From positions 186,001 through 250,000 of the forward strand of contig JAGYIQ010000004.1 in the NCBI GenBank assembly GCA_018402565.1: 64,000 nucleotides of DNA, written 5' to 3'. The notes beneath the pieces are model-generated. The model had not been told where the DNA came from, did not search any database, and saw nothing but the letters and a program-made list of their open reading frames with translations. Origin of the DNA: Pirellulaceae bacterium (GTDB taxonomy: Bacteria > Planctomycetota > Planctomycetia > Pirellulales > Pirellulaceae). Shown here in pieces: positions 1 to 64,000 of this stretch. The translations under genes were made by a program, and so were the position numbers. The first letter of the stretch is position 1. The number at the start of each line of letters is the position of its first letter.

Positions 1-1060
1 CAAACTTCCAGGCATTTTCCGGTACCAACTGGTCGTTAGCGAGTTTCCAAAACACGAGCCCTCCCGAGCCAACGCCAAACGAATTGTGAATGGTAACAAC
101 CGATTGTTTATCCGGCGAAACCACCACATCGTTCACCTCTTTGAAAGGCAACGTAAAGTCCCCAAAGACCTCGTCGCTGTCTGTATCGACCAGGATCGCT
201 TGTGACGTATCGTGAAAAGGATTGGTCCGGTAAACCGCGAGCAGTTCGCCGGAATTGCCACTGTAGAAGAGCCGAGACCTCGTGTGCGGCTGATAATCCG
301 CACTAAATCGCGCCGGCGGCAAGTCGATCGACTTGTCGTTGACGTACTCCCGTTGCGGACCGGGTACATAGCTAAACAAGGCGGAGTCGAGCGAGACTTC
401 TTTGGCGATTTTGACGGTGCGGCCTTCGATCGGCAGTTCTCCGTCTCCAAAGACCTTCAGGTCGGGCTCGGCTTGGGGTGCCTGCATGCCACCCAGAGAC
501 GAATCGACACTGCCTGAGGGCTGACTCGGTTGGATCGACGTTCCACCTTCAAACGGATTGGTTTCCACGGCCACCTTCGCGCGGACTTCACTCAGATGGG
601 TTCGGTCGGCTTCGCTCAGTTTATCGAGAGCGATCGTGATGAATTTATCGTCTTTCTTCAGTAGCTTTACTTCGGTATCGGTGAGATCAAGGATCGTGGC
701 TTCAACTTGGAATTTGCCAGTGGCGTCTGTCCAGGTTCGATACTCCTCCGGAAAGCCTTGTGGTTTGGCCGAGCTAACCAACTTGGCTCGACGGGGAGGA
801 ACGAGATGCCGAACCTTACGACCGAAAAAATCTGCCTCGACGCGACACCATCCGCCACCCACCAATTCAATCACAACCTGTTGCTGCTTCTCGCCGTGGA
901 ATTCGAATTCGATCCGATCGCCGACTTTGAACTTTGCGGCTTGGTTCTGGGCAACTACCCAACCGTTCAATAATCCCACCCCGATCAAAGTCACCAAAGC
1001 CAACAGCCGGCCGGCCGGCGAAGGAAATACGACACTACCAATCCCAGCCTGACGTAACAT
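1..1060 (-). CDS. SHD1-domain secreted protein, C-terminus cut by window edge
   Basis: This leftward reading frame starts at the ATG complementary to 1058-1060 and stays open to the window edge, giving about 353 residues with no stop, so the C-terminus is missing. Residues ~18-38 are strongly hydrophobic and end near VVAQNQ, which fits a signal peptide. Residues ~107-160 (EYRTWTDATGKFQVEA onward, ending KLSEADRTHL) match the SHD1 (SLA1 homology domain 1) pattern common in planctomycete secreted proteins. The rest resembles beta-propeller strands (LLAVYRTNPF, VVVSPDKQSVVTIHNS). It is transcribed divergently from another SHD1 gene at 1495. The family role is not established; an export or cell-envelope role is inference. 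Confidence 0.8.
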   Translation of the reverse strand, partial: MLRQAGIGSVVFPSPAGRLLALVTLIGVGLLNGWVVAQNQAAKFKVGDRIEFEFHGEKQQQVVIELVGGGWCRVEADFFGRKVRHLVPPRRAKLVSSAKPQGFPEEYRTWTDATGKFQVEATILDLTDTEVKLLKKDDKFITIALDKLSEADRTHLSEVRAKVAVETNPFEGGTSIQPSQPSGSVDSSLGGMQAPQAEPDLKVFGDGELPIEGRTVKIAKEVSLDSALFSYVPGPQREYVNDKSIDLPPARFSADYQPHTRSRLFYSGNSGELLAVYRTNPFHDTSQAILVDTDSDEVFGDFTLPFKEVNDVVVSPDKQSVVTIHNSFGVGSGGLVFWKLANDQLVPENAWKF

Positions 1061-1094
1061 AAACCGCCCGTTCAAATGTGAGGAAATTGGGAAT

Positions 1095-1124
1095 TTGTCA
1101 ACCGACGTCTGGCCTTATTATAAT
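1095..1124 (+). promoter_or_regulatory. Possible sigma-70-type promoter in the divergent intergenic region
   Basis: TTGTCA (1095-1100) and TATAAT (1119-1124) are separated by 18 nt, close to the sigma-70 consensus, and point towards the SHD1 gene at 1495, leaving a leader of about 360 nt. The rest of 1061-1494 shows no gene. Planctomycete promoters are poorly characterised, so this is only a candidate. Confidence 0.35.
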
Positions 1125-1494
1125 CGTAACCATTCGTGAAACAAGCGATGGTCGATGGTCGACCACCAGCGAGCGGTTAGATTGAAAGTGCGAAGATTCT
1201 GCCACGATCGATCCGGAGCACCCCGTCGACGAGTCTGATTTTTGTACCCATTCCACCACCCGGCTAAGGGCGGTCGGGGCATTTACGTCCCAGCCGACAC
1301 CTTGATTCCCCTGTTTTCTAGATTAGGATTTAAGGACGCGCATTCGCGTTGTCGGACGACCGGGACGACCTGGCAACTGGGGCGGTTTGGGGCTGGCGGG
1401 TGTTCAGAATGGCAACGCTCGACCGCTGGCCGTCCGGAAAGTAGAATTTCGCGCGGATACGGGGTACTTGGGACTTACCGCAGAAGGTTTTGTA

Positions 1495-2445
1495 ATGATT
1501 TTGATGTCGAGTCTCGTTTGGTTGGTGGCGTTGCTGTTGGCTCCCGTGGCACAGGACGCGGAATCCCGGACCTGGAAGGCCGGAAAAGCCGCCTACTCGA
1601 TCAAGGGCGAACTGTTTGCCTACAACGACACCACCGTCGTCATCAAACGAACCGGCTCGGAAAAGCTGGTGGCGATGGAAATCGCCGAGCTGGCGGAAGC
1701 TGACCAAAAGTTCATTGCTGACAAACGGGAACAGGATCAGCGAGAAGCCCAAGTGCCATCGGCAGAGGACTGGCATACCTGGACTTCGGCCTCGGGTTGG
1801 CAGATCCGCGGACGAGTGCTGGCGTATGGCCGAAAAGACCTGGTGGTCGATCGCAAGCTGGGCTCCGTCACGATCAACGGCAAAAACTTCAGCAACCTCG
1901 ACGCATTGCATCAAAAGTTGGTACTCGCCAGTCTCTCGAAGCTGGAGGGCAAGACCATCGCCGACGATTCGGACCTGCGAACCTTGGCCGTTTCGTTTCA
2001 AGGGCAACCCAAAGAGTACACTCTGGAGGGCGTGATGCTCCAATTGGAGAACAAGGACGAGATCCCTGTGCCGTTCTTTCTGTTCAGCGAGAAAGACCTA
2101 GAACTGCTGCGGTCCGGCTGGGAAGCGTGGTTGGCTGCCGACAACGACTCGGCAGCTCGAACTCGCGAAGATTTCCTGGTCCAACAAGAGGCCATGCAGT
2201 ATCAACGGATGCAACGACAGCAAATGCAGCACGAGCAGATGGAAGTCCTGAAACTCAATCTGTTGGCGACGGCTGTGGGTGCGACGAACATTTGGGAAGT
2301 CGCTCTCTTCCCCGCACCGGGCGTCCGCGGTCGTCCGATGACCGTGGTGGTTACGGCCCCCAACAGCCAAGCGGCTGCCCAGATCGCCGTGCAACAGCAC
2401 CGCGGTTTTGTGCCTGGCCCCATCCGTCGCGTCAATAACAACTAG
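1495..2445 (+). CDS. Secreted protein with two SHD1-like domains
   Basis: The likely start is the ATG at 1495, because MILMSSLVWLVALLLAPVAQ is a good signal peptide; the frame is open further upstream but that part looks non-coding. After it come two SHD1-like modules, one starting at RTWKAGKAAYSIKGEL and ending AELAEADQKFI, the second starting HTWTSASGWQIRGR and containing NLDALHQKLV. A Gln/Met-rich segment (QYQRMQRQQMQHEQM) suggests a short coiled coil. The last ~85 codons and stop are duplicated at 8408-8684, beyond the DUF1552 gene. It pairs divergently with the SHD1 gene at 1-1060. No enzymatic motif is visible; the function is unknown. Confidence 0.8.
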   Translation: MILMSSLVWLVALLLAPVAQDAESRTWKAGKAAYSIKGELFAYNDTTVVIKRTGSEKLVAMEIAELAEADQKFIADKREQDQREAQVPSAEDWHTWTSASGWQIRGRVLAYGRKDLVVDRKLGSVTINGKNFSNLDALHQKLVLASLSKLEGKTIADDSDLRTLAVSFQGQPKEYTLEGVMLQLENKDEIPVPFFLFSEKDLELLRSGWEAWLAADNDSAARTREDFLVQQEAMQYQRMQRQQMQHEQMEVLKLNLLATAVGATNIWEVALFPAPGVRGRPMTVVVTAPNSQAAAQIAVQQHRGFVPGPIRRVNNN

Positions 2446-2963
2446 GGCCGCGAGTCGTCGAGTTGCCACTGCGAACTCGTCCCTTGTGACCTCGCTTGCC
2501 GCTCGAACGCCAAATCGAACGACGTGCCTTTGGGCAGGCTGCTGACAACGGTTGCGACAGCAGGCTCGGAAAGTCGCGTGCGCCCGTTGCCCAGTGGCTC
2601 GTCGGACGCGGTGCGTTCGCGACCGTGCACGCATACACCGAAACTTTAGTCCTTCGGCCGGTTGGGCGAGCTGAAATCCCGACGCTCGTGTTTCTGTGCG
2701 TCCTTCACCCTCTCGCGGTTCAACCATCCGATTGACCCCTTGTGTGGCCTCTACCTAGGGCTGACACTCGTCAATGCCTGCGGACCAACTCAGGCCGGCC
2801 AACACGTGCTGCGCCGGCTCTCTCAGCAACCTGCCCTCATGGTCCTAAAATCGGGGCCATCTTTATAAAGGTCAGATCACAACTCGACCTCCGTCGCCGC
2901 ACCTGGCCCTCGCCGTGGCGTCTGAGGAATTTTTTTTCGGAATCTGGCAGGTTCGGGGGCTGA
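2446..2963. other. Intergenic region upstream of the ECF sigma operon
   Basis: About 520 bp with no convincing gene on either strand. It separates the SHD1 gene from the sigma factor and presumably carries the promoter of the sigma operon. The GGGGG at about 2954-2958 serves as ribosome binding site for the ATG at 2964. Confidence 0.4.
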
Positions 2964-3524
2964 ATGCGGATAATACTGCGTATGCATGAGGCGACACCCC
3001 AGATCCAACTGTCCGAAACGGCATTTTTGGCCCTGCTTGCAGAACACGAGTTGGGTTTACGTGCCTTTGCGCGTGCTGTAGTGATAGATTGGGATTTGGT
3101 GGACGAGGCCTTGCAGGAAGCCAGGCTCACGATGTGGCAGAAACGAGGTCAACTGCAGAGTGCCGACGGATTTATCCCCTGGGCTAAGGTGATTCTCCGC
3201 TTCAAATGCTTGAAGCAGTTGGAGAAGCTCCGGCGACGGCGGCCTGTACTCAGCGACGACATTTTATGCACGCTAGCTGAGCGTGACGCGACTCACTCCG
3301 CAATCGAGGTGACCCAACGTGGTAGAGCGCTCCACACCTGCCTGGATCAGTTCTCTGCGGAGCATCGCGAGCTGTTGCTGGCACCCCACCGTTCAAACGC
3401 CTCGGTGGTGGAGATCGCCCAACGTCAAGGAAAATCCCCAAATGCACTTTATAAGCTGCTGGGGCGGTTAAGAGAACAGTTGGTCGCTTGCATTCGCCAA
3501 CGCCTGGCTACGGAGGCTCCATGA
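2964..3524 (+). CDS. ECF-type RNA polymerase sigma factor
   Basis: This 186-residue protein has ECF sigma architecture. A region 2-like segment (AFLALLAEHELGLRAFARAV, then DLVDEALQEARLTMWQKR) is followed after a linker by a region 4-like helix-turn-helix (FSAEHRELL, then VVEIAQRQGKSPNALYKLLG). A Gly-rich Shine-Dalgarno lies 5-9 nt before the ATG at 2964; an alternative ATG at 2982 has none. The stop overlaps the next start as ATGA (3521-3524), so it is probably translationally coupled to the anti-sigma gene. By family it should direct polymerase to a small regulon, probably including its own operon; that is inference. Confidence 0.85.
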   Translation: MRIILRMHEATPQIQLSETAFLALLAEHELGLRAFARAVVIDWDLVDEALQEARLTMWQKRGQLQSADGFIPWAKVILRFKCLKQLEKLRRRRPVLSDDILCTLAERDATHSAIEVTQRGRALHTCLDQFSAEHRELLLAPHRSNASVVEIAQRQGKSPNALYKLLGRLREQLVACIRQRLATEAP

Positions 3525-4381
3525 ATACTCGTTCCCATGAACTCGTACAGAAGTATCTGTTAGCGATCGCATCCGAAGAAGAAGTACGCGATCTTGAAAA
3601 TCTGTTGGAAGGCGACATCGCACTACAGCACGAATTTCTGTTGCAAGCAGAGATCGACGCTCATCTGCACCTCGCGGAACAACCGTTACATGGGGTCGCT
3701 GCATCGGCCACGGATCCATTGAGTATTCAGCCTGGCCACCAAGCGGAATCTTCCGGACTTTGGAAGTGGATTTCTGCCATCTCCACTTTGGCGGCTGCAA
3801 CTCTTTTGGCGTTCTTCGTCATGGATGCCTCACCTGCTCGTCCAGCGATGGCTGCACCGTCTTTGAACAACCTACTTAACAGCGTTTCCTGGATCGAGCG
3901 GAACATCTGGGTCGCCGCGTTAAGCGGTGATCTGTCAATGCTTCGAATGGAACTGAATCAGGGTGTCGCTGTTGATGCGAGGACAGAAGAAGCCTACACA
4001 CCGTTGCACATCGCAGCGGTGTTCGGTCAGACGGCGGCTGCCGAGTTGTTGCTCAGCCACCAAGCCGACGTTCGCTTGACTGACAACAACGGCAACTCCG
4101 CCTTGCATATGGCCGTATTCCTGGGGCATACCGAAATCGTGCGCGTCTTGCTGGCGTATGGAGCCGATCCGCTTGCGCAAAATCGAGATGGTTTCAGCTC
4201 GATCGACTGTGCCGGTGCACCATGGAGCGAGGACTACGAAGCCCACCTTCGTCAGGCGGAAGCCGAAATGAAGACTCCGCTGGACATGAATCGAATTCGC
4301 AGCGAGCGATTCACGATTCTCAAACTGCTGGTGGGAAGTGACAGCCGAACCGATAGACTCCGATTGGAAAGCGAGCGATGA
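3521..4381 (+). CDS. Membrane anti-sigma-like protein with ankyrin repeats
   Basis: About 286 residues from the ATG at 3521, which follows GGAGGC and overlaps the sigma stop. The N-terminal ~70 residues (HELVQKYLLAIASEEEVRDL, LLEGDIALQHEFLLQAEIDA) resemble the helical sigma-binding region of FecR-like planctomycete anti-sigma factors; no Cys/His zinc motif is visible. A transmembrane segment follows at ~90-110 (SAISTLAAATLLAFFVM). The outside part carries ankyrin repeats (YTPLHIAAVFGQTAAAELLL, NSALHMAVFLGHTEIVRVLL). The likely role is to hold the neighbouring sigma factor at the membrane until the ankyrin part senses a partner. The stop overlaps the next ATG (ATGA, 4378-4381). Confidence 0.75.
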   Translation: MNTRSHELVQKYLLAIASEEEVRDLENLLEGDIALQHEFLLQAEIDAHLHLAEQPLHGVAASATDPLSIQPGHQAESSGLWKWISAISTLAAATLLAFFVMDASPARPAMAAPSLNNLLNSVSWIERNIWVAALSGDLSMLRMELNQGVAVDARTEEAYTPLHIAAVFGQTAAAELLLSHQADVRLTDNNGNSALHMAVFLGHTEIVRVLLAYGADPLAQNRDGFSSIDCAGAPWSEDYEAHLRQAEAEMKTPLDMNRIRSERFTILKLLVGSDSRTDRLRLESER

Positions 4382-4500
4382 ACATACTTACCAAATGCTC
4401 AGCCCGAATTGATCTCGACTTCGAGGCACTTCGCAATGCGCATCGTCGAATCCGCGACGCCTTTAATGGACGTCCCATCAGGATTGAGATGATCAAATGA
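4378..4500 (+). CDS. 40-residue small protein, coupled on both sides
   Basis: The ATG at 4378 overlaps the preceding stop as ATGA, and its TGA (4498-4500) overlaps the next ATG at 4497 in the same way. The 40-residue product starts MNILTKCSARIDLDFEALRN and ends RPIRIEMIK; it is basic and has no transmembrane segment. Two consecutive ATGA couplings are unlikely by chance, which argues that it is translated. It may be a small regulatory partner of the sigma/anti-sigma pair or simply a coupling element; no family is recognised. Confidence 0.55.
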   Translation: MNILTKCSARIDLDFEALRNAHRRIRDAFNGRPIRIEMIK

Positions 4501-7013
4501 GTCATTCCGATCACGACCTGGCTGCGGTGCAAACAACGACTCGCTCCGAGCGCAGGCATGACATTGATGCGCTACGAGTCATTCTATTTGGGCTGCCTAT
4601 CTGGCTTCACTATGTCACTCTTTGCACGTGGACCCATGCTGCCGTGACGCATGTGAGTGCTCGACAGTTCACTGACATTCCTCCAGACATTGATGCATTG
4701 GTCCAAGCTACCTGCATTCACTGTCATGATTCGCATACAGAGACCTCGCTGAACCTGGAATCGTTGTCGAGCGCTTTGGCCGACCCGGAGTCGATGAAAA
4801 AATGGGTTCATGTCTTTGATCGTATTAAAGACGGTACCATGCCTCCGCCTTCCGAAGCACGCCCCGATGTTGAGATCGCAGCCGCCGCGACGGATGCACT
4901 CAAGAACTGGTTGCAAGAATACAGCCTGTCGCAACAGCAACGCGCTGGACGTGTACCAGCAAGGCGGCTGACCAGGTCCGAATATCGATTCACGGTACAG
5001 GACTTGTTGGGCATCCAATGGGATGCAACAAAACATCTTCCCGATGAAGTTGATTCAGGAAGCTTTGATACCGTAGGCAACACTCAGCGACTTTCTGCCA
5101 TCCACATGGAAGGCTTCTTGCAGGCCGCGGATGAAGCCTTGGCGCAAGCCATTGCTCTCGGCCCGAATCCGTATCGTGCGGTAAGCCTGGACTTCGAGAA
5201 CAGTGCCAACCTCCGGTACTTTGATGACAAGAAGCTGCATGAAGGCGGCAACATCATGCGACGCCTGGAGAAAGGTGTCGTGATCTTTGTCGACAACGAC
5301 TATCTGATTCATTCATACCGATCGATGGGTATGAGCATCGACGTGTCCGGTATCTACCGAATTACAGCGCAGTTCGAAGCCTTCCAGGCGAAACAGCCGG
5401 TCACCTACAAGATCATCGCCAAGCGGCCCAGCGGCGATGCGAGCTTGATTCAAGTGGGTGATCTCGATCCTGGTGAGCCTACGGACATCGAAACCGATGT
5501 CTATCTTGAACCCGGCGACAGCTTCTATGTGACGATGCATGCGGATGATCAGGGCACCGCCTACATCGCGCTTCGGGCCATCGACGTCAAGGACTATCAA
5601 GGTCCGGGATTGGCGATTCGATCGCTGGGCGTGGCTGGACCGATTCACGACAAGTGGCCGCCCAAGAGTACTCGTGACCTATTACACGGGGTTGAGTTTC
5701 TGACGAGTACAGAGACAGGTGCTACGGAAATCAAACTCTCCGAACATCCGATTGAGCACGTACGGGAGATTGTCGGCAAGTTTGCTGAGCGTGCGTTTCG
5801 TCGCCCAGTCCAACCTGCGGAAATCGACTCGTTTGTTGAACTCGCTCAACCAGCCATCGAAGCAGGACTGCCATTTGACGAAGTGATCCCCGTACCGCTA
5901 CGATCCATTTTGTGTTCGCCTCAGTTTCTCATGCATGCAGGTCAGCCTGGAGACTTGGACTCCTTTTCGCTCGCCAGTCGATTGTCCTACTTTTTATGGA
6001 AGAGTCTGCCGGACGCTGAGTTGCTTGACTCGGCTTCCATCCGAGCGCTGAATACCGACGTGGAATTGGCACGACAAGTTGACCGCCTGCTGGAGGACCC
6101 TCGCTCGCAGCGTTTCGTCAACGACTTTGTGGGCCAATGGCTGCGACTGCACAAGATCAATGCGACTTCGCCCGATGCGAAACTCTATCCAGAATTCGAT
6201 GAACTCCTCGGCGATGCACTCCCGCAAGAGACGCAACTCTTCTTCGCCCATCTCATTCGGGAAAATGCTTCGCTCACCGACCTCATCGACTCAGATTATA
6301 CGTTCGTGAGTCGACGCTTGGCCCAACATTATGGCTTTCCGAACATCCAGGGTCAACATTTCCGCAAGGTACAACTTCCCGCAGGTAGTCCCCGCGGTGG
6401 CGTGCTGACACAAGCTGCGGTCCTGAAGACAACGGCCAATGGAACGGTTACATCACCCGTGACTCGAGGAAACTTTGTGCTCACCAATTTGTTGGGGACC
6501 CCACCTTCGCCACCTCCGCCCGGCGTTGGCTCGATCGAACCGGACACACGCGGCAAGACGACGATTCGAGAGATTCTAGAGGCGCATCGCGACAACGAGG
6601 CCTGCCAAGCTTGTCATCGGAAGATTGACCCACCAGGTTTTGCGCTCGAGTCGTTTGATCCAATTGGGAGTCTGCGCACGAACTACCGTTCGAGCGGACC
6701 GGGCGAGGGTCTCTTTGCGCAGTTCTCGCCAGCGACTTATCACGCTGGACCACGGGTTGACCCCAGCGGCGAGACAGCCGCTGGTCGCCAGTTCGGAGAC
6801 ATCATTGAATTCAAAAAAATCTTGATGGACCAAAAGGAACAGGTCGCCCGCAACTTTGTGTCCCAGCTAATTGTCTACTCGACCGGCGGGGAGATCGAGT
6901 TTTCCGATCGCGAAGTCATCGAGGCAATCTTAAAGCAAACCGAAGCAAACAACTATCCCGTACGAGATCTGATTCACGCCGTCGTCCAAAGCCGTCTGTT
7001 CCGCCAAAAGTAA
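4497..7013 (+). CDS. c-type-haem DUF1587/DUF1595/DUF1592/DUF1588/DUF1585 protein
   Basis: An 838-residue planctomycete-type protein. A hydrophobic segment at ~26-50 anchors or exports it. CIHCH at residues 73-77 is a c-type haem attachment motif. The known domain order can be followed: DUF1587 (RLTRSEYRFTVQDLLGI, ~155), DUF1595 (FAERAFRRPVQPAEIDSF), DUF1592 (LASRLSYFLWKSLPDAELLD to DSDYTFVSRRLAQHYG), DUF1588 (RGGVLTQAAVLKTTANGT to ACQACHRKIDPPGFALE) and DUF1585 at the end. CQACH in DUF1588 may be a second haem site. These proteins are usually encoded beside a DUF1552 protein, as here, and are presumed periplasmic redox proteins of unknown substrate. Start ATG overlaps the 40-residue ORF. Confidence 0.92.
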   Translation: MSHSDHDLAAVQTTTRSERRHDIDALRVILFGLPIWLHYVTLCTWTHAAVTHVSARQFTDIPPDIDALVQATCIHCHDSHTETSLNLESLSSALADPESMKKWVHVFDRIKDGTMPPPSEARPDVEIAAAATDALKNWLQEYSLSQQQRAGRVPARRLTRSEYRFTVQDLLGIQWDATKHLPDEVDSGSFDTVGNTQRLSAIHMEGFLQAADEALAQAIALGPNPYRAVSLDFENSANLRYFDDKKLHEGGNIMRRLEKGVVIFVDNDYLIHSYRSMGMSIDVSGIYRITAQFEAFQAKQPVTYKIIAKRPSGDASLIQVGDLDPGEPTDIETDVYLEPGDSFYVTMHADDQGTAYIALRAIDVKDYQGPGLAIRSLGVAGPIHDKWPPKSTRDLLHGVEFLTSTETGATEIKLSEHPIEHVREIVGKFAERAFRRPVQPAEIDSFVELAQPAIEAGLPFDEVIPVPLRSILCSPQFLMHAGQPGDLDSFSLASRLSYFLWKSLPDAELLDSASIRALNTDVELARQVDRLLEDPRSQRFVNDFVGQWLRLHKINATSPDAKLYPEFDELLGDALPQETQLFFAHLIRENASLTDLIDSDYTFVSRRLAQHYGFPNIQGQHFRKVQLPAGSPRGGVLTQAAVLKTTANGTVTSPVTRGNFVLTNLLGTPPSPPPPGVGSIEPDTRGKTTIREILEAHRDNEACQACHRKIDPPGFALESFDPIGSLRTNYRSSGPGEGLFAQFSPATYHAGPRVDPSGETAAGRQFGDIIEFKKILMDQKEQVARNFVSQLIVYSTGGEIEFSDREVIEAILKQTEANNYPVRDLIHAVVQSRLFRQK

Positions 7014-7026
7014 TTGGGATATACCT

Positions 7027-8292
7027 ATGACAACGCGTTCACTCCATCGCCGCACCTTCTTGCGGGCAGCCGGTATTTCACTCGGACTTCCTTTTTTGGA
7101 GTCGATGACGCCTGCGCTGGCGACCAGTCGCGCAGCGCCGCCCAAGCGACTGATCTTTGTCTGCACCGCACTCGGACTGCACTCGCCGAACCTGTGGCCG
7201 AAGACGACTGGCCCAGACTACGAGTCGACGGCCTACCTGGAAATCCTGAAAGCTCATCGAAACGACTTCACGCTCCTCAGCGGACTTTCGCACGAGGAAC
7301 AAACCGGACGGCAACCGCATGACAGCGAAATGACTTGGTTGACGGCGGCGCGGAAGCCGGGGATGGCTGGTTTTCGCAACTCGGTTTCCGTCGATCAAGT
7401 CGCAGCCAATCACTTTGGCAACGCAACTCGCTTTTCGTCAGTGACCCTGGGGACCGCCAAAGCTCAAAGCCAATCGTACACCAGCGGCGGTGTGATGATC
7501 CCGGCGGAAACGTCTCCAGCCAGCGTCTTTTCAAAAATGTTCCTGGACGGCAAGCCGGACGAGGTACGCGAGCAACAACGACGACTTGGCGAGGGCCGCA
7601 GCATTCTGGATCAACTGCGCAGTGAGACCCAGAAGCTGCGCGGTCGAGCCAGTGCGTCGGACAATCACCTGCTCGATGACTACTTTGATTCTGTCCGGCA
7701 AGCCGAAACCAAAATCGCCGCCGCTCAAGGCTGGATAGACAAACCCAAGCCGACTGTCCACGTTGAGCCACCGGTCGACATTAACGATCCATCGGACTTG
7801 CTCGGACGAACCCGATTGTTGATGGACCTCGTGCCGCTGGTTGTACAAACCGATTCTTCACGAGTCATCACCGTGATGGTGCAGGATCACGCGGTCGTTC
7901 CCCAGGTTGAAGGGATTTCAACCGATCACCATAATCTGTCTCATCATGGGCAAGATCCTGCCAAGATCGGGCAATTAGAGAAGATCGAGGCCGGTATCGT
8001 TCGGTGTTTTGGCAGTCTTTTAGAGCAAGTCAAACAGCCCACTGAATTCGGTACCCGTTTGCTGGACAATACGACGATCGTCTTCGGCAGCAATCTTGGC
8101 AACGCCAATTCACACGAAGCCAAAAACCTGCCGATCTTTCTGGCTGGTGGTAGCTATTCGCATGGCCGATACGTTGACCTGCGAAACGATCACGACCAAC
8201 CGCTGTGCAATTTGTTTGTTCGCTTGCTGCAGGACGCGGGAATCGAAGCGGAAGCCTTTGGCCAAAGTACAGGCCGACTGACCTGGACTTGA
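7027..8292 (+). CDS. DUF1552 family protein with Tat-type signal
   Basis: A 421-residue protein that starts MTTRSLHRRTFLRAAGISLG, a twin-arginine-type export signal followed by a hydrophobic stretch. The body matches the DUF1552 family (KRLIFVCTALGLHSPNLWPK, LSGLSHEEQTGRQPHDSEM, ending with an FGSNLGNANSHEAKNLP segment). DUF1552 proteins are almost always encoded next to a haem/DUF1592 protein and are thought to act with it in the periplasm; the reaction is unknown. It lies 13 bp after the DUF1592 stop, so it is very likely in the same sigma-controlled operon. Confidence 0.92.
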   Translation: MTTRSLHRRTFLRAAGISLGLPFLESMTPALATSRAAPPKRLIFVCTALGLHSPNLWPKTTGPDYESTAYLEILKAHRNDFTLLSGLSHEEQTGRQPHDSEMTWLTAARKPGMAGFRNSVSVDQVAANHFGNATRFSSVTLGTAKAQSQSYTSGGVMIPAETSPASVFSKMFLDGKPDEVREQQRRLGEGRSILDQLRSETQKLRGRASASDNHLLDDYFDSVRQAETKIAAAQGWIDKPKPTVHVEPPVDINDPSDLLGRTRLLMDLVPLVVQTDSSRVITVMVQDHAVVPQVEGISTDHHNLSHHGQDPAKIGQLEKIEAGIVRCFGSLLEQVKQPTEFGTRLLDNTTIVFGSNLGNANSHEAKNLPIFLAGGSYSHGRYVDLRNDHDQPLCNLFVRLLQDAGIEAEAFGQSTGRLTWT

Positions 8293-8407
8293 GCCGCCCA
8301 GAGTCGGTCGACACTGCAGAAAACCGGTGGAGACCAAATCGTTCCCGTATCAATCGCGTGCTTACGCATTTCGCTTTAATAGCCAAGACATGGTGCGTCC
8401 CCAGGTG

Positions 8408-8684
8408 GCTTTTGTTCCAGCAAGTGGCCATGCAGTATCAAAGGATGCAGCGTCAGCAGCAGCAGCAGCACGAGCAGATGGAAGTGCTGAAACTCAATCT
8501 ATTGGCGAGGGCTGTGGGTGCGCCGAACATTTGGGAAGTCACCCTCGTCCCCGCACCAAGCGTTCGCGGCCGTCCAATGACCGTGGTGGTTACGGCCCCC
8601 AACAGCCAAGCGGCTGCCCAGATCGCCGTGCAGCAGCACCGCGGTTTTGTGCCTGGCCCCATCCGTCGCGTCAATAACAACTAG
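8408..8684 (+). pseudogene. 5'-truncated duplicate of the SHD1 gene 3' end
   Basis: From about 8408 the sequence matches 2175-2445 at high identity, through the same stop codon and the C-terminal VVVTAPNSQAAAQIAVQQHR motif. The Gln run is expanded here (CAG/CAA repeats at ~8455-8470). The 5' part, signal peptide and both SHD1 domains are absent. It is therefore a remnant of a second SHD1 paralogue or a duplication product left at the right border of the sigma/DUF1552 operon. Confidence 0.75.
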
Positions 8685-8685
8685 G

Positions 8686-8806
8686 GCTTTGTCACAGCCA
8701 AAACTTGGGGTGTGGTAAACGGGACAGCCGTCAATTGTGGGCAGCACCCGCAGGGACTTTTCGGCAGTTGACTCCTGCCCCCTTTACCACACCGATCCCA
8801 GAATCA
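8686..8806. repeat. Palindromic dispersed repeat (REP/MITE-like), copy 1
   Basis: Two imperfect inverted arms of 29 nt (8709-8737, GGTGTGGTAAACGGGACAGC onward; 8765-8793 ending CCCCTTTACCACACC) could form a long hairpin. The element begins GCTTTGTCACAGCC. A second copy in inverse orientation lies at 30868-30983. It carries no coding capacity, as expected of a non-autonomous element. 8807-8895 holds nothing recognisable. Confidence 0.65.
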
Positions 8807-8895
8807 AACAATGATAAAGCACGAGTCAATTCCAATCGCAGGACTAGCCGCTTAACCGCAATCCAGCACATGATTAACAGCATCAACCGCCCCCT

Positions 8896-9585
8896 CTAAC
8901 CGCGCTGGTTTTGGCGAATCGTTTCGTTAATCGTTTCTGGACTTGGAATACGCGAGGCAACGATTTCCAACTCGTCTTGTCCAGCACTCGATATGCCAAT
9001 TTCACCAATCCGTAGCAGTCGTTCAAAAAGCGACTGATCGATTTGAATATTGCGGACGTCATCGTGCTGCACCTCCGATGTATCCCGGCGGAAAATCCCG
9101 CGTTTAAAGACCGTCCGGCTGTCGGTCACTATCAGCGTCGTCGTCATGCTCGTCGTAACCCAAGAGGAGACTACCCCGACAACAAGAATCAACGCAGCGA
9201 CTGATATCCACAGCAGCCAGTTGACAGACGCGAGTGTAGTTGACCCAAGGAGCTTCCCTTCGCTGGCGGAGTCGTCCATTGTTAGTCCAAGCCATAGTCC
9301 ATAGACGGCTGCCACGGTTACAATTAGGACAATCAGCGTCCCCAGTGGGCGAGCACGAAACACCACCGGATGCACTCGATGCAAAGTGTGTTCTTGGGGT
9401 TTGGTTGCGATGTTGTCCTGCGTGCTTAGGACTTCAATTTGGCGTACCGAAGTCACCTCCACAGATGGAATTTCCATCTCAAATGGCTTATGACATTTGG
9501 GGCAAATGATTGGCTCCGCGGTATGATCGATGGTCGTTTCGACATCGCGTCCACAGTAGGGACATTTCGCTGTAAGCAGTTGCAT
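8896..9585 (-). CDS. Zinc-ribbon membrane protein with bacterial PH (bPH2/DUF304) domain
   Basis: The preferred start is the ATG complementary to 9583-9585, giving about 229 residues; a longer frame would need a TTG start. Near the N-terminus CPYCGRDV and CPKCHKPF form a four-cysteine zinc ribbon. Two hydrophobic segments follow (TLIVLIVTVAAVYGLWLGL and LLWISVAALILVVGVVSSWV). After them comes a bacterial PH-like domain (TTLIVTDSRTVFKRGIFRRD, then VRNIQIDQSLFERLLRIGEI and the usual Pro-rich end SPETINETI). The family is membrane-associated and of unclear function. No partner gene is adjacent. Confidence 0.75.
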   Translation of the reverse strand: MQLLTAKCPYCGRDVETTIDHTAEPIICPKCHKPFEMEIPSVEVTSVRQIEVLSTQDNIATKPQEHTLHRVHPVVFRARPLGTLIVLIVTVAAVYGLWLGLTMDDSASEGKLLGSTTLASVNWLLWISVAALILVVGVVSSWVTTSMTTTLIVTDSRTVFKRGIFRRDTSEVQHDDVRNIQIDQSLFERLLRIGEIGISSAGQDELEIVASRIPSPETINETIRQNQRG

Positions 9586-9639
9586 GACTTCGCTTTCGAT
9601 TGATGTTTTGCGTTGAGTCGATAATCCACTTTTCAAAAT

Positions 9640-9960
9640 ACCTGTTGTACCTGCCTTAGATTTGGAGTTGAGTGGACTACTGTTCAGATGTCGACTACCG
9701 CATTGATTGGTCCGACACCGTTAAATCCTCCGGTTTGACCACGCATCAGCAGCACTTGGATCGGAAACCACCTGTCGACCTGCATCTCGTCACGCGTTTC
9801 CATGATGCTCGTGCGAATTACGATCGTATTCTCTCGCATCAGCGACCAATGCGTCATCGAGTAAACAACCAAACTACCCTGGTGGATTGCCGGTTCACCG
9901 CGTCCAGGCCATCCTATTGTTGACGAGTCACTTTGCCATTAAGCCTTAATCGTGAATATT
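9640..9960. other. Intergenic region, possible gene remnant
   Basis: About 320 bp without a confident gene. On the minus strand 9684-9872 is open for 62 codons with a protein-like composition (IVIRTSIMETRDEMQVDRW, FPIQVLLMRGQTGGFNGVG) but no start context, so it may be the tail of a decayed gene. Confidence 0.3.
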
Positions 9961-9974
9961 TCATTCCTAGGGGA

Positions 9975-12353
9975 CTATGTCAGCTTGCTCATCCTCAGAC
10001 GCAGTGCATTGGCGATGACCGATACGGAACTGAAGCTCATTGCCGCAGCTGCGATCATCGGGTTGAGCAGAAGGTGGGCCGAGATTGGATACAGCACACC
10101 CGCCGCAATCGGCACGCCCAGAGCGTTGTAGATCAGGGCGAAGAACAGATTCTGGCGAATGTTCCGCATCGTATGGCGACTCAGTTTGATGGCTCGCACG
10201 ATGCCCCGCAGATCGCCTTTGACAAGCGTGACCCCTGCGGATTCGATCGCCACGTCGGTTCCGGTGCCCATTGCAATACCCACATCGGCTTCGGCCAAAG
10301 CAGGAGCATCATTGATGCCGTCGCCTGCCATCGCAACCTTGCGACCTTCGGCTTTCAGGCCTTTGATCCGTTTGTGCTTGTCTTCAGGTTGTACCCCAGC
10401 ATGGAATTCGTCAATTCCTAGCTTTTCGGCCACCGTTTTGGCGGTCTTCGCGTTGTCGCCGGTGAGCATGATTATTTTCAATCCTAGGTCATGCAGGCTT
10501 TGTACTGCCTCGGCAGTCGAGTCCTTGATGGGATCGGAGACCGCGACCAGTCCAGCGAACTGGCCATCCACGGCGATGTACATCACGGTCCGCCCCTGTC
10601 GCTGCAACTCGTCGGCCCGCTCGTCCAAAGTTGAAAGATGTTGCACGTTCTTCTCTTCTAGCAGTGAGCGATTACCGACCAGCGTCTTTTTGCCTTCGAC
10701 GGTCCCGTACACGCCGCCTCCCGTCACGGAGTTGAACTGGTCGACAGCTGGCACTGACAGATTCCTGTCCTTGGCGCCGACCACAATGGCATGGGCTAAT
10801 GGATGTTCGCTATTCTGTTCAACACTGGCTGCCCAACGGAGCAGGTCGTCCTCGGAGACGGAGCCCGCAGAAATACATTCAGTCAACTTCGGTCGACCTT
10901 CGGTCAACGTTCCCGTTTTATCGACCACGACGGTATCGACTTTCTCCAATGTCTCCAGCACTTCAGCGTTCTTGATAAGAACGCCCTCCGTCGCGCCGCG
11001 TCCGATTCCAACCATGATCGACATGGGCGTGGCGAGCCCCAGGGCGCACGGGCAGGCGATGATCAGCACGGCTACAGCATTGACAAAGGCGTAGGCGAGG
11101 GCTGGTTGCTCCGGCTGAACGATGGCCCAGACGAGAAACGTAGCAACCGCAATCAATAGCACGGCAGGCACGAAGTAGCCCGCCACGGTATCAGCGACCT
11201 TCTGGATCGGAGCGCGACTTCGCTGAGCGTCGGCCACCATGTCCACGATCCGAGACAGCACCGTGTCCCCGCCGACCTTCTCCGCCAGCATCAGGAACGA
11301 GCCGGTCTGGTTGACTGTCCCGCCGATCACCGAGTCGTCCTTCTGTTTCTGAACCGGCATCGGTTCGCCGGTAATCATTGCCTCATCGACCGTACTCCGG
11401 CCGTCTGTAACTTTTCCATCCACGGGAATCTTTTCGCCGGGTCGTACCCGCAGGATGTCGCCCTCGCGAACTTCCTCCAACGATACTTCCCGCTCCTGGC
11501 CGTCGCGTACGATTCGGGCGGTGGGAGGAGCCAGTGACAGTAACTCGCGAATGGCGCTTCCGGTGCGACGTCTGGCGCGCAGCTCCAGCACTTGCCCGAG
11601 CAGAACCAGGGTGACGATCACCGCCGCCGCTTCAAAGTAGACATGCACCGTCCCCTGATGTCCGAAGGCGTCAGGGATGAGTGACGGGAACAAAACGGCC
11701 ACAAGGCTGTACAAATACGCCGACCCCGTGCCGATGGCGATCAGCGTGAACATATTCAGGTTGCGAGTAACGATCGACCGCCAGCCCCGCTCGAAGAATG
11801 GCCAGCCGCCCCATAGCACCACGGGCGTACTGAAGAGCAGTTGGAGCCACAGAAACAGCGTGTCTCCCAGCCAGCGATCCACTGGGACGCCGATCATGGG
11901 GAGCATCGCTATCAACAGAACCGGTACGGTCAAGGCGGTGGACACCCAGAACCGCAGGGTCATGCTACGGAGTTCCGAGACGTCTTCCTCCGCATCCCGC
12001 TGGACCGTTTTCGGCTCCAACGCCATACCGCAGATCGGACATTGCCCCGGCCCCTCTTGCTCGATCTCCAAGTGCATCGGGCAGGTATATTTTCCTGCTG
12101 GCGGATTCTCAAAAACAAGATTTTGATCCTGGCCCTGCTGATCCTGGCCACGGTGATCCTGGCCATGGTGATCCTGGCCATGGTGATCAAGACCCTGGTG
12201 ATCGTCGCCAGCGTTCAGAGTTTCTCCTGATTTGTCGCCAAGGAATTTCTGACGACAATGCTCACTGCAAAAGTAAACGGTCTGACCGTCACGCTCGGCA
12301 CTTCGGGCAGTTGCCGCGTCAACAGTCATTCCGCAAATCGGGTCGATTGCCAC
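9975..12353 (-). CDS. copA: Cu(I)-type heavy-metal P-type ATPase with YHS and HMBD domains
   Basis: A 792-residue P1B-ATPase from a GTG preceded by GGAG. The N-terminus is a YHS domain ([19 protein letters not shown]). A His/Asp/Gln-rich pentapeptide linker follows at ~55-80, then a heavy-metal-binding domain ([20 protein letters not shown]). Catalytic motifs are complete: phosphorylation site [12 protein letters not shown] in [18 protein letters not shown] and [10 protein letters not shown]. The end ([11 protein letters not shown] and [15 protein letters not shown]) matches the Cu+-transporting P1B-1 subgroup. It should export Cu(I) from the cytoplasm using ATP. No canonical N-terminal HMA domain and no copper regulator gene is visible nearby. 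Confidence 0.92.
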
Positions 12354-12519
12354 TACGTCTCCGGTTGTATCCTGGACTTAATTTCGTTCGTGGTCTGCTC
12401 ATTAGTTGGTTGCTTCAGCAGTCTTATTATTGCGGCCCATTCAGGGTTGTGCATCGCACAATCCGCCATTTGTGATTGGCGGAACGACTGAGTTCAGTGG
12501 TGAGGACAATAAGAAAGAG
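12354..12519. other. Upstream region of the copper ATPase
   Basis: Short intergenic stretch holding the ATPase upstream region. No gene or clear copper-responsive operator was seen. Confidence 0.3.
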
Positions 12520-12615
12520 TTCGACAGGCGAGAGTTCCGCAATACGCCTAGAAAACAAGGGCTAGAGACGCGAACAGGCCGACGTCGTGAGCCCTGGTAA
12601 AGGGCTCTTTACCAG
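12520..12615. repeat. Degenerate copy of the tRNA-associated terminator repeat, plus hairpin
   Basis: GGCGAGAGTTCCGCAATACG to CGCGAACAGGCCGACGTCGT resembles the repeat found at 29625, 32915 and 34522, but its hairpin arm is not restored. It is followed by a perfect 9-bp hairpin, CTGGTAAAG (12594-12602) and CTTTACCAG (12607-12615). Confidence 0.5.
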
Positions 12616-12682
12616 CAAGTGCTTCTAGGAAAGAGTCGTACACTAGCGAAACATGTTTTGACGTAAACGACTCTGCTTTGTG

Positions 12683-12701
12683 GTATACACTGTGTGTATA
12701 C
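12683..12701. promoter_or_regulatory. Palindromic operator upstream of the MazE-like antitoxin
   Basis: GTATACAC-TGT-GTGTATAC is a perfect 8-bp inverted repeat with 3-nt spacer, ending 20 nt before the antitoxin ATG at 12722. AbrB/MazE-type antitoxins usually repress their own promoter by binding such palindromes. Confidence 0.6.
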
Positions 12702-12721
12702 ACCAAATGGAGGACTCCGTA

Positions 12722-12949
12722 ATGAAGAAAACACTGATCAAGCATGGCAACAGCCTAGCTTTGGTGATTGACAAACCGATTCTTGAAATGCTCCAGATCA
12801 CCGCCGAGACAGATCGTGAGATCAGTACGAACGGTGACCGATTGCTGGTCACACCGTGTCGAACAAAGAACCAACAGTGAAGATTGGACCAGAGTCTGCA
12901 AAAGATCAACGGCCGCTTTGAATCCGACCTTAGGAAGCTTGTGGAATAG
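12722..12949 (+). pseudogene. MazE/SpoVT-AbrB-type antitoxin with in-frame TGA
   Basis: The ATG at 12722 follows GGAGG and encodes MKKTLIKHGNSLALVIDKPI, a typical AbrB/MazE swapped-hairpin DNA-binding domain. A TGA at 12878-12880 stops it after 52 residues. The same frame then continues with DQSLQKINGRFESDLRKLVE before TAG at 12947-12949, the C-terminal helix expected of this antitoxin family. A single nonsense change therefore truncates it. No toxin gene follows: a tandem repeat array begins 9 bp later. It is an orphan, decayed antitoxin, unless the TGA is read through. Confidence 0.7.
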
Positions 12950-12957
12950 ATGGCGGT

Positions 12958-14535
12958 CAGCACATCACCTGCCGCTGCCCGCCGGAACGAGTACGCGATG
13001 CGACATGGCCCCACATTTTGAATTTTCAAATCTCCATTACTCATTAATCATTCGGTTTTCGCAGGCCACTCAGTGATCGTCCTGCAGTTTGGCGGAAGCC
13101 AACCGGTAATAAAACGTTGTTTCTATAAATCCCTCAGCTAGCAGTGTGATCGAAAATGGGATCGGGTCGAAAACGGGACACCCAATCAACGCTCCAGGGC
13201 GTTTCAGACCCGTCCCGATAGTTTGCAAATAAGAGTGTGACCCCAGCACATCAGTTGCCGCTGCCGGCCGGAACGAGTACGCGATGCGACATGGACCCGC
13301 ATTTTGAATTTTCAAATCTCCATTACTCATTAATCATTCTCTTTTCGCAAACAAGTCAGTGATCGACGTGCAGTATGGCGGAAGCCAACCGGTAGTTAAA
13401 TGTTGTTTCTATAAATCCCTCAGCTAGCAGTGTGATCAAAAATGGGATCGGGTCGAAAACGGGCACACCCAATCAACGCTCCGGGGTGTTTCAGACCCGT
13501 CCCGATAGTTTGCAAATAAGAGCCTGACCCCAGCACATCAGTTGCCGCTGCCGGTCGGAACGAGTACGCGATGCGACATGGACCCACATTTTGAATTTTC
13601 AAATCTCCATTACTCATTAATCATTTTCTTTCGCAAGCCAGTCAGTGATCGACCTGCAGTTTGGCGGAAGCCAACCGGTAGTAAAACGTTGTTTCTGTAA
13701 ATCCCTCAGCTAGCAGTGTGATCAAAAATGGGATCGGGTCGAAAACGGGCACACCCAATCAACGCTCCAGGGCGTTTCAGACCCGTCCCGATAGTTTGCA
13801 AATAAGAGTGTGACCCCAGCACATCAGTTGCCGCAGCCGGTCGGAACGAGTACGCGATGCGACATGGACCCACATTTTGAATTTTCAAATCTCCATTACT
13901 CATTAATCATTTTCTTTTCGCAAGCCAGTCAGTGATCGACCTGCAGTTTGGCGGAAGCCAACCGGTAGTAAAACGTTGTTTCTGTAAATCCCTCAGCTAG
14001 CAGTGTGAGCAAAAATGGGATCGGGTCGAAAACGGGCACACCCAATCAACGCTCCAGGGCGTTTCAGACCCTTCTCGATAGTTTGCAATTAAGAGTGTGA
14101 CCCCAGCACATCAGTTGCCGCTGCCGGCCGGAACGAGTACGCGATGCGACATGGACCGGCATTTTGAATTTTCCAATCTCCATTACTCATTAATCATTCG
14201 GTTTTCGCAGGCCACTCAGTGATCGTCCTGCAGTTTGGCGGAAGCCAACCGGTAATGAAACGTTGTTTCTGTAAATCCCTCAGCTAGCAGTGTGATCAAA
14301 AATGGGATCGAGTCGAAAACGGGCACACCCAATCAACGCTCCAGGGCGTTTCATACCCGTCCCGATAGTTTGCAAATAAGAGTGTGACCCCAGCACATCA
14401 GTTGCCGCTGCCGGTCGGAACGAGTACGCGATGCGACATGGCCCCACATTTTGAATTTTCAAATCTCCATTACTCATTAATCATTCGGTATTCGCAGGCC
14501 ACTCAGTGATCGACCTGCAGTTTGGCGGAAGCCAT
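12958..14535. repeat. Tandem array of 286-287 bp units, about 5.5 copies
   Basis: The landmark CAGCACATCA recurs at 12958, 13244, 13531, 13817, 14104 and 14391, giving a period of 286-287 bp. Copies differ by few substitutions. Each unit contains CGAGTACGCGATGCGACATG, an AT-rich stretch ending CATTACTCATTAATCATT, and GTCCCGATAGTTTGCAAATA. Minus-strand frames of 65 codons recur in each unit but vary like non-coding DNA. The last copy runs into a relic of the RAYT-associated tail. Confidence 0.9.
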
Positions 14536-14660
14536 CTTCGGCAGATTCTACTGAGCTACTCTCCATAGCAGCGTTTAAAAAAACTCTCGGCGATTTCGAC
14601 AAACCAGTTCGATAAGAATCGCACAGCGCCCCGCTTTCCTTCAACTTCGCCCATGGGGAA
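14533..14660 (+). repeat. Diverged relic of the RAYT-associated tail
   Basis: GCCATCTTCGGCAGATTCTA through AACTTCGCCCATGGGGAAC matches the last ~130 bp of the conserved tail downstream of both RAYT genes (21757-21885 and 28868-28995), with substitutions and small indels. No transposase precedes it, so it is a non-autonomous or decayed copy. Confidence 0.7.
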
Positions 14661-14880
14661 CTTCCCGGGACACCCCGTCCTCCTTGTGCGGATCCTTGTG
14701 GGGACACACAATCAGGTCTCACCGTCTTTGGACACCGTCCTTGGGGACACACAATCAAAAAGGGATGCCCCCGAGATATGGCACCCGTTCGTGTGTATCC
14801 CCCGCGATTGTCCCCTTTCGTGTGCGTCCCCGAGTGCTTGGCACCCGTTCGTTTGTGTCCCCCAAGCGGTCTCAACGAAC
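14660..14880. repeat. GGGGACACAC palindrome array A
   Basis: Contains repeated CTTGGGGACACACAATC and CGTTCGTGTGTATCCCCC blocks, the same units as in arrays B-E. The segment 14738-14812 forms one imperfect palindrome around AATCAAAAAGGGATGCCCCC. Confidence 0.75.
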
Positions 14881-14908
14881 GCTACGGACGATTGGGATTA
14901 CTTGCTCG

Positions 14909-15136
14909 ATGAGTCGTACAGGCAACTGCTATGACAATGCGGTTATGGAGTGATACTTCTGATCACTCAAGCACGAGTGGACAAACCATCACGAGTACAC
15001 CGATGAGGAAGCAGCCCGAGTCGCAGTTTTCAAATACATCGAAACGTTTTACAATACCGTGCGTCTACACCAGACGCGCGGTTATCGAACGCCAAGTGAG
15101 GTAGAAGCCGAGAGCGCCCCGGCCAATGCGGCGTGA
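14909..15136 (+). pseudogene. IS3-family transposase (OrfB) C-terminal relic
   Basis: The frame from the ATG at 14909 reads MSRTGNCYDNAVMEs, then two in-frame TGA codons where the family has FWSSLKHEW, then SLKHEWTNHHEYTDEEAARV and YIETFYNTVRLHQTRGYRTP. This is the last part of an IS3-type DDE integrase core (the E-containing segment). The N-terminal two thirds and the terminal repeats are absent, so it is inactive. Confidence 0.8.
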
Positions 15137-15211
15137 CGCCCGCGCTCCCGGTATCCGAAAGTCCTGATCTCTCGCACACGATCGCCAACAATCGCAATGG
15201 AGACTTTTAAG

Positions 15212-17500
15212 ATGTTTTCTAGTAGTGCATTGCAAACAGCCATAAAAAATGGCCTGCGAAACGGCGACATGCCGGAAAGCCTTCGCCAGTTACAAGATTA
15301 TCCGGTGCATACGGCCGCCGACGCAAGAGCCATTTGCCGTGCCCTTCGTGAATTGTCGAACAGGAAACTCTCCGAAAAAGTCTATGTGCAAGCGGTGTTG
15401 GCATTGAGCGAGATTTTCCAAAACGTGGATGGTCACGACACACCGGCGTTCCGCGTACTGTACAAAAACGGGCTTCCTGAACTGCTTAGATTTTACGATC
15501 GGAGGCGAGAGCACGCCGACGGATCGGAACTGCGTGAACTAGTGTTCTTTCTTCGAATCCTCCTCTTATATGGAGCACCTGAGGCTGTCGATCGTCTGTT
15601 GATTGCTTCCCGTTGCGAAAACGCGTCAAGATCCTACTACTGGACTAAGATTTTTGAGTTGTTGGCGAAAGGACATCCGGATGGTGAAGAGATATTCAGC
15701 GCGTTGAGTAGCTCGATTTCGAATGAATCATTTGCGGACACATTGCTCAACGGAGCGAACCTCGCAGCCCTACAATCTAATCTCATTGTCCATCCCTTTG
15801 ATTCAGCTGCGGGGCATCAATTTCTGCAAGAAGCGTTGGAAAAATCGACCCCCTTTTACTCTACGGCAATAAGTGCCGCGAGGGCAATACCGTTTGTCAG
15901 CAACCCTACGAGTAACCACCTCTTATCGATCGGACTTGAGCACCCCATCGGACATGTTCAAGCGGCAGCCGCCAGTTCGGCCGCCCGTATGGGAAGTCAA
16001 CCAGCGTTAAAATGGTTGGTTCGCTTCTGTCAAAATCCAAGTTACTCGAAACTAGCTCGCAATTACCTAGTCGAATTGAATCGACAAGAACTTATCCCAA
16101 TTGAATGCTCGCTTGAGTCGTTCGCGATATTGGAGCAATTTTCCGCCGCTTTGCAGAATCACCGCGAGTTAGGAAGAGCCCCAGATTCGCTAGCGGTCGT
16201 CGATAAGCGGGAACTTCAATGGCCCCCGGATTGTTCAACACGAAAGATATGGTTGATCCAGTATGTTGTAAAGGATCCAAACGGAATCGGCGACGATGAA
16301 ATCGAGATTGGACTTCACGGTGGTGTATCCTGGCGCACCGTTGGCTACGAATCGAAACAACGCCCGCCGGAAGATCTGTATGCCTTTCACTGCAGTTCTG
16401 ATGCACTGCAATCGGGTTTGATCAAAGAAATCGAAGTATTTGATCCAGACGAATACGAATCCATGCTTGGGCATTGCAAAGAAATGCCACTCATCGAAGT
16501 TGTGGTTACCTACGTCGCGATAATGTCCGATGCGTTGAACTATCCGGCGAAACTTGTAGCATTGGCAACAGGACAATTGGAGGGCGAAAAAGGTTGGGTC
16601 GTTTTGGACGGACCGCGAACAACCTGGTTCCCGGAATCCGAGCAGCCAAAGAGTCCGCAAGTATACTCCGGGTTCGTTCACCCAAACGATACCTACGACA
16701 GCATGATCCTAAGAATTCATATCGGCAGACAATTGCTCGGGTTTTCGCCAACTGAAGATCGCAAGAGATACCTATGTTCGATTACCTCAACTAAAGACAG
16801 GAAGCAAATTATCACCGCCTACCAGCGACTTATGTCGGAAGCTTCCACCGGCTCGCTGGAGAGACGTAATGAACTGCTTTGCGGGCGAAGTCCGTTGACT
16901 AAACACTTCAAAAGATACATCGATGCTCTCTCTACCGAACGACAGACTCCATATGGCGAGACCTTTATCGCCGTCTATTCCGACTTTGCGACTATCGTGG
17001 AAAATTCCAGCGAAGATGTGCAAATCAAGGCCTACAGCCGTTTGAGTTTGTTAGCGGATTTGTTTCTCGATTTCATCGATGAGTTGCTCAAAGCCAATCA
17101 AAAAGATGAAGCCGCAAAATGGATAAAGTCTTTTGAAAAGAAATGGAATAGCCTTTTTGGCTACAGCGTCTTAGGACTAGCGTGGTTTCGCTGCGGCAAT
17201 TTGGTAGCTGCGGAGCAAGAACTAATCAAAATATGCGATGATATCGATGATTATTGTCATCGAGACGAGGTAGGCACCTTAGCGGCAATTTGGTGTCAAG
17301 TCGGCAAATCGATCAGAGCACGCGAGCTGCTAGCAGACTGCCTTGGCCGACTGCACGACATGATCGTTGCGAGCCAGGAGGAGTGGGACAAGAAAGTTTA
17401 TTTTTTGCAATATAAGCAATTTCGATCTGTGTTCCGCCAGTTGTTTCCTGGAGAGGACGTGAAATGGGGGCGAGAATCCGAAATCAAGAGATTCGTTTAG
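15212..17500 (+). CDS. Large helical-repeat protein of unknown function
   Basis: About 762 residues from the ATG at 15212, which is preceded by GGAG at the right distance; an ATG at 15197 has no ribosome site. The first ~320 residues are helix-rich with a HEAT/armadillo-like rhythm (VYVQAVLALSEIFQN, LRELVFFLRILLLYGAPEAV, VQAAAASSAARMGSQPALKW). A middle region (WLIQYVVKDPNGIGDDEIEI) looks like a beta-rich domain. The C-terminus is again helical and TPR-like (LGLAWFRCGNLVAAEQELIK). No catalytic motif, signal peptide or membrane segment is visible. It stands alone between repeat arrays A and B with an IS3 relic upstream, which suggests acquired cargo. Confidence 0.7.
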   Translation: MFSSSALQTAIKNGLRNGDMPESLRQLQDYPVHTAADARAICRALRELSNRKLSEKVYVQAVLALSEIFQNVDGHDTPAFRVLYKNGLPELLRFYDRRREHADGSELRELVFFLRILLLYGAPEAVDRLLIASRCENASRSYYWTKIFELLAKGHPDGEEIFSALSSSISNESFADTLLNGANLAALQSNLIVHPFDSAAGHQFLQEALEKSTPFYSTAISAARAIPFVSNPTSNHLLSIGLEHPIGHVQAAAASSAARMGSQPALKWLVRFCQNPSYSKLARNYLVELNRQELIPIECSLESFAILEQFSAALQNHRELGRAPDSLAVVDKRELQWPPDCSTRKIWLIQYVVKDPNGIGDDEIEIGLHGGVSWRTVGYESKQRPPEDLYAFHCSSDALQSGLIKEIEVFDPDEYESMLGHCKEMPLIEVVVTYVAIMSDALNYPAKLVALATGQLEGEKGWVVLDGPRTTWFPESEQPKSPQVYSGFVHPNDTYDSMILRIHIGRQLLGFSPTEDRKRYLCSITSTKDRKQIITAYQRLMSEASTGSLERRNELLCGRSPLTKHFKRYIDALSTERQTPYGETFIAVYSDFATIVENSSEDVQIKAYSRLSLLADLFLDFIDELLKANQKDEAAKWIKSFEKKWNSLFGYSVLGLAWFRCGNLVAAEQELIKICDDIDDYCHRDEVGTLAAIWCQVGKSIRARELLADCLGRLHDMIVASQEEWDKKVYFLQYKQFRSVFRQLFPGEDVKWGRESEIKRFV

Positions 17501-17639
17501 ATGAACGTGGAGCTCCAACAAACAAAGCGTTGTCGGAACCGGACTTTCGTCTCTCCAGCGATAACTGGACGCGTGTCTGGGAATCTAAGTTGCCCGCCAT
17601 AAGTGTCTCGCCAGATTCCTGTCCGTCGTCTTGGCCTGC

Positions 17640-17915
17640 TGGCACGTCCCTGGGGACACACGGCACGTCCCTGGGGGACACTCAACATTCCCGCGGCACG
17701 TCCCTGGGGACACACAACATTCCCGGGTCCCTGGGGACACACACCTTCCCTGGGCCCTGGGGACACACAACATTCCGCGGCACGTCCCAAAGGTCCTTGG
17801 GGACACACAATCAGGGGACACCGTCCTTAGACACCGTCCTCGTCCTTGGGGACACACAATCAAAAAGGCCCCCCCCCGAGACATGGCACCGATTCGTGTG
17901 TGTCCCCGAGTGCTA
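17640..17915. repeat. GGGGACACAC palindrome array B
   Basis: Repeats of GTCCCTGGGGACACACAACA and its variants occur about ten times in 200 bp, followed by a unit with CTTGGGGACACACAATCAAA and CGATTCGTGTGTGTCCCCGA. There is no unique spacer of constant length, so it is not a CRISPR array. 17501-17639 holds nothing recognisable. Confidence 0.8.
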
Positions 17916-17990
17916 TCTAGCGAGCCTCGCGCTCAATCTGTTTTTGGTGAAGGTAGGGGACTTCGCGGTCAACCACCGAAAACCGGTTGC

Positions 17991-18350
17991 TCATTGATTG
18001 GCCTCCTTCATCTTCTTCGCCTGGTCCGCAAGTTCCCTCAGTTGTTCCACCGTCAAACCGCTTGTCTCACGCAACAGAGCGGGGATCACAATCGGTTGGT
18101 TCTGGATGATGCCCTCCAGGTCGTCACGGACCCGTCCGGCGAGAGCGATCCATTCATCAGCGTTCTCGCCCAGAATCTCAGCCATTTTGGCGGCTCGTTC
18201 GGCCGTCGGCGGGTCGTTGTTTTCCTGCTCCAACTGCGAGATGTAGGTGGAGCTTACATCCACAAGAGTTGCAAATTCTCGCAGGCCGAATCCGCAGGCG
18301 AGGCGTCGCTCGCGCGGCCGTTTGCCAAAGGATTTTGCCGGGAAACCCAT
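17991..18350 (-). CDS. XRE-family helix-turn-helix regulator
   Basis: About 119 residues from the ATG complementary to 18348-18350. The N-terminal half is a Cro/C1-type HTH (FGLREFATLVDVSSTYISQL, EQENNDPPTAERAAKMAEIL). The remaining part (DEWIALAGRVRDDLEGIIQN, LTVEQLRELADQAKKMKEAN) is helical and may dimerise. A longer frame to 18515 lacks support. An upstream palindrome at 18394-18408 is a likely self-operator. It lies divergent to the HTH/PIN pair at 18660-19679 and is similar to regulators found with toxin-antitoxin or defence loci, but no toxin partner is adjacent on its own strand. Confidence 0.8.
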   Translation of the reverse strand: MGFPAKSFGKRPRERRLACGFGLREFATLVDVSSTYISQLEQENNDPPTAERAAKMAEILGENADEWIALAGRVRDDLEGIIQNQPIVIPALLRETSGLTVEQLRELADQAKKMKEANQ

Positions 18351-18393
18351 GTTTGTTAGCCGGGAACCCTGATTGGAGCGTCCTGAACGCTTA

Positions 18394-18408
18394 ATGCTTA
18401 CTAAGCAT
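18394..18408. promoter_or_regulatory. Palindrome upstream of the XRE regulator
   Basis: ATGCTTA-C-TAAGCAT is a perfect 7-bp inverted repeat around one base, 43 bp upstream of the XRE start. Size and position fit an autoregulatory operator. Confidence 0.5.
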
Positions 18409-18659
18409 GACGGCACATAACCCGGCGGTCGAGATGGTGTCAGGTCCCTGCGAAAATCGCTGAATTTAGGGCTTTTGGGATACTCAGGGGCTATAGATAT
18501 CATGCAGAGGGGCATCTTACGAAGCCTATTCCGAGCAATTCGACAAATTCGATCGTTTCGTCTGTTGCGACTATGGCCTTTGTTTCGATAATAGTCTACT
18601 GTTTACTGGAGGAGATCGATGGTCACGGAAGCGACCCATTGACCACAAAGGAGATTGAA

Positions 18660-19106
18660 ATGGCAGTTCTCGACGAGACTTTTGTGCCATCCGAAGTAGA
18701 CACCGAGACGGCAAAGGCATTTAGCCGTACTCTAGCTCGCCAGATTGCTCCGGAGTCGCGTGTAACCATCCAACGCGAAGGTGACGGCGAAGAAATTGAG
18801 ATTCCACGTACAGTGTTCAACGTGCTGATGAAGGTTCTATCGGTAATGTCGGAAGGCAAACCGTTCACGTTGATACCGATGGATGAAGAGCTAACGACTC
18901 AGCAAGCCGCAGACATCTTAAACGTTTCGAGGCCGTACCTGAATAAAGTCCTCGACCTGGGTGAAATTCCCCATCGTAAAGTGGGACGGAACCGGCGAAT
19001 CAAATTCTGTGATTTGCTTGAGTACAAAAAACAACAGGAACGAAGGAGCAAAGACGGGCTTCAAGAATTGGCGGACCAGGCACAAGACCTGAATATGGGG
19101 TATTGA
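18660..19106 (+). CDS. HTH (excisionase-type) antitoxin of a PIN toxin pair
   Basis: The start is the ATG at 18660, preceded by AAGGAG; about 148 residues. The N-terminal part (SEVDTETAKAFSRTLARQI) is followed by a MerR/excisionase-like helix-turn-helix at ~80-130 (LTTQQAADILNVSRPYLNKV, GEIPHRKVGRNRRIKFCDLL). Such proteins are the usual antitoxins of PIN_3-type toxins. The stop lies 3 bp before the toxin start, so both are co-translated. It should bind the toxin and repress the operon. Confidence 0.8.
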   Translation: MAVLDETFVPSEVDTETAKAFSRTLARQIAPESRVTIQREGDGEEIEIPRTVFNVLMKVLSVMSEGKPFTLIPMDEELTTQQAADILNVSRPYLNKVLDLGEIPHRKVGRNRRIKFCDLLEYKKQQERRSKDGLQELADQAQDLNMGY

Positions 19107-19109
19107 ACC

Positions 19110-19679
19110 TTGTCTAGTTTTACGGCTGTGCTTGATGCGTGCGTCCTCTATCCAGCGCCACTTCGCGACCTTCTGTTGAGCTTGGCAGCAGCAGGTCTCT
19201 ACCGGGCGAAATGGTCACAGCAAATTCATGACGAATGGACTCGCAATCTACTTGAAAAACGGCCTGATCTTACAATGGAGCAATTGCAGGCTACGTGTGT
19301 GAAAATGAACGTTGCCGTGGTCGATAGCCTCGTGATTGGCTACGAGGATTTGATCGTGTCGCTTCACCTGCCTGATCCAGACGATCGCCATGTCCTAGCA
19401 GTAGCGATTCGCTCCGATGCCGATGCGATCATCACCTTCAACCAGCGCGATTTTGACGACGCGGAATTAGCAAAGTACGACATTTATACCGAGCACCCCG
19501 ATGAGTTCGTCTCGAACATGATCACGCTTTACACCCCGCGTGTAATTTCCGCTTTACGCGAAATGCGTGGAAGGCTGCGAAACCCACCCAAAACAGTCGA
19601 CGATTTCCTAAAGACCCTGCATCAACAAGGTTTGCCACAGACAGTGAAACGATTGTCTGAATTTTCAGAATCCCTGTGA
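19110..19679 (+). CDS. PIN-domain toxin (putative ribonuclease)
   Basis: A 189-residue PIN-domain protein starting with TTG at 19110, 3 bp after the antitoxin stop. Conserved acidic positions of the PIN fold can be seen: LDACVLYP (first Asp), HDEWTRNL (Glu), and LPDPDDRHVLAVAIRSDADA followed by ITFNQRDF (last Asps). These residues bind Mg2+ for RNA cleavage in the family. It belongs to the PIN_3-type toxins paired with excisionase-like antitoxins. All key residues seem present, so the pair may be active. Confidence 0.82.
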   Translation: MSSFTAVLDACVLYPAPLRDLLLSLAAAGLYRAKWSQQIHDEWTRNLLEKRPDLTMEQLQATCVKMNVAVVDSLVIGYEDLIVSLHLPDPDDRHVLAVAIRSDADAIITFNQRDFDDAELAKYDIYTEHPDEFVSNMITLYTPRVISALREMRGRLRNPPKTVDDFLKTLHQQGLPQTVKRLSEFSESL

Positions 19680-19904
19680 TGCTCAAGAACCTCGCTGCCG
19701 GCACGCAGAATTCCCCAGCTGCCGACTTCCATCAAGTGGATACTATACGGGAATTGTGCTCGGCCAGTCATTTACGGCACGATGTCGCGTGGTATTGCGT
19801 GAATTCTCGCCGCTGCACGCTCCAATCGGTCTGAGCACAAACAGCTCGCAGCTTCTTTTCGTGGACGGTCGGTTTTGCTGTCTCGAATATTTTATTGAAC
19901 TAAA
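19680..19904. other. Intergenic stretch before array C
   Basis: Nothing recognisable. The long minus-strand frame 19743-20270 is an artefact of the following array. Confidence 0.3.
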
Positions 19905-20278
19905 ATTTCGTCCCCGTCCCTGGAATTTCGTCCCTGGGGACACACACCGTCCCTGGGGACACACAACATTCCCGGGAGGGGCACACGTCCCTGGGGACAC
20001 ACAACATACCCTGCCTGTCCGTCCCTGAAGGAGCGTCCCGGAGACACACCGTCCCTGGGGACACACAACATTCCCTGCCCGTCGTGAGCGTCCCTGGTGA
20101 CGTCCATCCCGTTGAGAATCCCTGGCACACCGTCCTTGGGGACGGAGCGTCCCTGGGGACACACAACGTTCCCGGGAAGGGGATCCCTGGGGACACTCAA
20201 CATTCCCTGTCCCTCGCGGGGCGTCCCTGGTGTCCCTGGGGAGGGAAATGCCCCTGGTCCCTGGGGACACGCACGGAT
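19905..20278. repeat. GGGGACACAC palindrome array C
   Basis: More than ten copies of GTCCCTGGGGACACACAACA-type units, mixed with CCCGGGA(G/A)GGG connectors. It ends where the conserved 5' flank of RAYT copy 1 begins. Confidence 0.8.
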
Positions 20279-20413
20279 CTCCCGCCAGAAAAAATCTAAA
20301 GATTCTTACTAGGGTGTGACCTGATGTGTCACAACGGTGCGGAAAATACCTCTTAGGCAGCCAATTGGCTCAGAAATATCTTTGATCGTTTTTTTGTGAA
20401 GTGGAGGTGCAAG

Positions 20414-21505
20414 ATGGCCAGAATGACACGCGCGGACGTCTATTGTCCGCAAGAAGTGGCGACCGTACACGTGATGAACCGCACCGTCCGGCGGTGCTTC
20501 CTCATGGGCGACGATCCCGTGACTGGCAAGAATTACGATCATCGCAAAGAATGGATGGAAACCGAGCTCCAGAATCTCGCGCTTTATTTTTCCATAGATC
20601 TGCTCTGTTTTGCAGTTCTATCGAATCACTTCCACTTGATCCTGCGGTCTCGGCCAGACGTGGTCAAAACCTGGGATGATGCGGAAGTCGCACGTCGCTG
20701 GCTCATGCTCTGTCCCAAACGCCGCGATAGCAACAACCAGCCGGCAGAGCCCACGCAAAAGGAGTTAGACGCGATCATCAAGGATTCCGCAAAGTTACAG
20801 CAAATCCGCCTGCGGCTGAGCGATATTTCCTGGTGGATGCGGCTGTTATGCCAGAAAATCGGTCGACGAGCTAATCTGGAAGACGGCGAGACGGGCAAGT
20901 TCTGGCAGGCACGATTCCGAGCCGTTCGGTTGCTCGATGACACTGCGATTCTGTCCTGTTCAGCCTATGTGGACTTGAACGTCATTCGGGCAGCCCTGGC
21001 CGAGACGATCGAAACCAGCGTGTACACCTCGGCCCAGCAACGGGCGTTGGAGTTGCGTGCCCAGGCGGCTGGGCAAACATCGCCCGGTGCCCATCTGTCG
21101 AACGACGTGGACCCTATCTGCAGGCTCAAGCCGATTGCTCGGTCGCTGAGTCCGATCTGCCTGACGGAGGAGGGAAGTGGGACCGGACCGTGTGTGCATA
21201 CGGGTGGGCTACGAGCCAGCGACAAAGGGTTCTTGCCGATGACGACCACCCAGTACTTGGAGCTGCTGGATTGGACTGCGCGGCAACTGCGATCGGACAA
21301 ACGGGGCGCCACGCCCGCGACGGCAGCTCCGCTGTTCGAGCGATTGGGGATCGACGTCGAGGTCTGGTGCGAGTTGACCAAAAACTTTGGCGACCTATTC
21401 AGTGCGGTAGCCGGCAAGCCCACCGTGATCGACGCGACACGCGGCCGCAAAAGCGGCCAGCGGTACAACGTCCCCGCCAAGACGCGACAGTTGATGCCTA
21501 ACTGA
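20414..21505 (+). CDS. REP-associated tyrosine transposase (RAYT/Y1), copy 1
   Basis: The ATG at 20414 follows GGAGG; about 363 residues. NHFHLIL (His72-Phe-His74) is the HUH metal-binding motif of Y1 transposases. GKFWQARFRAVRLLDD and AYVDLNVIRA match the conserved C-terminal core of RAYT proteins, where the nucleophile Tyr is expected. A C-terminal extension of ~150 residues goes beyond the usual RAYT length. Such enzymes cut and move palindromic REP sequences as single strands; the neighbouring GGGGACACAC palindromes are the obvious substrate candidates. The first half is nearly identical to copy 2, the second half differs at many codons. Confidence 0.85.
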   Translation: MARMTRADVYCPQEVATVHVMNRTVRRCFLMGDDPVTGKNYDHRKEWMETELQNLALYFSIDLLCFAVLSNHFHLILRSRPDVVKTWDDAEVARRWLMLCPKRRDSNNQPAEPTQKELDAIIKDSAKLQQIRLRLSDISWWMRLLCQKIGRRANLEDGETGKFWQARFRAVRLLDDTAILSCSAYVDLNVIRAALAETIETSVYTSAQQRALELRAQAAGQTSPGAHLSNDVDPICRLKPIARSLSPICLTEEGSGTGPCVHTGGLRASDKGFLPMTTTQYLELLDWTARQLRSDKRGATPATAAPLFERLGIDVEVWCELTKNFGDLFSAVAGKPTVIDATRGRKSGQRYNVPAKTRQLMPN

Positions 21506-21527
21506 TCTGGCGAAAACCAGCGCTCAG

Positions 21528-21898
21528 GCACCTAGCCAATCATCCCGCTGCAGCCAAATCTTCAGCGCGGCCCCGGGACCGTTCTGAACTGCCATAGGCA
21601 CACCGTACCTTCCTGCGGCCCGCAGTTTCCACCCGAGGCGACCGAACCACCTTTTCTCGGCAATCATTGCTGCATTAACGCAGCCTTAGGTTGTCCAGCC
21701 ATGTCTCTCAATCGCCGACGCTAGGTTAGCGATTGGCTATCTTCTAGCATGGTCGGCCATCTTCGGCAGATTCTACTGAGCTTCTCCTCATAGCAGCAAT
21801 TGCCAAAACTTTTCGGCGATTTCTCCCAACCAGGTCGATAAGAATCGCACAGCCCCCCCGCTTGCCTTTAACTTCGCCCATGGGGAACGTCACTGGTC
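21528..21898 (+). ncRNA. Conserved non-coding tail of RAYT copy 1 (candidate structured RNA or transposon end)
   Basis: From CCAATCATCCCGCTGCAGCC (21536) to CCCATGGGGAACGTC (~21892) the sequence is identical to the tail of copy 2 except for one homopolymer base. It contains hairpin-forming segments such as CAATCGC...TAGCGATTG (~21707-21733). It has no convincing reading frame. It could be a transposon end recognised by the RAYT, a structured RNA, or simply the product of recent gene conversion. Confidence 0.45.
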
Positions 21899-21899
21899 A

Positions 21900-22480
21900 C
21901 ACCGTCCTTGGGGACACACAATCAAAAAGGGATGCCCCCGAGACATGGCACCCGTTCGTGTGTGTCCCCAAGCGATTGCGCCCCAAGCGATTGCGTGTGT
22001 GTCCCCGAGTGTCCCCGAGTGCTCCCCCCAAGCGATTGCGTGTGTCTCCCCCGAGTGCTTCTCCCTGCTTCTCCCAGTGTCCTCGTGTGTGTCCCCCGAG
22101 TGTGTCCCCCGAGTGCTTCTCCCCCGGTTCGTGTGTGTCCCCGAGTGAGTGTGAGTGAGTGAGTGTGAGTGTGTCCCCCCTGGTTCGTGTGTGTCCCCGA
22201 GTGCTTTTGTGTGTCCCCGAGTGCTTTCCTGTGTCCCTGAGTGCTTTCCCAAGCGATTGCGGGAGTGCTTCCTCGTTCGTGTGTGTCCCCGAGTGCTATC
22301 CCCTGTGAACGTCTTTGGTGAACGTCTTTGGGGACACACAATCAAAAAGGAACACCAACGAGATATGGCAATCGTTCGTGTCTGTCCCCGAGTGCTCCCC
22401 CTGTGTGTCCCCGAGTGCTTCCCCTCCCCGAGTGCTTCTCCCGAGTGCTTTGCCCTGTGTGTCCCCGAGTGCTTTGGATT
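21900..22480. repeat. GGGGACACAC palindrome array D
   Basis: The first unit is a palindrome with 13-nt arms CTTGGGGACACAC (21907-21919) and GTGTGTCCCCAAG (21960-21972) around AATCAAAAAGGGATGCCCCC. It then degenerates into about 25 half-units GTGTGTCCCCGAGTG(CTT) with AAGCGATTGCG connectors. A second full palindrome-like unit begins near 22327. Confidence 0.85.
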
Positions 22481-22653
22481 CATGATTCCGGCTCTATTGA
22501 TTGCCAAGAGCTGCTTGTACGGATCCACGTTAGCGCTGCTCATTGTTTGTTGCAAAAAGAAGCAGCGAACCCCTTACCCCCCTGAAATCGGCAACCGTGT
22601 GGAAGGCAACGGCAAATCGAGCTGAATTGACACGACCCTGCTGCCAGGGGATA

Positions 22654-23292
22654 ATGACCCGAGAAAGGACCGCCCTCAACGTGCATGAAACCTCGCTCAG
22701 TCTTCTAGAAAGCCTCCGCCAATCCCCAGAAAACGAGGGGTGGAATCGGTTGGCGGATCTTTACACGCCTTTGATTCGGGCGTGGTTGCGGCGATACGAC
22801 GTCCAAGACAGCGACGCGAGCGACCTCGTTCAAGAAGTTTTGCTGGCCGTATCCAAAGATCTCGGCAAGTTTGAGCATCGTGGACAGCCGGGCGCTTTTC
22901 GTGGATGGCTGAAGGCGATTCTGATCAATCGGTTACGGAAATTCTGGCGGGCACGGAACCGTCGCCCACAGGCACGGGGCGACTCGGATATCGATGCCAG
23001 ATTGGCACAGTTGGTCGACCCGGCCAGCGATATAAGCCAGACCTGGGATCGGGAGCACGACCAATATGTCCTTCGACAGCTGATGGCCCTCGCCGAACCT
23101 CAGTTCGAGCCGAAGACTTGGAAGGCGTTCTGTCGCGTATCTTTGGAGGGCGCGAAACCCGATGTCGTAGCTCAGGAAATGGGAATTTCTCTGAACGCTG
23201 TTTGTCTCGCTAAGTCTCGTGTCACTCGGAGGTTACGTCAAGAGTCAGCAGGCTTGATCGAGTCGTCATCAAGTTTTTTCCCAAAGAGCTGA
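22654..23292 (+). CDS. ECF-type sigma factor paired with Ser/Thr kinase
   Basis: About 212 residues from the ATG at 22654 (AGGGG just upstream). Region 2 is clear (WNRLADLYTPLIRAWLRRYD, SDASDLVQEVLLAVSKDLGK, GAFRGWLKAILINRLRKFWR); region 4 follows (WKAFCRVSLEGAKPDVVAQE, MGISLNAVCLAKSRVTRRL). A kinase gene with a possible anti-sigma N-terminus follows after 125 bp. ECF sigma factors linked to Ser/Thr kinases are a known planctomycete arrangement. The longer upstream frame runs into array D and is not coding. Confidence 0.85.
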   Translation: MTRERTALNVHETSLSLLESLRQSPENEGWNRLADLYTPLIRAWLRRYDVQDSDASDLVQEVLLAVSKDLGKFEHRGQPGAFRGWLKAILINRLRKFWRARNRRPQARGDSDIDARLAQLVDPASDISQTWDREHDQYVLRQLMALAEPQFEPKTWKAFCRVSLEGAKPDVVAQEMGISLNAVCLAKSRVTRRLRQESAGLIESSSSFFPKS

Positions 23293-23417
23293 CAAGATCT
23301 GTTGGGAGTGGGTCTTCATGACTGGAAGCGAGTCCTCCTGTTGGACGTTAACCGGTTACCAGAAACGCTTACCAAGTCAGAGTTACCAACACCAAACAGA
23401 CATTCCGAGAGTGATCC

Positions 23418-26400
23418 ATGGAGAAACTTGCCGCACACCCGAGCCGAGAGGAATTAAGTGCTTACAGCCTTGGGCAATTGTCGGAGGAACGAGCGGTCGC
23501 TATTGATAGTCATATCAGCGAGTGCGAGCCTTGCTGCGAGACCATCGTCAAGCTGTCATCGGAGGACACATTCGCAGGTCTGTTGCAGGAAGCCGGCCGA
23601 TTGCCGACGGATCAAACGGCTGTTCACGACATTGTGACGCCAATATCGCGATCTGCGCCTAACGACATTCCGCCACCGCTGAGCGAACATCCTCGCTATG
23701 AGGTGCTTGGTCTGATCGGCAAAGGCGGCATGGGCGATGTGTATCGAGCCCGTCACCGGAAGATGGAAAGAACAGTGGCGTTGAAGGTCATCAACCGCGG
23801 ACTGGTTCAGAAAGCGGAAGCCATCGATCGTTTCCATCGTGAAGTCAAAGCTGCCGCACAACTTTCTCATCCCAACATCGTGACTTCGCATGACGCCGAT
23901 CATGCCGGTGACTTCCACTTCATGGTGATGGAATTCATCGAGGGTGTTGATTTGTCTCAGACGGTCAAGAAACGAGGCGCATTGCCAGTCGCCGAAGCGT
24001 GCGATTACATTAGGCAGGCAGCGATGGGACTGCAGCACGCACATGAACGTGGCATGGTACATCGCGATATCAAACCACACAACATGATGGTCACGCAGGA
24101 TCGAGTCGTCAAGATCCTCGACTTCGGCCTTGCGTCGCTGGCACCGCAGGCCACGCCAGGCGAACCAATCAGCGAAGACGCAAACGGAAATCTGACAGTC
24201 GCCGGAGCCATCATGGGAACTCCGGATTTCATTTCGCCAGAGCAGGCTCGAGATGCTCGCCAAGTTGATGGTCGCAGTGACATCTACAGTCTTGGCATGA
24301 CACTCTACTACTTGCTGGCCGGGCGTGCACCGTTTGGGGAAGGATCGGCAATTGAGAAACTCAAGAAACAAGCCGAAGCAGAACCGGAACCACTGAGCCG
24401 ATTTCGGGAAGACGTCCCGGCGGAACTTGAAAACATCATCCACCGCATGACGGCCAAGAAACCGGCCGAGCGGTTTCAATCACCGCAAGAAGTCGCCGAT
24501 GCGTTGCAGCCGTTTGCGAGCGAACTGCCCATAGTTTCCAAGCCGCAGCCTGCCCCGCAGAAAACTCGAGCTGCCGGCGGTTCGATCGTCAAGTGGATTA
24601 GTGCAGCTATCCTGTTTGCGATGTTGGGGGCGGGCGGGCTGTCGCTGTTGAATCTCAGCGATCCGGAAACGGATTACAAGAGCCTGGACAAATTCTTGGC
24701 GACCGGCGTTAGCGACGAACCGGCAGGCGACATTGTCAGGCGACTACTTCGCACAGAAGAAGGGCGACAGTTTCTGCGAAAACTGGACGCACGGCATCCC
24801 ACGCTGGCCTATACCGAGGGCCAGTTTGCTCGAGGCTATACCTCCGTGGCTGCATTCGCTTACGAAAACCGCATTACTGGGGTTGCTCAGCCTGAGCTGC
24901 TCGTCATCGGATGGGGGCCGACAGTGTCCGGCATGAAGACCTGCAACGTTGTGGAGTCGTTCACGTTGGAGTCGATCGACTTTGACAATGCGCCGGACAA
25001 TACATGTTTGGCGACGCTGCAATTCAAGACTCCTCAGAATGAAAAACGGGCTCTTGGTCTGAAAGTTCAGTCTTTATACGAAGTAGAAATCCCAATTCAG
25101 ACTCTGATCGAGGGGAGATTGAGCATGTCGGATGAGTTTAAGAAGGGCAAATTTGTCGGGAACGCTCCCAAGGATTCAAGCGAGCCGACCGACCCACAAA
25201 TCGTCTCTGATTCCAATCTCAATCACCAGACCGACATGCCGGGCGGCCCGGGCGAGCAAGGCTTGGATTCGGTGTTTCAGCAGAAAGAGTCCACGACAAA
25301 AGCACAAGCAACAGAGCATGTAGGTGAAGTTCAGGCAACACGGCCCTTCAGTTTCGACCTGTCTCTTGTCCCTGCGAATGCTCAACAAGTTATTGGAGCT
25401 CGGCCGGGAAATATCCTGCGTGATCCGCAACTGGCAAAGCTACGTGAGAACGCGCCACCCTTGGCAGGTTTTACTTCCTTGTTTGTCAATGAGAATGTTG
25501 CCGAAGTACTGGCCATCACATTGTCAAAACCCAGTCGCATGTCGAATCCACGAGTCATCGTTCTCACCGTCGAACAAGGAGATGCGATGGAAGAGGTTGA
25601 TCGAGCCATCGGCATCCAAAAGTTGGGGCGTGGCGACGCGGAATCGGAGTACAAGAGTACCGGTTACGTAAGTCGAGAGGGACGCCTTCTGGTCCGGCGG
25701 ATTGACCGCCAAACGGTCGTTCTGGGCACACGCAAGGAACTCGATGGGCATAAGTTGGCCATGAACGTTCCCATGCCCAATGAGCTTCGAGAGGTCTCCA
25801 AAGGGATGCAGGACTGCGAGGCTTTCCTGATCGCCAATCCACACGCGATTTTGGACTTCGGGCCTGAAAAAGCGAGTGCCAACGCGGGGGCAATCAATGA
25901 GATTCTGAAACAACTTCGCTTTGTTCACGGAGAAGCAAAGTTCGTGACAGCGACCGTCTCGCTTGGAGAGAAGCCTCGGCTTCAGTTCTCAGTTCGTGCC
26001 AAGGCCCAGGAGCGAAACCATGAGGTCGCGATGGCTGTGTCTGAGATTCGCGACCAGGCGATGACTCTGATTCGAGGAAATCTGAACCAGCTCTCAGATG
26101 AACTGTTCTTTAAGGATCAGGAATCCGCCGCCGCTGCGACGGCTTCCTTGTTGCTCAGTCGAGTCACAGAGCCAACGCCGCAAGATACGCTGTTGGATGT
26201 CCCACTGATGCCGGCGATGAGCCCAGTGGTCAAGATGCTTGGGGAGCAGTTTGATGCCAAGAAGCTTCAGCGAGATCATGTTCGATTCAGCATGCAAAAT
26301 ATCAGCCTAGGCTTCTTTCAATTCGAGTCGCAGCACGGATACTTGCCGTCGGCTTCCACAAAGATTCCCGGTGCCGCACATCCCGTTTCGTGGCGGGTCG

Positions 26401-26894
26401 CCATCCTGCCGTATGTCGGCCAAGAGAAACTCTACGCCCAGTACAAGCTTGACGAGCCGTGGGACAGCGAGCACAACAAGTCGCTGCTTGCGAACATGCC
26501 GGAGCTTTACCGTCACCCCAGCTCGTGGCGACAAAGTACGGAGACCAATGTTGTCTCATTCGTAGGTGCCGACACCGCTGTTGGAACCGGCGACGAACCG
26601 GTGCGACTCGAAGATTTCCAGGACGATCTCGGGCTAACCATCCTTGTCGCCGAATCCGCCACTGGCATTCCATGGACGAAACCCGAAGATGTCCCATTCA
26701 CTGCTGGCGAGCCGCTTCCACCGATTGGCGGACTTGGGGTAGAAGGGTGGAACGCTGTGTTCGCAGACGGCAGTGTGCAATTCGTGCCACGGAACACTTC
26801 GACCGACGTGATCGCTGCCATGCTGACTCGCAACGGTGGCGAATCGGTGCAGGTCGAAGACGGCAAGTTTTCGCTTCGGAAGGTAGGCGAGTAA
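23418..26894 (+). CDS. Transmembrane Ser/Thr protein kinase fused to a DUF1559-like domain
   Basis: An 1158-residue protein. Residues 1-60 resemble an anti-sigma zinc finger (HISECEPCCETI). The Hanks-type kinase domain spans ~94-355: Gly loop GKGGMGDVYRA (101-111), VALKVI lysine, HRDIKPHN catalytic loop, DFGLA metal site and GTPDFISPEQ. A transmembrane helix follows at ~390-412. The long outer part ends in a DUF1559-type segment (FSMQNISLGFFQFESQHGYL, WRVAILPYVGQEKLYAQYKL, NAVFADGSVQF). DUF1559 normally occurs with an N-terminal pilin-like methylation motif, absent here. It probably modulates the adjacent sigma factor in response to an external signal; that is inference. Confidence 0.88.
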   Translation: MEKLAAHPSREELSAYSLGQLSEERAVAIDSHISECEPCCETIVKLSSEDTFAGLLQEAGRLPTDQTAVHDIVTPISRSAPNDIPPPLSEHPRYEVLGLIGKGGMGDVYRARHRKMERTVALKVINRGLVQKAEAIDRFHREVKAAAQLSHPNIVTSHDADHAGDFHFMVMEFIEGVDLSQTVKKRGALPVAEACDYIRQAAMGLQHAHERGMVHRDIKPHNMMVTQDRVVKILDFGLASLAPQATPGEPISEDANGNLTVAGAIMGTPDFISPEQARDARQVDGRSDIYSLGMTLYYLLAGRAPFGEGSAIEKLKKQAEAEPEPLSRFREDVPAELENIIHRMTAKKPAERFQSPQEVADALQPFASELPIVSKPQPAPQKTRAAGGSIVKWISAAILFAMLGAGGLSLLNLSDPETDYKSLDKFLATGVSDEPAGDIVRRLLRTEEGRQFLRKLDARHPTLAYTEGQFARGYTSVAAFAYENRITGVAQPELLVIGWGPTVSGMKTCNVVESFTLESIDFDNAPDNTCLATLQFKTPQNEKRALGLKVQSLYEVEIPIQTLIEGRLSMSDEFKKGKFVGNAPKDSSEPTDPQIVSDSNLNHQTDMPGGPGEQGLDSVFQQKESTTKAQATEHVGEVQATRPFSFDLSLVPANAQQVIGARPGNILRDPQLAKLRENAPPLAGFTSLFVNENVAEVLAITLSKPSRMSNPRVIVLTVEQGDAMEEVDRAIGIQKLGRGDAESEYKSTGYVSREGRLLVRRIDRQTVVLGTRKELDGHKLAMNVPMPNELREVSKGMQDCEAFLIANPHAILDFGPEKASANAGAINEILKQLRFVHGEAKFVTATVSLGEKPRLQFSVRAKAQERNHEVAMAVSEIRDQAMTLIRGNLNQLSDELFFKDQESAAAATASLLLSRVTEPTPQDTLLDVPLMPAMSPVVKMLGEQFDAKKLQRDHVRFSMQNISLGFFQFESQHGYLPSASTKIPGAAHPVSWRVAILPYVGQEKLYAQYKLDEPWDSEHNKSLLANMPELYRHPSSWRQSTETNVVSFVGADTAVGTGDEPVRLEDFQDDLGLTILVAESATGIPWTKPEDVPFTAGEPLPPIGGLGVEGWNAVFADGSVQFVPRNTSTDVIAAMLTRNGGESVQVEDGKFSLRKVGE

Positions 26895-27329
26895 TCTCGT
26901 GAGTGGCATCCCGAAGAGAAAGAGTCAAAAGGCAATCGGGCTCCAGCCGCAAACGACTCGCGCACCGATGACACGCCGGACTCGTCGCTGAATAACGCAG
27001 CCGACGTAGAATCGCTTCCACTGGTGGAAGTGCCGAATGCTGCGCTCGGCGAAGGAATGTCGATGCCTCACGATCAGCCAGGCGAGGTCTCGGAGAATCA
27101 TACCGATCCGATCTCTGTGATTCGCAAGGCCGTTCTTCCGCAAGACTTTGACGCCGAGGGTGCCGGTTGGCAGCGATTCCGCGTTGCCACCAAAGGAGCC
27201 AAAGGCGGGACGGCTTCAGGCGTGCTGGAGAATTTCAGACCATTGCTGGCCAAACTGCCCCAATCCAAACTCTCGCTGCAAAAATTGGCTGCTAAGGTGG
27301 AGGAGGGCCCCCCGGGGACACACATCTAA
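26895..27329 (+). pseudogene. Open frame in phase with the kinase, cut by a repeat
   Basis: After the kinase TAA (26892-26894) the same frame is open for 143 codons: REWHPEEKESKGNRAPAAND, then HDQPGEVSENHTDPISVIRK and FDAEGAGWQRFRVATKGAKG. Composition is protein-like. The last codons (EGPPGTHI) are already repeat DNA, so a real reading frame seems to have been truncated there. It could be a lost C-terminal extension of the kinase, a separate gene (GTG 27024 or ATG 27057 start), or chance. No family is recognised. Confidence 0.4.
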
Positions 27330-27360
27330 TCGCGGCCCCCCGCGGGGACACGGGGACCTG
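27303..27360. repeat. Short GGGGACACAC remnant F
   Basis: CCCCGGGGACACACATCTAA and CGCGGGGACACGGGGACC are two units of the array family, just before RAYT copy 2; copy 1 has the long array C in the equivalent position. Confidence 0.6.
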
Positions 27361-27525
27361 ACCAGTGCAGAAAACTGGCGGCCCCAGATCTCCCGCCAGA
27401 AAAAAATCTGAAGATTCTCACTAGGGTGTGACCTGATGTGTCACAACGATGCGGAAAATACCTCTTAGGCAGCCAATTGGCTCAGAAATATCTTTGATCG
27501 TTTTTTTGTGAAGTGGAGGTGCAAG

Positions 27526-28617
27526 ATGGCCAGAATGACACGCGCGGACGTCTATTGTCCGCAAGAAGTGGCGACCGTACACGTGATGAACCGCACCGTC
27601 CGGCGGTGCTTCCTCATGGGCGACGATCCCGTGACTGGCAAGAATTACGATCATCGCAAAGAATGGATGGAAACCGAGCTCCAGAATCTCGCGGCTTTAT
27701 TTTCCATAGATCTGCTCTGTTTTGCAGTTCTATCGAATCACTTCCACTTGATCCTGCGGTCTCGGCCAGACGTGGTCAAAACCTGGGATGACGCGGAGGT
27801 CGCCCGTCGCTGGCTCATGCTCTGTCCCAAACGCCGCGATAGCAACAACCAGCCGGCAGAGCCCACGCAAAAGGAGTTAGACGCGATCATCAAGGATTCC
27901 GCAAAGTTACAGCAAATCCGCCTGCGGCTGAGCGATATTTCCTGGTGGATGCGGCTACTGTGCCAGAAAATCGGTCGACGAGCCAATCTGGAAGACGGCG
28001 AGACGGGCAAGTTCTGGCAGGCACGATTCCGAGCCGTTCGGTTGCTCGATGACACTGCGATTCTGTCCTGTACAGCCTACGTGGACTTGAACGTGATTCG
28101 AGCAGGTCTAGCCGAGACGATCGAAACCAGCGTGTACACCTCGGCCCAGCAACGGGCGTTGGAGTTGCGCGCCCAGGCGACGGGGCAAACATCGAATGGT
28201 GCCCAGCCGGCGATCGACGCAGATCCGATTCAGAGGCTCAAGCCGATTGCTCGGTCGCTGAGTCCGATCTGCCTGACGGAGGAGGCCAGTGGGACCGGAC
28301 CGTGCGTACATACGGGTGGGCTACGAGCCAGCGACAAAGGGTTTTTGCCGATGACGACCGCCCAGTACTTGGAGCTGCTGGATTGGACCGCGCGGCAACT
28401 GCGATCAGACAAACGTGGTGCCACGCCCGCGACGACGGCTCCGCTGTTCGAGCGATTGGGGATCGACGCCGAGGTTTGGTGCGAGTTGACCAAAAACTTT
28501 GGCGAGCTATTCAGTGCGGTGGCCGGCAAGCCAACGGTGATCGACGCGACGCGGGGCCGCAATAGCGGTCGGCGTTACAACGTTCCTGCCAGGACGCGGC
28601 AGTTGATGCCTAACTGA
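27526..28617 (+). CDS. REP-associated tyrosine transposase (RAYT/Y1), copy 2
   Basis: About 363 residues from the ATG at 27526 behind GGAGG, with the same NHFHLIL HUH motif and AYVDLNVIRA core as copy 1. Relative to copy 1 there is a pair of compensating one-base indels around residues 55-58 (LAALFSID here, LALYFSID there). The segment after the core (TGQTSNGAQPAIDADPIQR) differs strongly from copy 1. Frame and motifs are intact, so either copy could be active. Confidence 0.85.
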   Translation: MARMTRADVYCPQEVATVHVMNRTVRRCFLMGDDPVTGKNYDHRKEWMETELQNLAALFSIDLLCFAVLSNHFHLILRSRPDVVKTWDDAEVARRWLMLCPKRRDSNNQPAEPTQKELDAIIKDSAKLQQIRLRLSDISWWMRLLCQKIGRRANLEDGETGKFWQARFRAVRLLDDTAILSCTAYVDLNVIRAGLAETIETSVYTSAQQRALELRAQATGQTSNGAQPAIDADPIQRLKPIARSLSPICLTEEASGTGPCVHTGGLRASDKGFLPMTTAQYLELLDWTARQLRSDKRGATPATTAPLFERLGIDAEVWCELTKNFGELFSAVAGKPTVIDATRGRNSGRRYNVPARTRQLMPN

Positions 28618-28639
28618 TCTGAATAAAATCGTCGCTTAG

Positions 28640-29015
28640 GCACATAGCCAATCATCCCGCTGCAGCCAAATCTTCAGCGCGGCCCCGGGACCGTTCTGAA
28701 CTGCCATAGGCACACCGTACCTTCCTGCGGCCCGCAGTTTCCACCCGAGGCGACCGAACCACCTTTTCTCGGCAATCATTGCTGCATTAACGCAGCCTTA
28801 GGTTGTCCAGCCATGTCTCTCAATCGCCGACGCTAGGTTAGCGATTGGCTATCTTCTAGCATGGTCGGCCATCTTCGGCAGATTCTACTGAGCTTCTCCT
28901 CATAGCAGCAATTGCCAAAACTTTTCGGCGATTTCTCCCAACCAGGTCGATAAGAATCGCACAGCCCCCCGCTTGCCTTTAACTTCGCCCATGGGGAACG
29001 TCCCTGGTCACACCG
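28640..29015 (+). ncRNA. Conserved non-coding tail of RAYT copy 2 (candidate structured RNA or transposon end)
   Basis: Matches the tail of copy 1 base for base from 28648 to ~29000, except one C in a C-run and one substitution at the very end. It is separated from the transposase stop by ~30 bp that differ between copies. See the entry at 21528 for structure and alternatives. Confidence 0.45.
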
Positions 29016-29017
29016 TC

Positions 29018-29605
29018 CTTGGGGACCTTGGGGACACACAATCAAAAAGGGACGCCCCCGAGATATGGTACCCGTTCGTGTGTGTCCCCAAGCGATTGCG
29101 CACAAACAAAAAGGGACGCCCCCGAGATATGGCACCCGTTCGGGCACCCGTTCGTGTGTGTCCCCCAAGCACCCCCACAAACAAAAAGGGACGCCCCCGA
29201 GATATGGCACCCGTTCGTGTGTGTCCCCCAAGCACCCCCAAGCAATTGATTGTCCCCCGTTCGTGTGGTCCCCCGGTCGTGTGTGTCCCCGAGTGAGAGT
29301 GAGTGTGCCCCCGAGTGTGCCCCCGAGTGTGCCCCGTGTGGGTCCCCCGAGTGTGTCCCCCCCCGTGTGTGTCCCCGAGTGTGTCCCCGAGTGTGTCCCC
29401 GGGTGCTTCCCCGTGTGTGTCCCCGAGTGTCGTCCCCGTGTGTGTCCCCGAGTGAGTGTGCCCGTGTGTCCCCGAGTGTGTGTGCCCCCGTGTGTGTCCC
29501 CGAGTGTGTCCCGGGTGAGTGTATCCCCAGGTGCTTCTCCCCACAGGTGCTTCCCCGAGTGCGAGTGTGTCCCCGGGTGCTTCCCCGGGTGCTTCCCCGC
29601 TGAGG
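29018..29605. repeat. GGGGACACAC palindrome array E
   Basis: Starts with a full palindrome (arms 29027-29039 and 29080-29092), followed by two more copies of the AAAAAGGGACGCCCCCGAGA segment and then about 20 half-units such as GTGTGTCCCCGAGTGTG. All the long reading frames here are read-through of the repeat. Confidence 0.85.
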
Positions 29606-29624
29606 GGCGGATATTGGTCGCGAC

Positions 29625-29716
29625 GGGGAGAGTTTGAGGGGCGAGAGTTTCGCGAAATGCCGGGAAAACAAGTGCCAAAAACGCGAACAGGCCGACGTTT
29701 TTAGGCGTCGGCCTGT
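29625..29716. repeat. Terminator-bearing dispersed repeat, partial copy
   Basis: GGCGAGAGTTTCGCGAAATG to the hairpin AGGCCGACG-TTTTTAGG-CGTCGGCCT matches the repeat next to tRNA-fMet (34522-34754) and its duplicate (32915-33142). Confidence 0.7.
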
Positions 29717-29922
29717 TGCAATAACCAGAGGGTCAAACACTGTTTGATGCCCTTACTTCAGTTGAAATTCGGGCTGGCTCTTGGGTGACCTCGGGGTTAT
29801 GGAACACACACAGCGTGAGCGTATATATCTTTAAAAATGCCTTAAAGGCGATTCATCTTCCCTTAGATCGGGATCGCTGTTTCTCGCGGTAATCAGGGAT
29901 TTGACTTTCCTCCAATCGCGTG

Positions 29923-29966
29923 GTACAAATTACCTCCCAACTTGCTTTTCAGGAGGTGTTTTGTAC
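29923..29966 (+). promoter_or_regulatory. Inverted repeat covering the ribosome binding site of the AbiEi-type gene
   Basis: Arms GTACAAATTACCTCC (29923-29937) and GGAGGTGTTTTGTAC (29952-29966) pair at 13 of 15 positions with a 14-nt loop. The right arm is the Shine-Dalgarno of the GTG at 29968. AbiEi antitoxins are known to repress their operon through inverted repeats, so it may be a DNA operator; as RNA the hairpin would hide the ribosome site. Confidence 0.6.
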
Positions 29967-29967
29967 C

Positions 29968-30585
29968 GTGATTCATTCCAATTCAACGAGTGCCGTGGAA
30001 CGAGCCGCCAAGGTGTTTCGTCAACATGGCGGAATCATGCGAATGGCCGAGGTTATTCGAGCTGGTATTACTCGAAATACCCTTTACGCGATGCGCGATG
30101 CTGGTCAAGTCGAGCAACTTGCCCGGGGGCTCTACCGACTTGCCGAAATGCCCTCTCTCAGTCAATCCGATCTGGTGACCGTCGCGGTGAAAATTCCGCA
30201 GGCTGTCATCTACCTGATATCGGCACTTGCCTTCCATGAACTGACCACACAAATTCCCCATGAGGTGTGGATCGCGATACCACGCAACGGCGAGCCGCCA
30301 AGGCTGAACTACCCACCCGTGAGAGTCTCGCGACTCAATATGTCGGCCTATGGTACTGGGATCGAGACGCATCACTCCGATGGTGTGGCGATTCGTGTTT
30401 ACTCGCGCGAAAAGAGTCTAGTGGATTGTTTCAGTCGGCGCAATCAAGTGGGGCTCGATGTCGCCCTTGAAGCGCTCAAGTCCTACCTGTCGCAAGGCAA
30501 CGTGAAAGTTGATCTCCTGATGGAATACGCGAAAGCGCTGAGGGTCGCCAAAACCATGCGGCCTTATCTGGAGGCACTGCTATGA
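29968..30585 (+). CDS. AbiEi-family antitoxin (type IV toxin-antitoxin)
   Basis: About 205 residues from a GTG at 29968, just after AGGAGGT. The N-terminal winged helix (VFRQHGGIMRMAEVIRAGIT, RNTLYAMRDAGQVEQLARGL) and the following domain (AVIYLISALAFHELTTQIPH, EVWIAIPRNG, VDCFSRRNQVGLDVALEAL) match AbiEi antitoxins. The stop overlaps an ATG as ATGA (30582-30585), the usual coupling to the AbiEii nucleotidyltransferase toxin, but what follows is not a recognisable AbiEii. It therefore looks like an antitoxin left without its toxin. Confidence 0.8.
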   Translation: MIHSNSTSAVERAAKVFRQHGGIMRMAEVIRAGITRNTLYAMRDAGQVEQLARGLYRLAEMPSLSQSDLVTVAVKIPQAVIYLISALAFHELTTQIPHEVWIAIPRNGEPPRLNYPPVRVSRLNMSAYGTGIETHHSDGVAIRVYSREKSLVDCFSRRNQVGLDVALEALKSYLSQGNVKVDLLMEYAKALRVAKTMRPYLEALL

Positions 30586-30833
30586 CCGATGAGGGCAGCT
30601 CAGGCAAATCGGATAGCCGAACGTCAGCGTTATCGCGCTGGACCAAGTGGCGCTTGGCAAGCCGACGCTGTCGAAGAGTATTCGCGAATCACTATGTTGG
30701 TGTGACGAGTTTTGAACGCCGACTTAATTGCGTGGACTCTCCCCATTCGCCCCAGAGCGACACGCCTTGCGGCGTCACAAATCTTCCTGCAACGACTCGA
30801 CAGGCAGGTTGGGTAATGCCAGTTTTGCCTTGA
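30582..30833 (+). pseudogene. Short frame in the position of the AbiEii toxin
   Basis: An 83-codon frame (MTDEGSSGKSDSRTSALSRW) coupled by ATGA to the antitoxin. It lacks any nucleotidyltransferase motif and the usual AbiEii length of 250-300 residues. A palindromic repeat begins about 35 bp after it, so the toxin was probably deleted or replaced. It could also be non-coding. Confidence 0.35.
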
Positions 30834-30867
30834 AACTACACTTTCGGGGCTAGTGCTGGCACAATCA

Positions 30868-30983
30868 ATTTTGGGATCGGTGTGGTAAAGGGGTCAGGCG
30901 TCAATTGCCGGAACAGCCCCTGCAGGTACTTCACTGGTGACGCCTGCCCCCTTCCCCCACGCCAAGACTGGCTGTGACAAAGC
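30868..30983. repeat. Palindromic dispersed repeat (REP/MITE-like), copy 2, inverted
   Basis: Arms GGTGTGGTAAAGGGGTCAGG onward (30879-30907) and the segment ending CCCTTCCCCCACGCC (30934-30963). The reverse complement matches 8686-8806, including the GCTTTGTCACAGCC end. Confidence 0.65.
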
Positions 30984-31307
30984 ACTGGAATATCGCCGCC
31001 AATTTTTCGCTGGAAAGAACTGGATGTCGAGTTACCCAATGTTTCTCTGGTTGCCTGGCGCGAAATGGCCATTCAGCGGATTGCGTCTCGGGTGGCACAT
31101 GGCGGTCACGATATGCCATTCCGGATATTCGGCGACGTACGCTCGGGGGCTAGAAACCTCAACCATCTATCACCGATCGTGGATGAGCATGGGTTTTGAA
31201 TGGTTTCATTACCCCGCCCGAAGTGATTTGGCGAAGATCTGACGGGAAGGAATGGGTAGGTAACATTGAAGTATGGAAGTTAATACAGTCCTTTGAAGGG
31301 GAAAATC

Positions 31308-31520
31308 ATGAGTCCGATCCAATCCAGTCAACAACTTGATGTCGATGGACGAGAAAGTAGCTGCCGCCTGTCGCGACGCAGGGCGTCAGGCGGTGAAGTG
31401 GCTGAGCGAACCGGTACATCAATCGTAATTTGGCAGGACGGCAAAATTGTTCATCTAACTGCCGCCGAAGCACGCGCCGAGTTCAATCAGAAACAAGAAC
31501 AATCTTCGACGCTAGCTTAA
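31308..31520 (+). pseudogene. Small hypothetical protein with compensating frameshifts
   Basis: The frame from the ATG at 31308 (AGGGGAAAA upstream) gives 70 residues and ends SIVIWQDGKIVHLTAAEARA, a segment typical of small proteins with an N-terminal helix and a WxDGK motif. The middle of this frame (RRASGGEVAERTG) looks unnatural, while the +1 frame there reads MDEKVAAACRDAGRQAVKWL, a plausible helix for the same family. Two opposite indels probably altered about 25 codons. Function unknown. Confidence 0.45.
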
Positions 31521-32914
31521 TGGCTGTGATTCCATGAATGGAACTCCGATGACCGCTGGATACGAACAAGAATTCAGCGATTGCTTAACACTCGACGGTT
31601 TTGTCGCCAGAATGCCTGCACATTGAGCCATGCAGTCAAATCAAGACACCGCAATCTATGCTCGATAGTCACGTGACAGGATCAGCAGTTACATCTGACG
31701 CTCAGCTCCGCATTTAGCCAGGATTTAGCTGATTCGCGCGCTTCGCCATGCGCGACGGCGTCTTCCGATGAAGTCAGATCAGGCGAGACCTTGGCGCGCC
31801 CTCAGTAAACGTTGTTGGCTGCCATTAGCGAAGCTGGGGACGTAAAACGGTTGATCGTCTGGTATCGTCACGACTGACGACGCTTGTTAGACCTGCAGGG
31901 TATTAGGCAATTTAATCGGAATGGCGTTCAATTACACATCTGATGCAAACTCCTGGTGGCAACTCCGCTGTCAGTCCTTATTGCATCGTAGGTGCTGCGA
32001 GTGAACTAATCGATACGACTCAGGCGGACTAAGCTGCAGTTTTAGGCGCTGTTTTTAAGCGCGGCGAAGCCAAGTTGTAGGCAGGGTTCCGTTTGGTTAT
32101 CCAGCGTTAAAAACCTCAAAAACGATGGCTGTTCATCCAGAGCGGACAAATCAGTAAGGAGTTTCCGTTTGGCTTCGCAAGGGGAAAAGCCCAGCGAACT
32201 CGCTCGCTTGGCGAATTCAGCACTTTGGATGAATCATAACGAATCAGGAAGTGGACGCCCCGATGGATCACCAAGCTTTTGTCGAACCGAGCCTACATCA
32301 GTGAGATTCGATCCTGGGGAAGTCTTAGTTACCAGGCGATCATGGAGGCCAATCGTTTCCCCAAGCTGTGTTTGACATTGTTCAAAATCAACTCTGCTTA
32401 GCAACGGAGTTCGGTAATTCGCGATGGAAAAGTGAAGACAGTCTCTCTTTGATTTCTTTCAACTCAAAGGCTGTTGTACTGCGGGCAGTGTCTTCGCCCC
32501 ATGAGCACTAGCGTCTCGATTCGAGTTATCCGTTATCGTTACTTGCGTTGCCGATCGCATGCGGGGGACGTCCACCTTGCCCAGGAGTCAATACCGGTGC
32601 GTAAGACGCACACGGATTGATTCCCTCGGTCCTGCTGGAGGCGAACGATCCGGAGTTGATCGCCTCCAAGTTCTCGACATATTGGGGCGGTCTTGACGAG
32701 ACTACGCGGTTGCATCGACCTGTTGATTTGGTCGAGCGAATTCTCTCCCACTTTAACGTGTGTGAACTGACAATCCAGTTTAAAGACGGCCTCGCTTCAA
32801 TTATTGACAAAATCAGCTCGAAGAATCTCGATTGCGACGCGGATACATAACCTGGCGGTCAAGTTTTATGAAAATCCGTCGGGTTATGGAATTAGAGACT
32901 TTTCTATAACCCAC
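31521..32914. other. 1.4-kb stretch without recognisable genes
   Basis: Only short frames with no motif, start context or family resemblance. The best is 32617-32850 on the plus strand (NDPELIASKFSTYWGGLDET), which has protein-like composition but no ribosome site. Given the decayed genes on both sides, this is probably degraded coding DNA. Confidence 0.4.
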
Positions 32915-33142
32915 CTGTCAAGAGAGTTGGAGAGTGCCGTGAGTTGGGGCGAGAAGGGGCGAAAAGTGTCCCCAAAGGATTCGCGCGGGTCGGCGGAGCG
33001 GGGTCGGAAATGGGAGAGTTGGAGAGGCGAGAGTTTTGCGAAATGCCTGGAAAACAGGGGCCAGAAACGCGAACAGGCCGACGTTTTGAGGCGTCGGCCT
33101 GATGGGCGATCGCTGCTCGACTAGCGAGCAGCAAAACAAAGA
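32915..33142. repeat. Duplicate of the tRNA-fMet downstream segment
   Basis: About 225 bp matching 34522-34757 in direct orientation: GGGGCGAAAAGTGTCCCCAA-like start, GGGTCGGAAATGG, the hairpin CAGGCCGACG/CGTCGGCCTG and the second hairpin GCTGCTCG/CGAGCAGC. It ends with TTGCGGGAG, the last bases of the tRNA 3' end, then diverges. Confidence 0.75.
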
Positions 33143-33398
33143 TTGCGGGAGCAGAACTCAGTTCGAACCTCGTTCGAGACTCGGTGATGCACAGCTCCGC
33201 TGGCCCGCAGAGCTCCGACTCAGTTCATAGTCTGCGTCAATCCGACGCGACCTCAAATACAACGTCAATCGCTGTGTCCTTTTTCGTCTTGCCCTTGGCA
33301 ATCCGTTTCTTTCCAACGACGACGACAAAGCGACTCCGGCCGCCACCGTCAATTACGCGATGATTGATCCTAGTACATCCCGTGCTGCCCCGCTGATC

Positions 33399-33590
33399 TT
33401 AATTCAGGCTGGCTGGTTTCAATCGTGCCAAATTGCTTTTGTGATAATCACTATTTCGCGTTGTCAAATGTTGCTTCGCTAAAGCGACTCTTGTCTCGAG
33501 GAGTTGGCGTTCTTGTTCATTCATTTCAAAAAATCGGCTGCATCGCCAACTTTTCCACAGCCGCCGGTGCTTTTGCTTGCTTTGTTTCAT
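33399..33590 (-). pseudogene. XRE-type antitoxin remnant, frameshifted
   Basis: The ATG complementary to 33588-33590 overlaps the toxin stop (TGATG). NEQERQLLETRVALAKQ is typical of antitoxins paired with RelE/Gp49 toxins. Upstream of it the expected KVGDAADFL appears in the neighbouring frame, separated by indels at GGCTGTGG and at a T6 run. The HTH after ALAKQ is missing. The gene is decayed. Confidence 0.6.
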
Positions 33591-33985
33591 CAGTAGTCCC
33601 TTATCATTTTTGGGCCGTTTTTGCCGACCGCTTTCGCTGCCGAGTCGTAGTTCTTAATGCGTTTTTGACAACGCTTGATAACCCTCATCCGGGATTTTTC
33701 CGGGTCTTTTTGCCCATATACATCCAGGGTAAAAACTGCGTCCGTATCTCCCGATTCGGTACATGATACGCCAGTTCTCACCATCGAACTCGCAAAGCTC
33801 CGCGGCAGGCCCGACGTCCGGCAGCATTTCGGCTTGAGGCATACAATTGTTGACCTGCTTGCAGCATCCGTAGAGTGGCTCGGCTTCTTACCTGCCCTCT
33901 GTCGTGAACGGTGGCGTGTTTAATTCGCCATGCAGCCACGTCAAGGGTTTCGTGTTGCGTGTGCCTTCCTGGTACGCTTTGCCAT
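33590..33985 (-). pseudogene. RelE/Gp49-family toxin remnant with several frameshifts
   Basis: Pieced over three frames, the minus strand from ATG 33985 encodes: MAKRTRKAH, (shift) TWLHGELNTPPFTTEG, (shift) ATLRMLQAGQQL, (shift) MLPDVGPAAELCEFDGENWR then IMYRIG, (shift in GGG) GDTDAVFTLDVYGQKDPEKS and IKRCQKRIKNYD. Each piece and their order match phage-derived Gp49-like/RelE toxins. At least four frameshifts make it non-functional, unless they are sequencing errors. Confidence 0.65.
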
Positions 33986-34521
33986 TGGTAACTCCGGATC
34001 TATTGGCTACATTGCATACCGGATATGATATATTGTCAATTGATAAAACTCGATTGGTTGCCCCGATTCTCAGAAATCTGCTCTAAGAGGACGGAAAAGC
34101 CGATATTTCCAGACCGTCACGCCCATAAATCCCTCTCATCTTCCTCCGGAGAGTGTCACGAACTCTGTGTCCCATTGAACCAGGTTTTCCCAGTCCAGTG
34201 GCCCAACAGTTGACGCAGCGTTCCCAATCGAACGGCGAAGAGCGGCACGCCTCTGCCAATCGCCACACCAACCTCTTGATCAGTCCAAGTACTGTTGTGA
34301 TATTTGATCCCTCATATTATCTGTAATCAATTCGGCGCTCGCCTGGTATTCGTACGTTTTGAATTCTGACAGGTTCTGCAGCCACTGCCGAAGGCAACTC
34401 TCTGTAACTGGGGAGTATTGCACCTGTCGTGCCGATTCGCGGCAATCGTAGCCTTTACGCTGTTTCACCCACAGCTACTCAGAGACCGCGATTATTATGA
34501 AGCAATTTGAACATGGCCCAA
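33986..34521. other. Gene-poor stretch
   Basis: No supported gene. Short frames on both strands lack motifs and ribosome sites. Confidence 0.3.
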
Positions 34522-34754
34522 CCTGCGTATCTAGAGACTTAGAGTGCCGAGATTTGGGGCGAAAGGGGGCGAAAAGTGTCCCCAAAAGTTTACCTGCGCG
34601 GGTCGGCGGAATGGGGTCGGAAATGGAGAGAGTTGGAGGGCGAGAGTTTCGCGAAATGCCGGGAAAACAGGGGCCAGAAACGCGAACAGGCCGACGTTTT
34701 GAGGCGTCGGCCTGATGGGCGATCGCTGCTCGACTAGCGAGCAGCAAAACAAAG
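34522..34754. repeat. tRNA-fMet downstream segment, reference copy of the repeat
   Basis: Direct-repeat partner of 32915-33142. It contains two consecutive hairpins downstream of the leftward tRNA gene. Confidence 0.75.
34687..34714 (-). terminator. Hairpin downstream of tRNA-fMet
   Basis: Stem CAGGCCGACG / CGTCGGCCTG with an 8-nt loop, ~40 nt after the tRNA 3' end. A second hairpin (GCTGCTCG-actag-CGAGCAGC, 34725-34745) lies between. Likely terminates or protects the tRNA transcript. Confidence 0.55.
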
Positions 34755-34828
<74 letters not shown>

Positions 34829-35501
34829 ATGGATTAGGTGCTTTGCCGCACCGGGATTACCAGTATCGGCATGACCTGGAGCAAATCTTAACGTGGGTTG
34901 GGAATAAGTCCAGAGGGGCGGACGGTTTTTTATTTGGAGGAGCGAGGGGGTCGGAACTAGGGGCGAGGGGCGAGCAGCTAGGGGGCAGCGGTTGCAAAGG
35001 GGCGGCCAGAGTTTGGGTTCAGGCGGGGCCGTTTGGGACGCGGTTTTGTGTCGGCCTCCGGGCCTTTTGATCTCAGAGCCCGCCCCCAGTGGCTGACGCC
35101 ACCGGCAGGGGTTGGGCCGGCCCGCTGGGCCGGAGGCGGGTGGGGCGGCTTGGGGCACGGTGCGCGTCCAATTGAAGGAGGTGGTGGTGGCGAAAAACGC
35201 ATGTCGGATATTTCAAAGCTGAAATTTGAAATTTCAGACTTGAAACGGAAAATGTCAAATTTAAATTTTAAAATGCAAAATCTGAAACCTCTAATGGGTG
35301 AACGCCACAACCGAGGACCGAGTTTGGCTCGCCGACGCGCATTCTGATGCAGTCGCTGCAAGTTGATGCAGATTACAAGCACAATCGGGGGTTGCGTGCT
35401 GCCGAAGTCTTTCTGCCCAAAATTTTTTGCCCTCGATTCACCCAGAGAAACTTTGTCGGACCGGCGGGCCGGCGGGGAACCGTTCAAGGTTGGGCAGTTT
35501 G
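34829..35501. other. Gene-free region upstream of the 190-bp array
   Basis: Contains an AT-rich low-complexity stretch at ~35210-35285 (GAAATTTGAAATTTCAGAC and variants). The 104-codon frame at 35033 is compositionally biased and unsupported. Confidence 0.4.
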
Positions 35502-36640
35502 CCTCAGCGAATGGTGCATTGCGCAAGTCGGATTGTGCTTGCCGCTGGACCGGGCGATTCTCCAGGGGCTGTCCTTGAAAAGGATCGTAATTGTTGGCTC
35601 GACTTGCTCCATGGCACCCTACGACCGACGCCGAACGGTATCTAGCACCAAACCAGCAGAGGGCGGCGGGGTGCATTACGCCGGACGTGTATCTAGGGGA
35701 ATGGTGCATTGCGCAAGTCGGATTGTGCTTGCCGCTGGACCGGGCGATTCTCCAGGGGCTGTTCTTGAAAAGGATCGTAATTGTTGGCTCGACTTGCTCC
35801 ATGGCACCCTACGACCGACGCCGAACGGTATCTAGCTCCAAACCAGCAGAGGGCGGCGGGGGTGCATTACGCCGGACGTGATCTAGGGGAATGGTGCATT
35901 GCGCAAGTCGGATTGTGCTTGCCGCTGGACCGGGCGATTCTCCAGGGGCTGTCCTTGAAAAGGATCGTCCCTGTTGGCTCGACTTGCTCCATGGCACCCT
36001 ACGACCGACGCCGTACGGTATCTAGCACCAAACCAGCAGAGGGCGGCGGGGTGCATTACGCTGGACGCGTATCTAGGGGAATGGTGCATTGCGCAAGTCG
36101 GATTGTGCTTGCCGCTGGACCGGGCGATTCTCCAGGGGCTGTCCTTGAAAAGGATCGTAATTGTTGGCTCGACTTGCTCCATGGCACCCTACGACCGACG
36201 CCGAACGGTATCTAGCTCCAAACCAGCAGAGGGCGGCGGGGTGCATTACGCTGGACGCGATCTAGGGGAATGGTGCATTGCGCAAGTCGGATTGTGCTTG
36301 CCGCTGGACCGGGCGATTCTCCAGGGGCTGTCCTTGAAAAGGATCGTCCCTGTTGGCTCGACTTGCTCCATGGCACCCTACGACCGACGCCGAACGGTAT
36401 CTAGCTCCAAACCAGCAGAGGGCGGCGGGGTGCATTACGCTGGACGCGATCTAGGGGAATGGTGCATTGCGCAAGTCGGATTGTGCTTGCCGCTGGACCG
36501 GGCGATTCTCCAGGGGCTGTCCTTGAAAAGGATCGTCCCTGTTGGCTCGACTTGCTCCATGGCACCCTACGACCGACGCCGTACGGTATCTAGCTCCAAA
36601 CCAGCAGAGGGCGGCGGGGGTGCATTACGCTGGACGCGAT
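35502..36640. repeat. Tandem array of 189-190 bp units, six copies
   Basis: ATGGTGCATTGCGCAAGTCG recurs at 35511, 35701, 35891, 36081, 36270 and 36459. Copies differ mainly at a few positions (for example GTAATTGTTGG or GTCCCTGTTGG). The segment ACCAAACCAGCAGAGGGCGG plus GTGCATTACG repeats separately two more times at 36640-36720. Long frames through it are repeat artefacts. Confidence 0.9.
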
Positions 36641-36727
36641 CTAGCACCAAACCAGCAGAGGGCGGCGGGGGTGCATTACGCCATACGCTATTTAGCACCA
36701 AACCAGCAGAGGGCGGCGGGGCGACAT

Positions 36728-36868
36728 CGCGCTCTACGCTCTTAGCTCTACGCACTTCGCTCTACGCTCTACGCTCTACGCTCTACGCCCTACGCTCTAC
36801 GCCCTACGCACTTCGCTCTACGCCTCTACGCACTTCGCACTTCGCTCTACGCTCTACGCCGTGTAGCC
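36728..36868. repeat. CTCTACG heptamer microsatellite
   Basis: About 18 units of CTCTACG with CCCTACG and CACTTCG variants. Confidence 0.9.
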
Positions 36869-37030
36869 GGTACGAAGGTTCTGGGGAAGGGGAAATTTTG
36901 TGTGTCGGGCTGGCGTGATGTTGCGGGGAGTCGCGGTGGGTTATACTCGCGGGTGAGAGCGGGGCACGGGGGCAGTCGGCGGGGCTGGTTTCTGTGGGGC
37001 GGTTCTAGGAAGGTGTGAGTCGAACCATTT

Positions 37031-38551
37031 ATGACGAACCGACGCCTGAGGAGTGTGGTCACGCGGGAGGGTTGGTACTACCTCTTCATTTTGGCGTTTG
37101 TGGTGCTGGGGTCGTTTCTCCGCAACATCCCCTTGCTGGTGGGACTCAGCGCGATTCTGGCGACGGCCATGTTGATCAATTGGCGTTGGTCGCGAGCCCT
37201 GATGCGGGGGCTGAGGTTCGAGCGTTTGCCCACCGAGGCGATCTGGGCGGGCCAACCGGTCAAGTTCGGCTTTCTCATCGAGAACACTCGGGCTCGCTTG
37301 AGTGCCTTTTCTCTGCTGATCACCCAGCGATTCGCGGTGGTCCAGGTCGCTGGCGGCGATCCGACTGCCCCGGGCCTGTGGCGGCGTTGGGCCGATTGGC
37401 TGTTGGGCAATTCCCAGCAGCACTACAGTCTGGTCGCGGCCGTGCATCCTGGCGGTAGCCAAGCAGTCGAGCAGTCGGTGCAGTTCCATCGCCGCGGGGA
37501 ATATCGGGTCGGGCCAGTGACGCTGTCGACCCACTTCCCGTTGGGGTTGGTCCGCCGCGAATGGCGGGACGAGACCGAGCAGTCGGTGTTGGTGGGCCCG
37601 GCAGTGGGGCGACTGAGTCAGAATTGGATCGAACAGATGTTGGGCCTGGGTTGGCGGGACTCGCAGGCGGGCCAGATCGCTCGTAGCGGCGACGAGTTCT
37701 TTAACCTGCGTCCTTTCTCGACGGGGGACTCGCAGCGGTGGATCCATTGGCGGGCCTCGGCGCGGCACAATCGACTGTTGGTGCGGCAGTTCCAACACAG
37801 CCAATCCAAGGCCTTTTCGCTGGTGGTCGACTGTTGGGGCGGTGCCCGAGGGGACCTGGCCCTGACGGCTTTCCCGGGCGATGGCACTGCCATGGACGGC
37901 CGGCAGGCGGTCGAGCTCACGGAGCGGCTGCTGAGTATTCTGGCGACGGTCTCGGAGGCGGTGCGAGCGGGACAGTTGGACAACGTCACCTTGACCCTGG
38001 TGGCGGACACGGTCGAATCGATCCAGTTTCCCTGTACGGAGCCGGCGTGGTTGGCCTGGCAGCGGCGATTGGCATTGGCGGCTCCGCATCATGAACCGCG
38101 GCGGTTGGCAGACGCCCTGCAGCGGCTGGTGGTCGGGGGAGCTGCCAGCTCGGCGGAGAGCGATGGGGCTGCGGCAACGGTGCGGTCCAGTCGCAGCGAG
38201 GCACCGGTGGTGGTGCTGTCCCCGCTGAGTATCGACCAGTACGCGCGGTTGGTCGCGACTCGCCCGGCAGCTGAGGGTGGCGGTGAGATTGGCGCTGAGG
38301 GTAGCGCGGAGAGTGGCGCGGAGGGCGGGACGAACGGAGCACCGAGTGGCGGGGATTTTTGGCAAGTGCAGAGCAAGATTCGGACTTGGTTGACGCCGGG
38401 GGATGCGTGGTTGTCCAGTTGGTATCTGGAGCCGCAGGCGGAGGACGTGTGGGCGATGGCCGACGAGCCGGCGTTGGCGGGACGTGAGACCGTCGCGGTG
38501 GGGGTTGGTTCGGTTTCAGCGGCGGGTTCCCCGAGACAGGAGGTCATGTGA
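37031..38551 (+). CDS. DUF58 family membrane protein
   Basis: A 506-residue protein with two N-terminal hydrophobic segments (YYLFILAFVVLGSFLRNIPL and GLSAILATAMLI). The DUF58 signature is clear: FFNLRPFSTGDSQRWIHWRA followed by SARHNRLLVRQF. A Gly/Glu/Ala-rich low-complexity insert lies near the C-terminus (EGGGEIGAEGSAESGAEGG). DUF58 proteins usually occur with MoxR ATPases and transglutaminase-like membrane proteins; the latter is encoded immediately downstream, with one base of overlap. Its biochemical role is unknown. It is the first gene of a four-gene operon reaching 42687. Confidence 0.88.
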   Translation: MTNRRLRSVVTREGWYYLFILAFVVLGSFLRNIPLLVGLSAILATAMLINWRWSRALMRGLRFERLPTEAIWAGQPVKFGFLIENTRARLSAFSLLITQRFAVVQVAGGDPTAPGLWRRWADWLLGNSQQHYSLVAAVHPGGSQAVEQSVQFHRRGEYRVGPVTLSTHFPLGLVRREWRDETEQSVLVGPAVGRLSQNWIEQMLGLGWRDSQAGQIARSGDEFFNLRPFSTGDSQRWIHWRASARHNRLLVRQFQHSQSKAFSLVVDCWGGARGDLALTAFPGDGTAMDGRQAVELTERLLSILATVSEAVRAGQLDNVTLTLVADTVESIQFPCTEPAWLAWQRRLALAAPHHEPRRLADALQRLVVGGAASSAESDGAAATVRSSRSEAPVVVLSPLSIDQYARLVATRPAAEGGGEIGAEGSAESGAEGGTNGAPSGGDFWQVQSKIRTWLTPGDAWLSSWYLEPQAEDVWAMADEPALAGRETVAVGVGSVSAAGSPRQEVM

Positions 38552-41004
38552 TGAGATCCGCTCGATGGCAAGTGCAGATGTTGATGGCCGTCATGATGAT
38601 GCTCAACGGCATTCTCTTGATGTTGGCTCGTGGTGAAGTGTGGCCGCTGATCTTGCTGTTACTGTTGCCGTTGCCGCTGTGGTACGTCGTGGACGTGAAG
38701 AAGTGGTACGAGCTGCCCAGTTGGGCGGCCAACACGATCGGGTTGGGCATTGGCGCCTACGCGATGTACTTTTTCTGGTTCCAGGCCACGGAGCGGCATT
38801 TAGCGATCGTGTCGGACATGGTCTGCTATCTGTTGTTGACGATGTTGTTGCAGACCAAGTCGCCGCGGCTGTATTGGCAGATGACCATCTTGAGTGTGCT
38901 GCAATCGGTCGTGGCATCGGTGTTCAGTTTGGACTTGCAGCAGGGCTTGGTCTTTATCAGTTACACCTTTGTCGTGTTGTTGGCGTTGTCGTGCATCGTA
39001 TTGTACCGCGACCAATTGGTCGTGGCTCTGAAGATGGACCAGAACAACAACGAGCTGGACGAGCGTCGCGTACGGAAGCGGGAAGTGGTCCGGCCGCTGA
39101 TGACATTTCGGCCGGGAGCGGGCGACAGTCAGGCCTTGGGTTTTCGCTCGGCATTTTTCGCCATCGGCCTGTTGGCCTTTTTCAGTGTCGCGGCGGGCAT
39201 GTCGATCTATGTCACGATCCCGCGTCTGGAGGACAGTTTGGACGCGGACTCGATCCAGCTGAAGACCACGGGGGTGACGCGGCAGATTGACAGTTTGGAA
39301 CCGTCGGGGGTGCTGCAGCCAAACAACAGCGAAGCGTTGCGGCTGCGGGTCATCGATCCCTCGACGGGCAAATCGATGCGACTCAACGGGGACGTGTACC
39401 TGCGGGGAGCGACTCTGGAAGTCTTGAAGTCCGAGTCCACCGGGTGGTTGCCGTACCGATCGCGAGTCCCCTCGTCGGCACTGACCAGTTTGCCGACGTT
39501 TGCGGGCAAGGTGTATCGGCAGGAAATCGTGATGGTGCCGCGTTCGGAGCCGATGTTGTTCTACGCCTTGCCGCTGGCGCCGGCATTGAACGTATCGCGG
39601 GACATTTTGTTCGATATGGAGAGCGAGATGATGCTGCGGTTCAGCGCGACGGGTTCGGTCAGTTCGACGCCGTTCCGCTACGAGCTGGGGGTGTACGGCG
39701 TGGAGCGACAGAGCTTGCCAAATGTCTCGCCGTTCCTGAACTTCAATGCCAAGAACTACGACAAACCGCTGAACGAGGACTACGACAGTCGCTACGGCCA
39801 TTTGACTCGGTTTGACCCCGAGCGTTATCCGACCCTGTTGGCGAAGGCCCGCGAGATTCGCGATCGCTTGGGGAGCGATCGTTCGCGGCGGCAGGTCGTG
39901 TGCGAAGCGATCGCCGATTATTTGGCCAACTCGGGCGACTTCTCCTACACGACCGATTTTCGCTCGATTGTGCGTGATCAATCTTTGGATCCGGTGGAAG
40001 ACTTTGTCGCCAATTACCGCAGTGGGCACTGCGAGTTGTACGCGTCTGCCTTGTGCTTGATGTTGCGAAGTTTGGAGATTCCGGCTCGAGTGGTCGTCGG
40101 TTACCGCACGGCTCGGTACAACGAGGTGGCGGGCCACTATCTGGTGCAGGAAAAGCATGCCCACAGTTGGGTCGAGGCGTATTTGCGGCCGTTGGATTGT
40201 TCGGAGGAGATGAAATCCCAGCAGGTGGCGCGGGCCGGCGGGGCCTGGTTGCGATTGGACGCGACACCTGCGGCGGACCAATTGGACGATGACTTGAACT
40301 TGTTCGGTACGGCTGGGGATGCGTTGGGCTTGGCCCAGTCGCTCTGGGACGAGTACATCATGGGGATTCAAGAGAGTCAAACGGGCGCGGAGAAGTCCTC
40401 AAAATTGGGCTCGAGTGTGTTCCAAGCCCTGATGGACCCGACGGCGTTGGTCGAGACGATCCGCGGTCGTTTTTTGCAGATGTCGGTGGGAGCGCGGCTG
40501 CTGTTGGGCTGCGCTATCTTGGTGTTTTGGATCATTGTCTTGCGGCAAGCGGCGCGGCGGCGACGGCGGGCGGGTCGAGCGGGGCCGAGCGTGGGTCGGT
40601 CCGGATGGTGGGCCTGGTTGGGATTGGGAGGGAACACAGCGGGAACGGACTTCGAGGGGCACTGGGCGGATGCCATCTTATCGGAGCTGGAGCGATTGGC
40701 TGTGAAATATGGATTTTCTGGGCGGCAACCATCGATGACAGCGCTCGAGTTTGCGCGGCATTGGTCGGAAGAAATCCGTGGGGTGTTGGCGGTCCCCGAG
40801 CCAGCGACCGGCGGCTCAGTGGTGAAACTCTCCGGCGTAGATGCCGCGGACAGTCGCTTGGGGCAAGAGCCGGTGGGCGACAGCGTGGGGCTGGCGGATA
40901 AAATCGAACTTGAAATTTCCGCCTTGGTCGCTCGCTACTACAAATTGAAGTACGCTGGGGGGGGGCAAGCGGAAGTGGCCAGCGTGGCGGGTGGCCAGCA
41001 ATAA
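38551..41004 (+). CDS. Membrane transglutaminase-like protein (TgpA type)
   Basis: About 817 residues from the ATG at 38551, which overlaps the DUF58 stop by one base and follows AGGAGGT. Five or six N-terminal transmembrane helices (MLMAVMMMLNGILLMLARGE, LILLLLLPLPLWYVVDV) precede a large outer part with a papain-like transglutaminase core: Cys in SGHCELYASALCLMLR, His in KHAHSWVEAYL and Asp in WLRLDATPA. A last transmembrane helix (LLLGCAILVFWIIVL) and a cytoplasmic DUF4129-like tail follow. The triad is complete, so it may act as a protease or crosslinking enzyme in the periplasm. Confidence 0.9.
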   Translation: MRSARWQVQMLMAVMMMLNGILLMLARGEVWPLILLLLLPLPLWYVVDVKKWYELPSWAANTIGLGIGAYAMYFFWFQATERHLAIVSDMVCYLLLTMLLQTKSPRLYWQMTILSVLQSVVASVFSLDLQQGLVFISYTFVVLLALSCIVLYRDQLVVALKMDQNNNELDERRVRKREVVRPLMTFRPGAGDSQALGFRSAFFAIGLLAFFSVAAGMSIYVTIPRLEDSLDADSIQLKTTGVTRQIDSLEPSGVLQPNNSEALRLRVIDPSTGKSMRLNGDVYLRGATLEVLKSESTGWLPYRSRVPSSALTSLPTFAGKVYRQEIVMVPRSEPMLFYALPLAPALNVSRDILFDMESEMMLRFSATGSVSSTPFRYELGVYGVERQSLPNVSPFLNFNAKNYDKPLNEDYDSRYGHLTRFDPERYPTLLAKAREIRDRLGSDRSRRQVVCEAIADYLANSGDFSYTTDFRSIVRDQSLDPVEDFVANYRSGHCELYASALCLMLRSLEIPARVVVGYRTARYNEVAGHYLVQEKHAHSWVEAYLRPLDCSEEMKSQQVARAGGAWLRLDATPAADQLDDDLNLFGTAGDALGLAQSLWDEYIMGIQESQTGAEKSSKLGSSVFQALMDPTALVETIRGRFLQMSVGARLLLGCAILVFWIIVLRQAARRRRRAGRAGPSVGRSGWWAWLGLGGNTAGTDFEGHWADAILSELERLAVKYGFSGRQPSMTALEFARHWSEEIRGVLAVPEPATGGSVVKLSGVDAADSRLGQEPVGDSVGLADKIELEISALVARYYKLKYAGGGQAEVASVAGGQQ

Positions 41005-41185
41005 ACGGCAGCCGTCGCAGCGGCGGGCCGCGAGACGTTCTGAGCGGGAGACGGTGGGGCTGGGGACGGCCGAGGCGCGGGACGGTGGTGCCGCGGTGTT
41101 GGCCGAGGGCCGGGCGCATTTGCAGCGAATCGAGAGTTATCTGCCGCCGCGGGCTCGGGTCACGGCGAGCAACGGGAAGCGATGA
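40991..41185 (+). CDS. Small basic protein inside the DUF58/transglutaminase operon
   Basis: A 64-residue frame starting with GTG at 40991 inside the end of the transglutaminase gene (14-nt overlap). Its TGA overlaps the ATG of the next gene (ATGA, 41182-41185). The sequence is basic at the start (SNKRQPSQRRAARRSERE) and ends HLQRIESYLPPRARVTASNG. The double overlap supports translation; no family is recognised. Confidence 0.45.
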   Translation: MASNKRQPSQRRAARRSERETVGLGTAEARDGGAAVLAEGRAHLQRIESYLPPRARVTASNGKR

Positions 41186-42687
41186 GATCGAAGTGGGGAG
41201 GAAATTGGGTGACCAGTCAGCAAGCTTTAGTTGGGAAAAACAGCATGGGTGCGATGATCCGAGGAACGATGGTGGCGGCGGCGATCGCAGCGACGGCGGT
41301 TGGTATGGCGGCGTGGCGTGTGGGCGGCGTGTCGTGGGGTGAGACAACGACCGCGGTCGGGCAAGAACCTGCGTCCCAAACGTTGATTGTGGCGGGGAGC
41401 GCATCGGATCCGGTCGATCCGACCACGTTGTGGCCCCAGTTTCGCGGGCCGAACGGCGACGGTGTGGCGGTCGGAAGTTTCGATTTGCCGGTCGATTTGA
41501 CGATCGGCGCGGGATTGGCGTGGCGCGTGCCGGTGGCTGGGTCGGGGTGGTCGTCGCCCGTCCTGGATGAGCGTTACTTGTGGATCACTTCGGCCGTTCC
41601 GGTGGCGGCGGAGGGCCAAGGCCAGGGAGCTGACGCGGGTCGCCGTCGTCGGGCGGCACCGCCGAGTTTGGACCTGGTGTTGTTGGCCTTTGATCGCTTG
41701 ACGGGTGAGAAGCGGCAAGCGATCAAATTGTTCCATTTGGCTGAGCCGGAGACGATTCACAGCTTGAACAGCTATGCCTCGCCGACGCCGGTGATGGACC
41801 AAGAGAACATCTATTGTCACTTTGGATCATATGGCACGGCGGCGGTGCGACGTACGGACGGGGCTGTCTTGTGGAAAAACGACACGATCCAACTGCAGCA
41901 TGTCATGGGCCCAGGATCCTCGCCGGTGTTGTTTGAAGATCGTTTGATTTTTCATGCGGATGGCGTCGACACCCAATCGATCGTGGCACTGGATTGCGCG
42001 ACGGGCGAGGTCGCTTGGCGAGTGCCGCGGTCGGGTGAGATGTCATCCTCGCCGGATCAGCAGAAAGCGTACTGCACGCCACAAGTCACGGTGCAAGACG
42101 GGCAGGCCCTGTTGGTATCGCCGGCAGCCAATTGGCTGTACGTGTACGATCCGCGGACGGGCCGCGAGCAGTACCGAGTGTCGTACGGCCAGTTGGGCTA
42201 CTCCACGGTGCCGCGTCCGGTGATTGCCGGAAGCTTGGTCTACTTTTGCACGGGCTTTGACCGCAGTCGACTGATGTGCGTGGATTTGGACACAAAATTG
42301 AGTGGAACTTCCGAGGAGCGGATTCGCTGGACGGCGGACCAACGGATGCCGACGATGCCCTCGCCGTTGTTGGTCGACGGACTGATCTATGTGGTCTCGG
42401 ACGCCGGGATTGCGACTTGTTTGGACCAACAGACCGGCGAAGAAATTTGGTCGGAGCGTTTGGGTGGGAAATTCTCCTCGTCACCGTTGTTGGCTGACGG
42501 GAAGATTTACATTGGCAACCAGGCGGGCCAGATGTTTGTACTGCGACCGGGACGGGAGCTGAATGTGCTGGGCACGAGCCAAATGGACGGTGCGATTATG
42601 GCGGCTCCGGTGGCAGTGGGCAATGAACTGTACATTCGCACCAGCGAGAGTCTGTATCGATTTGGCCCGCGAGCGATTGCGAAGTGA
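41182..42687 (+). CDS. PQQ-like beta-propeller repeat protein
   Basis: A 501-residue protein with an N-terminal hydrophobic segment (GTMVAAAIAATAVGMAAWRV) as signal or anchor. PQQ-type blades recur: WPQFRGPNGDGVAVG at the start, IVALDCATGEVAWRVPRSGE, LYVYDPRTGREQYRVS, TCLDQQTGEEIWSERLGGKF, and FSSSPLLADGKIYIGNQAGQ. Planctomycetes have many such extracytoplasmic propellers, related to BamB or quinoprotein folds; no PQQ-binding active site is evident here. It is the last gene of the operon. Confidence 0.88.
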   Translation: MRSKWGGNWVTSQQALVGKNSMGAMIRGTMVAAAIAATAVGMAAWRVGGVSWGETTTAVGQEPASQTLIVAGSASDPVDPTTLWPQFRGPNGDGVAVGSFDLPVDLTIGAGLAWRVPVAGSGWSSPVLDERYLWITSAVPVAAEGQGQGADAGRRRRAAPPSLDLVLLAFDRLTGEKRQAIKLFHLAEPETIHSLNSYASPTPVMDQENIYCHFGSYGTAAVRRTDGAVLWKNDTIQLQHVMGPGSSPVLFEDRLIFHADGVDTQSIVALDCATGEVAWRVPRSGEMSSSPDQQKAYCTPQVTVQDGQALLVSPAANWLYVYDPRTGREQYRVSYGQLGYSTVPRPVIAGSLVYFCTGFDRSRLMCVDLDTKLSGTSEERIRWTADQRMPTMPSPLLVDGLIYVVSDAGIATCLDQQTGEEIWSERLGGKFSSSPLLADGKIYIGNQAGQMFVLRPGRELNVLGTSQMDGAIMAAPVAVGNELYIRTSESLYRFGPRAIAK

Positions 42688-42981
42688 ATGGGGAATGATC
42701 CGCCGATCGGACTTGTGGAACGCATCAGCCTCGAGAATGACTGTCCCGACCGTGAGAGGTTAAAGAAACGTGGGGCTGGTTCTTTACCCAGATAGGCCGA
42801 TTGGCAGTTGACGGTTCGTTCGGTTACTCAATCAAATGGCGAGTGTACTCGACGGGTAGCCTAACTCGAGTATGAGTATGAGTACGAGTACGAGTACCGC
42901 CCAAGGCTGAGCACGAGTACGAGGCTAACGAGACAGTCGTGTTTGACGGGTCGGCTTAGTTCCGGCCAGGATGCAAAAAAA
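42688..42981. other. Intergenic region with GAGTAC microsatellite
   Basis: Contains a GAGTATGAGTACGAGTAC-type hexamer run at ~42871-42925 and no gene. Confidence 0.5.
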
Positions 42982-43017
42982 AGCGGCCCTTCGACATCGT
43001 GTCGAGGGGCCGCTTTT
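42982..43017. terminator. Bidirectional intrinsic terminator
   Basis: Stem AGCGGCCCTTCGACA / TGTCGAGGGGCCGCT (one mismatch) around TCG, flanked by an A run on the left and a T run on the right. It should end the operon 37031-42687. Confidence 0.8.
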
Positions 43018-43076
43018 TGTTGCGCGTGTGGCTTCAGTTTTCAGAGGACGCCCAAAGCCAACGTACAACTGTCATA

Positions 43077-43333
43077 TGGCCCGAACCGGTCGACAATCTT
43101 TGCGCCAGTGGGAGGCGTTTCGAAGGAACTTGTGGCCTTGTTCCCGCGACTCGCTCCGCAACCGGGCCATCGGACGGACGCTCAACCATGTGCTCAAACG
43201 CCGCCGTCGGGCGACAGAGGAAAAGATACTCGACCTAGCGGTAGCGTCAATTACAAAATGGGGGAGCGACCGCCAGCGAGAGCTCGTCGATCGCCATAAA
43301 CCACTGCCAATAGGCAACTTACGGCGATTGTAA
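43077..43333 (+). CDS. Possible small hypothetical protein
   Basis: An 85-codon frame from ATG 43077 (MARTGRQSLRQWEAFRRNLW, later RRRRATEEKILDLAVASITK). It is very basic and helical. It has no ribosome binding site and starts 60 bp after a terminator, so it may be chance. No family is recognised. Confidence 0.3.
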
Positions 43334-43362
43334 AAATTCGCAGCCCATTTCCGAGCATGCTG

Positions 43363-45171
43363 TCACTCGGGTGCTAGCTGGCGGAAAACCTGTTCGTGGG
43401 AGTCCAGGAAGCGGGTCAGGGAGAAGTGCTCTTGGACGCGTGCGCGGTTCCAGAGACCGATTTTTTCGGCGGTGGCGGGGTTTTGGACCAGGTGCAAAAC
43501 AGCCGCAACGAGAGCTTCTGGAGAGCCGATCGGGATGACTTGGGCGGCTCGGGCTTGGTCGATCGAGAGTTCGGTTTGGGCGTTGATTGGGGCGGTGATT
43601 GGGATTGTGGTCGGGGTAGATGGCCGGGTGGCTAAGGAGGCTGCGGAGGGGGTGCCAGGCGGGGTGGCGGTTACTGGGTCGTGGAAGATTTCATCGATGC
43701 CGGCGGTGTGGGTGGTGACGACGGGTTTGCCCAGGCTCATGGCTTCGAGGATCACGTTTGGTTGGCCCTCCCAGCGGGAATTCAGCAGCACGATCTGGGC
43801 GGCGGCCAAGTAGTCCAGGGGATTGGGTCGCCAGCCGAGGAAGTGGATCCGATGGCGGCAGTCGAGGGCTTGGGCTTGGCGTTCCAGGGCCTCGCGTTGG
43901 TCGCCCTGCCCGACGAGGACCAGGTGGTGTTGCGGAAGTGCCGCCAGCAACCTGGGGCTGACCGCTAGCAGTTCATCAAGTCCTTTTTGGTGGGTGAGTC
44001 GACCGAGGTAGAGGAGGACGGGCAGTGGGTCGAGCCCCACGGGCGACGATAGGGGTGGCTGGAGGTGGGGCAAGCCGTTGGACTTGGCACTTGCCGTGGT
44101 GGGCGTTGCCGTGGTGGGGGACGGTGTGGTGGGCGTTGCCGTGGTGGGGGACTGGGGAGTGAGCGGCGGGTGGATTGAGTCGTGCGGGAGGGGGGCTGGG
44201 GTGGTGTCTAGGCACTCGAGGAGGTCGGCGGGTGGTGGTGCCGTTGGGCCGAGTGACGAGCCTGGGGGGTCTGGAGAGCCTGAGGGGCCTGGATCGGCCG
44301 AACGGAGCGAGTCGAGTGGGAGCGAGATACCGTTGGGAATGACCAGGAGCTGTCCGGTGAGTTGGGGCGAGAGTTGGTTGGGGGCCAGGACGGGGCGGTT
44401 GGGCGCGTAGTGCTGGGCCACGTGCTGGCTGACGCAGACGGCGGCTTGGGCGTAGGGTAGGAGGGCGGATTCGAGGCGCCGGACGAGCGGGCGGGGATCG
44501 GCTTGGCGGAGTCCGACTACGATTGGCAAGGCGGTGGAGTGCCGCGGGCGGTTTGGGTCGACGATTGGGACTCGAGTGGCGTTCGCGGGGTCGGCGGCGT
44601 TCGCGGGGTCGGCGGCTGATGGGGGAGCAGTGGATGTGCGGAGGCGGTGCCAGACGCGTCGCAGCCAGCGGGTGGTTGCTTGGAGGGGGTGATCGAGCGG
44701 GAAGCCGCGATTGGCCCGAACGTTAGCCAAATTGGCGCGGAAGAGGAAGCTGTAGACCAGATCGACCTGGTCGTCGGCCTGGGCTTGCCGGAGGGCGGCG
44801 TGGGTTTGGCGGTTGGCGATACGATTGGGGGTTTGGCTGAGGAAGCGGAGGGGGATGTGGGCGGATTGCAGTTGTTGGACCAGGGCATCTTGGGGGGGTG
44901 GGGGTGCGGGATCGAGGCTATAGACGGTGACCCAATGGCCACGTTGTTGTAATCCGATGGCGAGTCGCACGAGATTTTTCTCAGCGCCGCCGACCTCCAA
45001 TTCCGAGATCAGCAGGGCGACGCGAAGGGGTCGGGTGGAGGAACGGCGTGAGTCGTCTGAGGTTGCTGGGAGTGGCATGGCGGTTGCTTGGGTAGGTCGT
45101 TTCGTGCCACTCGATTGCATCTGGGTCAACTTGGTTGTGGGGTGCATGGAGTGCGGCATTGATCGGGGCAA
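43363..45171 (-). CDS. GT4-type glycosyltransferase with a long low-complexity insert
   Basis: A 602-residue GT-B protein. The N-terminal domain starts with LRVALLISELEVGGAEKNLV, typical of GT4 enzymes. The C-terminal donor-binding domain has VLLYLGRLTHQKGLDELLAV, HHLVLVGQGDQREAL and SRWEGQPNVILEAMSLGKPV, with the conserved E-x7-E region. Between the domains lies ~90 residues of Pro/Ser/Thr-rich sequence (TPQSPTTATPTTPSPTTATP) encoded by short DNA repeats; a smaller insert occurs at TATPPGTPSA. The start is uncertain, with several Met codons before residue 40. The sugar and acceptor are unknown. Confidence 0.85.
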   Translation of the reverse strand: MPRSMPHSMHPTTKLTQMQSSGTKRPTQATAMPLPATSDDSRRSSTRPLRVALLISELEVGGAEKNLVRLAIGLQQRGHWVTVYSLDPAPPPPQDALVQQLQSAHIPLRFLSQTPNRIANRQTHAALRQAQADDQVDLVYSFLFRANLANVRANRGFPLDHPLQATTRWLRRVWHRLRTSTAPPSAADPANAADPANATRVPIVDPNRPRHSTALPIVVGLRQADPRPLVRRLESALLPYAQAAVCVSQHVAQHYAPNRPVLAPNQLSPQLTGQLLVIPNGISLPLDSLRSADPGPSGSPDPPGSSLGPTAPPPADLLECLDTTPAPLPHDSIHPPLTPQSPTTATPTTPSPTTATPTTASAKSNGLPHLQPPLSSPVGLDPLPVLLYLGRLTHQKGLDELLAVSPRLLAALPQHHLVLVGQGDQREALERQAQALDCRHRIHFLGWRPNPLDYLAAAQIVLLNSRWEGQPNVILEAMSLGKPVVTTHTAGIDEIFHDPVTATPPGTPSAASLATRPSTPTTIPITAPINAQTELSIDQARAAQVIPIGSPEALVAAVLHLVQNPATAEKIGLWNRARVQEHFSLTRFLDSHEQVFRQLAPE

Positions 45172-45299
45172 AAATGGGAGGTTAGGTGCTGGCGGGTGGG
45201 GGTGCGGTTGTTATAGTACCAAGAAAGGCAGCGGGGCCGCGATACGGACGAGCGGCTGCGGGGCGGGAATACGATCACAATCATGAGGAACATACTGGG

Positions 45300-46448
45300 A
45301 TGTCAGAATCAGTGGCTGGAAGCACTCAATCCACGCCGTCGGAGACGGCTAAGCCTTCGGAGATGGACGAGTACGATTTTCCGATCCCGAAGTCTTTGAT
45401 TGCTCAGCACCCATTGGCGTGTCGTGGGGATGCTCGGTTGATGTTGGTGGATCGTCAGCGGCAATCGATTGAACACTGGCATGTGCGGGACCTGCCATCG
45501 ATCTTGCGGGCCAAAGATTGTTTGATATTGAATGACACGCGGGTGGTGCCGGCCAAGTTGGTAGGGGTGCGGCAGAAGACGGGTGGTCGTTGGCAGGGTT
45601 TGTTCTTGGAGTCGGACAATCAGGGTGTCTGGCGGTTGATGTGCAAGACTCGGGGGAAGGTGGAACCGGGTGAGGTCGTCACGTTATTCGACCGGCAGGG
45701 GCGGGAATCGTTTTCTCTGTTGATGGTGACTCGGTTGGAGGATGGGCATTGGGCGGCGGTGCCGCAATTGCATTTATTGGATGAGGACTCGCCTTTGCGT
45801 CAGGCGGTCAAGACGACTCGGCAGCAATGGACGGTCTTGTTGCCAGAGGTCGGTCAGATTCCGCTGCCCCACTACATTCGTGGTGGCAACATGTTGGATT
45901 CCGACATGCGTGACTACCAGACGGTGTACGCCAAGCATCTGGGGGCGGTAGCGGCACCCACCGCGGGTTTGCATTTCACTCAGGACTTGTTGCTGCGACT
46001 GAAGCAAGAGGGCGTCGGGATTGGTCGCATTACCTTGCATGTGGGCGCCGGCACATTCCGTCCGGTGCAAACCGAATGTTTGGCAGATCATTCGATGCAT
46101 CACGAATGGTGCAATGTGGACGAGAAGACGGTGTCTTTGGTCCAGCAACACAAACAGGCTGGGGGGCGGGTCATCATGGTGGGCACGACCAGCATGCGAG
46201 CCTTGGAGACGGCCTCGCGAAGTGGCAGCTTGCAGCCTTTCTGTGGTGAAACCAATCTATTTATTCGTCCGGGATTCCAATTCCATTTAGCGGACGGCTT
46301 GATGACGAACTTCCATTTGCCTCGCACGACCTTGTTGGTCTTGGTCCGCACGTTTGGGGGAGACGCTTTGATGAAGCGTGCGTATCAAGAAGCGGTTGAA
46401 AAAGAGTACCGTTTCTTCAGTTACGGGGACTCGATGCTGATTGTTTGA
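45300..46448 (+). CDS. queA: S-adenosylmethionine:tRNA ribosyltransferase-isomerase
   Basis: About 382 residues from the ATG at 45300 (GAGGA upstream); the core starts at MDEYDFPIPKSLIAQHPLAC. Family landmarks are present: LILNDTRVVPAKL, LPEVGQIPLPHYIRG, YQTVYAKHLGAVAAPTAGLH, ITLHVGAGTFRPV, GTTSMRALE and the C-terminal TNFHLPRTTLLVLV. QueA transfers the ribosyl part of SAM to preQ1 in tRNA to make epoxyqueuosine. It is divergent to the glycosyltransferase and has a ~20-residue N-terminal extension compared with usual QueA. Confidence 0.95.
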   Translation: MSESVAGSTQSTPSETAKPSEMDEYDFPIPKSLIAQHPLACRGDARLMLVDRQRQSIEHWHVRDLPSILRAKDCLILNDTRVVPAKLVGVRQKTGGRWQGLFLESDNQGVWRLMCKTRGKVEPGEVVTLFDRQGRESFSLLMVTRLEDGHWAAVPQLHLLDEDSPLRQAVKTTRQQWTVLLPEVGQIPLPHYIRGGNMLDSDMRDYQTVYAKHLGAVAAPTAGLHFTQDLLLRLKQEGVGIGRITLHVGAGTFRPVQTECLADHSMHHEWCNVDEKTVSLVQQHKQAGGRVIMVGTTSMRALETASRSGSLQPFCGETNLFIRPGFQFHLADGLMTNFHLPRTTLLVLVRTFGGDALMKRAYQEAVEKEYRFFSYGDSMLIV

Positions 46449-46598
46449 TGCCGCAGCGAGTCGACGTCAGCCGGGGTCTATCCAAGTACGAGTCGTTGTC
46501 TGTTTGGTTGGATGGCTGTTCGGGCGTCGTGTGTCTAGCCGCGGTCTGCCGTTTTTTTTTCGGCGTGAAGTCGGTTTGTGTTTTTGAGGAGTTGGCCA
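46449..46598. other. Short intergenic region
   Basis: Contains a T-run (46553-46560) without a clear hairpin; otherwise only the GAGGA ribosome site of the next gene. Confidence 0.3.
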
Positions 46599-47330
46599 GT
46601 GAGCATGGATGAACAGATCTTGGTGGTGCCGGCTTCGCTGTTGGACGAACTCGGTAGGTTCCAAGGATTCTGCGATGACGTTCAGCGGTATTTGCCGGTC
46701 TTACTGGGCAGTGAGCAGATCGATTATCGGCTGCGTGGCGAGATGGAACAGGACCCCAGTTTCAAGCAGCTGATTCCCTACGTTGTCTTTCGGCATCGAT
46801 CGGACGACGGTGTTTGGCGGGTGTTTCATTACACTCGGGGCAGCGGTCAAGGCGAGCAGCGTTTGCACGCGAAGAAGAGCGTTGGGGTAGGCGGGCATAT
46901 TTCATTGGAGGATACCCAACATCCGGACGCGTACTTGGCGGGCATGCAACGCGAGTTATTGGAGGAAGTTTCGTTTGGTTCGCAGCAGGCCGACGAGTTG
47001 TTGGGTGGAGTCACGCGGGTCGAAGACTTGTCGTTGGAGTCGGGCATGGCCCTGCAACGCAAGTTGGTGGAAGGCGGAATGGCTGGTCAGCCGATCGGAT
47101 TGATCAACGACGACTCCAATGCGGTGGGCCAAGTGCATTTGGGCGTTGTGCACGTCGTGGATTTGGTGGAGCCCTGGGTGAGGGCTCGGGAAAAAGACTT
47201 AGTGGACGCGGGGTTCTCGGAGCGAGAAGAGTTGTTGGGCGATTGGGACCGATTTGAAACGTGGTCGCAAATTGCCCTGGAGTACTTGTTCAATGTGGAG
47301 CGGAGTGTCGTCGAGGCAAATCCTCGATAG
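46599..47330 (+). CDS. Nudix-like hydrolase family protein
   Basis: About 243 residues. The start is GTG 46599 (GAGGA 8 nt upstream) or ATG 46605. The middle holds a Nudix-like box: GVGGHISLED, then GMQRELLEEVSFGS, with the RE-x2-EE core. The N-terminal part (LVVPASLLDELGRFQGF, VFRHRSDDGVWRVFHYTRG) resembles the predicted phosphoesterase branch of the MutT/Nudix group found in several phyla. Substrate unknown. Confidence 0.75.
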   Translation: MSMDEQILVVPASLLDELGRFQGFCDDVQRYLPVLLGSEQIDYRLRGEMEQDPSFKQLIPYVVFRHRSDDGVWRVFHYTRGSGQGEQRLHAKKSVGVGGHISLEDTQHPDAYLAGMQRELLEEVSFGSQQADELLGGVTRVEDLSLESGMALQRKLVEGGMAGQPIGLINDDSNAVGQVHLGVVHVVDLVEPWVRAREKDLVDAGFSEREELLGDWDRFETWSQIALEYLFNVERSVVEANPR

Positions 47331-47414
47331 CCCACGGGACGAGTGGCCCATGGGGCGAGTGGCCTGAGTTTGTTCCGACTACTGTCTTGAGTGATCGGTG
47401 GAGAGAGTGAGTCG

Positions 47415-48731
47415 ATGGTCGAGGACCTGGACGACACAATTTATTTGGACGGTCACTCGACGACGCCGTTGGCTCCCGAAGTTCTGGAGGCGATGCTGCC
47501 CTGTTTGACCAGCGGCTATGGCAACGCGGGCAGTCACAGTCATGGGTTTGGCAGTCGGGCGCGGGAGTGGGTGGAGCAAGCGCGGCGGGACGTGGCCGAT
47601 TTCTTGGGCGCTGAGTCGGACGAGATTGTGTTCACCAGTGGTGCGACCGAGAGCAACAACCTGGCGATTTTTGGTGCTGCTCTGCGGTGGCGGGGAAAGC
47701 GTCGCCACTTGGTGACGATTGGCATCGAGCACCCAAGTGTCTTGGAGCCGATGCGGCAATTGGAACGTGAGGGTTGGCGGGTCAGCTTTGTGCCGGTGCA
47801 GCCCCAGCGAGAACCTGCGGGTGGCGGGGAGGACACGCCAAATGGTGGGGGCTCGGGGTGGCCGGCGGGCGGGGTGGGTGTCGGCAGCGAGGGCGACTGC
47901 AGCGAGGGCGGGGACGGAGCGGCGTGGCCGGGTCAGATCGACCTGCGGGCTTTGGCGGCTGAATTGTCGGAGGAGACCGCCTTGGTGTCGGTTGCGTTGG
48001 CCAACAACGAGATCGGCGTGATTCAGCCGTTGCGAGCGGTGGCGGAATTGGCCCATGGCGTGGGCGCTTGGGTCCACACCGATGCGACACAGGCGATGGG
48101 TTGGGTGCCAGTGGACGTCGGAGAGTTGGCGGCGGACTTGGTCAGCTTTTCTGCGCACAAGTTTGGTGGGCCGAAGGGGGTGGGTGGTTTGTTTGTGCGG
48201 CGTCGGGCCACGTACGCGGGGGCTCGGCCGGTGCGACTGAGTCCACAGATCGTCGGGGGTGGGCAGGAGTTCGGTTTGCGTTCGGGGACCTTGAACACTG
48301 CCGGGATTGTGGGCCTGGGGGCGGCCCTGCGGTTAGTGGGGGCAGAGCGAGCGGGGCTGGTGGTTCGAGCCGGAGCCTGGCGGGACCGATTGTGGTCGGC
48401 TTTGCGGCAGGGTGTACCGGACATTCAGCTCAATGGGCCGGATTGGAGGCGGGGTGGGCCGCGGCTGCCGAACAATTTGAACTTTGGGGTGCCGGGAATC
48501 GAGGGGCAGACGATACTGTTGTGCACGCCGGGGGTGGCGGCCTCCAGTGGCAGTGCCTGCTCGAGTGCCAATCCGGGGGTCAGTTCCGTGTTGACCGGCA
48601 TTGGACTGAGCGAGCAAGCGGCTCGGTGCAGTCTGCGTTTGGGCTTGGGTCGGTGGTTGTCCGACGCGGACATCGAGTTGGCAGGTGAACGACTGTTGCG
48701 GGGAATCGAGGCGGCTCGCCGGTCGGGCTGA
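47415..48731 (+). CDS. Cysteine desulfurase (NifS/IscS-like)
   Basis: About 438 residues from ATG 47415. The fold-type I PLP signature is clear: YLDGHSTTPLAPEVLEAML, SGATESNNLAI, HTDATQAMGW, the PLP lysine in SFSAHKFGGPKGVGGLF and the catalytic cysteine loop SSGSACSSANPG. It mobilises sulfur from cysteine for Fe-S cluster or thio-cofactor assembly. A Gly-rich insert of ~35 residues (GGGEDTPNGGGSGWPAGGVG) not found in typical family members lies before the QIDLRALAAEL segment. An IscA-type gene follows after ~220 bp. Confidence 0.93.
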   Translation: MVEDLDDTIYLDGHSTTPLAPEVLEAMLPCLTSGYGNAGSHSHGFGSRAREWVEQARRDVADFLGAESDEIVFTSGATESNNLAIFGAALRWRGKRRHLVTIGIEHPSVLEPMRQLEREGWRVSFVPVQPQREPAGGGEDTPNGGGSGWPAGGVGVGSEGDCSEGGDGAAWPGQIDLRALAAELSEETALVSVALANNEIGVIQPLRAVAELAHGVGAWVHTDATQAMGWVPVDVGELAADLVSFSAHKFGGPKGVGGLFVRRRATYAGARPVRLSPQIVGGGQEFGLRSGTLNTAGIVGLGAALRLVGAERAGLVVRAGAWRDRLWSALRQGVPDIQLNGPDWRRGGPRLPNNLNFGVPGIEGQTILLCTPGVAASSGSACSSANPGVSSVLTGIGLSEQAARCSLRLGLGRWLSDADIELAGERLLRGIEAARRSG

Positions 48732-48952
48732 CGGCAGGATGTCGCCTGGGCGGGGGGGTAATGCGTGCGTGTGGGGCCCAATCGCCAACTCGATTGGACT
48801 TGACTTTGCGATCAAAACCGGCGAAATCGGGCGGATGAGGGCCGGGTTGGATTGGTGAGTGGGCAAAAATGTGTGAGGTCAGCTTTCCCAAACGGGACGA
48901 GCAGACTATGATTTATCGAACCATTTGTTTCGAAATATAGGAGCAAAGCAAA

Positions 48953-49288
48953 ATGGCTGTGATTTTGACCGAAAAAGCAGTGAAGGAAATCAACCGCATC
49001 ATCCAAGAGGACGGTACTCTGGGAGAAGATGTGAAGGTCCGCGTCGGCGTAGCCGGTGGTGGGTGCTCGGGTTTCCAGTACACGTTCCAATTGGACAAGA
49101 ACTTCGACGAGACGAAGGACAACTTGTACCTCCAGCATGGGCTGGGTGTTGTCGTCGACAAGAAGAGTGCTTTGTACTTGGATGGAACGACCGTGGATTT
49201 TTACGAGGGCTTGGATCAACGCGGCTTCAAGTTCGACAATCCGTCGGCGAAGCGTTCGTGCGGCTGCGGCAGCTCGTTCCAGGTCTAG
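48953..49288 (+). CDS. IscA/HesB/ErpA-family iron-sulfur assembly protein
   Basis: A 111-residue protein (MAVILTEKAVKEINRIIQED) with the three conserved cysteines of A-type carriers in GGGCSGFQY and SCGCGSSF. A-type carriers pass Fe-S clusters to apoproteins. The neighbouring cysteine desulfurase supports an Fe-S role. AGGAGC lies upstream. Confidence 0.95.
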   Translation: MAVILTEKAVKEINRIIQEDGTLGEDVKVRVGVAGGGCSGFQYTFQLDKNFDETKDNLYLQHGLGVVVDKKSALYLDGTTVDFYEGLDQRGFKFDNPSAKRSCGCGSSFQV

Positions 49289-49328
49289 GACCGCGGGTGG
49301 ATTCCAGAGAAAACCCGGTGCTAACGCA

Positions 49329-49408
49329 GGCCGGCTGATTTGCTGGCCGGCTGATTTGCTGGCCGGCTGATTTACTGGCCGGCTGATTTGCTGGCCGGCT
49401 GATTTGCA
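49329..49408. repeat. Five tandem 16-bp repeats
   Basis: Unit GGCCGGCTGATTTGCT at 49329, 49345, 49361 (variant TTTACT), 49377 and 49393. Lies between the IscA stop and the terminator. Confidence 0.9.
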
Positions 49409-49460
49409 ATTGGGTAAGTTTTTGCTGACACGTCCGAACGGTCGGCTTACACAAACGAAA

Positions 49461-49491
49461 AAAGCAGCTCTCCCCGATAGAGAGCTGCTTT
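49461..49491. terminator. Bidirectional intrinsic terminator
   Basis: Stem AGCAGCTCT (49463-49471) / AGAGCTGCT (49481-49489), with A and T runs on the two sides. It serves the IscA gene and the convergent BBP7-like gene. Confidence 0.85.
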
Positions 49492-49571
49492 TTTTTTCGT
49501 TTCGATTGGCTGGAGTCGAGTGCTGGAGGGCGGTTTGGGTCACGACTCGTTGTGGGGTCGTGTGCCGCGGA

Positions 49572-50621
49572 CTAGCGACGCCATTCCAGCCCGAAGGTGA
49601 AGCCAACGGTGGTCAGCGACTGGTTGCGGATCCCGGTGACCTGTTCACCCAGCCCGAAGGCGGAGAAGGGGTTCAGGCCGGTTGGTCGCGTGTCGGCTCG
49701 GACAACTCCGTCCCACATGTGCAGGGCCTGGACACCGGCTCGCAGGGCGATATCGCGGGTCAGGTGGTAGGCGGCATCGACGCCCAAGTCCAAGGTGGGA
49801 ACGAAGGAGTTATCGTTGAAGGTGGCTTCGAAGACAGCTACTTGATCGGGGCCGAAGATCATATCCGACGCAAAGTAGCGTTGGGTATTGTAGCCGGCGG
49901 CGAGAGCGGCGTCCGCTCGCCAGCTCCAGCGGCCCATCGTCTTGCTGAAGCGTGACCCGATGTGAGCACCGAAGTTCGAGTTGCTAGTGCGCTGCTTGAA
50001 CCGATTGCCGTCGGCAGTGGTAAAGAAGGGCACGATCGAATCTTCGATCGTTTCGTCGTTGAAGCCCTGCCAGCGGAACCCGAAGTAGGGTTCCATCAGA
50101 GCCCCGCTCGAGAGTTCCTGGCGGAACAAGCGGCTGATCTCGACATTGGCCAGCGTGGTGCGGGTCATGAAGGGATTGGCGATCAGTTCGTCCTGGCCTT
50201 GCGAGAAGAAGCTTCCCTCGCTGTTCAGCCAGTTCAACGTCCAGCCGGTGCCGGCTTCGGACATGTGACCGATGTCGAAGCGATTGCCCCAAGTGAAGTC
50301 GTTCCCGGTCGCAACGGCGTTGGCGTTGACGATCGAAGTGGCTTCTGGGCGGGAGACCGACATGTAGGTGCGGTCGTAGGTGAAGTACCAGCCGGTGTTG
50401 CCTTGCGGCTTGGTACGAATGTCGTCCAAGGTCAGCGGCGCGAACAGCTGGGCGTCGTAATTGAACAGGCTCGTCTCGAACTGTCCGTGGACATCGGGGG
50501 TCGGTCCCACGCCCAGTTCGGGGTCGCCTAGAAGCCCGGTCTGACCGAACGCCGGGAGCGTCGTGGTTCCGATCGCCATCGACAAGACGGCAAAGGTGGT
50601 CGAGAATAATCGCTTCAACAT
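49572..50621 (-). CDS. BBP7-like outer membrane beta-barrel protein
   Basis: About 349 residues from the ATG complementary to 50619-50621, chosen because MLKRLFSTTFAVLSMAIGTT is a proper signal peptide. The rest has the alternating pattern of a planctomycete BBP7-like barrel (NTGWYFTYDRTYMSVSRPEA, FGAHIGSRFSKTMGRWSWRA, TVGFTFGLEWRR with terminal aromatic/Arg). Probably an outer-membrane protein of unknown ligand. The long antisense frames here are artefacts. Confidence 0.75.
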   Translation of the reverse strand: MLKRLFSTTFAVLSMAIGTTTLPAFGQTGLLGDPELGVGPTPDVHGQFETSLFNYDAQLFAPLTLDDIRTKPQGNTGWYFTYDRTYMSVSRPEATSIVNANAVATGNDFTWGNRFDIGHMSEAGTGWTLNWLNSEGSFFSQGQDELIANPFMTRTTLANVEISRLFRQELSSGALMEPYFGFRWQGFNDETIEDSIVPFFTTADGNRFKQRTSNSNFGAHIGSRFSKTMGRWSWRADAALAAGYNTQRYFASDMIFGPDQVAVFEATFNDNSFVPTLDLGVDAAYHLTRDIALRAGVQALHMWDGVVRADTRPTGLNPFSAFGLGEQVTGIRNQSLTTVGFTFGLEWRR

Positions 50622-51022
50622 GGTTGAGATTCCATTTTTCAGCCAATCGAAAACCTGCCCTATCGGGGAATGCACTGACGCGGGCAGGAGCAACGTCAAC
50701 GGTAGTATCGGAAGTCAGCTTTGTACGGGTTGAATAAGAAAGGTAAAATTTCGGGAATATAGCACCCGCACCGAGCCCCACGGAGGCCACAGCACCCCCC
50801 AAAAGTATGGCTTTAGCGGATCCTGTGCTGGTTGTAATGGTCGTAGGGTGGCAAAAACGAGTGAAAATCACCGTTGAAGGCGAGAATCGTGGCAACTAGT
50901 ATGTAGGTGCGGGTTGGATGCCGAGCGTGGGGCTGGATTTTTATGTTGCATGCCAGACGGCGACCGGAGCGGGGCTGGCGGTGGAGTGGTGGAAGTTGAC
51001 CTCAATTCTAGGTGGAAGCACA

Positions 51023-52144
51023 ATGATGCAGCTCTTTTCTCGGTGGCGTGGGGCCTTGGTGGCCGCGTTGCTAACGGCGGTTCTCTGCGTTGCGCCGGCG
51101 AAGGCCGATGTGCCGTTTCGCATTACGATGAATTACGACGTGACGGGTACTGGTCAGTTCAACCAGTACTTCAACGATTTCTCGGAGACGATGACCCAGA
51201 TCGAGCAGTTGCTCGTATCTTGGAGTGGTCCACGGGCGATTGAAGCTCAGTATTCTGGGTTTACGATCGACGTGGCCTTCGAGGATATCGACGGCGAGTT
51301 TGGGATTTTAGCGATGGCTGGCCCGACGGACGTATTGCGTTGGGGTGGGCCTGGTTACGCCAAGCATGGCACTCGAGGTGCGGTGGTGCGTGCGGGAACA
51401 TCGACTTACGACACCAATGACATGGCATTCATGGCCGCGACCGGGTTGCTGCGTTCGACGATCATGCACGAGACATTCCATGCACTGGGATTCCCGGGCG
51501 TGTGGGACGACTTTGGCTACCGCTCTCAGACGGGTGCTGGTTTCATCGGCCCCAACGCTTTGGCAGCCTATCGCGAGGCAACCGGTCAGGATTTTGCACC
51601 GTTTGTACCCGTGGAGACTGGTGGTGGTGCGGGTACTGCCGGCGGTCACTGGTCCGGGGATGACCCATACTTCTTCAATCCGCAGACGGGTGTGGGCGAG
51701 TTGATGATTGGTTTCGCGACTGAGAACGCGTTCTTGTCCGACGTGACTTTGGCTCAGTTCCGTGATTTGGGATACGCAGTACCGAGCCTGGGTGGTGGTC
51801 GTTCGGATGACGGTTGGCCGTCGGGTCCGGTGACTCCGAAGCCGCCGGCTCCGGACGGCGAGGATGATGACGACGGCCGTTCGAGCCCGGACGGCCCGGG
51901 TGGCCCGACCGATCCAACGGGCCCAACCGGACCTGGGAGTCCAAGTTGGCCGGGCATGCCTAGCTACGGAGACGATGGCTGGGTCGATTGGGGCGGACGT
52001 GGCCGGGCTGGTTTTGGCGGCGGCATTGGCGGCAGCGGTGACCTGGGCGGCATGAACGGCTTGAGTGGCGTGCCGGAGCCGAGCTCCCTGTTGATTTTGG
52101 CTGCGGCCGCTGGTTTCCACTTGGCGGGTCGCCGTCGACGCTAG
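51023..52144 (+). CDS. PEP-CTERM protein with HExxH metalloprotease-like motif
   Basis: About 373 residues from ATG 51023; the signal peptide ends near APAKADV. HETFHALGFPGVWDDFGY is an HExxHxxGF motif typical of metzincin/leishmanolysin-like zinc proteases, with a preceding repetitive dyad MAATGLLRSTIMHE. After it come Gly/Pro-rich collagen-like repeats (GGPTDPTGPTGPGSP), a Gly-rich stretch, and the PEP-CTERM sorting signal VPEPSSLLILAAAAGFHLAG with RRRR. PEP-CTERM proteins are processed by an exosortase, not found in this window. Activity is inferred only from HExxH. Confidence 0.8.
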   Translation: MMQLFSRWRGALVAALLTAVLCVAPAKADVPFRITMNYDVTGTGQFNQYFNDFSETMTQIEQLLVSWSGPRAIEAQYSGFTIDVAFEDIDGEFGILAMAGPTDVLRWGGPGYAKHGTRGAVVRAGTSTYDTNDMAFMAATGLLRSTIMHETFHALGFPGVWDDFGYRSQTGAGFIGPNALAAYREATGQDFAPFVPVETGGGAGTAGGHWSGDDPYFFNPQTGVGELMIGFATENAFLSDVTLAQFRDLGYAVPSLGGGRSDDGWPSGPVTPKPPAPDGEDDDDGRSSPDGPGGPTDPTGPTGPGSPSWPGMPSYGDDGWVDWGGRGRAGFGGGIGGSGDLGGMNGLSGVPEPSSLLILAAAAGFHLAGRRRR

Positions 52145-52177
52145 GTGTCGAGACGCCGCGTTGTGAACTCACGCTAG

Positions 52178-52211
52178 ATCCCCGTGTCGGTTGGACACGG
52201 GGATTTTTTTT
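52178..52211 (+). terminator. Intrinsic terminator after the PEP-CTERM gene
   Basis: Stem ATCCCCGTGTC / GACACGGGGAT (52178-52204, 5-nt loop) followed by a T-run. Confidence 0.85.
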
Positions 52212-52344
52212 GTTGGTCTCTCGGTTGATCGGGTTAATTTTGTAGCCAGCGAGGCGGGAATTGAGTACATTGAGGGGACCGCGTGGGTTGCTGAGTGGGC
52301 CGCGTGCTGCTGAGTGCATGGGGATGGATTGGAACCGAGGTGAC

Positions 52345-53391
52345 ATGGAAATGAACTGCAGGCGAAGCAAGATGTTGCATAGTGGATTGTCGACGAACGC
52401 AGTGGCCACACGGCGGCGTGAGGCATGGTTGTCGTTTGGTCGCGGTATCGTCCTGATGTTGGGATGGTTGGCACTGACCACCGGTAGCGATTGCGGGTTG
52501 GCCCGCGGGTTCGGCCAAGATTCGGCCGGGTCGGCGACCTTGGTTCAGGAACCGCAGGTTGACGAGGGGAAAGCAAAGAAGACCGACAAGAAGTCTGGCA
52601 AGCACGATCGGTACGTTCGGGTGCAGAAAGACGACAAGGGCCGGGTCGTTTCGATGGACACGTCGACCATCACATTCACCAAGAAGTTGCCGGACGGAAC
52701 CGAATTGGTCGTGGAGTTGATCGGCGTAGTACACATCGGGGAGGAGGATTACTTCGCGGCCTTCAACGAGCAATTCAAAAAGTACGACGCCTTGTTGTAC
52801 GAATTGGTGGCGCCGGAGGGCACGCGAGTGGAGCGGCGAGCAGACGACGGCATGAATCCGGTGGCCGCCTTGCAAAAGGGCATGATGAGCGCGTTGGGAT
52901 TACAGTTTCAATTGGAGCATATCGACTACAGCCCCAGTAATTTTGTGCATGCGGACATGACCCCGGAAGAGTTCGGTCAGTCAATGACGGAGAACAACGA
53001 ATCGGTTGCCAAGATGTTCTTTCGGACATTGGGCATGAGCGCCGCGATGGGAGGCAGTGGTGGCGAGGCCGAGATGTTGCGAGCCATGCTGTCATCGTCG
53101 GAGGATCGGATCTATCGCTTGCGTCGATCGGCCGCCAATCAGTTGATCAAGATGGACGTCGGCATGAAGGCCTGGGAGGGCGACAATGGATCGACGATCA
53201 TCACGCATCGCAATGGCAAGGCATTCAAAGTCTTGCAGCAACAGATTGACGCTGGGAAGAAGAAGGTCGGTGTATTTTATGGTGCGGGACACTTGCCGGA
53301 CATGGAGCGTCGTTTGATCGAAGACTTTGGGATGACGCCGGGCGAGCCGCAATGGCAGCGAGCGTGGAAACTGCGAGCGGACGCGGAGTAG
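52345..53391 (+). CDS. TraB/GumN-like secreted protein
   Basis: About 348 residues; the start is ATG 52345 or 52351, after GAGGTG, followed by a hydrophobic signal (GIVLMLGWLALTTGSDCGLA). Core motifs fit the TraB/PrgY/GumN (TIKI-like) group: LIGVVHIGEEDYFAAFN, LLYELVAPEGTRVER and GVFYGAGHLPDMERRL. Members are metal-dependent proteases or signalling inhibitors, but many are uncharacterised. A basic Lys-rich segment (KAKKTDKKSGKHDRYVRVQK) precedes the core. Confidence 0.78.
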   Translation: MEMNCRRSKMLHSGLSTNAVATRRREAWLSFGRGIVLMLGWLALTTGSDCGLARGFGQDSAGSATLVQEPQVDEGKAKKTDKKSGKHDRYVRVQKDDKGRVVSMDTSTITFTKKLPDGTELVVELIGVVHIGEEDYFAAFNEQFKKYDALLYELVAPEGTRVERRADDGMNPVAALQKGMMSALGLQFQLEHIDYSPSNFVHADMTPEEFGQSMTENNESVAKMFFRTLGMSAAMGGSGGEAEMLRAMLSSSEDRIYRLRRSAANQLIKMDVGMKAWEGDNGSTIITHRNGKAFKVLQQQIDAGKKKVGVFYGAGHLPDMERRLIEDFGMTPGEPQWQRAWKLRADAE

Positions 53392-53410
53392 TCGCCGCGG
53401 TGTTTGCACA

Positions 53411-53960
53411 GCGGGGACGCCAAGCAACGCCAAGTCGTGCTCGTGGTTAGTTAGCAAGCAAACAATCGTGCTCGTGCTCGTAATCGTGCTCGTAATCGAT
53501 GACAGCATCGTCTTCGGACGGCTGAAAAAAAGAGGTTTGCACTTATTCAATTTGAGGACCCGATAACACGCTCCCTTCGAGATCGATGGTCGCTTTGATT
53601 ACGAGCTCGATTACGGGTACCAGGACGATTTTGAGAACGGAGAACTGAGAACCTCTGTTTTCGCTGCAGCTGGGCTGGATTCGATTACGATTACGAGCAC
53701 GAGCACGAGCACGATTTTGAGTAGTGAGAACTGAGAACTGAGAATCCCTATTTTAGCTGCAGTCGGGCTGGATTCGAGCACGAGCACGAGCACGAGCACG
53801 ATTTTGAGAACTGAGAACTGAGAACTGAGAACCCCTTTTTTTCGCTGCAGCTGGGCTGGATTCGATTACGATTACGAGCACGAGCACGAGCACGATTTTG
53901 AGTAGTGAGCACGATTTTGAGTAAGAGTATGATTTTTAGTAAGAGTTAGAATACGAGTCG
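53411..53960. repeat. ACGAGC/ATTACG minisatellite mosaic
   Basis: Hexamers ACGAGC and ATTACG form runs joined by GATTTTGAGTAGTGAGAAC, repeated GAACTGA units and TTTTCGCTGCAGCTGGGCTG. The larger module (about 130 bp) occurs three times between 53640 and 53900. No gene. Confidence 0.85.
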
Positions 53961-53970
53961 ACGATGGGGG

Positions 53971-55671
53971 TTAGCCGTCTTCGCTGTCGAGGTGGCCGGA
54001 TTTGCGGATGGACCAGAGGACACGCAGTCCGAGTAGCAAAGTCATTATCATCCCGATCAGACCGAACAGGCTGAGCTCTTGCAGCCCCCAGGGTCCCTCG
54101 GTGCGGAACAACAGCGGCGGAACCTTCATACTGAGCAGGACACTGGAGCCGAGAAACATGGCGGAGGTCATCATGCCCATCACGAGTCGGTTGACGTTGG
54201 GGCCAAGTCGGTGGTGATTGATTTGAACGTTGATTTCACCGTCTTGGACCATTTTTAAAATATTGCCGACGCGTTCGGGCAAGCGATCCACCAGGTGCTC
54301 AACCTCAAAGACCAGACGCCGCAGTCGCTGCAGGGTTCGCTTGGGAGAAAGTCGATCGAAGAGCATGGAGCGGCGGAGGGGCGCGAGAATCTCCATCAGG
54401 TTGAAGTTGGGGTTGAGCAGGCGGCCGGTGCCCTCCAAGGAGACAAGCGTCTTGATCAGGAGGGCCATTTCGGGTGGCAAGGTGATTTGATGGCGACGGA
54501 CGATGGTGACGATATCGTTGAGCGCGCCGGAGACATCGAAGCGATCGAGCGTCTGGGTTGTATACTGCGAGACGAACTCGGCCAGGTCACCTTCCAGATC
54601 CGCCAAATCCATGCGACTCGGCATTTGCCCGACGTGTCGGATGAGCAGTCCCAGCATGGCGACGTCTTGGCTGATCACTGCCAGCAGAATCTCCTCGATC
54701 ATTTCACGGAGTTGGGGGCTGATGCGGCCGACCATACCGAAGTCGATCAGGGCGATCCGACCGTCGGGCATGATAAAAATGTTGCCACCGTGTGGATCTG
54801 CGTGGTAGATCCCGTGCTTGAAGATCATCTTCAAATAGATTTCTGCGCCATTCTTGGCCACGACCGTCAGATCCAGATCGGCGGGTGGATTGGCGTGCAA
54901 TCGCTGCAAGGAATGACCAAAAATGCGTTCCATCGTCAGGACCCGATGGGAACTGTGCGAGGGCACCGGCTGGGGGATCTTCAGTCCCTTCTCCTTCCCC
55001 ATCAGGCTGATAAACTGTTCCAAGCGTTGTTGTTCGCGGAGAAAATTCAACTCGGCCGTGATCACTCGGCGCCATTGGGCGATGAGCAAAGTGGGTTGAT
55101 AGTTTTTCAGCTCGTCGAATTGCTCCGCCAATTGGGCGATACCGGTGAGGATCTCCAAGTCGGTCTTGATCTGTTGCTGGATTTTTGGGTGCTGAACTTT
55201 GACCACCACTTCTTGTCCGGAGGGCAGACGAGCCAAATGGGCTTGCCCGATCGAACCGGAAGCGATGGGCGACTCCTCGAAGTGAGCGAACAGTTCATTC
55301 AGGGGCTGGCCGAGTTCCTTTTCGACGGTTTCCTTGACCGAGGCGAAGTCATCGGCCTGAACCTGGGATTGGAGCAACTGCAATTCGGTGGCCAGCTCGA
55401 CGCCGACGATGTCGGGTCGCGTCGAGAGAAATTGGCCGAGCTTCACAAAGGTCGGCCCCAGATCGACGAGGGCGCGGCGGATCCGGACCTCGTAGTGATC
55501 TTGTTCGTTTTCGGCTTCGGGCGAATCGCGTCGCCAGCCGGGGATGAGTCCGTCGAGGCGGCTCAGGCGGATAATCTCGTTCAGGCCGTACTTGCTGAGG
55601 ATGGTGGCAATTTCGGTCGCTCGGCGAACATTGCGATAGATCTGCGGCAGGGCGGTGATCGGACTTTTCAT
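53971..55671 (-). CDS. ubiB: UbiB/ABC1-family atypical kinase
   Basis: About 566 residues from the ATG complementary to 55669-55671; a TTG five codons upstream is less likely. Family landmarks: FVKLGQFLSTRPDIV (KxGQ motif), EVVVKVQHPKIQQQ, GIYHADPHGGNIF and ALIDFGMVGRI. Two C-terminal transmembrane helices (MTSAMFLGSSVLLSMKVPPL, SLFGLIGMIMTLLLGLRVL). UbiB-like proteins support ubiquinone or related isoprenoid-quinone metabolism through an ATPase activity. No ubiquinone genes are near. Confidence 0.9.
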   Translation of the reverse strand: MKSPITALPQIYRNVRRATEIATILSKYGLNEIIRLSRLDGLIPGWRRDSPEAENEQDHYEVRIRRALVDLGPTFVKLGQFLSTRPDIVGVELATELQLLQSQVQADDFASVKETVEKELGQPLNELFAHFEESPIASGSIGQAHLARLPSGQEVVVKVQHPKIQQQIKTDLEILTGIAQLAEQFDELKNYQPTLLIAQWRRVITAELNFLREQQRLEQFISLMGKEKGLKIPQPVPSHSSHRVLTMERIFGHSLQRLHANPPADLDLTVVAKNGAEIYLKMIFKHGIYHADPHGGNIFIMPDGRIALIDFGMVGRISPQLREMIEEILLAVISQDVAMLGLLIRHVGQMPSRMDLADLEGDLAEFVSQYTTQTLDRFDVSGALNDIVTIVRRHQITLPPEMALLIKTLVSLEGTGRLLNPNFNLMEILAPLRRSMLFDRLSPKRTLQRLRRLVFEVEHLVDRLPERVGNILKMVQDGEINVQINHHRLGPNVNRLVMGMMTSAMFLGSSVLLSMKVPPLLFRTEGPWGLQELSLFGLIGMIMTLLLGLRVLWSIRKSGHLDSEDG

Positions 55672-55770
55672 GGCATGGGCCGCCAAGCGAGCGGGAATCG
55701 AGCTTTGGGATCGTCTGACTCGTTTATTCTAGTCGCCGCTGGGGCAGGTCCCAACGCCCCGGAACAGAAA

Positions 55771-55798
55771 AAAGCGACCGATCAAGGATCGGTCGCTT
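55771..55798 (-). terminator. Intrinsic terminator of the DUF1571 gene
   Basis: Stem AAAGCGACCGATC / GATCGGTCGCTTT with loop AAG; on the minus strand a U-run follows. Confidence 0.85.
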
Positions 55799-55870
55799 TT
55801 CTGGTTTTGAGCCGACAACTCGCTAGTCAATCGTCACCCGCCGCAGCGGCTGGCGATGTGACAGCGGGCA

Positions 55871-56842
55871 TTACGGGAACTCGTAGTCCTTGTTGCTGGG
55901 GTCGAAGTCCTTGTCGGTCAGACCGACGTTGATCTTCAACTTGGCGTAGGTGTAGCTCTCCAGCAAGGGCAGATCCTTTTCGCCGGGACTGGGCCACAGG
56001 TACGCTTCGTAGCGGATGGGAACTTGGTGTTCATCGTCGATATAGATGCGACCGATGTGGAAGTCCAGCGGTTCCTTCTCGACATCGTGCTTGACTTGAA
56101 TCATCGTACAGACGCGATCCATGACCTTGGCGTTTTCGAAGAAATCGACTTGGCATTGCCCGGTCTGCCGATCGCGTTCTCCCCGTTCAATGAGCTTCCG
56201 CACGAGATTCTCAATACCGGCATCGGTGATCGGGTACCGTTGGCCACGCATCGCCAAGGTGCCGGTGGGTGCCAGATTGACGCGGATCATACCCAGGACG
56301 CCGCCTTCGTGAGCGACCAAATTGCCGTCATTCCGACCTTCCACGTAGATCACCTCGCGGCCCTTGATCGCGTTAGGACGCAGGAAACGCAAGTAGATCG
56401 AGAACGGTTGGCCACCATTGGGTCGTTGCCGTCGGTTGCGGACCTTGATATTCATGTATTCGGCCGGCATGAGCGTCCCACCAATCCGCTCCTGCTTGAT
56501 CATCACGGCTTGGTAGTCGTGAATATTCTGCTCCAGATGCCGCAGTTTCTCCTCGGCGAACAACAGCGCCGGATCCAAGGGATGCGGGGCGGCAGCGGGT
56601 GCCGTGTTGGCGGCGACGCGATCAGCCGAGCCCGTGTCGTTGGGCTTTCCAGCGGCCTCCGAGTTCAAGCTGACCCGCAAGATCGGCTCGGTGGTGGTGG
56701 CTTCTTGAGCCGTCGCCCAAGCGTGAGTCCCGGTGTTGACCCCGGTGCTGAGACCTGTGATCAGAGCGGCAGTTCCAGCCATACCGGCTGCAAACATCCT
56801 GTGCCAAGTTCGGTTTTGGGGCCGAAGCTTCGTGTCATCCAT
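55871..56842 (-). CDS. DUF1571 family secreted protein
   Basis: A 323-residue protein with an N-terminal hydrophobic segment (MFAAGMAGTAALITGLSTGV). The body fits DUF1571: NIHDYQAVMIKQERIGGTL, NIKVRNRRQRP, FSIYLRFLRPNAIKGREVIY and DFHIGRIYIDDEHQVPIRYE. The fold resembles LolA-like lipoprotein carriers, but the function is unknown. It stands alone with its own terminator; 56843-57383 upstream is gene-free. Confidence 0.85.
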   Translation of the reverse strand: MDDTKLRPQNRTWHRMFAAGMAGTAALITGLSTGVNTGTHAWATAQEATTTEPILRVSLNSEAAGKPNDTGSADRVAANTAPAAAPHPLDPALLFAEEKLRHLEQNIHDYQAVMIKQERIGGTLMPAEYMNIKVRNRRQRPNGGQPFSIYLRFLRPNAIKGREVIYVEGRNDGNLVAHEGGVLGMIRVNLAPTGTLAMRGQRYPITDAGIENLVRKLIERGERDRQTGQCQVDFFENAKVMDRVCTMIQVKHDVEKEPLDFHIGRIYIDDEHQVPIRYEAYLWPSPGEKDLPLLESYTYAKLKINVGLTDKDFDPSNKDYEFP

Positions 56843-57383
56843 GCGCGAAAAATCCTATCCTAGGCTCCTTGAGTCATCTCGAGCCACCGCCAACTGCCCG
56901 CCGAGCTTAGCGAAAAACAGCCAACAGTCGAAGACGAGATGTGCAAAATTCCTCGATTGAACCAGACTTTGCTAGCAAAATTGCCTGCGGCCAGGATCGA
57001 CCTCGGGTACCGCCGAGGGTCAGACACAAGCCGACCGCGACGCCGGGATTAGATCGAACCCTGGTCCCGGGGTTCACGACAGGAACCCGGCAGATGCGGG
57101 GCGGTTTGTGTCGACGCCCCGCCACGTGTGACGGTTGTGTGGGTTTTTTTGGTGCCGAATAAGATTGTTCGCCTAGTCTACAATCGCGCGATCGGCTGTG
57201 CGATTCGAAATCGACCCAGCAAAAACAGGAGTCCTGGGTAATCCAGGCGACTAAGCTAGCCTGCGCAAGATATTTCGGACGTACGCATCAGGAAACTTGA
57301 GCCGATCGACTGGGGTTTGCCCAGCAGAGCGACTGCCGGTCGATGCAGGAGTGTTCATCCTGTTGAGACAAAAGTCAAAAAAA
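56843..57383. other. Intergenic region between DUF1571 and the MFS gene
   Basis: No gene found; it holds the DUF1571 upstream region and ends at a terminator. Confidence 0.4.
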
Positions 57384-57419
57384 GGTGGCTCTCGTGGTTG
57401 AAGACCAACGAGAGCCACC
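57384..57419 (-). terminator. Intrinsic terminator of the MFS transporter gene
   Basis: Stem GGTGGCTCTCGTGGT / ACCAACGAGAGCCACC with one bulge, preceded on the plus strand by an A7 run (U-run on the minus strand). Confidence 0.8.
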
Positions 57420-57458
57420 GCTTGAGGGAACGAGCAATTCAGGTGGGGAGATCAAGGA

Positions 57459-59069
57459 TCAGTGTCCGCTGCCCGCTGCGGCGTCGACCGGCTTGTAGCC
57501 GCCCTTGGACTGGAAGTAGAGGATCATGCCGATGTAGCAGACCAACATGAAGATCGGGAACACGATGACCTTGGCCAAGGCACCTTGTTTCTCGACCGAC
57601 ACGATCTGGTTGACTCGCTGGCTTTCCTCTTCTGGCAGGGCCTTGACCTTATCTTCGTCGATGGCTTGGTAGGCACCGAGGAAGTAGGTGGGGTCAGGCG
57701 AGGCTTGGATCTTGGTGTACATCGAGGGCATTTGAGCTTCGATGCCGGCCTTGGCCGAGTCTTCCTGCATCTTGCCGATCAGTGGACCGCCCAACACGCC
57801 GACGGTCAGCATACCGATCCCGGCGATCGCGTTGAGGGTCAAGGCTCCGCCCTTGGGGTATTGCTCGGCAACCACGCCCAACATGGTGGGCCAGAAGTAC
57901 GTTTTGGCCACACCGTACAGGGTGGCGGCGGCGAAGATCACCACTAGGCCTTGAGCGAACGACAGCCAGTACAGTCCGACGATGGCCAGGGCAGCGCAGG
58001 TTGCCAACAACCCGAGTGGGGTCAGAGCCTTCACGACTGGGCCGGCGAAGAACCGCAGGACCATCATGATACCGGAGGTGTAGATCAGCACCCACAAGCC
58101 GCTGTAGCCAGCTTCTTCCATGGGTTTCTCCATGATACCGGAGATGGCTCCGTCGGTCCCCAACTCGGTGGTGGCCAGGGGCATCATGATGATGCACAGC
58201 AGGAACAACATGGGGCGTCCCAGCGATTGGCAATAGACGCCGTAGGCGATGGCCAATACGGCGACCACGGCGTAGACCACCGTATCAGAGATGGCAGAAG
58301 CGGGGTCCACGGTTCCGTTGTAGACGGTGGCCAACTGTTTGACGACCAGGAAACCGGCCAAGGCCGCGCCCAGCAAACCGAATTCGGCCAACATGTCCTT
58401 GTAGGTGGCACCTGACGAGACGCGTTCGCTGACGGGGAACTTGGCACCGGCCAGCATAGCCACGTAGACCAGGGCGGGAATCGCGATGATGTAGATCAAG
58501 TTCCGCCAATCTTCCGTGGCGGTGGTGCCCAAGCCCAAGGTGATCAAGCCGCCCAGAACCAACCCGCCCGGCCAACCGGCGTGCAGAATATTGAGCCATT
58601 TCGTCTTTTCTTTGCTGAACATCGTAGCGACGATCGGGTTGATGAAGGCCTCCACAGTGCCATTGCCCAAGCCCAAGACAATGGAGCCGATGGTCAGCAG
58701 GGTCAAACCCGAGCTACGGGCTTCGAGCAGGGCGTCGCCAGCCAGGCCCGGCTCCTTGACAATCGAGTACGCCCAGAGGGCCAACGCAGCGTAGACCGCG
58801 TAGCAGATGAAGCTGAAGAACATCGCGACGCGGTAGCCGATCTTATCGATGACCAAGCTGAACAGAATGATACTGATGGCAAACGGCCAAATGCCGTGCC
58901 CGAACAGGACTTGGGCTTGGACCTTATCGAGCCCGAAGTCGGCCGGCCACATGGCGTCGTTGTTCACCATAAAGGCGCGGGTGATAAACGCGAACGCCGT
59001 GGTGATCAGGGCGATAAAACACCCCCAAAACATCAATTGCGAGGGTTTCTCATCGGAATCATTGACCAT
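57459..59069 (-). CDS. MFS transporter
   Basis: A 536-residue protein with about twelve transmembrane helices (ALITTAFAFITRAFMV, ISIILFSLVIDKIGYRVAMF, GLTLLTIGSIVLGLGNGTVE, LVCYIGMILYFQSKGGY). DKIGYR after helix 2 is the MFS loop motif. GLGNGTVEAFINPIVATMFS resembles sugar/nucleoside-type permeases of planctomycetes. There is a larger hydrophilic loop before the last helix (IQASPDPTYFLGAYQAIDED). The substrate is unknown. Confidence 0.88.
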   Translation of the reverse strand: MVNDSDEKPSQLMFWGCFIALITTAFAFITRAFMVNNDAMWPADFGLDKVQAQVLFGHGIWPFAISIILFSLVIDKIGYRVAMFFSFICYAVYAALALWAYSIVKEPGLAGDALLEARSSGLTLLTIGSIVLGLGNGTVEAFINPIVATMFSKEKTKWLNILHAGWPGGLVLGGLITLGLGTTATEDWRNLIYIIAIPALVYVAMLAGAKFPVSERVSSGATYKDMLAEFGLLGAALAGFLVVKQLATVYNGTVDPASAISDTVVYAVVAVLAIAYGVYCQSLGRPMLFLLCIIMMPLATTELGTDGAISGIMEKPMEEAGYSGLWVLIYTSGIMMVLRFFAGPVVKALTPLGLLATCAALAIVGLYWLSFAQGLVVIFAAATLYGVAKTYFWPTMLGVVAEQYPKGGALTLNAIAGIGMLTVGVLGGPLIGKMQEDSAKAGIEAQMPSMYTKIQASPDPTYFLGAYQAIDEDKVKALPEEESQRVNQIVSVEKQGALAKVIVFPIFMLVCYIGMILYFQSKGGYKPVDAAAGSGH

Positions 59070-59386
59070 CTTCTGTTCTCACTTGACTGTAGGAAGGACA
59101 TCGAGCCCCGAAATCAATTGGCGCGGCTGCATGCTGGCTAGGGGACACACGACAACCGCAGTGGCAAAACTCCGCCAGCGGTTGGGGGAGCGACCGGAGG
59201 CAGGCAATTTAACTCGTGGCCACTCCGGCCAGGCAGGTGGGTAGGTGGGAGGTTTTCGGCGGTTTCCCCTCCGTCCCCTGACCGCGAGTGGCCCCAGTAT
59301 ACCCGCTAGCGTTGGCTTGTAAACGAAGCTTGAACAGAAAACCCCCTCGGCTTGACCGGCGGCGGTGACCGCCTAAATTGGTCGGT

Positions 59387-60775
59387 GTGATACAAGCCGA
59401 GCCACTCCTGCCGAACGGAACTGCCACCCGCGCCGGGTTGGGGCAGACTCGGTTTATTGTGTTGTTGCTGGGTATCTTACTGCTGAGTTTCGCGGTGAGA
59501 GTGGCGGCGGCCGTGGTGTGGCAGGGTCGGCTGGTGTCGGCCGATACGCTCGCCTGGGGTGACAGCGGAACGTACTGGGAGATTGCTGGGAATTGGGCCG
59601 AGCGAGGATCGTATCGGTTTGGGGAACCGCCCCAGTTCATCTTTCGAGCTCCTGGCTATCCGGCGGTTTTGGCCGCGAGCATGGTGGCGGCGGATGCATT
59701 CGGTCAACCCTTCCGTGTCCTTCAGGCTCGGTTGATCGGCTGTGTGTTCGGGACCGTGGCCGTGGGGTTCCTGATCGCCTGGACAAGCGACTTGACGGGC
59801 GATCGTCGGATCGGTTTGTTAGCGGGGCTGGGGATGGCCGTCGAACCGGGCGCGATTGCCATGAGCATCTTTGTGCTGGCGGAGGCCGTGTTTATCCCGT
59901 TATTGGTCTTGTCTCTCTGGGCGTGGACCATGGCCTGGCGCCAGCCGCTGGCGTGGGTCGCCGCCGCTTTGGCGTTTCTGGCCGGCTTATTGACAGGGGC
60001 GGGGATCTTGGTCCGGCCCAGTTGGCTGTTGTTCGCCCCGTGTGCCCTGGGGATTGGCTTCGTCTGTTATTCTGCCCGGCCGCGGCAAGTGGCGATTGGC
60101 CTGGCGATGGGCTGCGGTATCGCGCTGAGCCTGCTGCCTTGGTGGTACCGCAACTACGAGTTGGCGGGGCGTTGGATACCGACCACCCTGCAAGTGGGCG
60201 CGAGTCTGTACGATGGCTGGAATCCCGCGGCGGATGGCAGTAGTGACATGACGCACGGCTACCGAGTGACTCGGCCGTTGCTGCAGAACCATCGCGCGTG
60301 GTTGGAGCAACAACTGCCACACCTGGACGCGGCCGAGGCGGATCGGGCGGCCATCGAGTTGGAAGTCGCCAGCAACGACCTGCTGTTGTCGACTGCATGG
60401 CAGTGGGGACGGGAGCATCCCGCCGAATTGGCTCGATTGTTTCTCGTCAAGGTCTGGCGGACTTGGCGACCGTGGCCAGCGGCCACCGAGGTCAATTCTC
60501 GGGCGTTAACAATCATCACTGTGCTAGGATTCATACCTTTAATGGGTTTGAGCTTAATCGGTGCGTGGCGATACGCCGGGCGCGATTACGCTTGGGCGAT
60601 ATGTCTCTGGCCAGCCGTCTACATCACCCTGTTGCATGGGGTGTTTGTCGGGTCTTTGCGATATCGACAACCCGCGATGATTCCGTTGATCATCTTGGCC
60701 GCGGTGGTGGTCGCCGATTGGATTTGGCGGCGTCAAAAGGGGCTAGAAACCCTGCCTTCTTCGAGGAGTGAATGA
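59387..60775 (+). CDS. GT-C membrane glycosyltransferase (GT39/ArnT-like)
   Basis: About 462 residues; start GTG 59387 or TTG 59378. Ten or so transmembrane helices (FIVLLLGILLLSFAVRVAAA onward). The first outer loop holds GDSGTYWEIAGNWAERGSYR, with the Asp expected of GT-C enzymes, and FRAPGYPAVLAASMV. The end SLRYRQPAMIPLIIL is typical of this superfamily. It probably transfers a sugar from a lipid carrier on the periplasmic side; the acceptor is unknown. The PfpI-like gene follows after 3 bp. Confidence 0.8.
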   Translation: MIQAEPLLPNGTATRAGLGQTRFIVLLLGILLLSFAVRVAAAVVWQGRLVSADTLAWGDSGTYWEIAGNWAERGSYRFGEPPQFIFRAPGYPAVLAASMVAADAFGQPFRVLQARLIGCVFGTVAVGFLIAWTSDLTGDRRIGLLAGLGMAVEPGAIAMSIFVLAEAVFIPLLVLSLWAWTMAWRQPLAWVAAALAFLAGLLTGAGILVRPSWLLFAPCALGIGFVCYSARPRQVAIGLAMGCGIALSLLPWWYRNYELAGRWIPTTLQVGASLYDGWNPAADGSSDMTHGYRVTRPLLQNHRAWLEQQLPHLDAAEADRAAIELEVASNDLLLSTAWQWGREHPAELARLFLVKVWRTWRPWPAATEVNSRALTIITVLGFIPLMGLSLIGAWRYAGRDYAWAICLWPAVYITLLHGVFVGSLRYRQPAMIPLIILAAVVVADWIWRRQKGLETLPSSRSE

Positions 60776-60778
60776 AAC

Positions 60779-61342
60779 ATGACAATAAAAACGAATCACG
60801 ACTTCCCGCTCAGTGGCAAGCGCTGTCTGGCGTTTGTGGGGGACATCTACGAGGACTTGGAATTGTGGTATCCCAAGCTGCGATTGATCGAGGCGGGAGC
60901 CGAATTTGTCGTGGCGGGTCCGGAGGCCGGTGTGGTGTACGCCGGCAAGAATGGCTACCCGTGCCGATCGGATGTGGCCATTCGAGACATGCGGTCGGAG
61001 GATTTTGATGCTGTCTTGCTGCCGGGCGGTTTTATGCCAGACAAGCTGCGGCGCGATCCCGATGTCAAACGCTTGATTCACGAATTCCATGTGGCCGGCA
61101 AATGCGTCGCTGCGATCTGTCACGGCGGCTGGTTGGCCATCTCCGCCCAGGTCTACCGCGGGGTGCGGGTAACCGGCTCGCCCGGTATCAAGGACGACTT
61201 GGAAAACGCCGGAGCCCTGTGGGAAGACGTCGCCGTGGTGGTCGACGGCCATCACGTCTCCAGTCGCAAGCCGGACGACCTGCCGGACTTCTGCCGGGCG
61301 ATGATCGCCGTCATCGCGACCGAACCAGCTCGTGAAGAGTGA
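60779..61342 (+). CDS. DJ-1/PfpI-family protein
   Basis: A 187-residue protein of the DJ-1/PfpI glutamine-amidotransferase-like fold. The nucleophile elbow is AAICHGGWLAI with Cys; FDAVLLPGGFMPDKLRRDPD and the upstream Glu in GDIYEDLELWYPKLRL complete the usual site. Members are deglycases or proteases; which applies cannot be told. The stop lies in a GAAGAGT microsatellite. Confidence 0.9.
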   Translation: MTIKTNHDFPLSGKRCLAFVGDIYEDLELWYPKLRLIEAGAEFVVAGPEAGVVYAGKNGYPCRSDVAIRDMRSEDFDAVLLPGGFMPDKLRRDPDVKRLIHEFHVAGKCVAAICHGGWLAISAQVYRGVRVTGSPGIKDDLENAGALWEDVAVVVDGHHVSSRKPDDLPDFCRAMIAVIATEPAREE

Positions 61343-61370
61343 AGAGTGAAGAGTGAAGAGTGAAGGGCTG
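61336..61370. repeat. GAAGAGT heptamer repeat
   Basis: Four to five copies of GAAGAGT across the end of the PfpI-like gene, possibly affecting its last residues (REE). Confidence 0.7.
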
Positions 61371-61431
61371 CGGACGAGTGGGGCCGTGGTTGGGGGTGGA
61401 TTTCAACAGGCGGCAGCCGAGGAGCGAAAGC

Positions 61432-63999
61432 ATGATTCCCGAGGGTTCCGCAGCGGTCGTCCGAAGCCTGGGTTCTGGCACCGAGCGACAAGTGCGACGA
61501 GTGTTGGGGCGATTGGGGCGACTGGAGCAACTGGGGCAACTGGGATTGGCCGGGTTGGTGGTCCTCTGTCTGGGGGGCTGGCTATTTTGGCCGAGCGAGG
61601 GCGGGTCGGTTGTTCGCGCGTGTTCAGTGGCAACGATGCCCTGGGAATCGGAACGACGTGTGGGACCGGCGACGCGGGTTGCGAATGCCGACGAGTCGGC
61701 GTTGCGTGAGGCGGGCTTCGACCCGGAGCGACTGGAGCGGCTCGACGTCTTGATCCGGCAGGCGATCGAAGCCGAGAACATGCCGGGCTGTGTGTTCTGT
61801 TTTGGTCGTCATGACCGAGTGGTCTGGCAGCGGGCTTATGGGAACAAGGCGGTATTGCCGGAACCGTTGGCCATGACCGAGGACACCGTCTTTGATCTGG
61901 CCAGTCTCACGAAGCCGATTGCGACGGCGACCAGCATCCTGCAATTGGTGGAGCGGGGAGAGGTGCGACTTGGGCAACGGGCGGCCGACCTGTTGCCGGA
62001 GTTCGGCCGGCACGGGAAAGAGGCGATCACGATCGAGCAGCTCTTGGTCCACCAGAGCGGCTTGATTCCGGACAATCCGTTGGACGATTACCTGCAGGGG
62101 CCGGAGGTGGCCTGGGAGCGGATTTGCGACCTGCGTTTGGTGGCTCCGATCGGCTCAGAATTCAAGTATTCCGACGTCAACTTCATTGTCTTGGGTGAAA
62201 TCGTGCGACGTGTGACTGGGCAGGACCTAAACGCGTACAGTCGCGCGGCAATTTTTGAACCGTTGGGGATGGCCGAGACGGGGTTTGTACCGCCGCCGTC
62301 CCTACAAGCTCGGGCGGCTACGACGGAGCAGCGGGAGGGGGCATGGCTGCGTGGGCAAGTGCATGACCCGCGGGCCCATCACATGGGCGGTGTCGCTGGG
62401 CATGCGGGCTTGTTTTCCACCGCCGCGGATCTGGCGAAGTACGCCCAGTCCCTGCTGCGCACGCATTTGTTAGGACCGCAACCGGCGTCTGAGCGGATCT
62501 TATCCCCCGCGGGTCTGGAGCGTATGACGCGGCGTTACTCGGTCTCACGGGGTTGGCGTGGTCTGGGGTGGGACAAACAAACGGGCTTCTCGACGAACAA
62601 AGGCGACCTGCTGAGCGATGCGGCCTATGGCCATGGCGGCTTTACGGGCACGGTGTTGTGGATCGATCCGCAGCAGGACCTGTTCTTGATTTTCCTCAGC
62701 CAGCGATTGCATCCTGCGGGGGGTGGCAGCGTCAACGGTTTAGCGGGTCAATTGGCCAACGTGGTCGTGGCGGCACAGACCTCTTGGGAGGGCGAGGAGA
62801 ATGCGGCGTTTGGATCAAACATTCCAGGGCCGGCGTTCGGCGAGGTCTTGTCGGGGATCGACGTCTTGGTCCGCGCTGACATGGAGGGATTGGCGGGCCA
62901 GCGAGTGGGGTTGATCACCAATCCGACGGGCGTTGATCGACAGGGTCGACTGACCAGCGAAATTTTGGCGACACATCCGCGCGTCAACCTGACGGCGTTG
63001 TTTAGCCCAGAGCACGGCCCGGCCGCCAATTTGGACGTGTCTCAGATTGGCGATTCGGTGGATGCGGTTACGGGTCGAGTCGTCTACAGCTTGTACGGCA
63101 AGACGCGGCGTCCGACGGCCGAGATGTTGGCGGAGGTCGATACATTGGTGTTCGACATTCAGGACATTGGCACGCGTTTCTACACGTACATCTCCACGAT
63201 GGGCGAGGCGATGCGAGCGGCGGCGGAGCATGGCAAACGATTTGTGGTGTTGGATCGGCCGAATCCCTTGGATGGCGTTACCCTCGAGGGTCCGCTGTTG
63301 GACGCGGGCAGCGAGTCGTTTGTGGGCTACCATCGCTTGCCGCTGCGACATGGGCTGACGGTCGGCGAGTTGGCAGGGCTGCTGCGGAGCGAACTGGAAT
63401 TGGACTTGGACCTGTGGGTCGTCCCCTGCGAGGGCTGGTCGCGCGACCAGTACTGGGACGCCACGGGCCTGCTGTGGATCAATCCATCACCTAATATGCG
63501 GAGCTTGAACCAGGCCCTGTTGTATCCGGGCATGGGGCTGTGGGAGATGACCAACGTGTCGGTCGGCCGCGGCACGGACACGCCGTTTGAATGGTTGGGG
63601 GCTCCCTGGATCGACGGCGTGGGGCTGGCGGGCGTCTTGAATTCCCAAGCCCTGCCCGGCGTGCGATTTGTGCCCGTGAGATTCACGCCGCAAGCCAGCA
63701 AGCATGCCGGTGAATTGTGCGGAGGAATTCAAGTCATCGTCACCGATCGCAGCCAGTTTGCCAGTGTCGACTGTGGCATCGCGATTGGAGCGGCTTTAAA
63801 GAAATTGTACCCGCAATGGGAAACCAAAGAGCTGAACCGACTGTTGGGCAATCGCCAAGTCGCGGAAGCCCTGTTATCGGGCAGGGAGTGGGCGGACATC
63901 AAAGCCTTATGGCTGGCGGAGCTGGCGGCCTTCGACCAACGACGTCAGAGCCACCTGCTCTACGGAGCCGCCGGCGGCGCGCGATCAGTCAACCGCTGA
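61432..63999 (+). CDS. Fusion of a serine beta-lactamase-like domain and a NamZ (DUF1343) domain
   Basis: About 855 residues from ATG 61432 (GAGG upstream). A signal or anchor segment (LGLAGLVVLCLGGWLFW) is followed by a class C beta-lactamase/PBP-like domain: SLTKP (SxxK), YSDVNF (YxN) and HGGFTGT (KTG-like). From residue ~490 a DUF1343 domain follows (GQRVGLITNPTGVDRQG, LTALFSPEHG, TLVFDIQDIGTRFYTYIST, FVVLDRPNPLDG). DUF1343 proteins of the NamZ type are exo-beta-N-acetylmuramidases. The pairing suggests cell-wall fragment recycling in the periplasm: a peptide/ester hydrolase plus a MurNAc-releasing enzyme. Ends at TGA 63997-63999. Confidence 0.9.
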   Translation: MIPEGSAAVVRSLGSGTERQVRRVLGRLGRLEQLGQLGLAGLVVLCLGGWLFWPSEGGSVVRACSVATMPWESERRVGPATRVANADESALREAGFDPERLERLDVLIRQAIEAENMPGCVFCFGRHDRVVWQRAYGNKAVLPEPLAMTEDTVFDLASLTKPIATATSILQLVERGEVRLGQRAADLLPEFGRHGKEAITIEQLLVHQSGLIPDNPLDDYLQGPEVAWERICDLRLVAPIGSEFKYSDVNFIVLGEIVRRVTGQDLNAYSRAAIFEPLGMAETGFVPPPSLQARAATTEQREGAWLRGQVHDPRAHHMGGVAGHAGLFSTAADLAKYAQSLLRTHLLGPQPASERILSPAGLERMTRRYSVSRGWRGLGWDKQTGFSTNKGDLLSDAAYGHGGFTGTVLWIDPQQDLFLIFLSQRLHPAGGGSVNGLAGQLANVVVAAQTSWEGEENAAFGSNIPGPAFGEVLSGIDVLVRADMEGLAGQRVGLITNPTGVDRQGRLTSEILATHPRVNLTALFSPEHGPAANLDVSQIGDSVDAVTGRVVYSLYGKTRRPTAEMLAEVDTLVFDIQDIGTRFYTYISTMGEAMRAAAEHGKRFVVLDRPNPLDGVTLEGPLLDAGSESFVGYHRLPLRHGLTVGELAGLLRSELELDLDLWVVPCEGWSRDQYWDATGLLWINPSPNMRSLNQALLYPGMGLWEMTNVSVGRGTDTPFEWLGAPWIDGVGLAGVLNSQALPGVRFVPVRFTPQASKHAGELCGGIQVIVTDRSQFASVDCGIAIGAALKKLYPQWETKELNRLLGNRQVAEALLSGREWADIKALWLAELAAFDQRRQSHLLYGAAGGARSVNR

Positions 64000-64000
64000 C

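Follow-up and report, generated by a model that had tools for sequence, protein, structure and literature searches.

Two RAYT-like transposase copies (c1 and c2) lie in the window, as we call the whole 64,000-nucleotide stretch of DNA analysed. Together with a third full-length copy on contig C191 of the same genome (c3), they are best explained as copies of one mobile Y1 element, with the non-coding tail behind the gene as its homogenised right part and with repeat arrays grown at its ends. We put the probability of this reading as a whole at roughly 70%. The enzyme would belong to the RAYT superfamily, as an HUH transposase with a single tyrosine, and be similar to TnpA-Y1 subclass 2.3. Most likely, the tail is no conserved RNA but the terminal portion of the mobile element, recently homogenised between two neighbouring copies. 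A more unusual feature than the identity of the tails is that short end repeats form outward-facing arrays on both sides of the elements.

Table 1. Coordinates of the element copies, their parts and related repeats (window positions unless a contig is named).
Feature	Position	Strand	Remarks
Right-end fragment without transposase, with mini-element	14531..14820	+	3' part of the tail, 85%
Left-type array joined straight to mini-element, without transposase	17641..17925	+	
c1 left array	19920..20270	+	(C)GTCC[CT]TGGGGACACACAACATT units, uneven length, single orientation
c1 left non-coding part	20289..20413	+	common to c2 (alignment)
c1 transposase ORF	20414..21505	+	363 aa; HUH motif NHFH at residues 71-74; Y185 in YVDLN
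c1 right non-coding tail	21506..21904	+	alignment with c2
Mini-element (~67 nt) beside c1 tail	21906..21972	.	inverted ends CTTGGGGACACAC...GTGTGTCCCCAAG; repeat family D3
c1 right array	21958..22480	-	GTGTGTCCCCGAGTGC units, uneven length, orientation opposite to left array
Related mini-element copies	starts at about 14739, 17844, 22326, 29026		copy at about 22326 inside c1 right array
c2 left array	27310..27345	+	two GGGGACA units
c2 left non-coding part	27401..27525	+	common to c1 (alignment)
c2 transposase ORF	27526..28617	+	363 aa
c2 right non-coding tail	28618..29015	+	alignment with c1
c2 mini-element adjoining tail	29026..29092	.	repeat family D3
c2 right array	29078..29600	-	GTGTGTCCCC units
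c3 ORF	C191:20153-21241		97% aa identity

Three copies and the identity of their tails

Aligning c1 with c2, we found 3 differences in the 125 nt of the 5' non-coding part (20289-20413), 11 in the 546 nt of the first ORF half and 53 in the 546 nt of the second. The first-pass annotation had described such a near-identical first and diverged second half, with an estimate by eye of roughly 45 differences in about 650 bp. It had also reported a tail of about 360 bp, identical apart from one homopolymer base. This holds for 347 nt (21534-21880; in c2 from 28646), which differ by one C in a homopolymer, but the identity does not start at the stop codon: the 28 nt between stop codon and matched part (21506-21533) contain 8 differences, the densest among the compared regions. 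Behind the matched part the copies differ by a substitution at 21892, and c2 carries an insertion of 9 nt; similarity then extends beyond the tail across the mini-element of about 67 nt (21906-21972 and about 29026-29092) and ends in the repeat arrays. The longest identical stretch measures 320 nt, a length reached in none of 20,000 uniform placements of the 77 differences. A partial copy, previously placed at 14533-14660, is real and spans 14531-14681, with 85% identity to tail positions 251-403.

Only two transposase copies had been counted before; with c3, the two other copies in the genome show 94% and 97% amino acid identity to c1, the latter being c3. Over its first 70 nt the c3 tail is 97% identical to c1, whereas c2 is 89% identical to c1 there, and beyond 75 nt the c3 tail matches c1 at 144 of 295 positions (49%), with short alike patches. 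Along the three copies the similarity forms a strong mosaic of 34 runs versus 74.6 in permuted data, with 0 of 20,000 permutations as low. Duplication together with gene conversion, which the first-pass annotation had named as the simple alternative, therefore accounts for the tail identity; the likeness of c1 and c2 in the tail would stem from recent duplication or homogenisation. The tract comprising the second ORF half plus the adjoining 28 nt behind the stop would have been exchanged with other copies.

That the tail belongs to the element is suggested by relatives in Neorhodopirellula pilleata, where nine full-length copies with sharp ends, CNTGGGGACA...TGTCCCCARG, include it. Eight of these have their ends at about -102 relative to the ATG and at about +275 past the match end and are mutually 94-98% identical; locus L127 is the ninth. 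At L126, a copy follows a truncated one, for which the sequence without interruption is known; this junction lies about 215 nt from a contig end and may instead reflect misassembly or a truncated neighbour. Since near-identical units with sharp ends include the tail, the whole unit appears mobile, and the tail is a 'functional end', as proposed earlier, in the plain sense of being the right-hand part of an apparent mobile unit. In c1, c2 and c3 the nearest GGGGACA lies 151, 182 and 344 nt upstream of the ATG, without a common position and placed differently than in N. pilleata. What c2 and c3 have in common starts with a CTGGCGG/CCGCCAG inverted repeat, so any exact placement of the ends of the window copies is provisional. 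Read by eye, the left non-coding part of c1 contains a TGTGAC/GTCACA inverted pair, of which GTGAC/GTCAC is also present at locus L016.

Might the tail instead be a structured RNA (sRNA or guide-like) that acts with the transposase and is kept constant by selection? The near-perfect 347-nt match between c1 and c2 and short hairpins seen by eye would fit such an RNA, but we hold it to be highly improbable. Fold z-scores of 0.08 (DNA), -0.98 (RNA, plus strand) and -1.00 (RNA, minus strand) gave no support for structure, an Rfam search of the tail returned no match, and no sigma-70-like promoter was found in 20200-22100, a weak test for planctomycetes. The first-pass annotation had proposed to search for the tail in other genomes and for covarying helices. 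The DNA search at E 0.001 matched in 0 of 58 other genomes and within its own genome only, and among nine N. pilleata tails none of the 60 predicted pairs had changed on both sides, a comparison of low power at 92% identity. Furthermore, the c3 tail is only half identical past its first 75 nt. Non-coding sequence conserved better than coding is no general pattern either: the tail was less conserved than the ORF in seven of nine multi-copy groups. In the SJ586 group it was as conserved or better (92.2% with 34 gap positions, versus 91.9/86.4% for the ORF), and in the R. solitaria group (3 pairs) the comparison was not usable because the ORFs are broken. With this, a doubtful lead is removed. 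Quite improbable, though less so than the RNA, is that the transposase recognises the tail as a long cis-acting site and that this, not conversion, keeps it constant. The tail belongs to the unit, and the N. pilleata end carries a GTAGCT/AGCTAC inverted pair and, in most copies, TGTCCCC; against this, c3 combines its closely similar protein with a diverged tail, and the same seven groups have tails less conserved than their ORFs. Constraint of this kind would be limited to the terminal tens of nucleotides at most.

Oriented arrays at the element ends

GGGGACA and TGTCCCC were counted at 50 loci and stood at 90:8 upstream and 8:86 downstream, where 7.3 were expected in the two favoured classes jointly; within the ORFs the counts were 0 and 1 in 53,490 nt. 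By genome, 17 upstream comparisons were for this orientation, 1 against and 4 tied, and downstream 12 were for, 1 against and 9 tied. For the flank counts, 47 of 66 loci were taken, some with short flanks, and 19 partial or contig-end matches were omitted. Some shuffled control motifs lean the same way but far less (upstream and downstream: GGACAGG 10:5 and 0:5, GACAGGG 10:2 and 1:6, GGCAGGA 2:0 and 2:11), and the reversed motif ACAGGGG gave 4:3 and 1:2. Among gammaproteobacterial plasmid relatives (8 of 14 records), GACACCC-type ends were found 6:0 upstream and 0:5 downstream, and other motifs in the same eight records were mixed (GGACA 4:3 and 4:12, GACAC 8:6 and 4:16, GACAG 9:4 and 4:10); for this reason we do not apply the array claim to these plasmids. 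By eye, the plasmid relatives L121, L123, L124 and L125 have repeated right ends. A literature search by titles and abstract openings found no paper on such oriented end arrays.

Likeness of the outer 9 nt of array units was 0.51 (left) and 0.47 (right) within a locus, 0.32 and 0.38 between loci of the same genome, and 0.28 and 0.27 between genomes; on either side, 0 of 1,000 within-genome label shuffles reached the observed value. Inner 9 nt showed little or no locus effect (0.58 versus 0.56 left, 0.64 versus 0.56 right). Such locus-shared outer flanks suggest that arrays grow in place, a pattern absent from the right arrays of the window genome, where outer flanks are not locus-specific (0.37 within a locus versus 0.34 elsewhere). 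We also considered whether outer tags move with the element, and did not adopt this despite one hint. Of 91 N. pilleata copy pairs, 3 share 10-13 nt outside the end, all among the 6 closest-related pairs, and this count of long shared tags alone favours co-mobility. Mantel tests on the three nearest blocks were not significant (r 0.05, 0.09 and 0.12; p 0.59, 0.69 and 0.94), and the block of nt 21-36, one of five tested, gave r -0.21 (p 0.038).

Origin of the arrays

Under the preferred reading, the transposase would nick one strand at the terminal GGGGACA/TGTCCCC repeats, and now and then a nicking event would abort and be followed by brief copying and rejoining (or by slippage at that point); this would add partial copies of outer flank plus end, so that arrays grow. 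That these transposases extend their own element ends by abortive single-strand nicking and rejoining at GGGGACA ends, with outward-facing partial copies of local flank and end yielding a self-stuttering terminus that sometimes travels with the element, we regard as unlikely. Growth as ordinary minisatellites, through slipped replication or unequal crossing-over of GC-rich repeats and without any transposase, has somewhat less than an even chance: slippage typically produces tandem units that include local flank, yet here the unit holds the element's own end motif, facing outward on both sides in many genomes, and unit length is uneven and the outer tag short. Improbable, in our view, is the route suggested for REPs, in which solo end repeats would be mobilised in trans again and again and land in repeats already present. 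This route could draw on the 31 of 68 GGGGACACACA sites of the window genome that lie away from the three copies (12 in one cluster on contig C112, 8 within the window, near 14.7 and 17.7 kb), but the other 37 adjoin the copies, units of one locus resemble each other more closely in their outer flanks, and all 17 N. pilleata left-end sites are attached to or beside element sequence. Oriented, locus-tagged end arrays offer a concrete substrate for testing how RAYT-type enzymes seed repeat families.

Relation to known Y1 transposase systems

Judged by sequence, this is a putative transposase element of the HUH/Y1 type, to which TnpA-Y1 subclass 2.3 and "TIRtrons" come closest. Across 21 family sequences the Y motif consensus is YVDLNPIR (YVDLNV in c1, a YVDLNP-type motif), and the TS motif (T205 S206), followed by 157 residues in c1, is invariant. 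By eye in the alignment, the HUH motif reads NHFH in 16 of the 21 and NHYH in none, and the W motif is WQ in 15, c1 among them. Fifteen members, c1 not being one, matched PF01797 at E 0.1 or better (best 3.8e-5). Structure prediction (mean pLDDT 48.5) was too poor to confirm the HUH fold, and a PDB sequence search gave five matches at E about 0.9, none of them a transposase. Relatives at 31-36% identity occur in the 14 plasmid records, 11 of which are from Pseudoalteromonas, Catenovulum, Saccharobesus or Shewanella (Alteromonadales).

With IS200/IS605 the element shares a Y1 HUH transposase, but its protein, at 363 aa, has over double the median length there (152 aa, PMC6006769 Table 1), and its end repeats are inverted. 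RAYT/REPtrons belong to the same transposase superfamily, as the match to NCBIfam NF047646 (RAYT) indicates; its scores of 27.8 and 32.5 bits lie under the curated cut-off of 80, and the repeats found here are of the GGGGACA type. Subclass 2.3, according to the available part of PMC6006769, has a median of 325 aa, a median HUH-Y spacing of 110, NHYH and WE motifs, and occurs mainly in Chromatiales and Alteromonadales. Our 363-aa protein resembles it in length, the YVDLNP-type motif, the TS motif in the tail domain, a long C-terminal domain and spacing (111 positions from H74 to Y185 in c1), and differs in NHFH instead of NHYH, WQ instead of WE, its planctomycetal hosts and its end repeats. Subclass-2.3-type transposases are indicated to form whole mobile units with inverted ends, though that part of PMC6006769 describes the subclass as without flanking REP-like secondary structures. 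In the TIRYT/TIRtron (PMC3733652), a RAYT-like Y1 gene lies between inverted repeats with a GGGGWSAS motif, which are found as single units, dimers or groups. The available text describes neither arrays that face outward and have locus-specific flanks nor sets of near-identical, sharp-ended full-length copies. Our element likewise joins a Y1 gene to such repeats: the GGGGACAC arrays of the window fit the motif, and the N. pilleata copies, CNTGGGGACA...TGTCCCCARG, have comparable ends, of which the left, GGGGACAT, departs from GGGGWSAS in the last letter.

Mosaic copies and the non-coding tail

Compared by full alignment, the two window copies of the transposase element, c1 and c2, differed at 3 of 125 nt upstream, at 11 of 546 nt in the first half of the ORF and at 53 of 546 nt in the second half. 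Past the stop codon, 8 differences fell within the first 28 nt and a single one within the 347 nt of the tail proper (21534-21880). Given these counts, the tail match is genuine and far from chance. The near-identical tail described in the first-pass annotation therefore stands, but not its onset at the stop: the left border of the match lies inside non-coding DNA, away from the stop codon, and the likeness extends beyond the tail into a mini-element of about 67 nt with inverted ends.

The window's own genome (7.18 Mb in 223 contigs) encodes a third full copy, c3, on contig C191. Its protein is 97% identical to that of c1, and its tail matches that of c1 at 97% over the first 70 nt and at 49% beyond 75 nt. 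Alignment of all three copies revealed long blocks in which the odd copy is alternately c1, c2 or c3. Among 116 variable sites, c1 is singled out at 23, c2 at 52 and c3 at 41, in 34 runs versus 74.6 expected (0 of 20,000 permutations as low). Recombination among the copies explains this patchwork, and recent duplication or conversion the identical stretches. The mosaic thus favours gene conversion, initially raised as the alternative for the c1/c2 tail.

The competing proposal, a structured RNA in the tail, was not supported. Single-strand folding gave z-scores of 0.08 (DNA) and -0.98 and -1.00 (RNA, two strands), the Rfam search returned no match within the tail, and nine tails from Neorhodopirellula pilleata showed two-sided change in 0 of 60 pairs, a weak test given their little variation. 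The tail DNA matched none of 58 other genomes (two of the same genus), though the transposase protein was matched in 33 of them (34 of 59 including its own genome). By eye, among three relatives compared, the tail of the nearest one (L016, 73% amino acid identity) gave no recognisable alignment. Nor is a tail better conserved than the coding sequence a general pattern. Nine multi-copy genomes allowed the identity of the 200 nt that follow the stop to be set against that of the ORF, and the tail was less identical in seven (for example N. pilleata, 92.6% versus 97%; F1-20-MAGs055, 49% versus 79-89%). Only SJ586, with one pair, had an equal or higher value (92.2% with 34 gap positions, versus 91.9/86.4%), and the comparison was uninterpretable for R. 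solitaria, whose ORFs are broken.

Units with fixed ends in N. pilleata

Eight near-identical N. pilleata copies lie in unrelated flanks and have sharp ends, with CNTGGGGACA as the left and TGTCCCCARG as the right terminus and the non-coding tail between them. The chief evidence that the element appears to move as a whole, tail included, is that such closely matching copies, with their ends in common, are scattered in this way. Scanning the whole genome for the left-end pattern (up to 2 mismatches) yielded 17 sites, 9 forward and 8 reverse, versus 0 for the reversed control; six more places were retrieved beyond the eight copies (Table). At one of them, L126, a truncated copy, whose continuation is inferable from the eight other copies, is followed by another copy with a few extra nt at the joint. 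The arrangement resembles the insertion of one element into another copy; the junction may also be a misassembly, since the contig ends only about 215 nt beyond. At a further N. pilleata locus, L064, a second right end 135 nt past the first suggests a tandem copy of the element's last part.

Table. Transposase ORFs, further N. pilleata loci, and repeats and neighbouring genes
Feature	Position	Description
c1 transposase ORF	20414-21505	
c2 transposase ORF	27526-28617	
L127	N. pilleata	one more full-length copy
L131	N. pilleata	internally deleted copy
L130	N. pilleata	partial copy
L126, L128, L129	N. pilleata	stretches cut by contig ends
Tandem repeat	12884-14616	~287-nt unit, six copies; last overlaps start of transposase-less tail fragment 14531-14681
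Tandem repeat	35509-36756	~190-nt unit, six copies
Dispersed repeat	12516, 29629, 33015, 34628	76-116 nt; copy at 34628 adjoins tRNA gene 34755-34828
Flank of transposase cluster	18573-19679	HTH_17 gene, then PIN_3 gene
Other flank of cluster	29920-30585	AbiEi_4 antitoxin-type gene
GGGGACACACA cluster	G000:C112:542374-543908	twelve sites, single orientation, near-regular spacing (98, 129, other distances)

Oriented end arrays

End motifs were counted within 800 nt of the transposase gene at each of 50 loci, made up of c1-c3 and 47 from a set of 66. GGGGACA occurred 90 times upstream and 8 times downstream, TGTCCCC 8 times upstream and 86 times downstream; within ORFs (53 kb) there was one motif occurrence. 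By genome, this orientation was favoured in 17 of 22 upstream (1 opposed, 4 tied) and in 12 downstream (1 opposed, 9 tied). The reversed motif gave 4, 3, 1 and 2 (forward and reverse complement upstream, then downstream). Of four other shuffled motifs, three showed a weak bias in the same sense, on one side or on both (10, 5, 0, 5; 10, 2, 1, 6; 2, 0, 2, 11), and the fourth did not (0, 2, 2, 3). At least two left repeats were present at 19 loci and at least two right repeats at 18. By eye, right ends are also repeated in the right flanks of four gammaproteobacterial relatives (L121, L123, L124, L125), where the terminal motifs differ.

Array units are uneven in length. Their outer 9 nt agreed at 0.51 within a locus, 0.32 with other loci of the genome and 0.28 between genomes on the left, and at 0.47, 0.38 and 0.27 on the right; with labels shuffled within genomes, the observed value was reached in 0 of 1,000 cases on each side. 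The inner 9 nt showed scarcely any locus effect (0.58 versus 0.56 left, 0.64 versus 0.56 right). Within-locus agreement falls once the distance from the repeat exceeds about 7 nt (left) or 8 nt (right), and is somewhat noisy further out. In the window's own genome the locus effect on the outer 9 nt was present in left arrays (0.50 versus 0.24) and nearly absent in right arrays (0.37 versus 0.34). There, GGGGACACACA has 68 sites (reversed control, 2), 37 of them beside c1-c3 by hand count. Contig C112, which bears a cluster of twelve (Table), gave no match to the transposase; a RAYT-family match lies about 0.55 Mb from the cluster.

This pattern agrees with most arrays having lengthened where they stand, following insertion. 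The strongest rival for their source is ordinary slippage at the same place. The elements occur as near-identical units with fixed ends and as mosaic copies, and bear oriented arrays with local flanks in their units. In the proposed mechanism, HUH nicking would take place at the element ends, and partial re-copying with rejoining would produce the arrays.

Relation to known transposase families

NCBIfam REP_Tyr_transpos scored 27.8 and 32.5 bits, under its 80-bit cut-off. Pfam gave no match for c1 and c2 at a threshold of 0.001; at 0.1, Y1_Tnp was found in 15 of 21 family members (best 3.8e-5). Relatives were present in 14 plasmid records, 11 of them from Alteromonadales genera. According to PMC6006769, the 26 TIRYT examples of PMC3733652 fall into subclasses 2.1 (20), 2.2 (4) and 2.5 (2), and subclass 2.3 is reported there to have no flanking REP-like structure. 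The motifs and architecture of the window protein broadly agree with TnpA-Y1 subclass 2.3 (Table 1 of that paper), but it has NHFH and WQ where the subclass has NHYH and WE. The TIRtron motif GGGGWSAS, as given in PMC3733652, is matched here by GGGGACAC.
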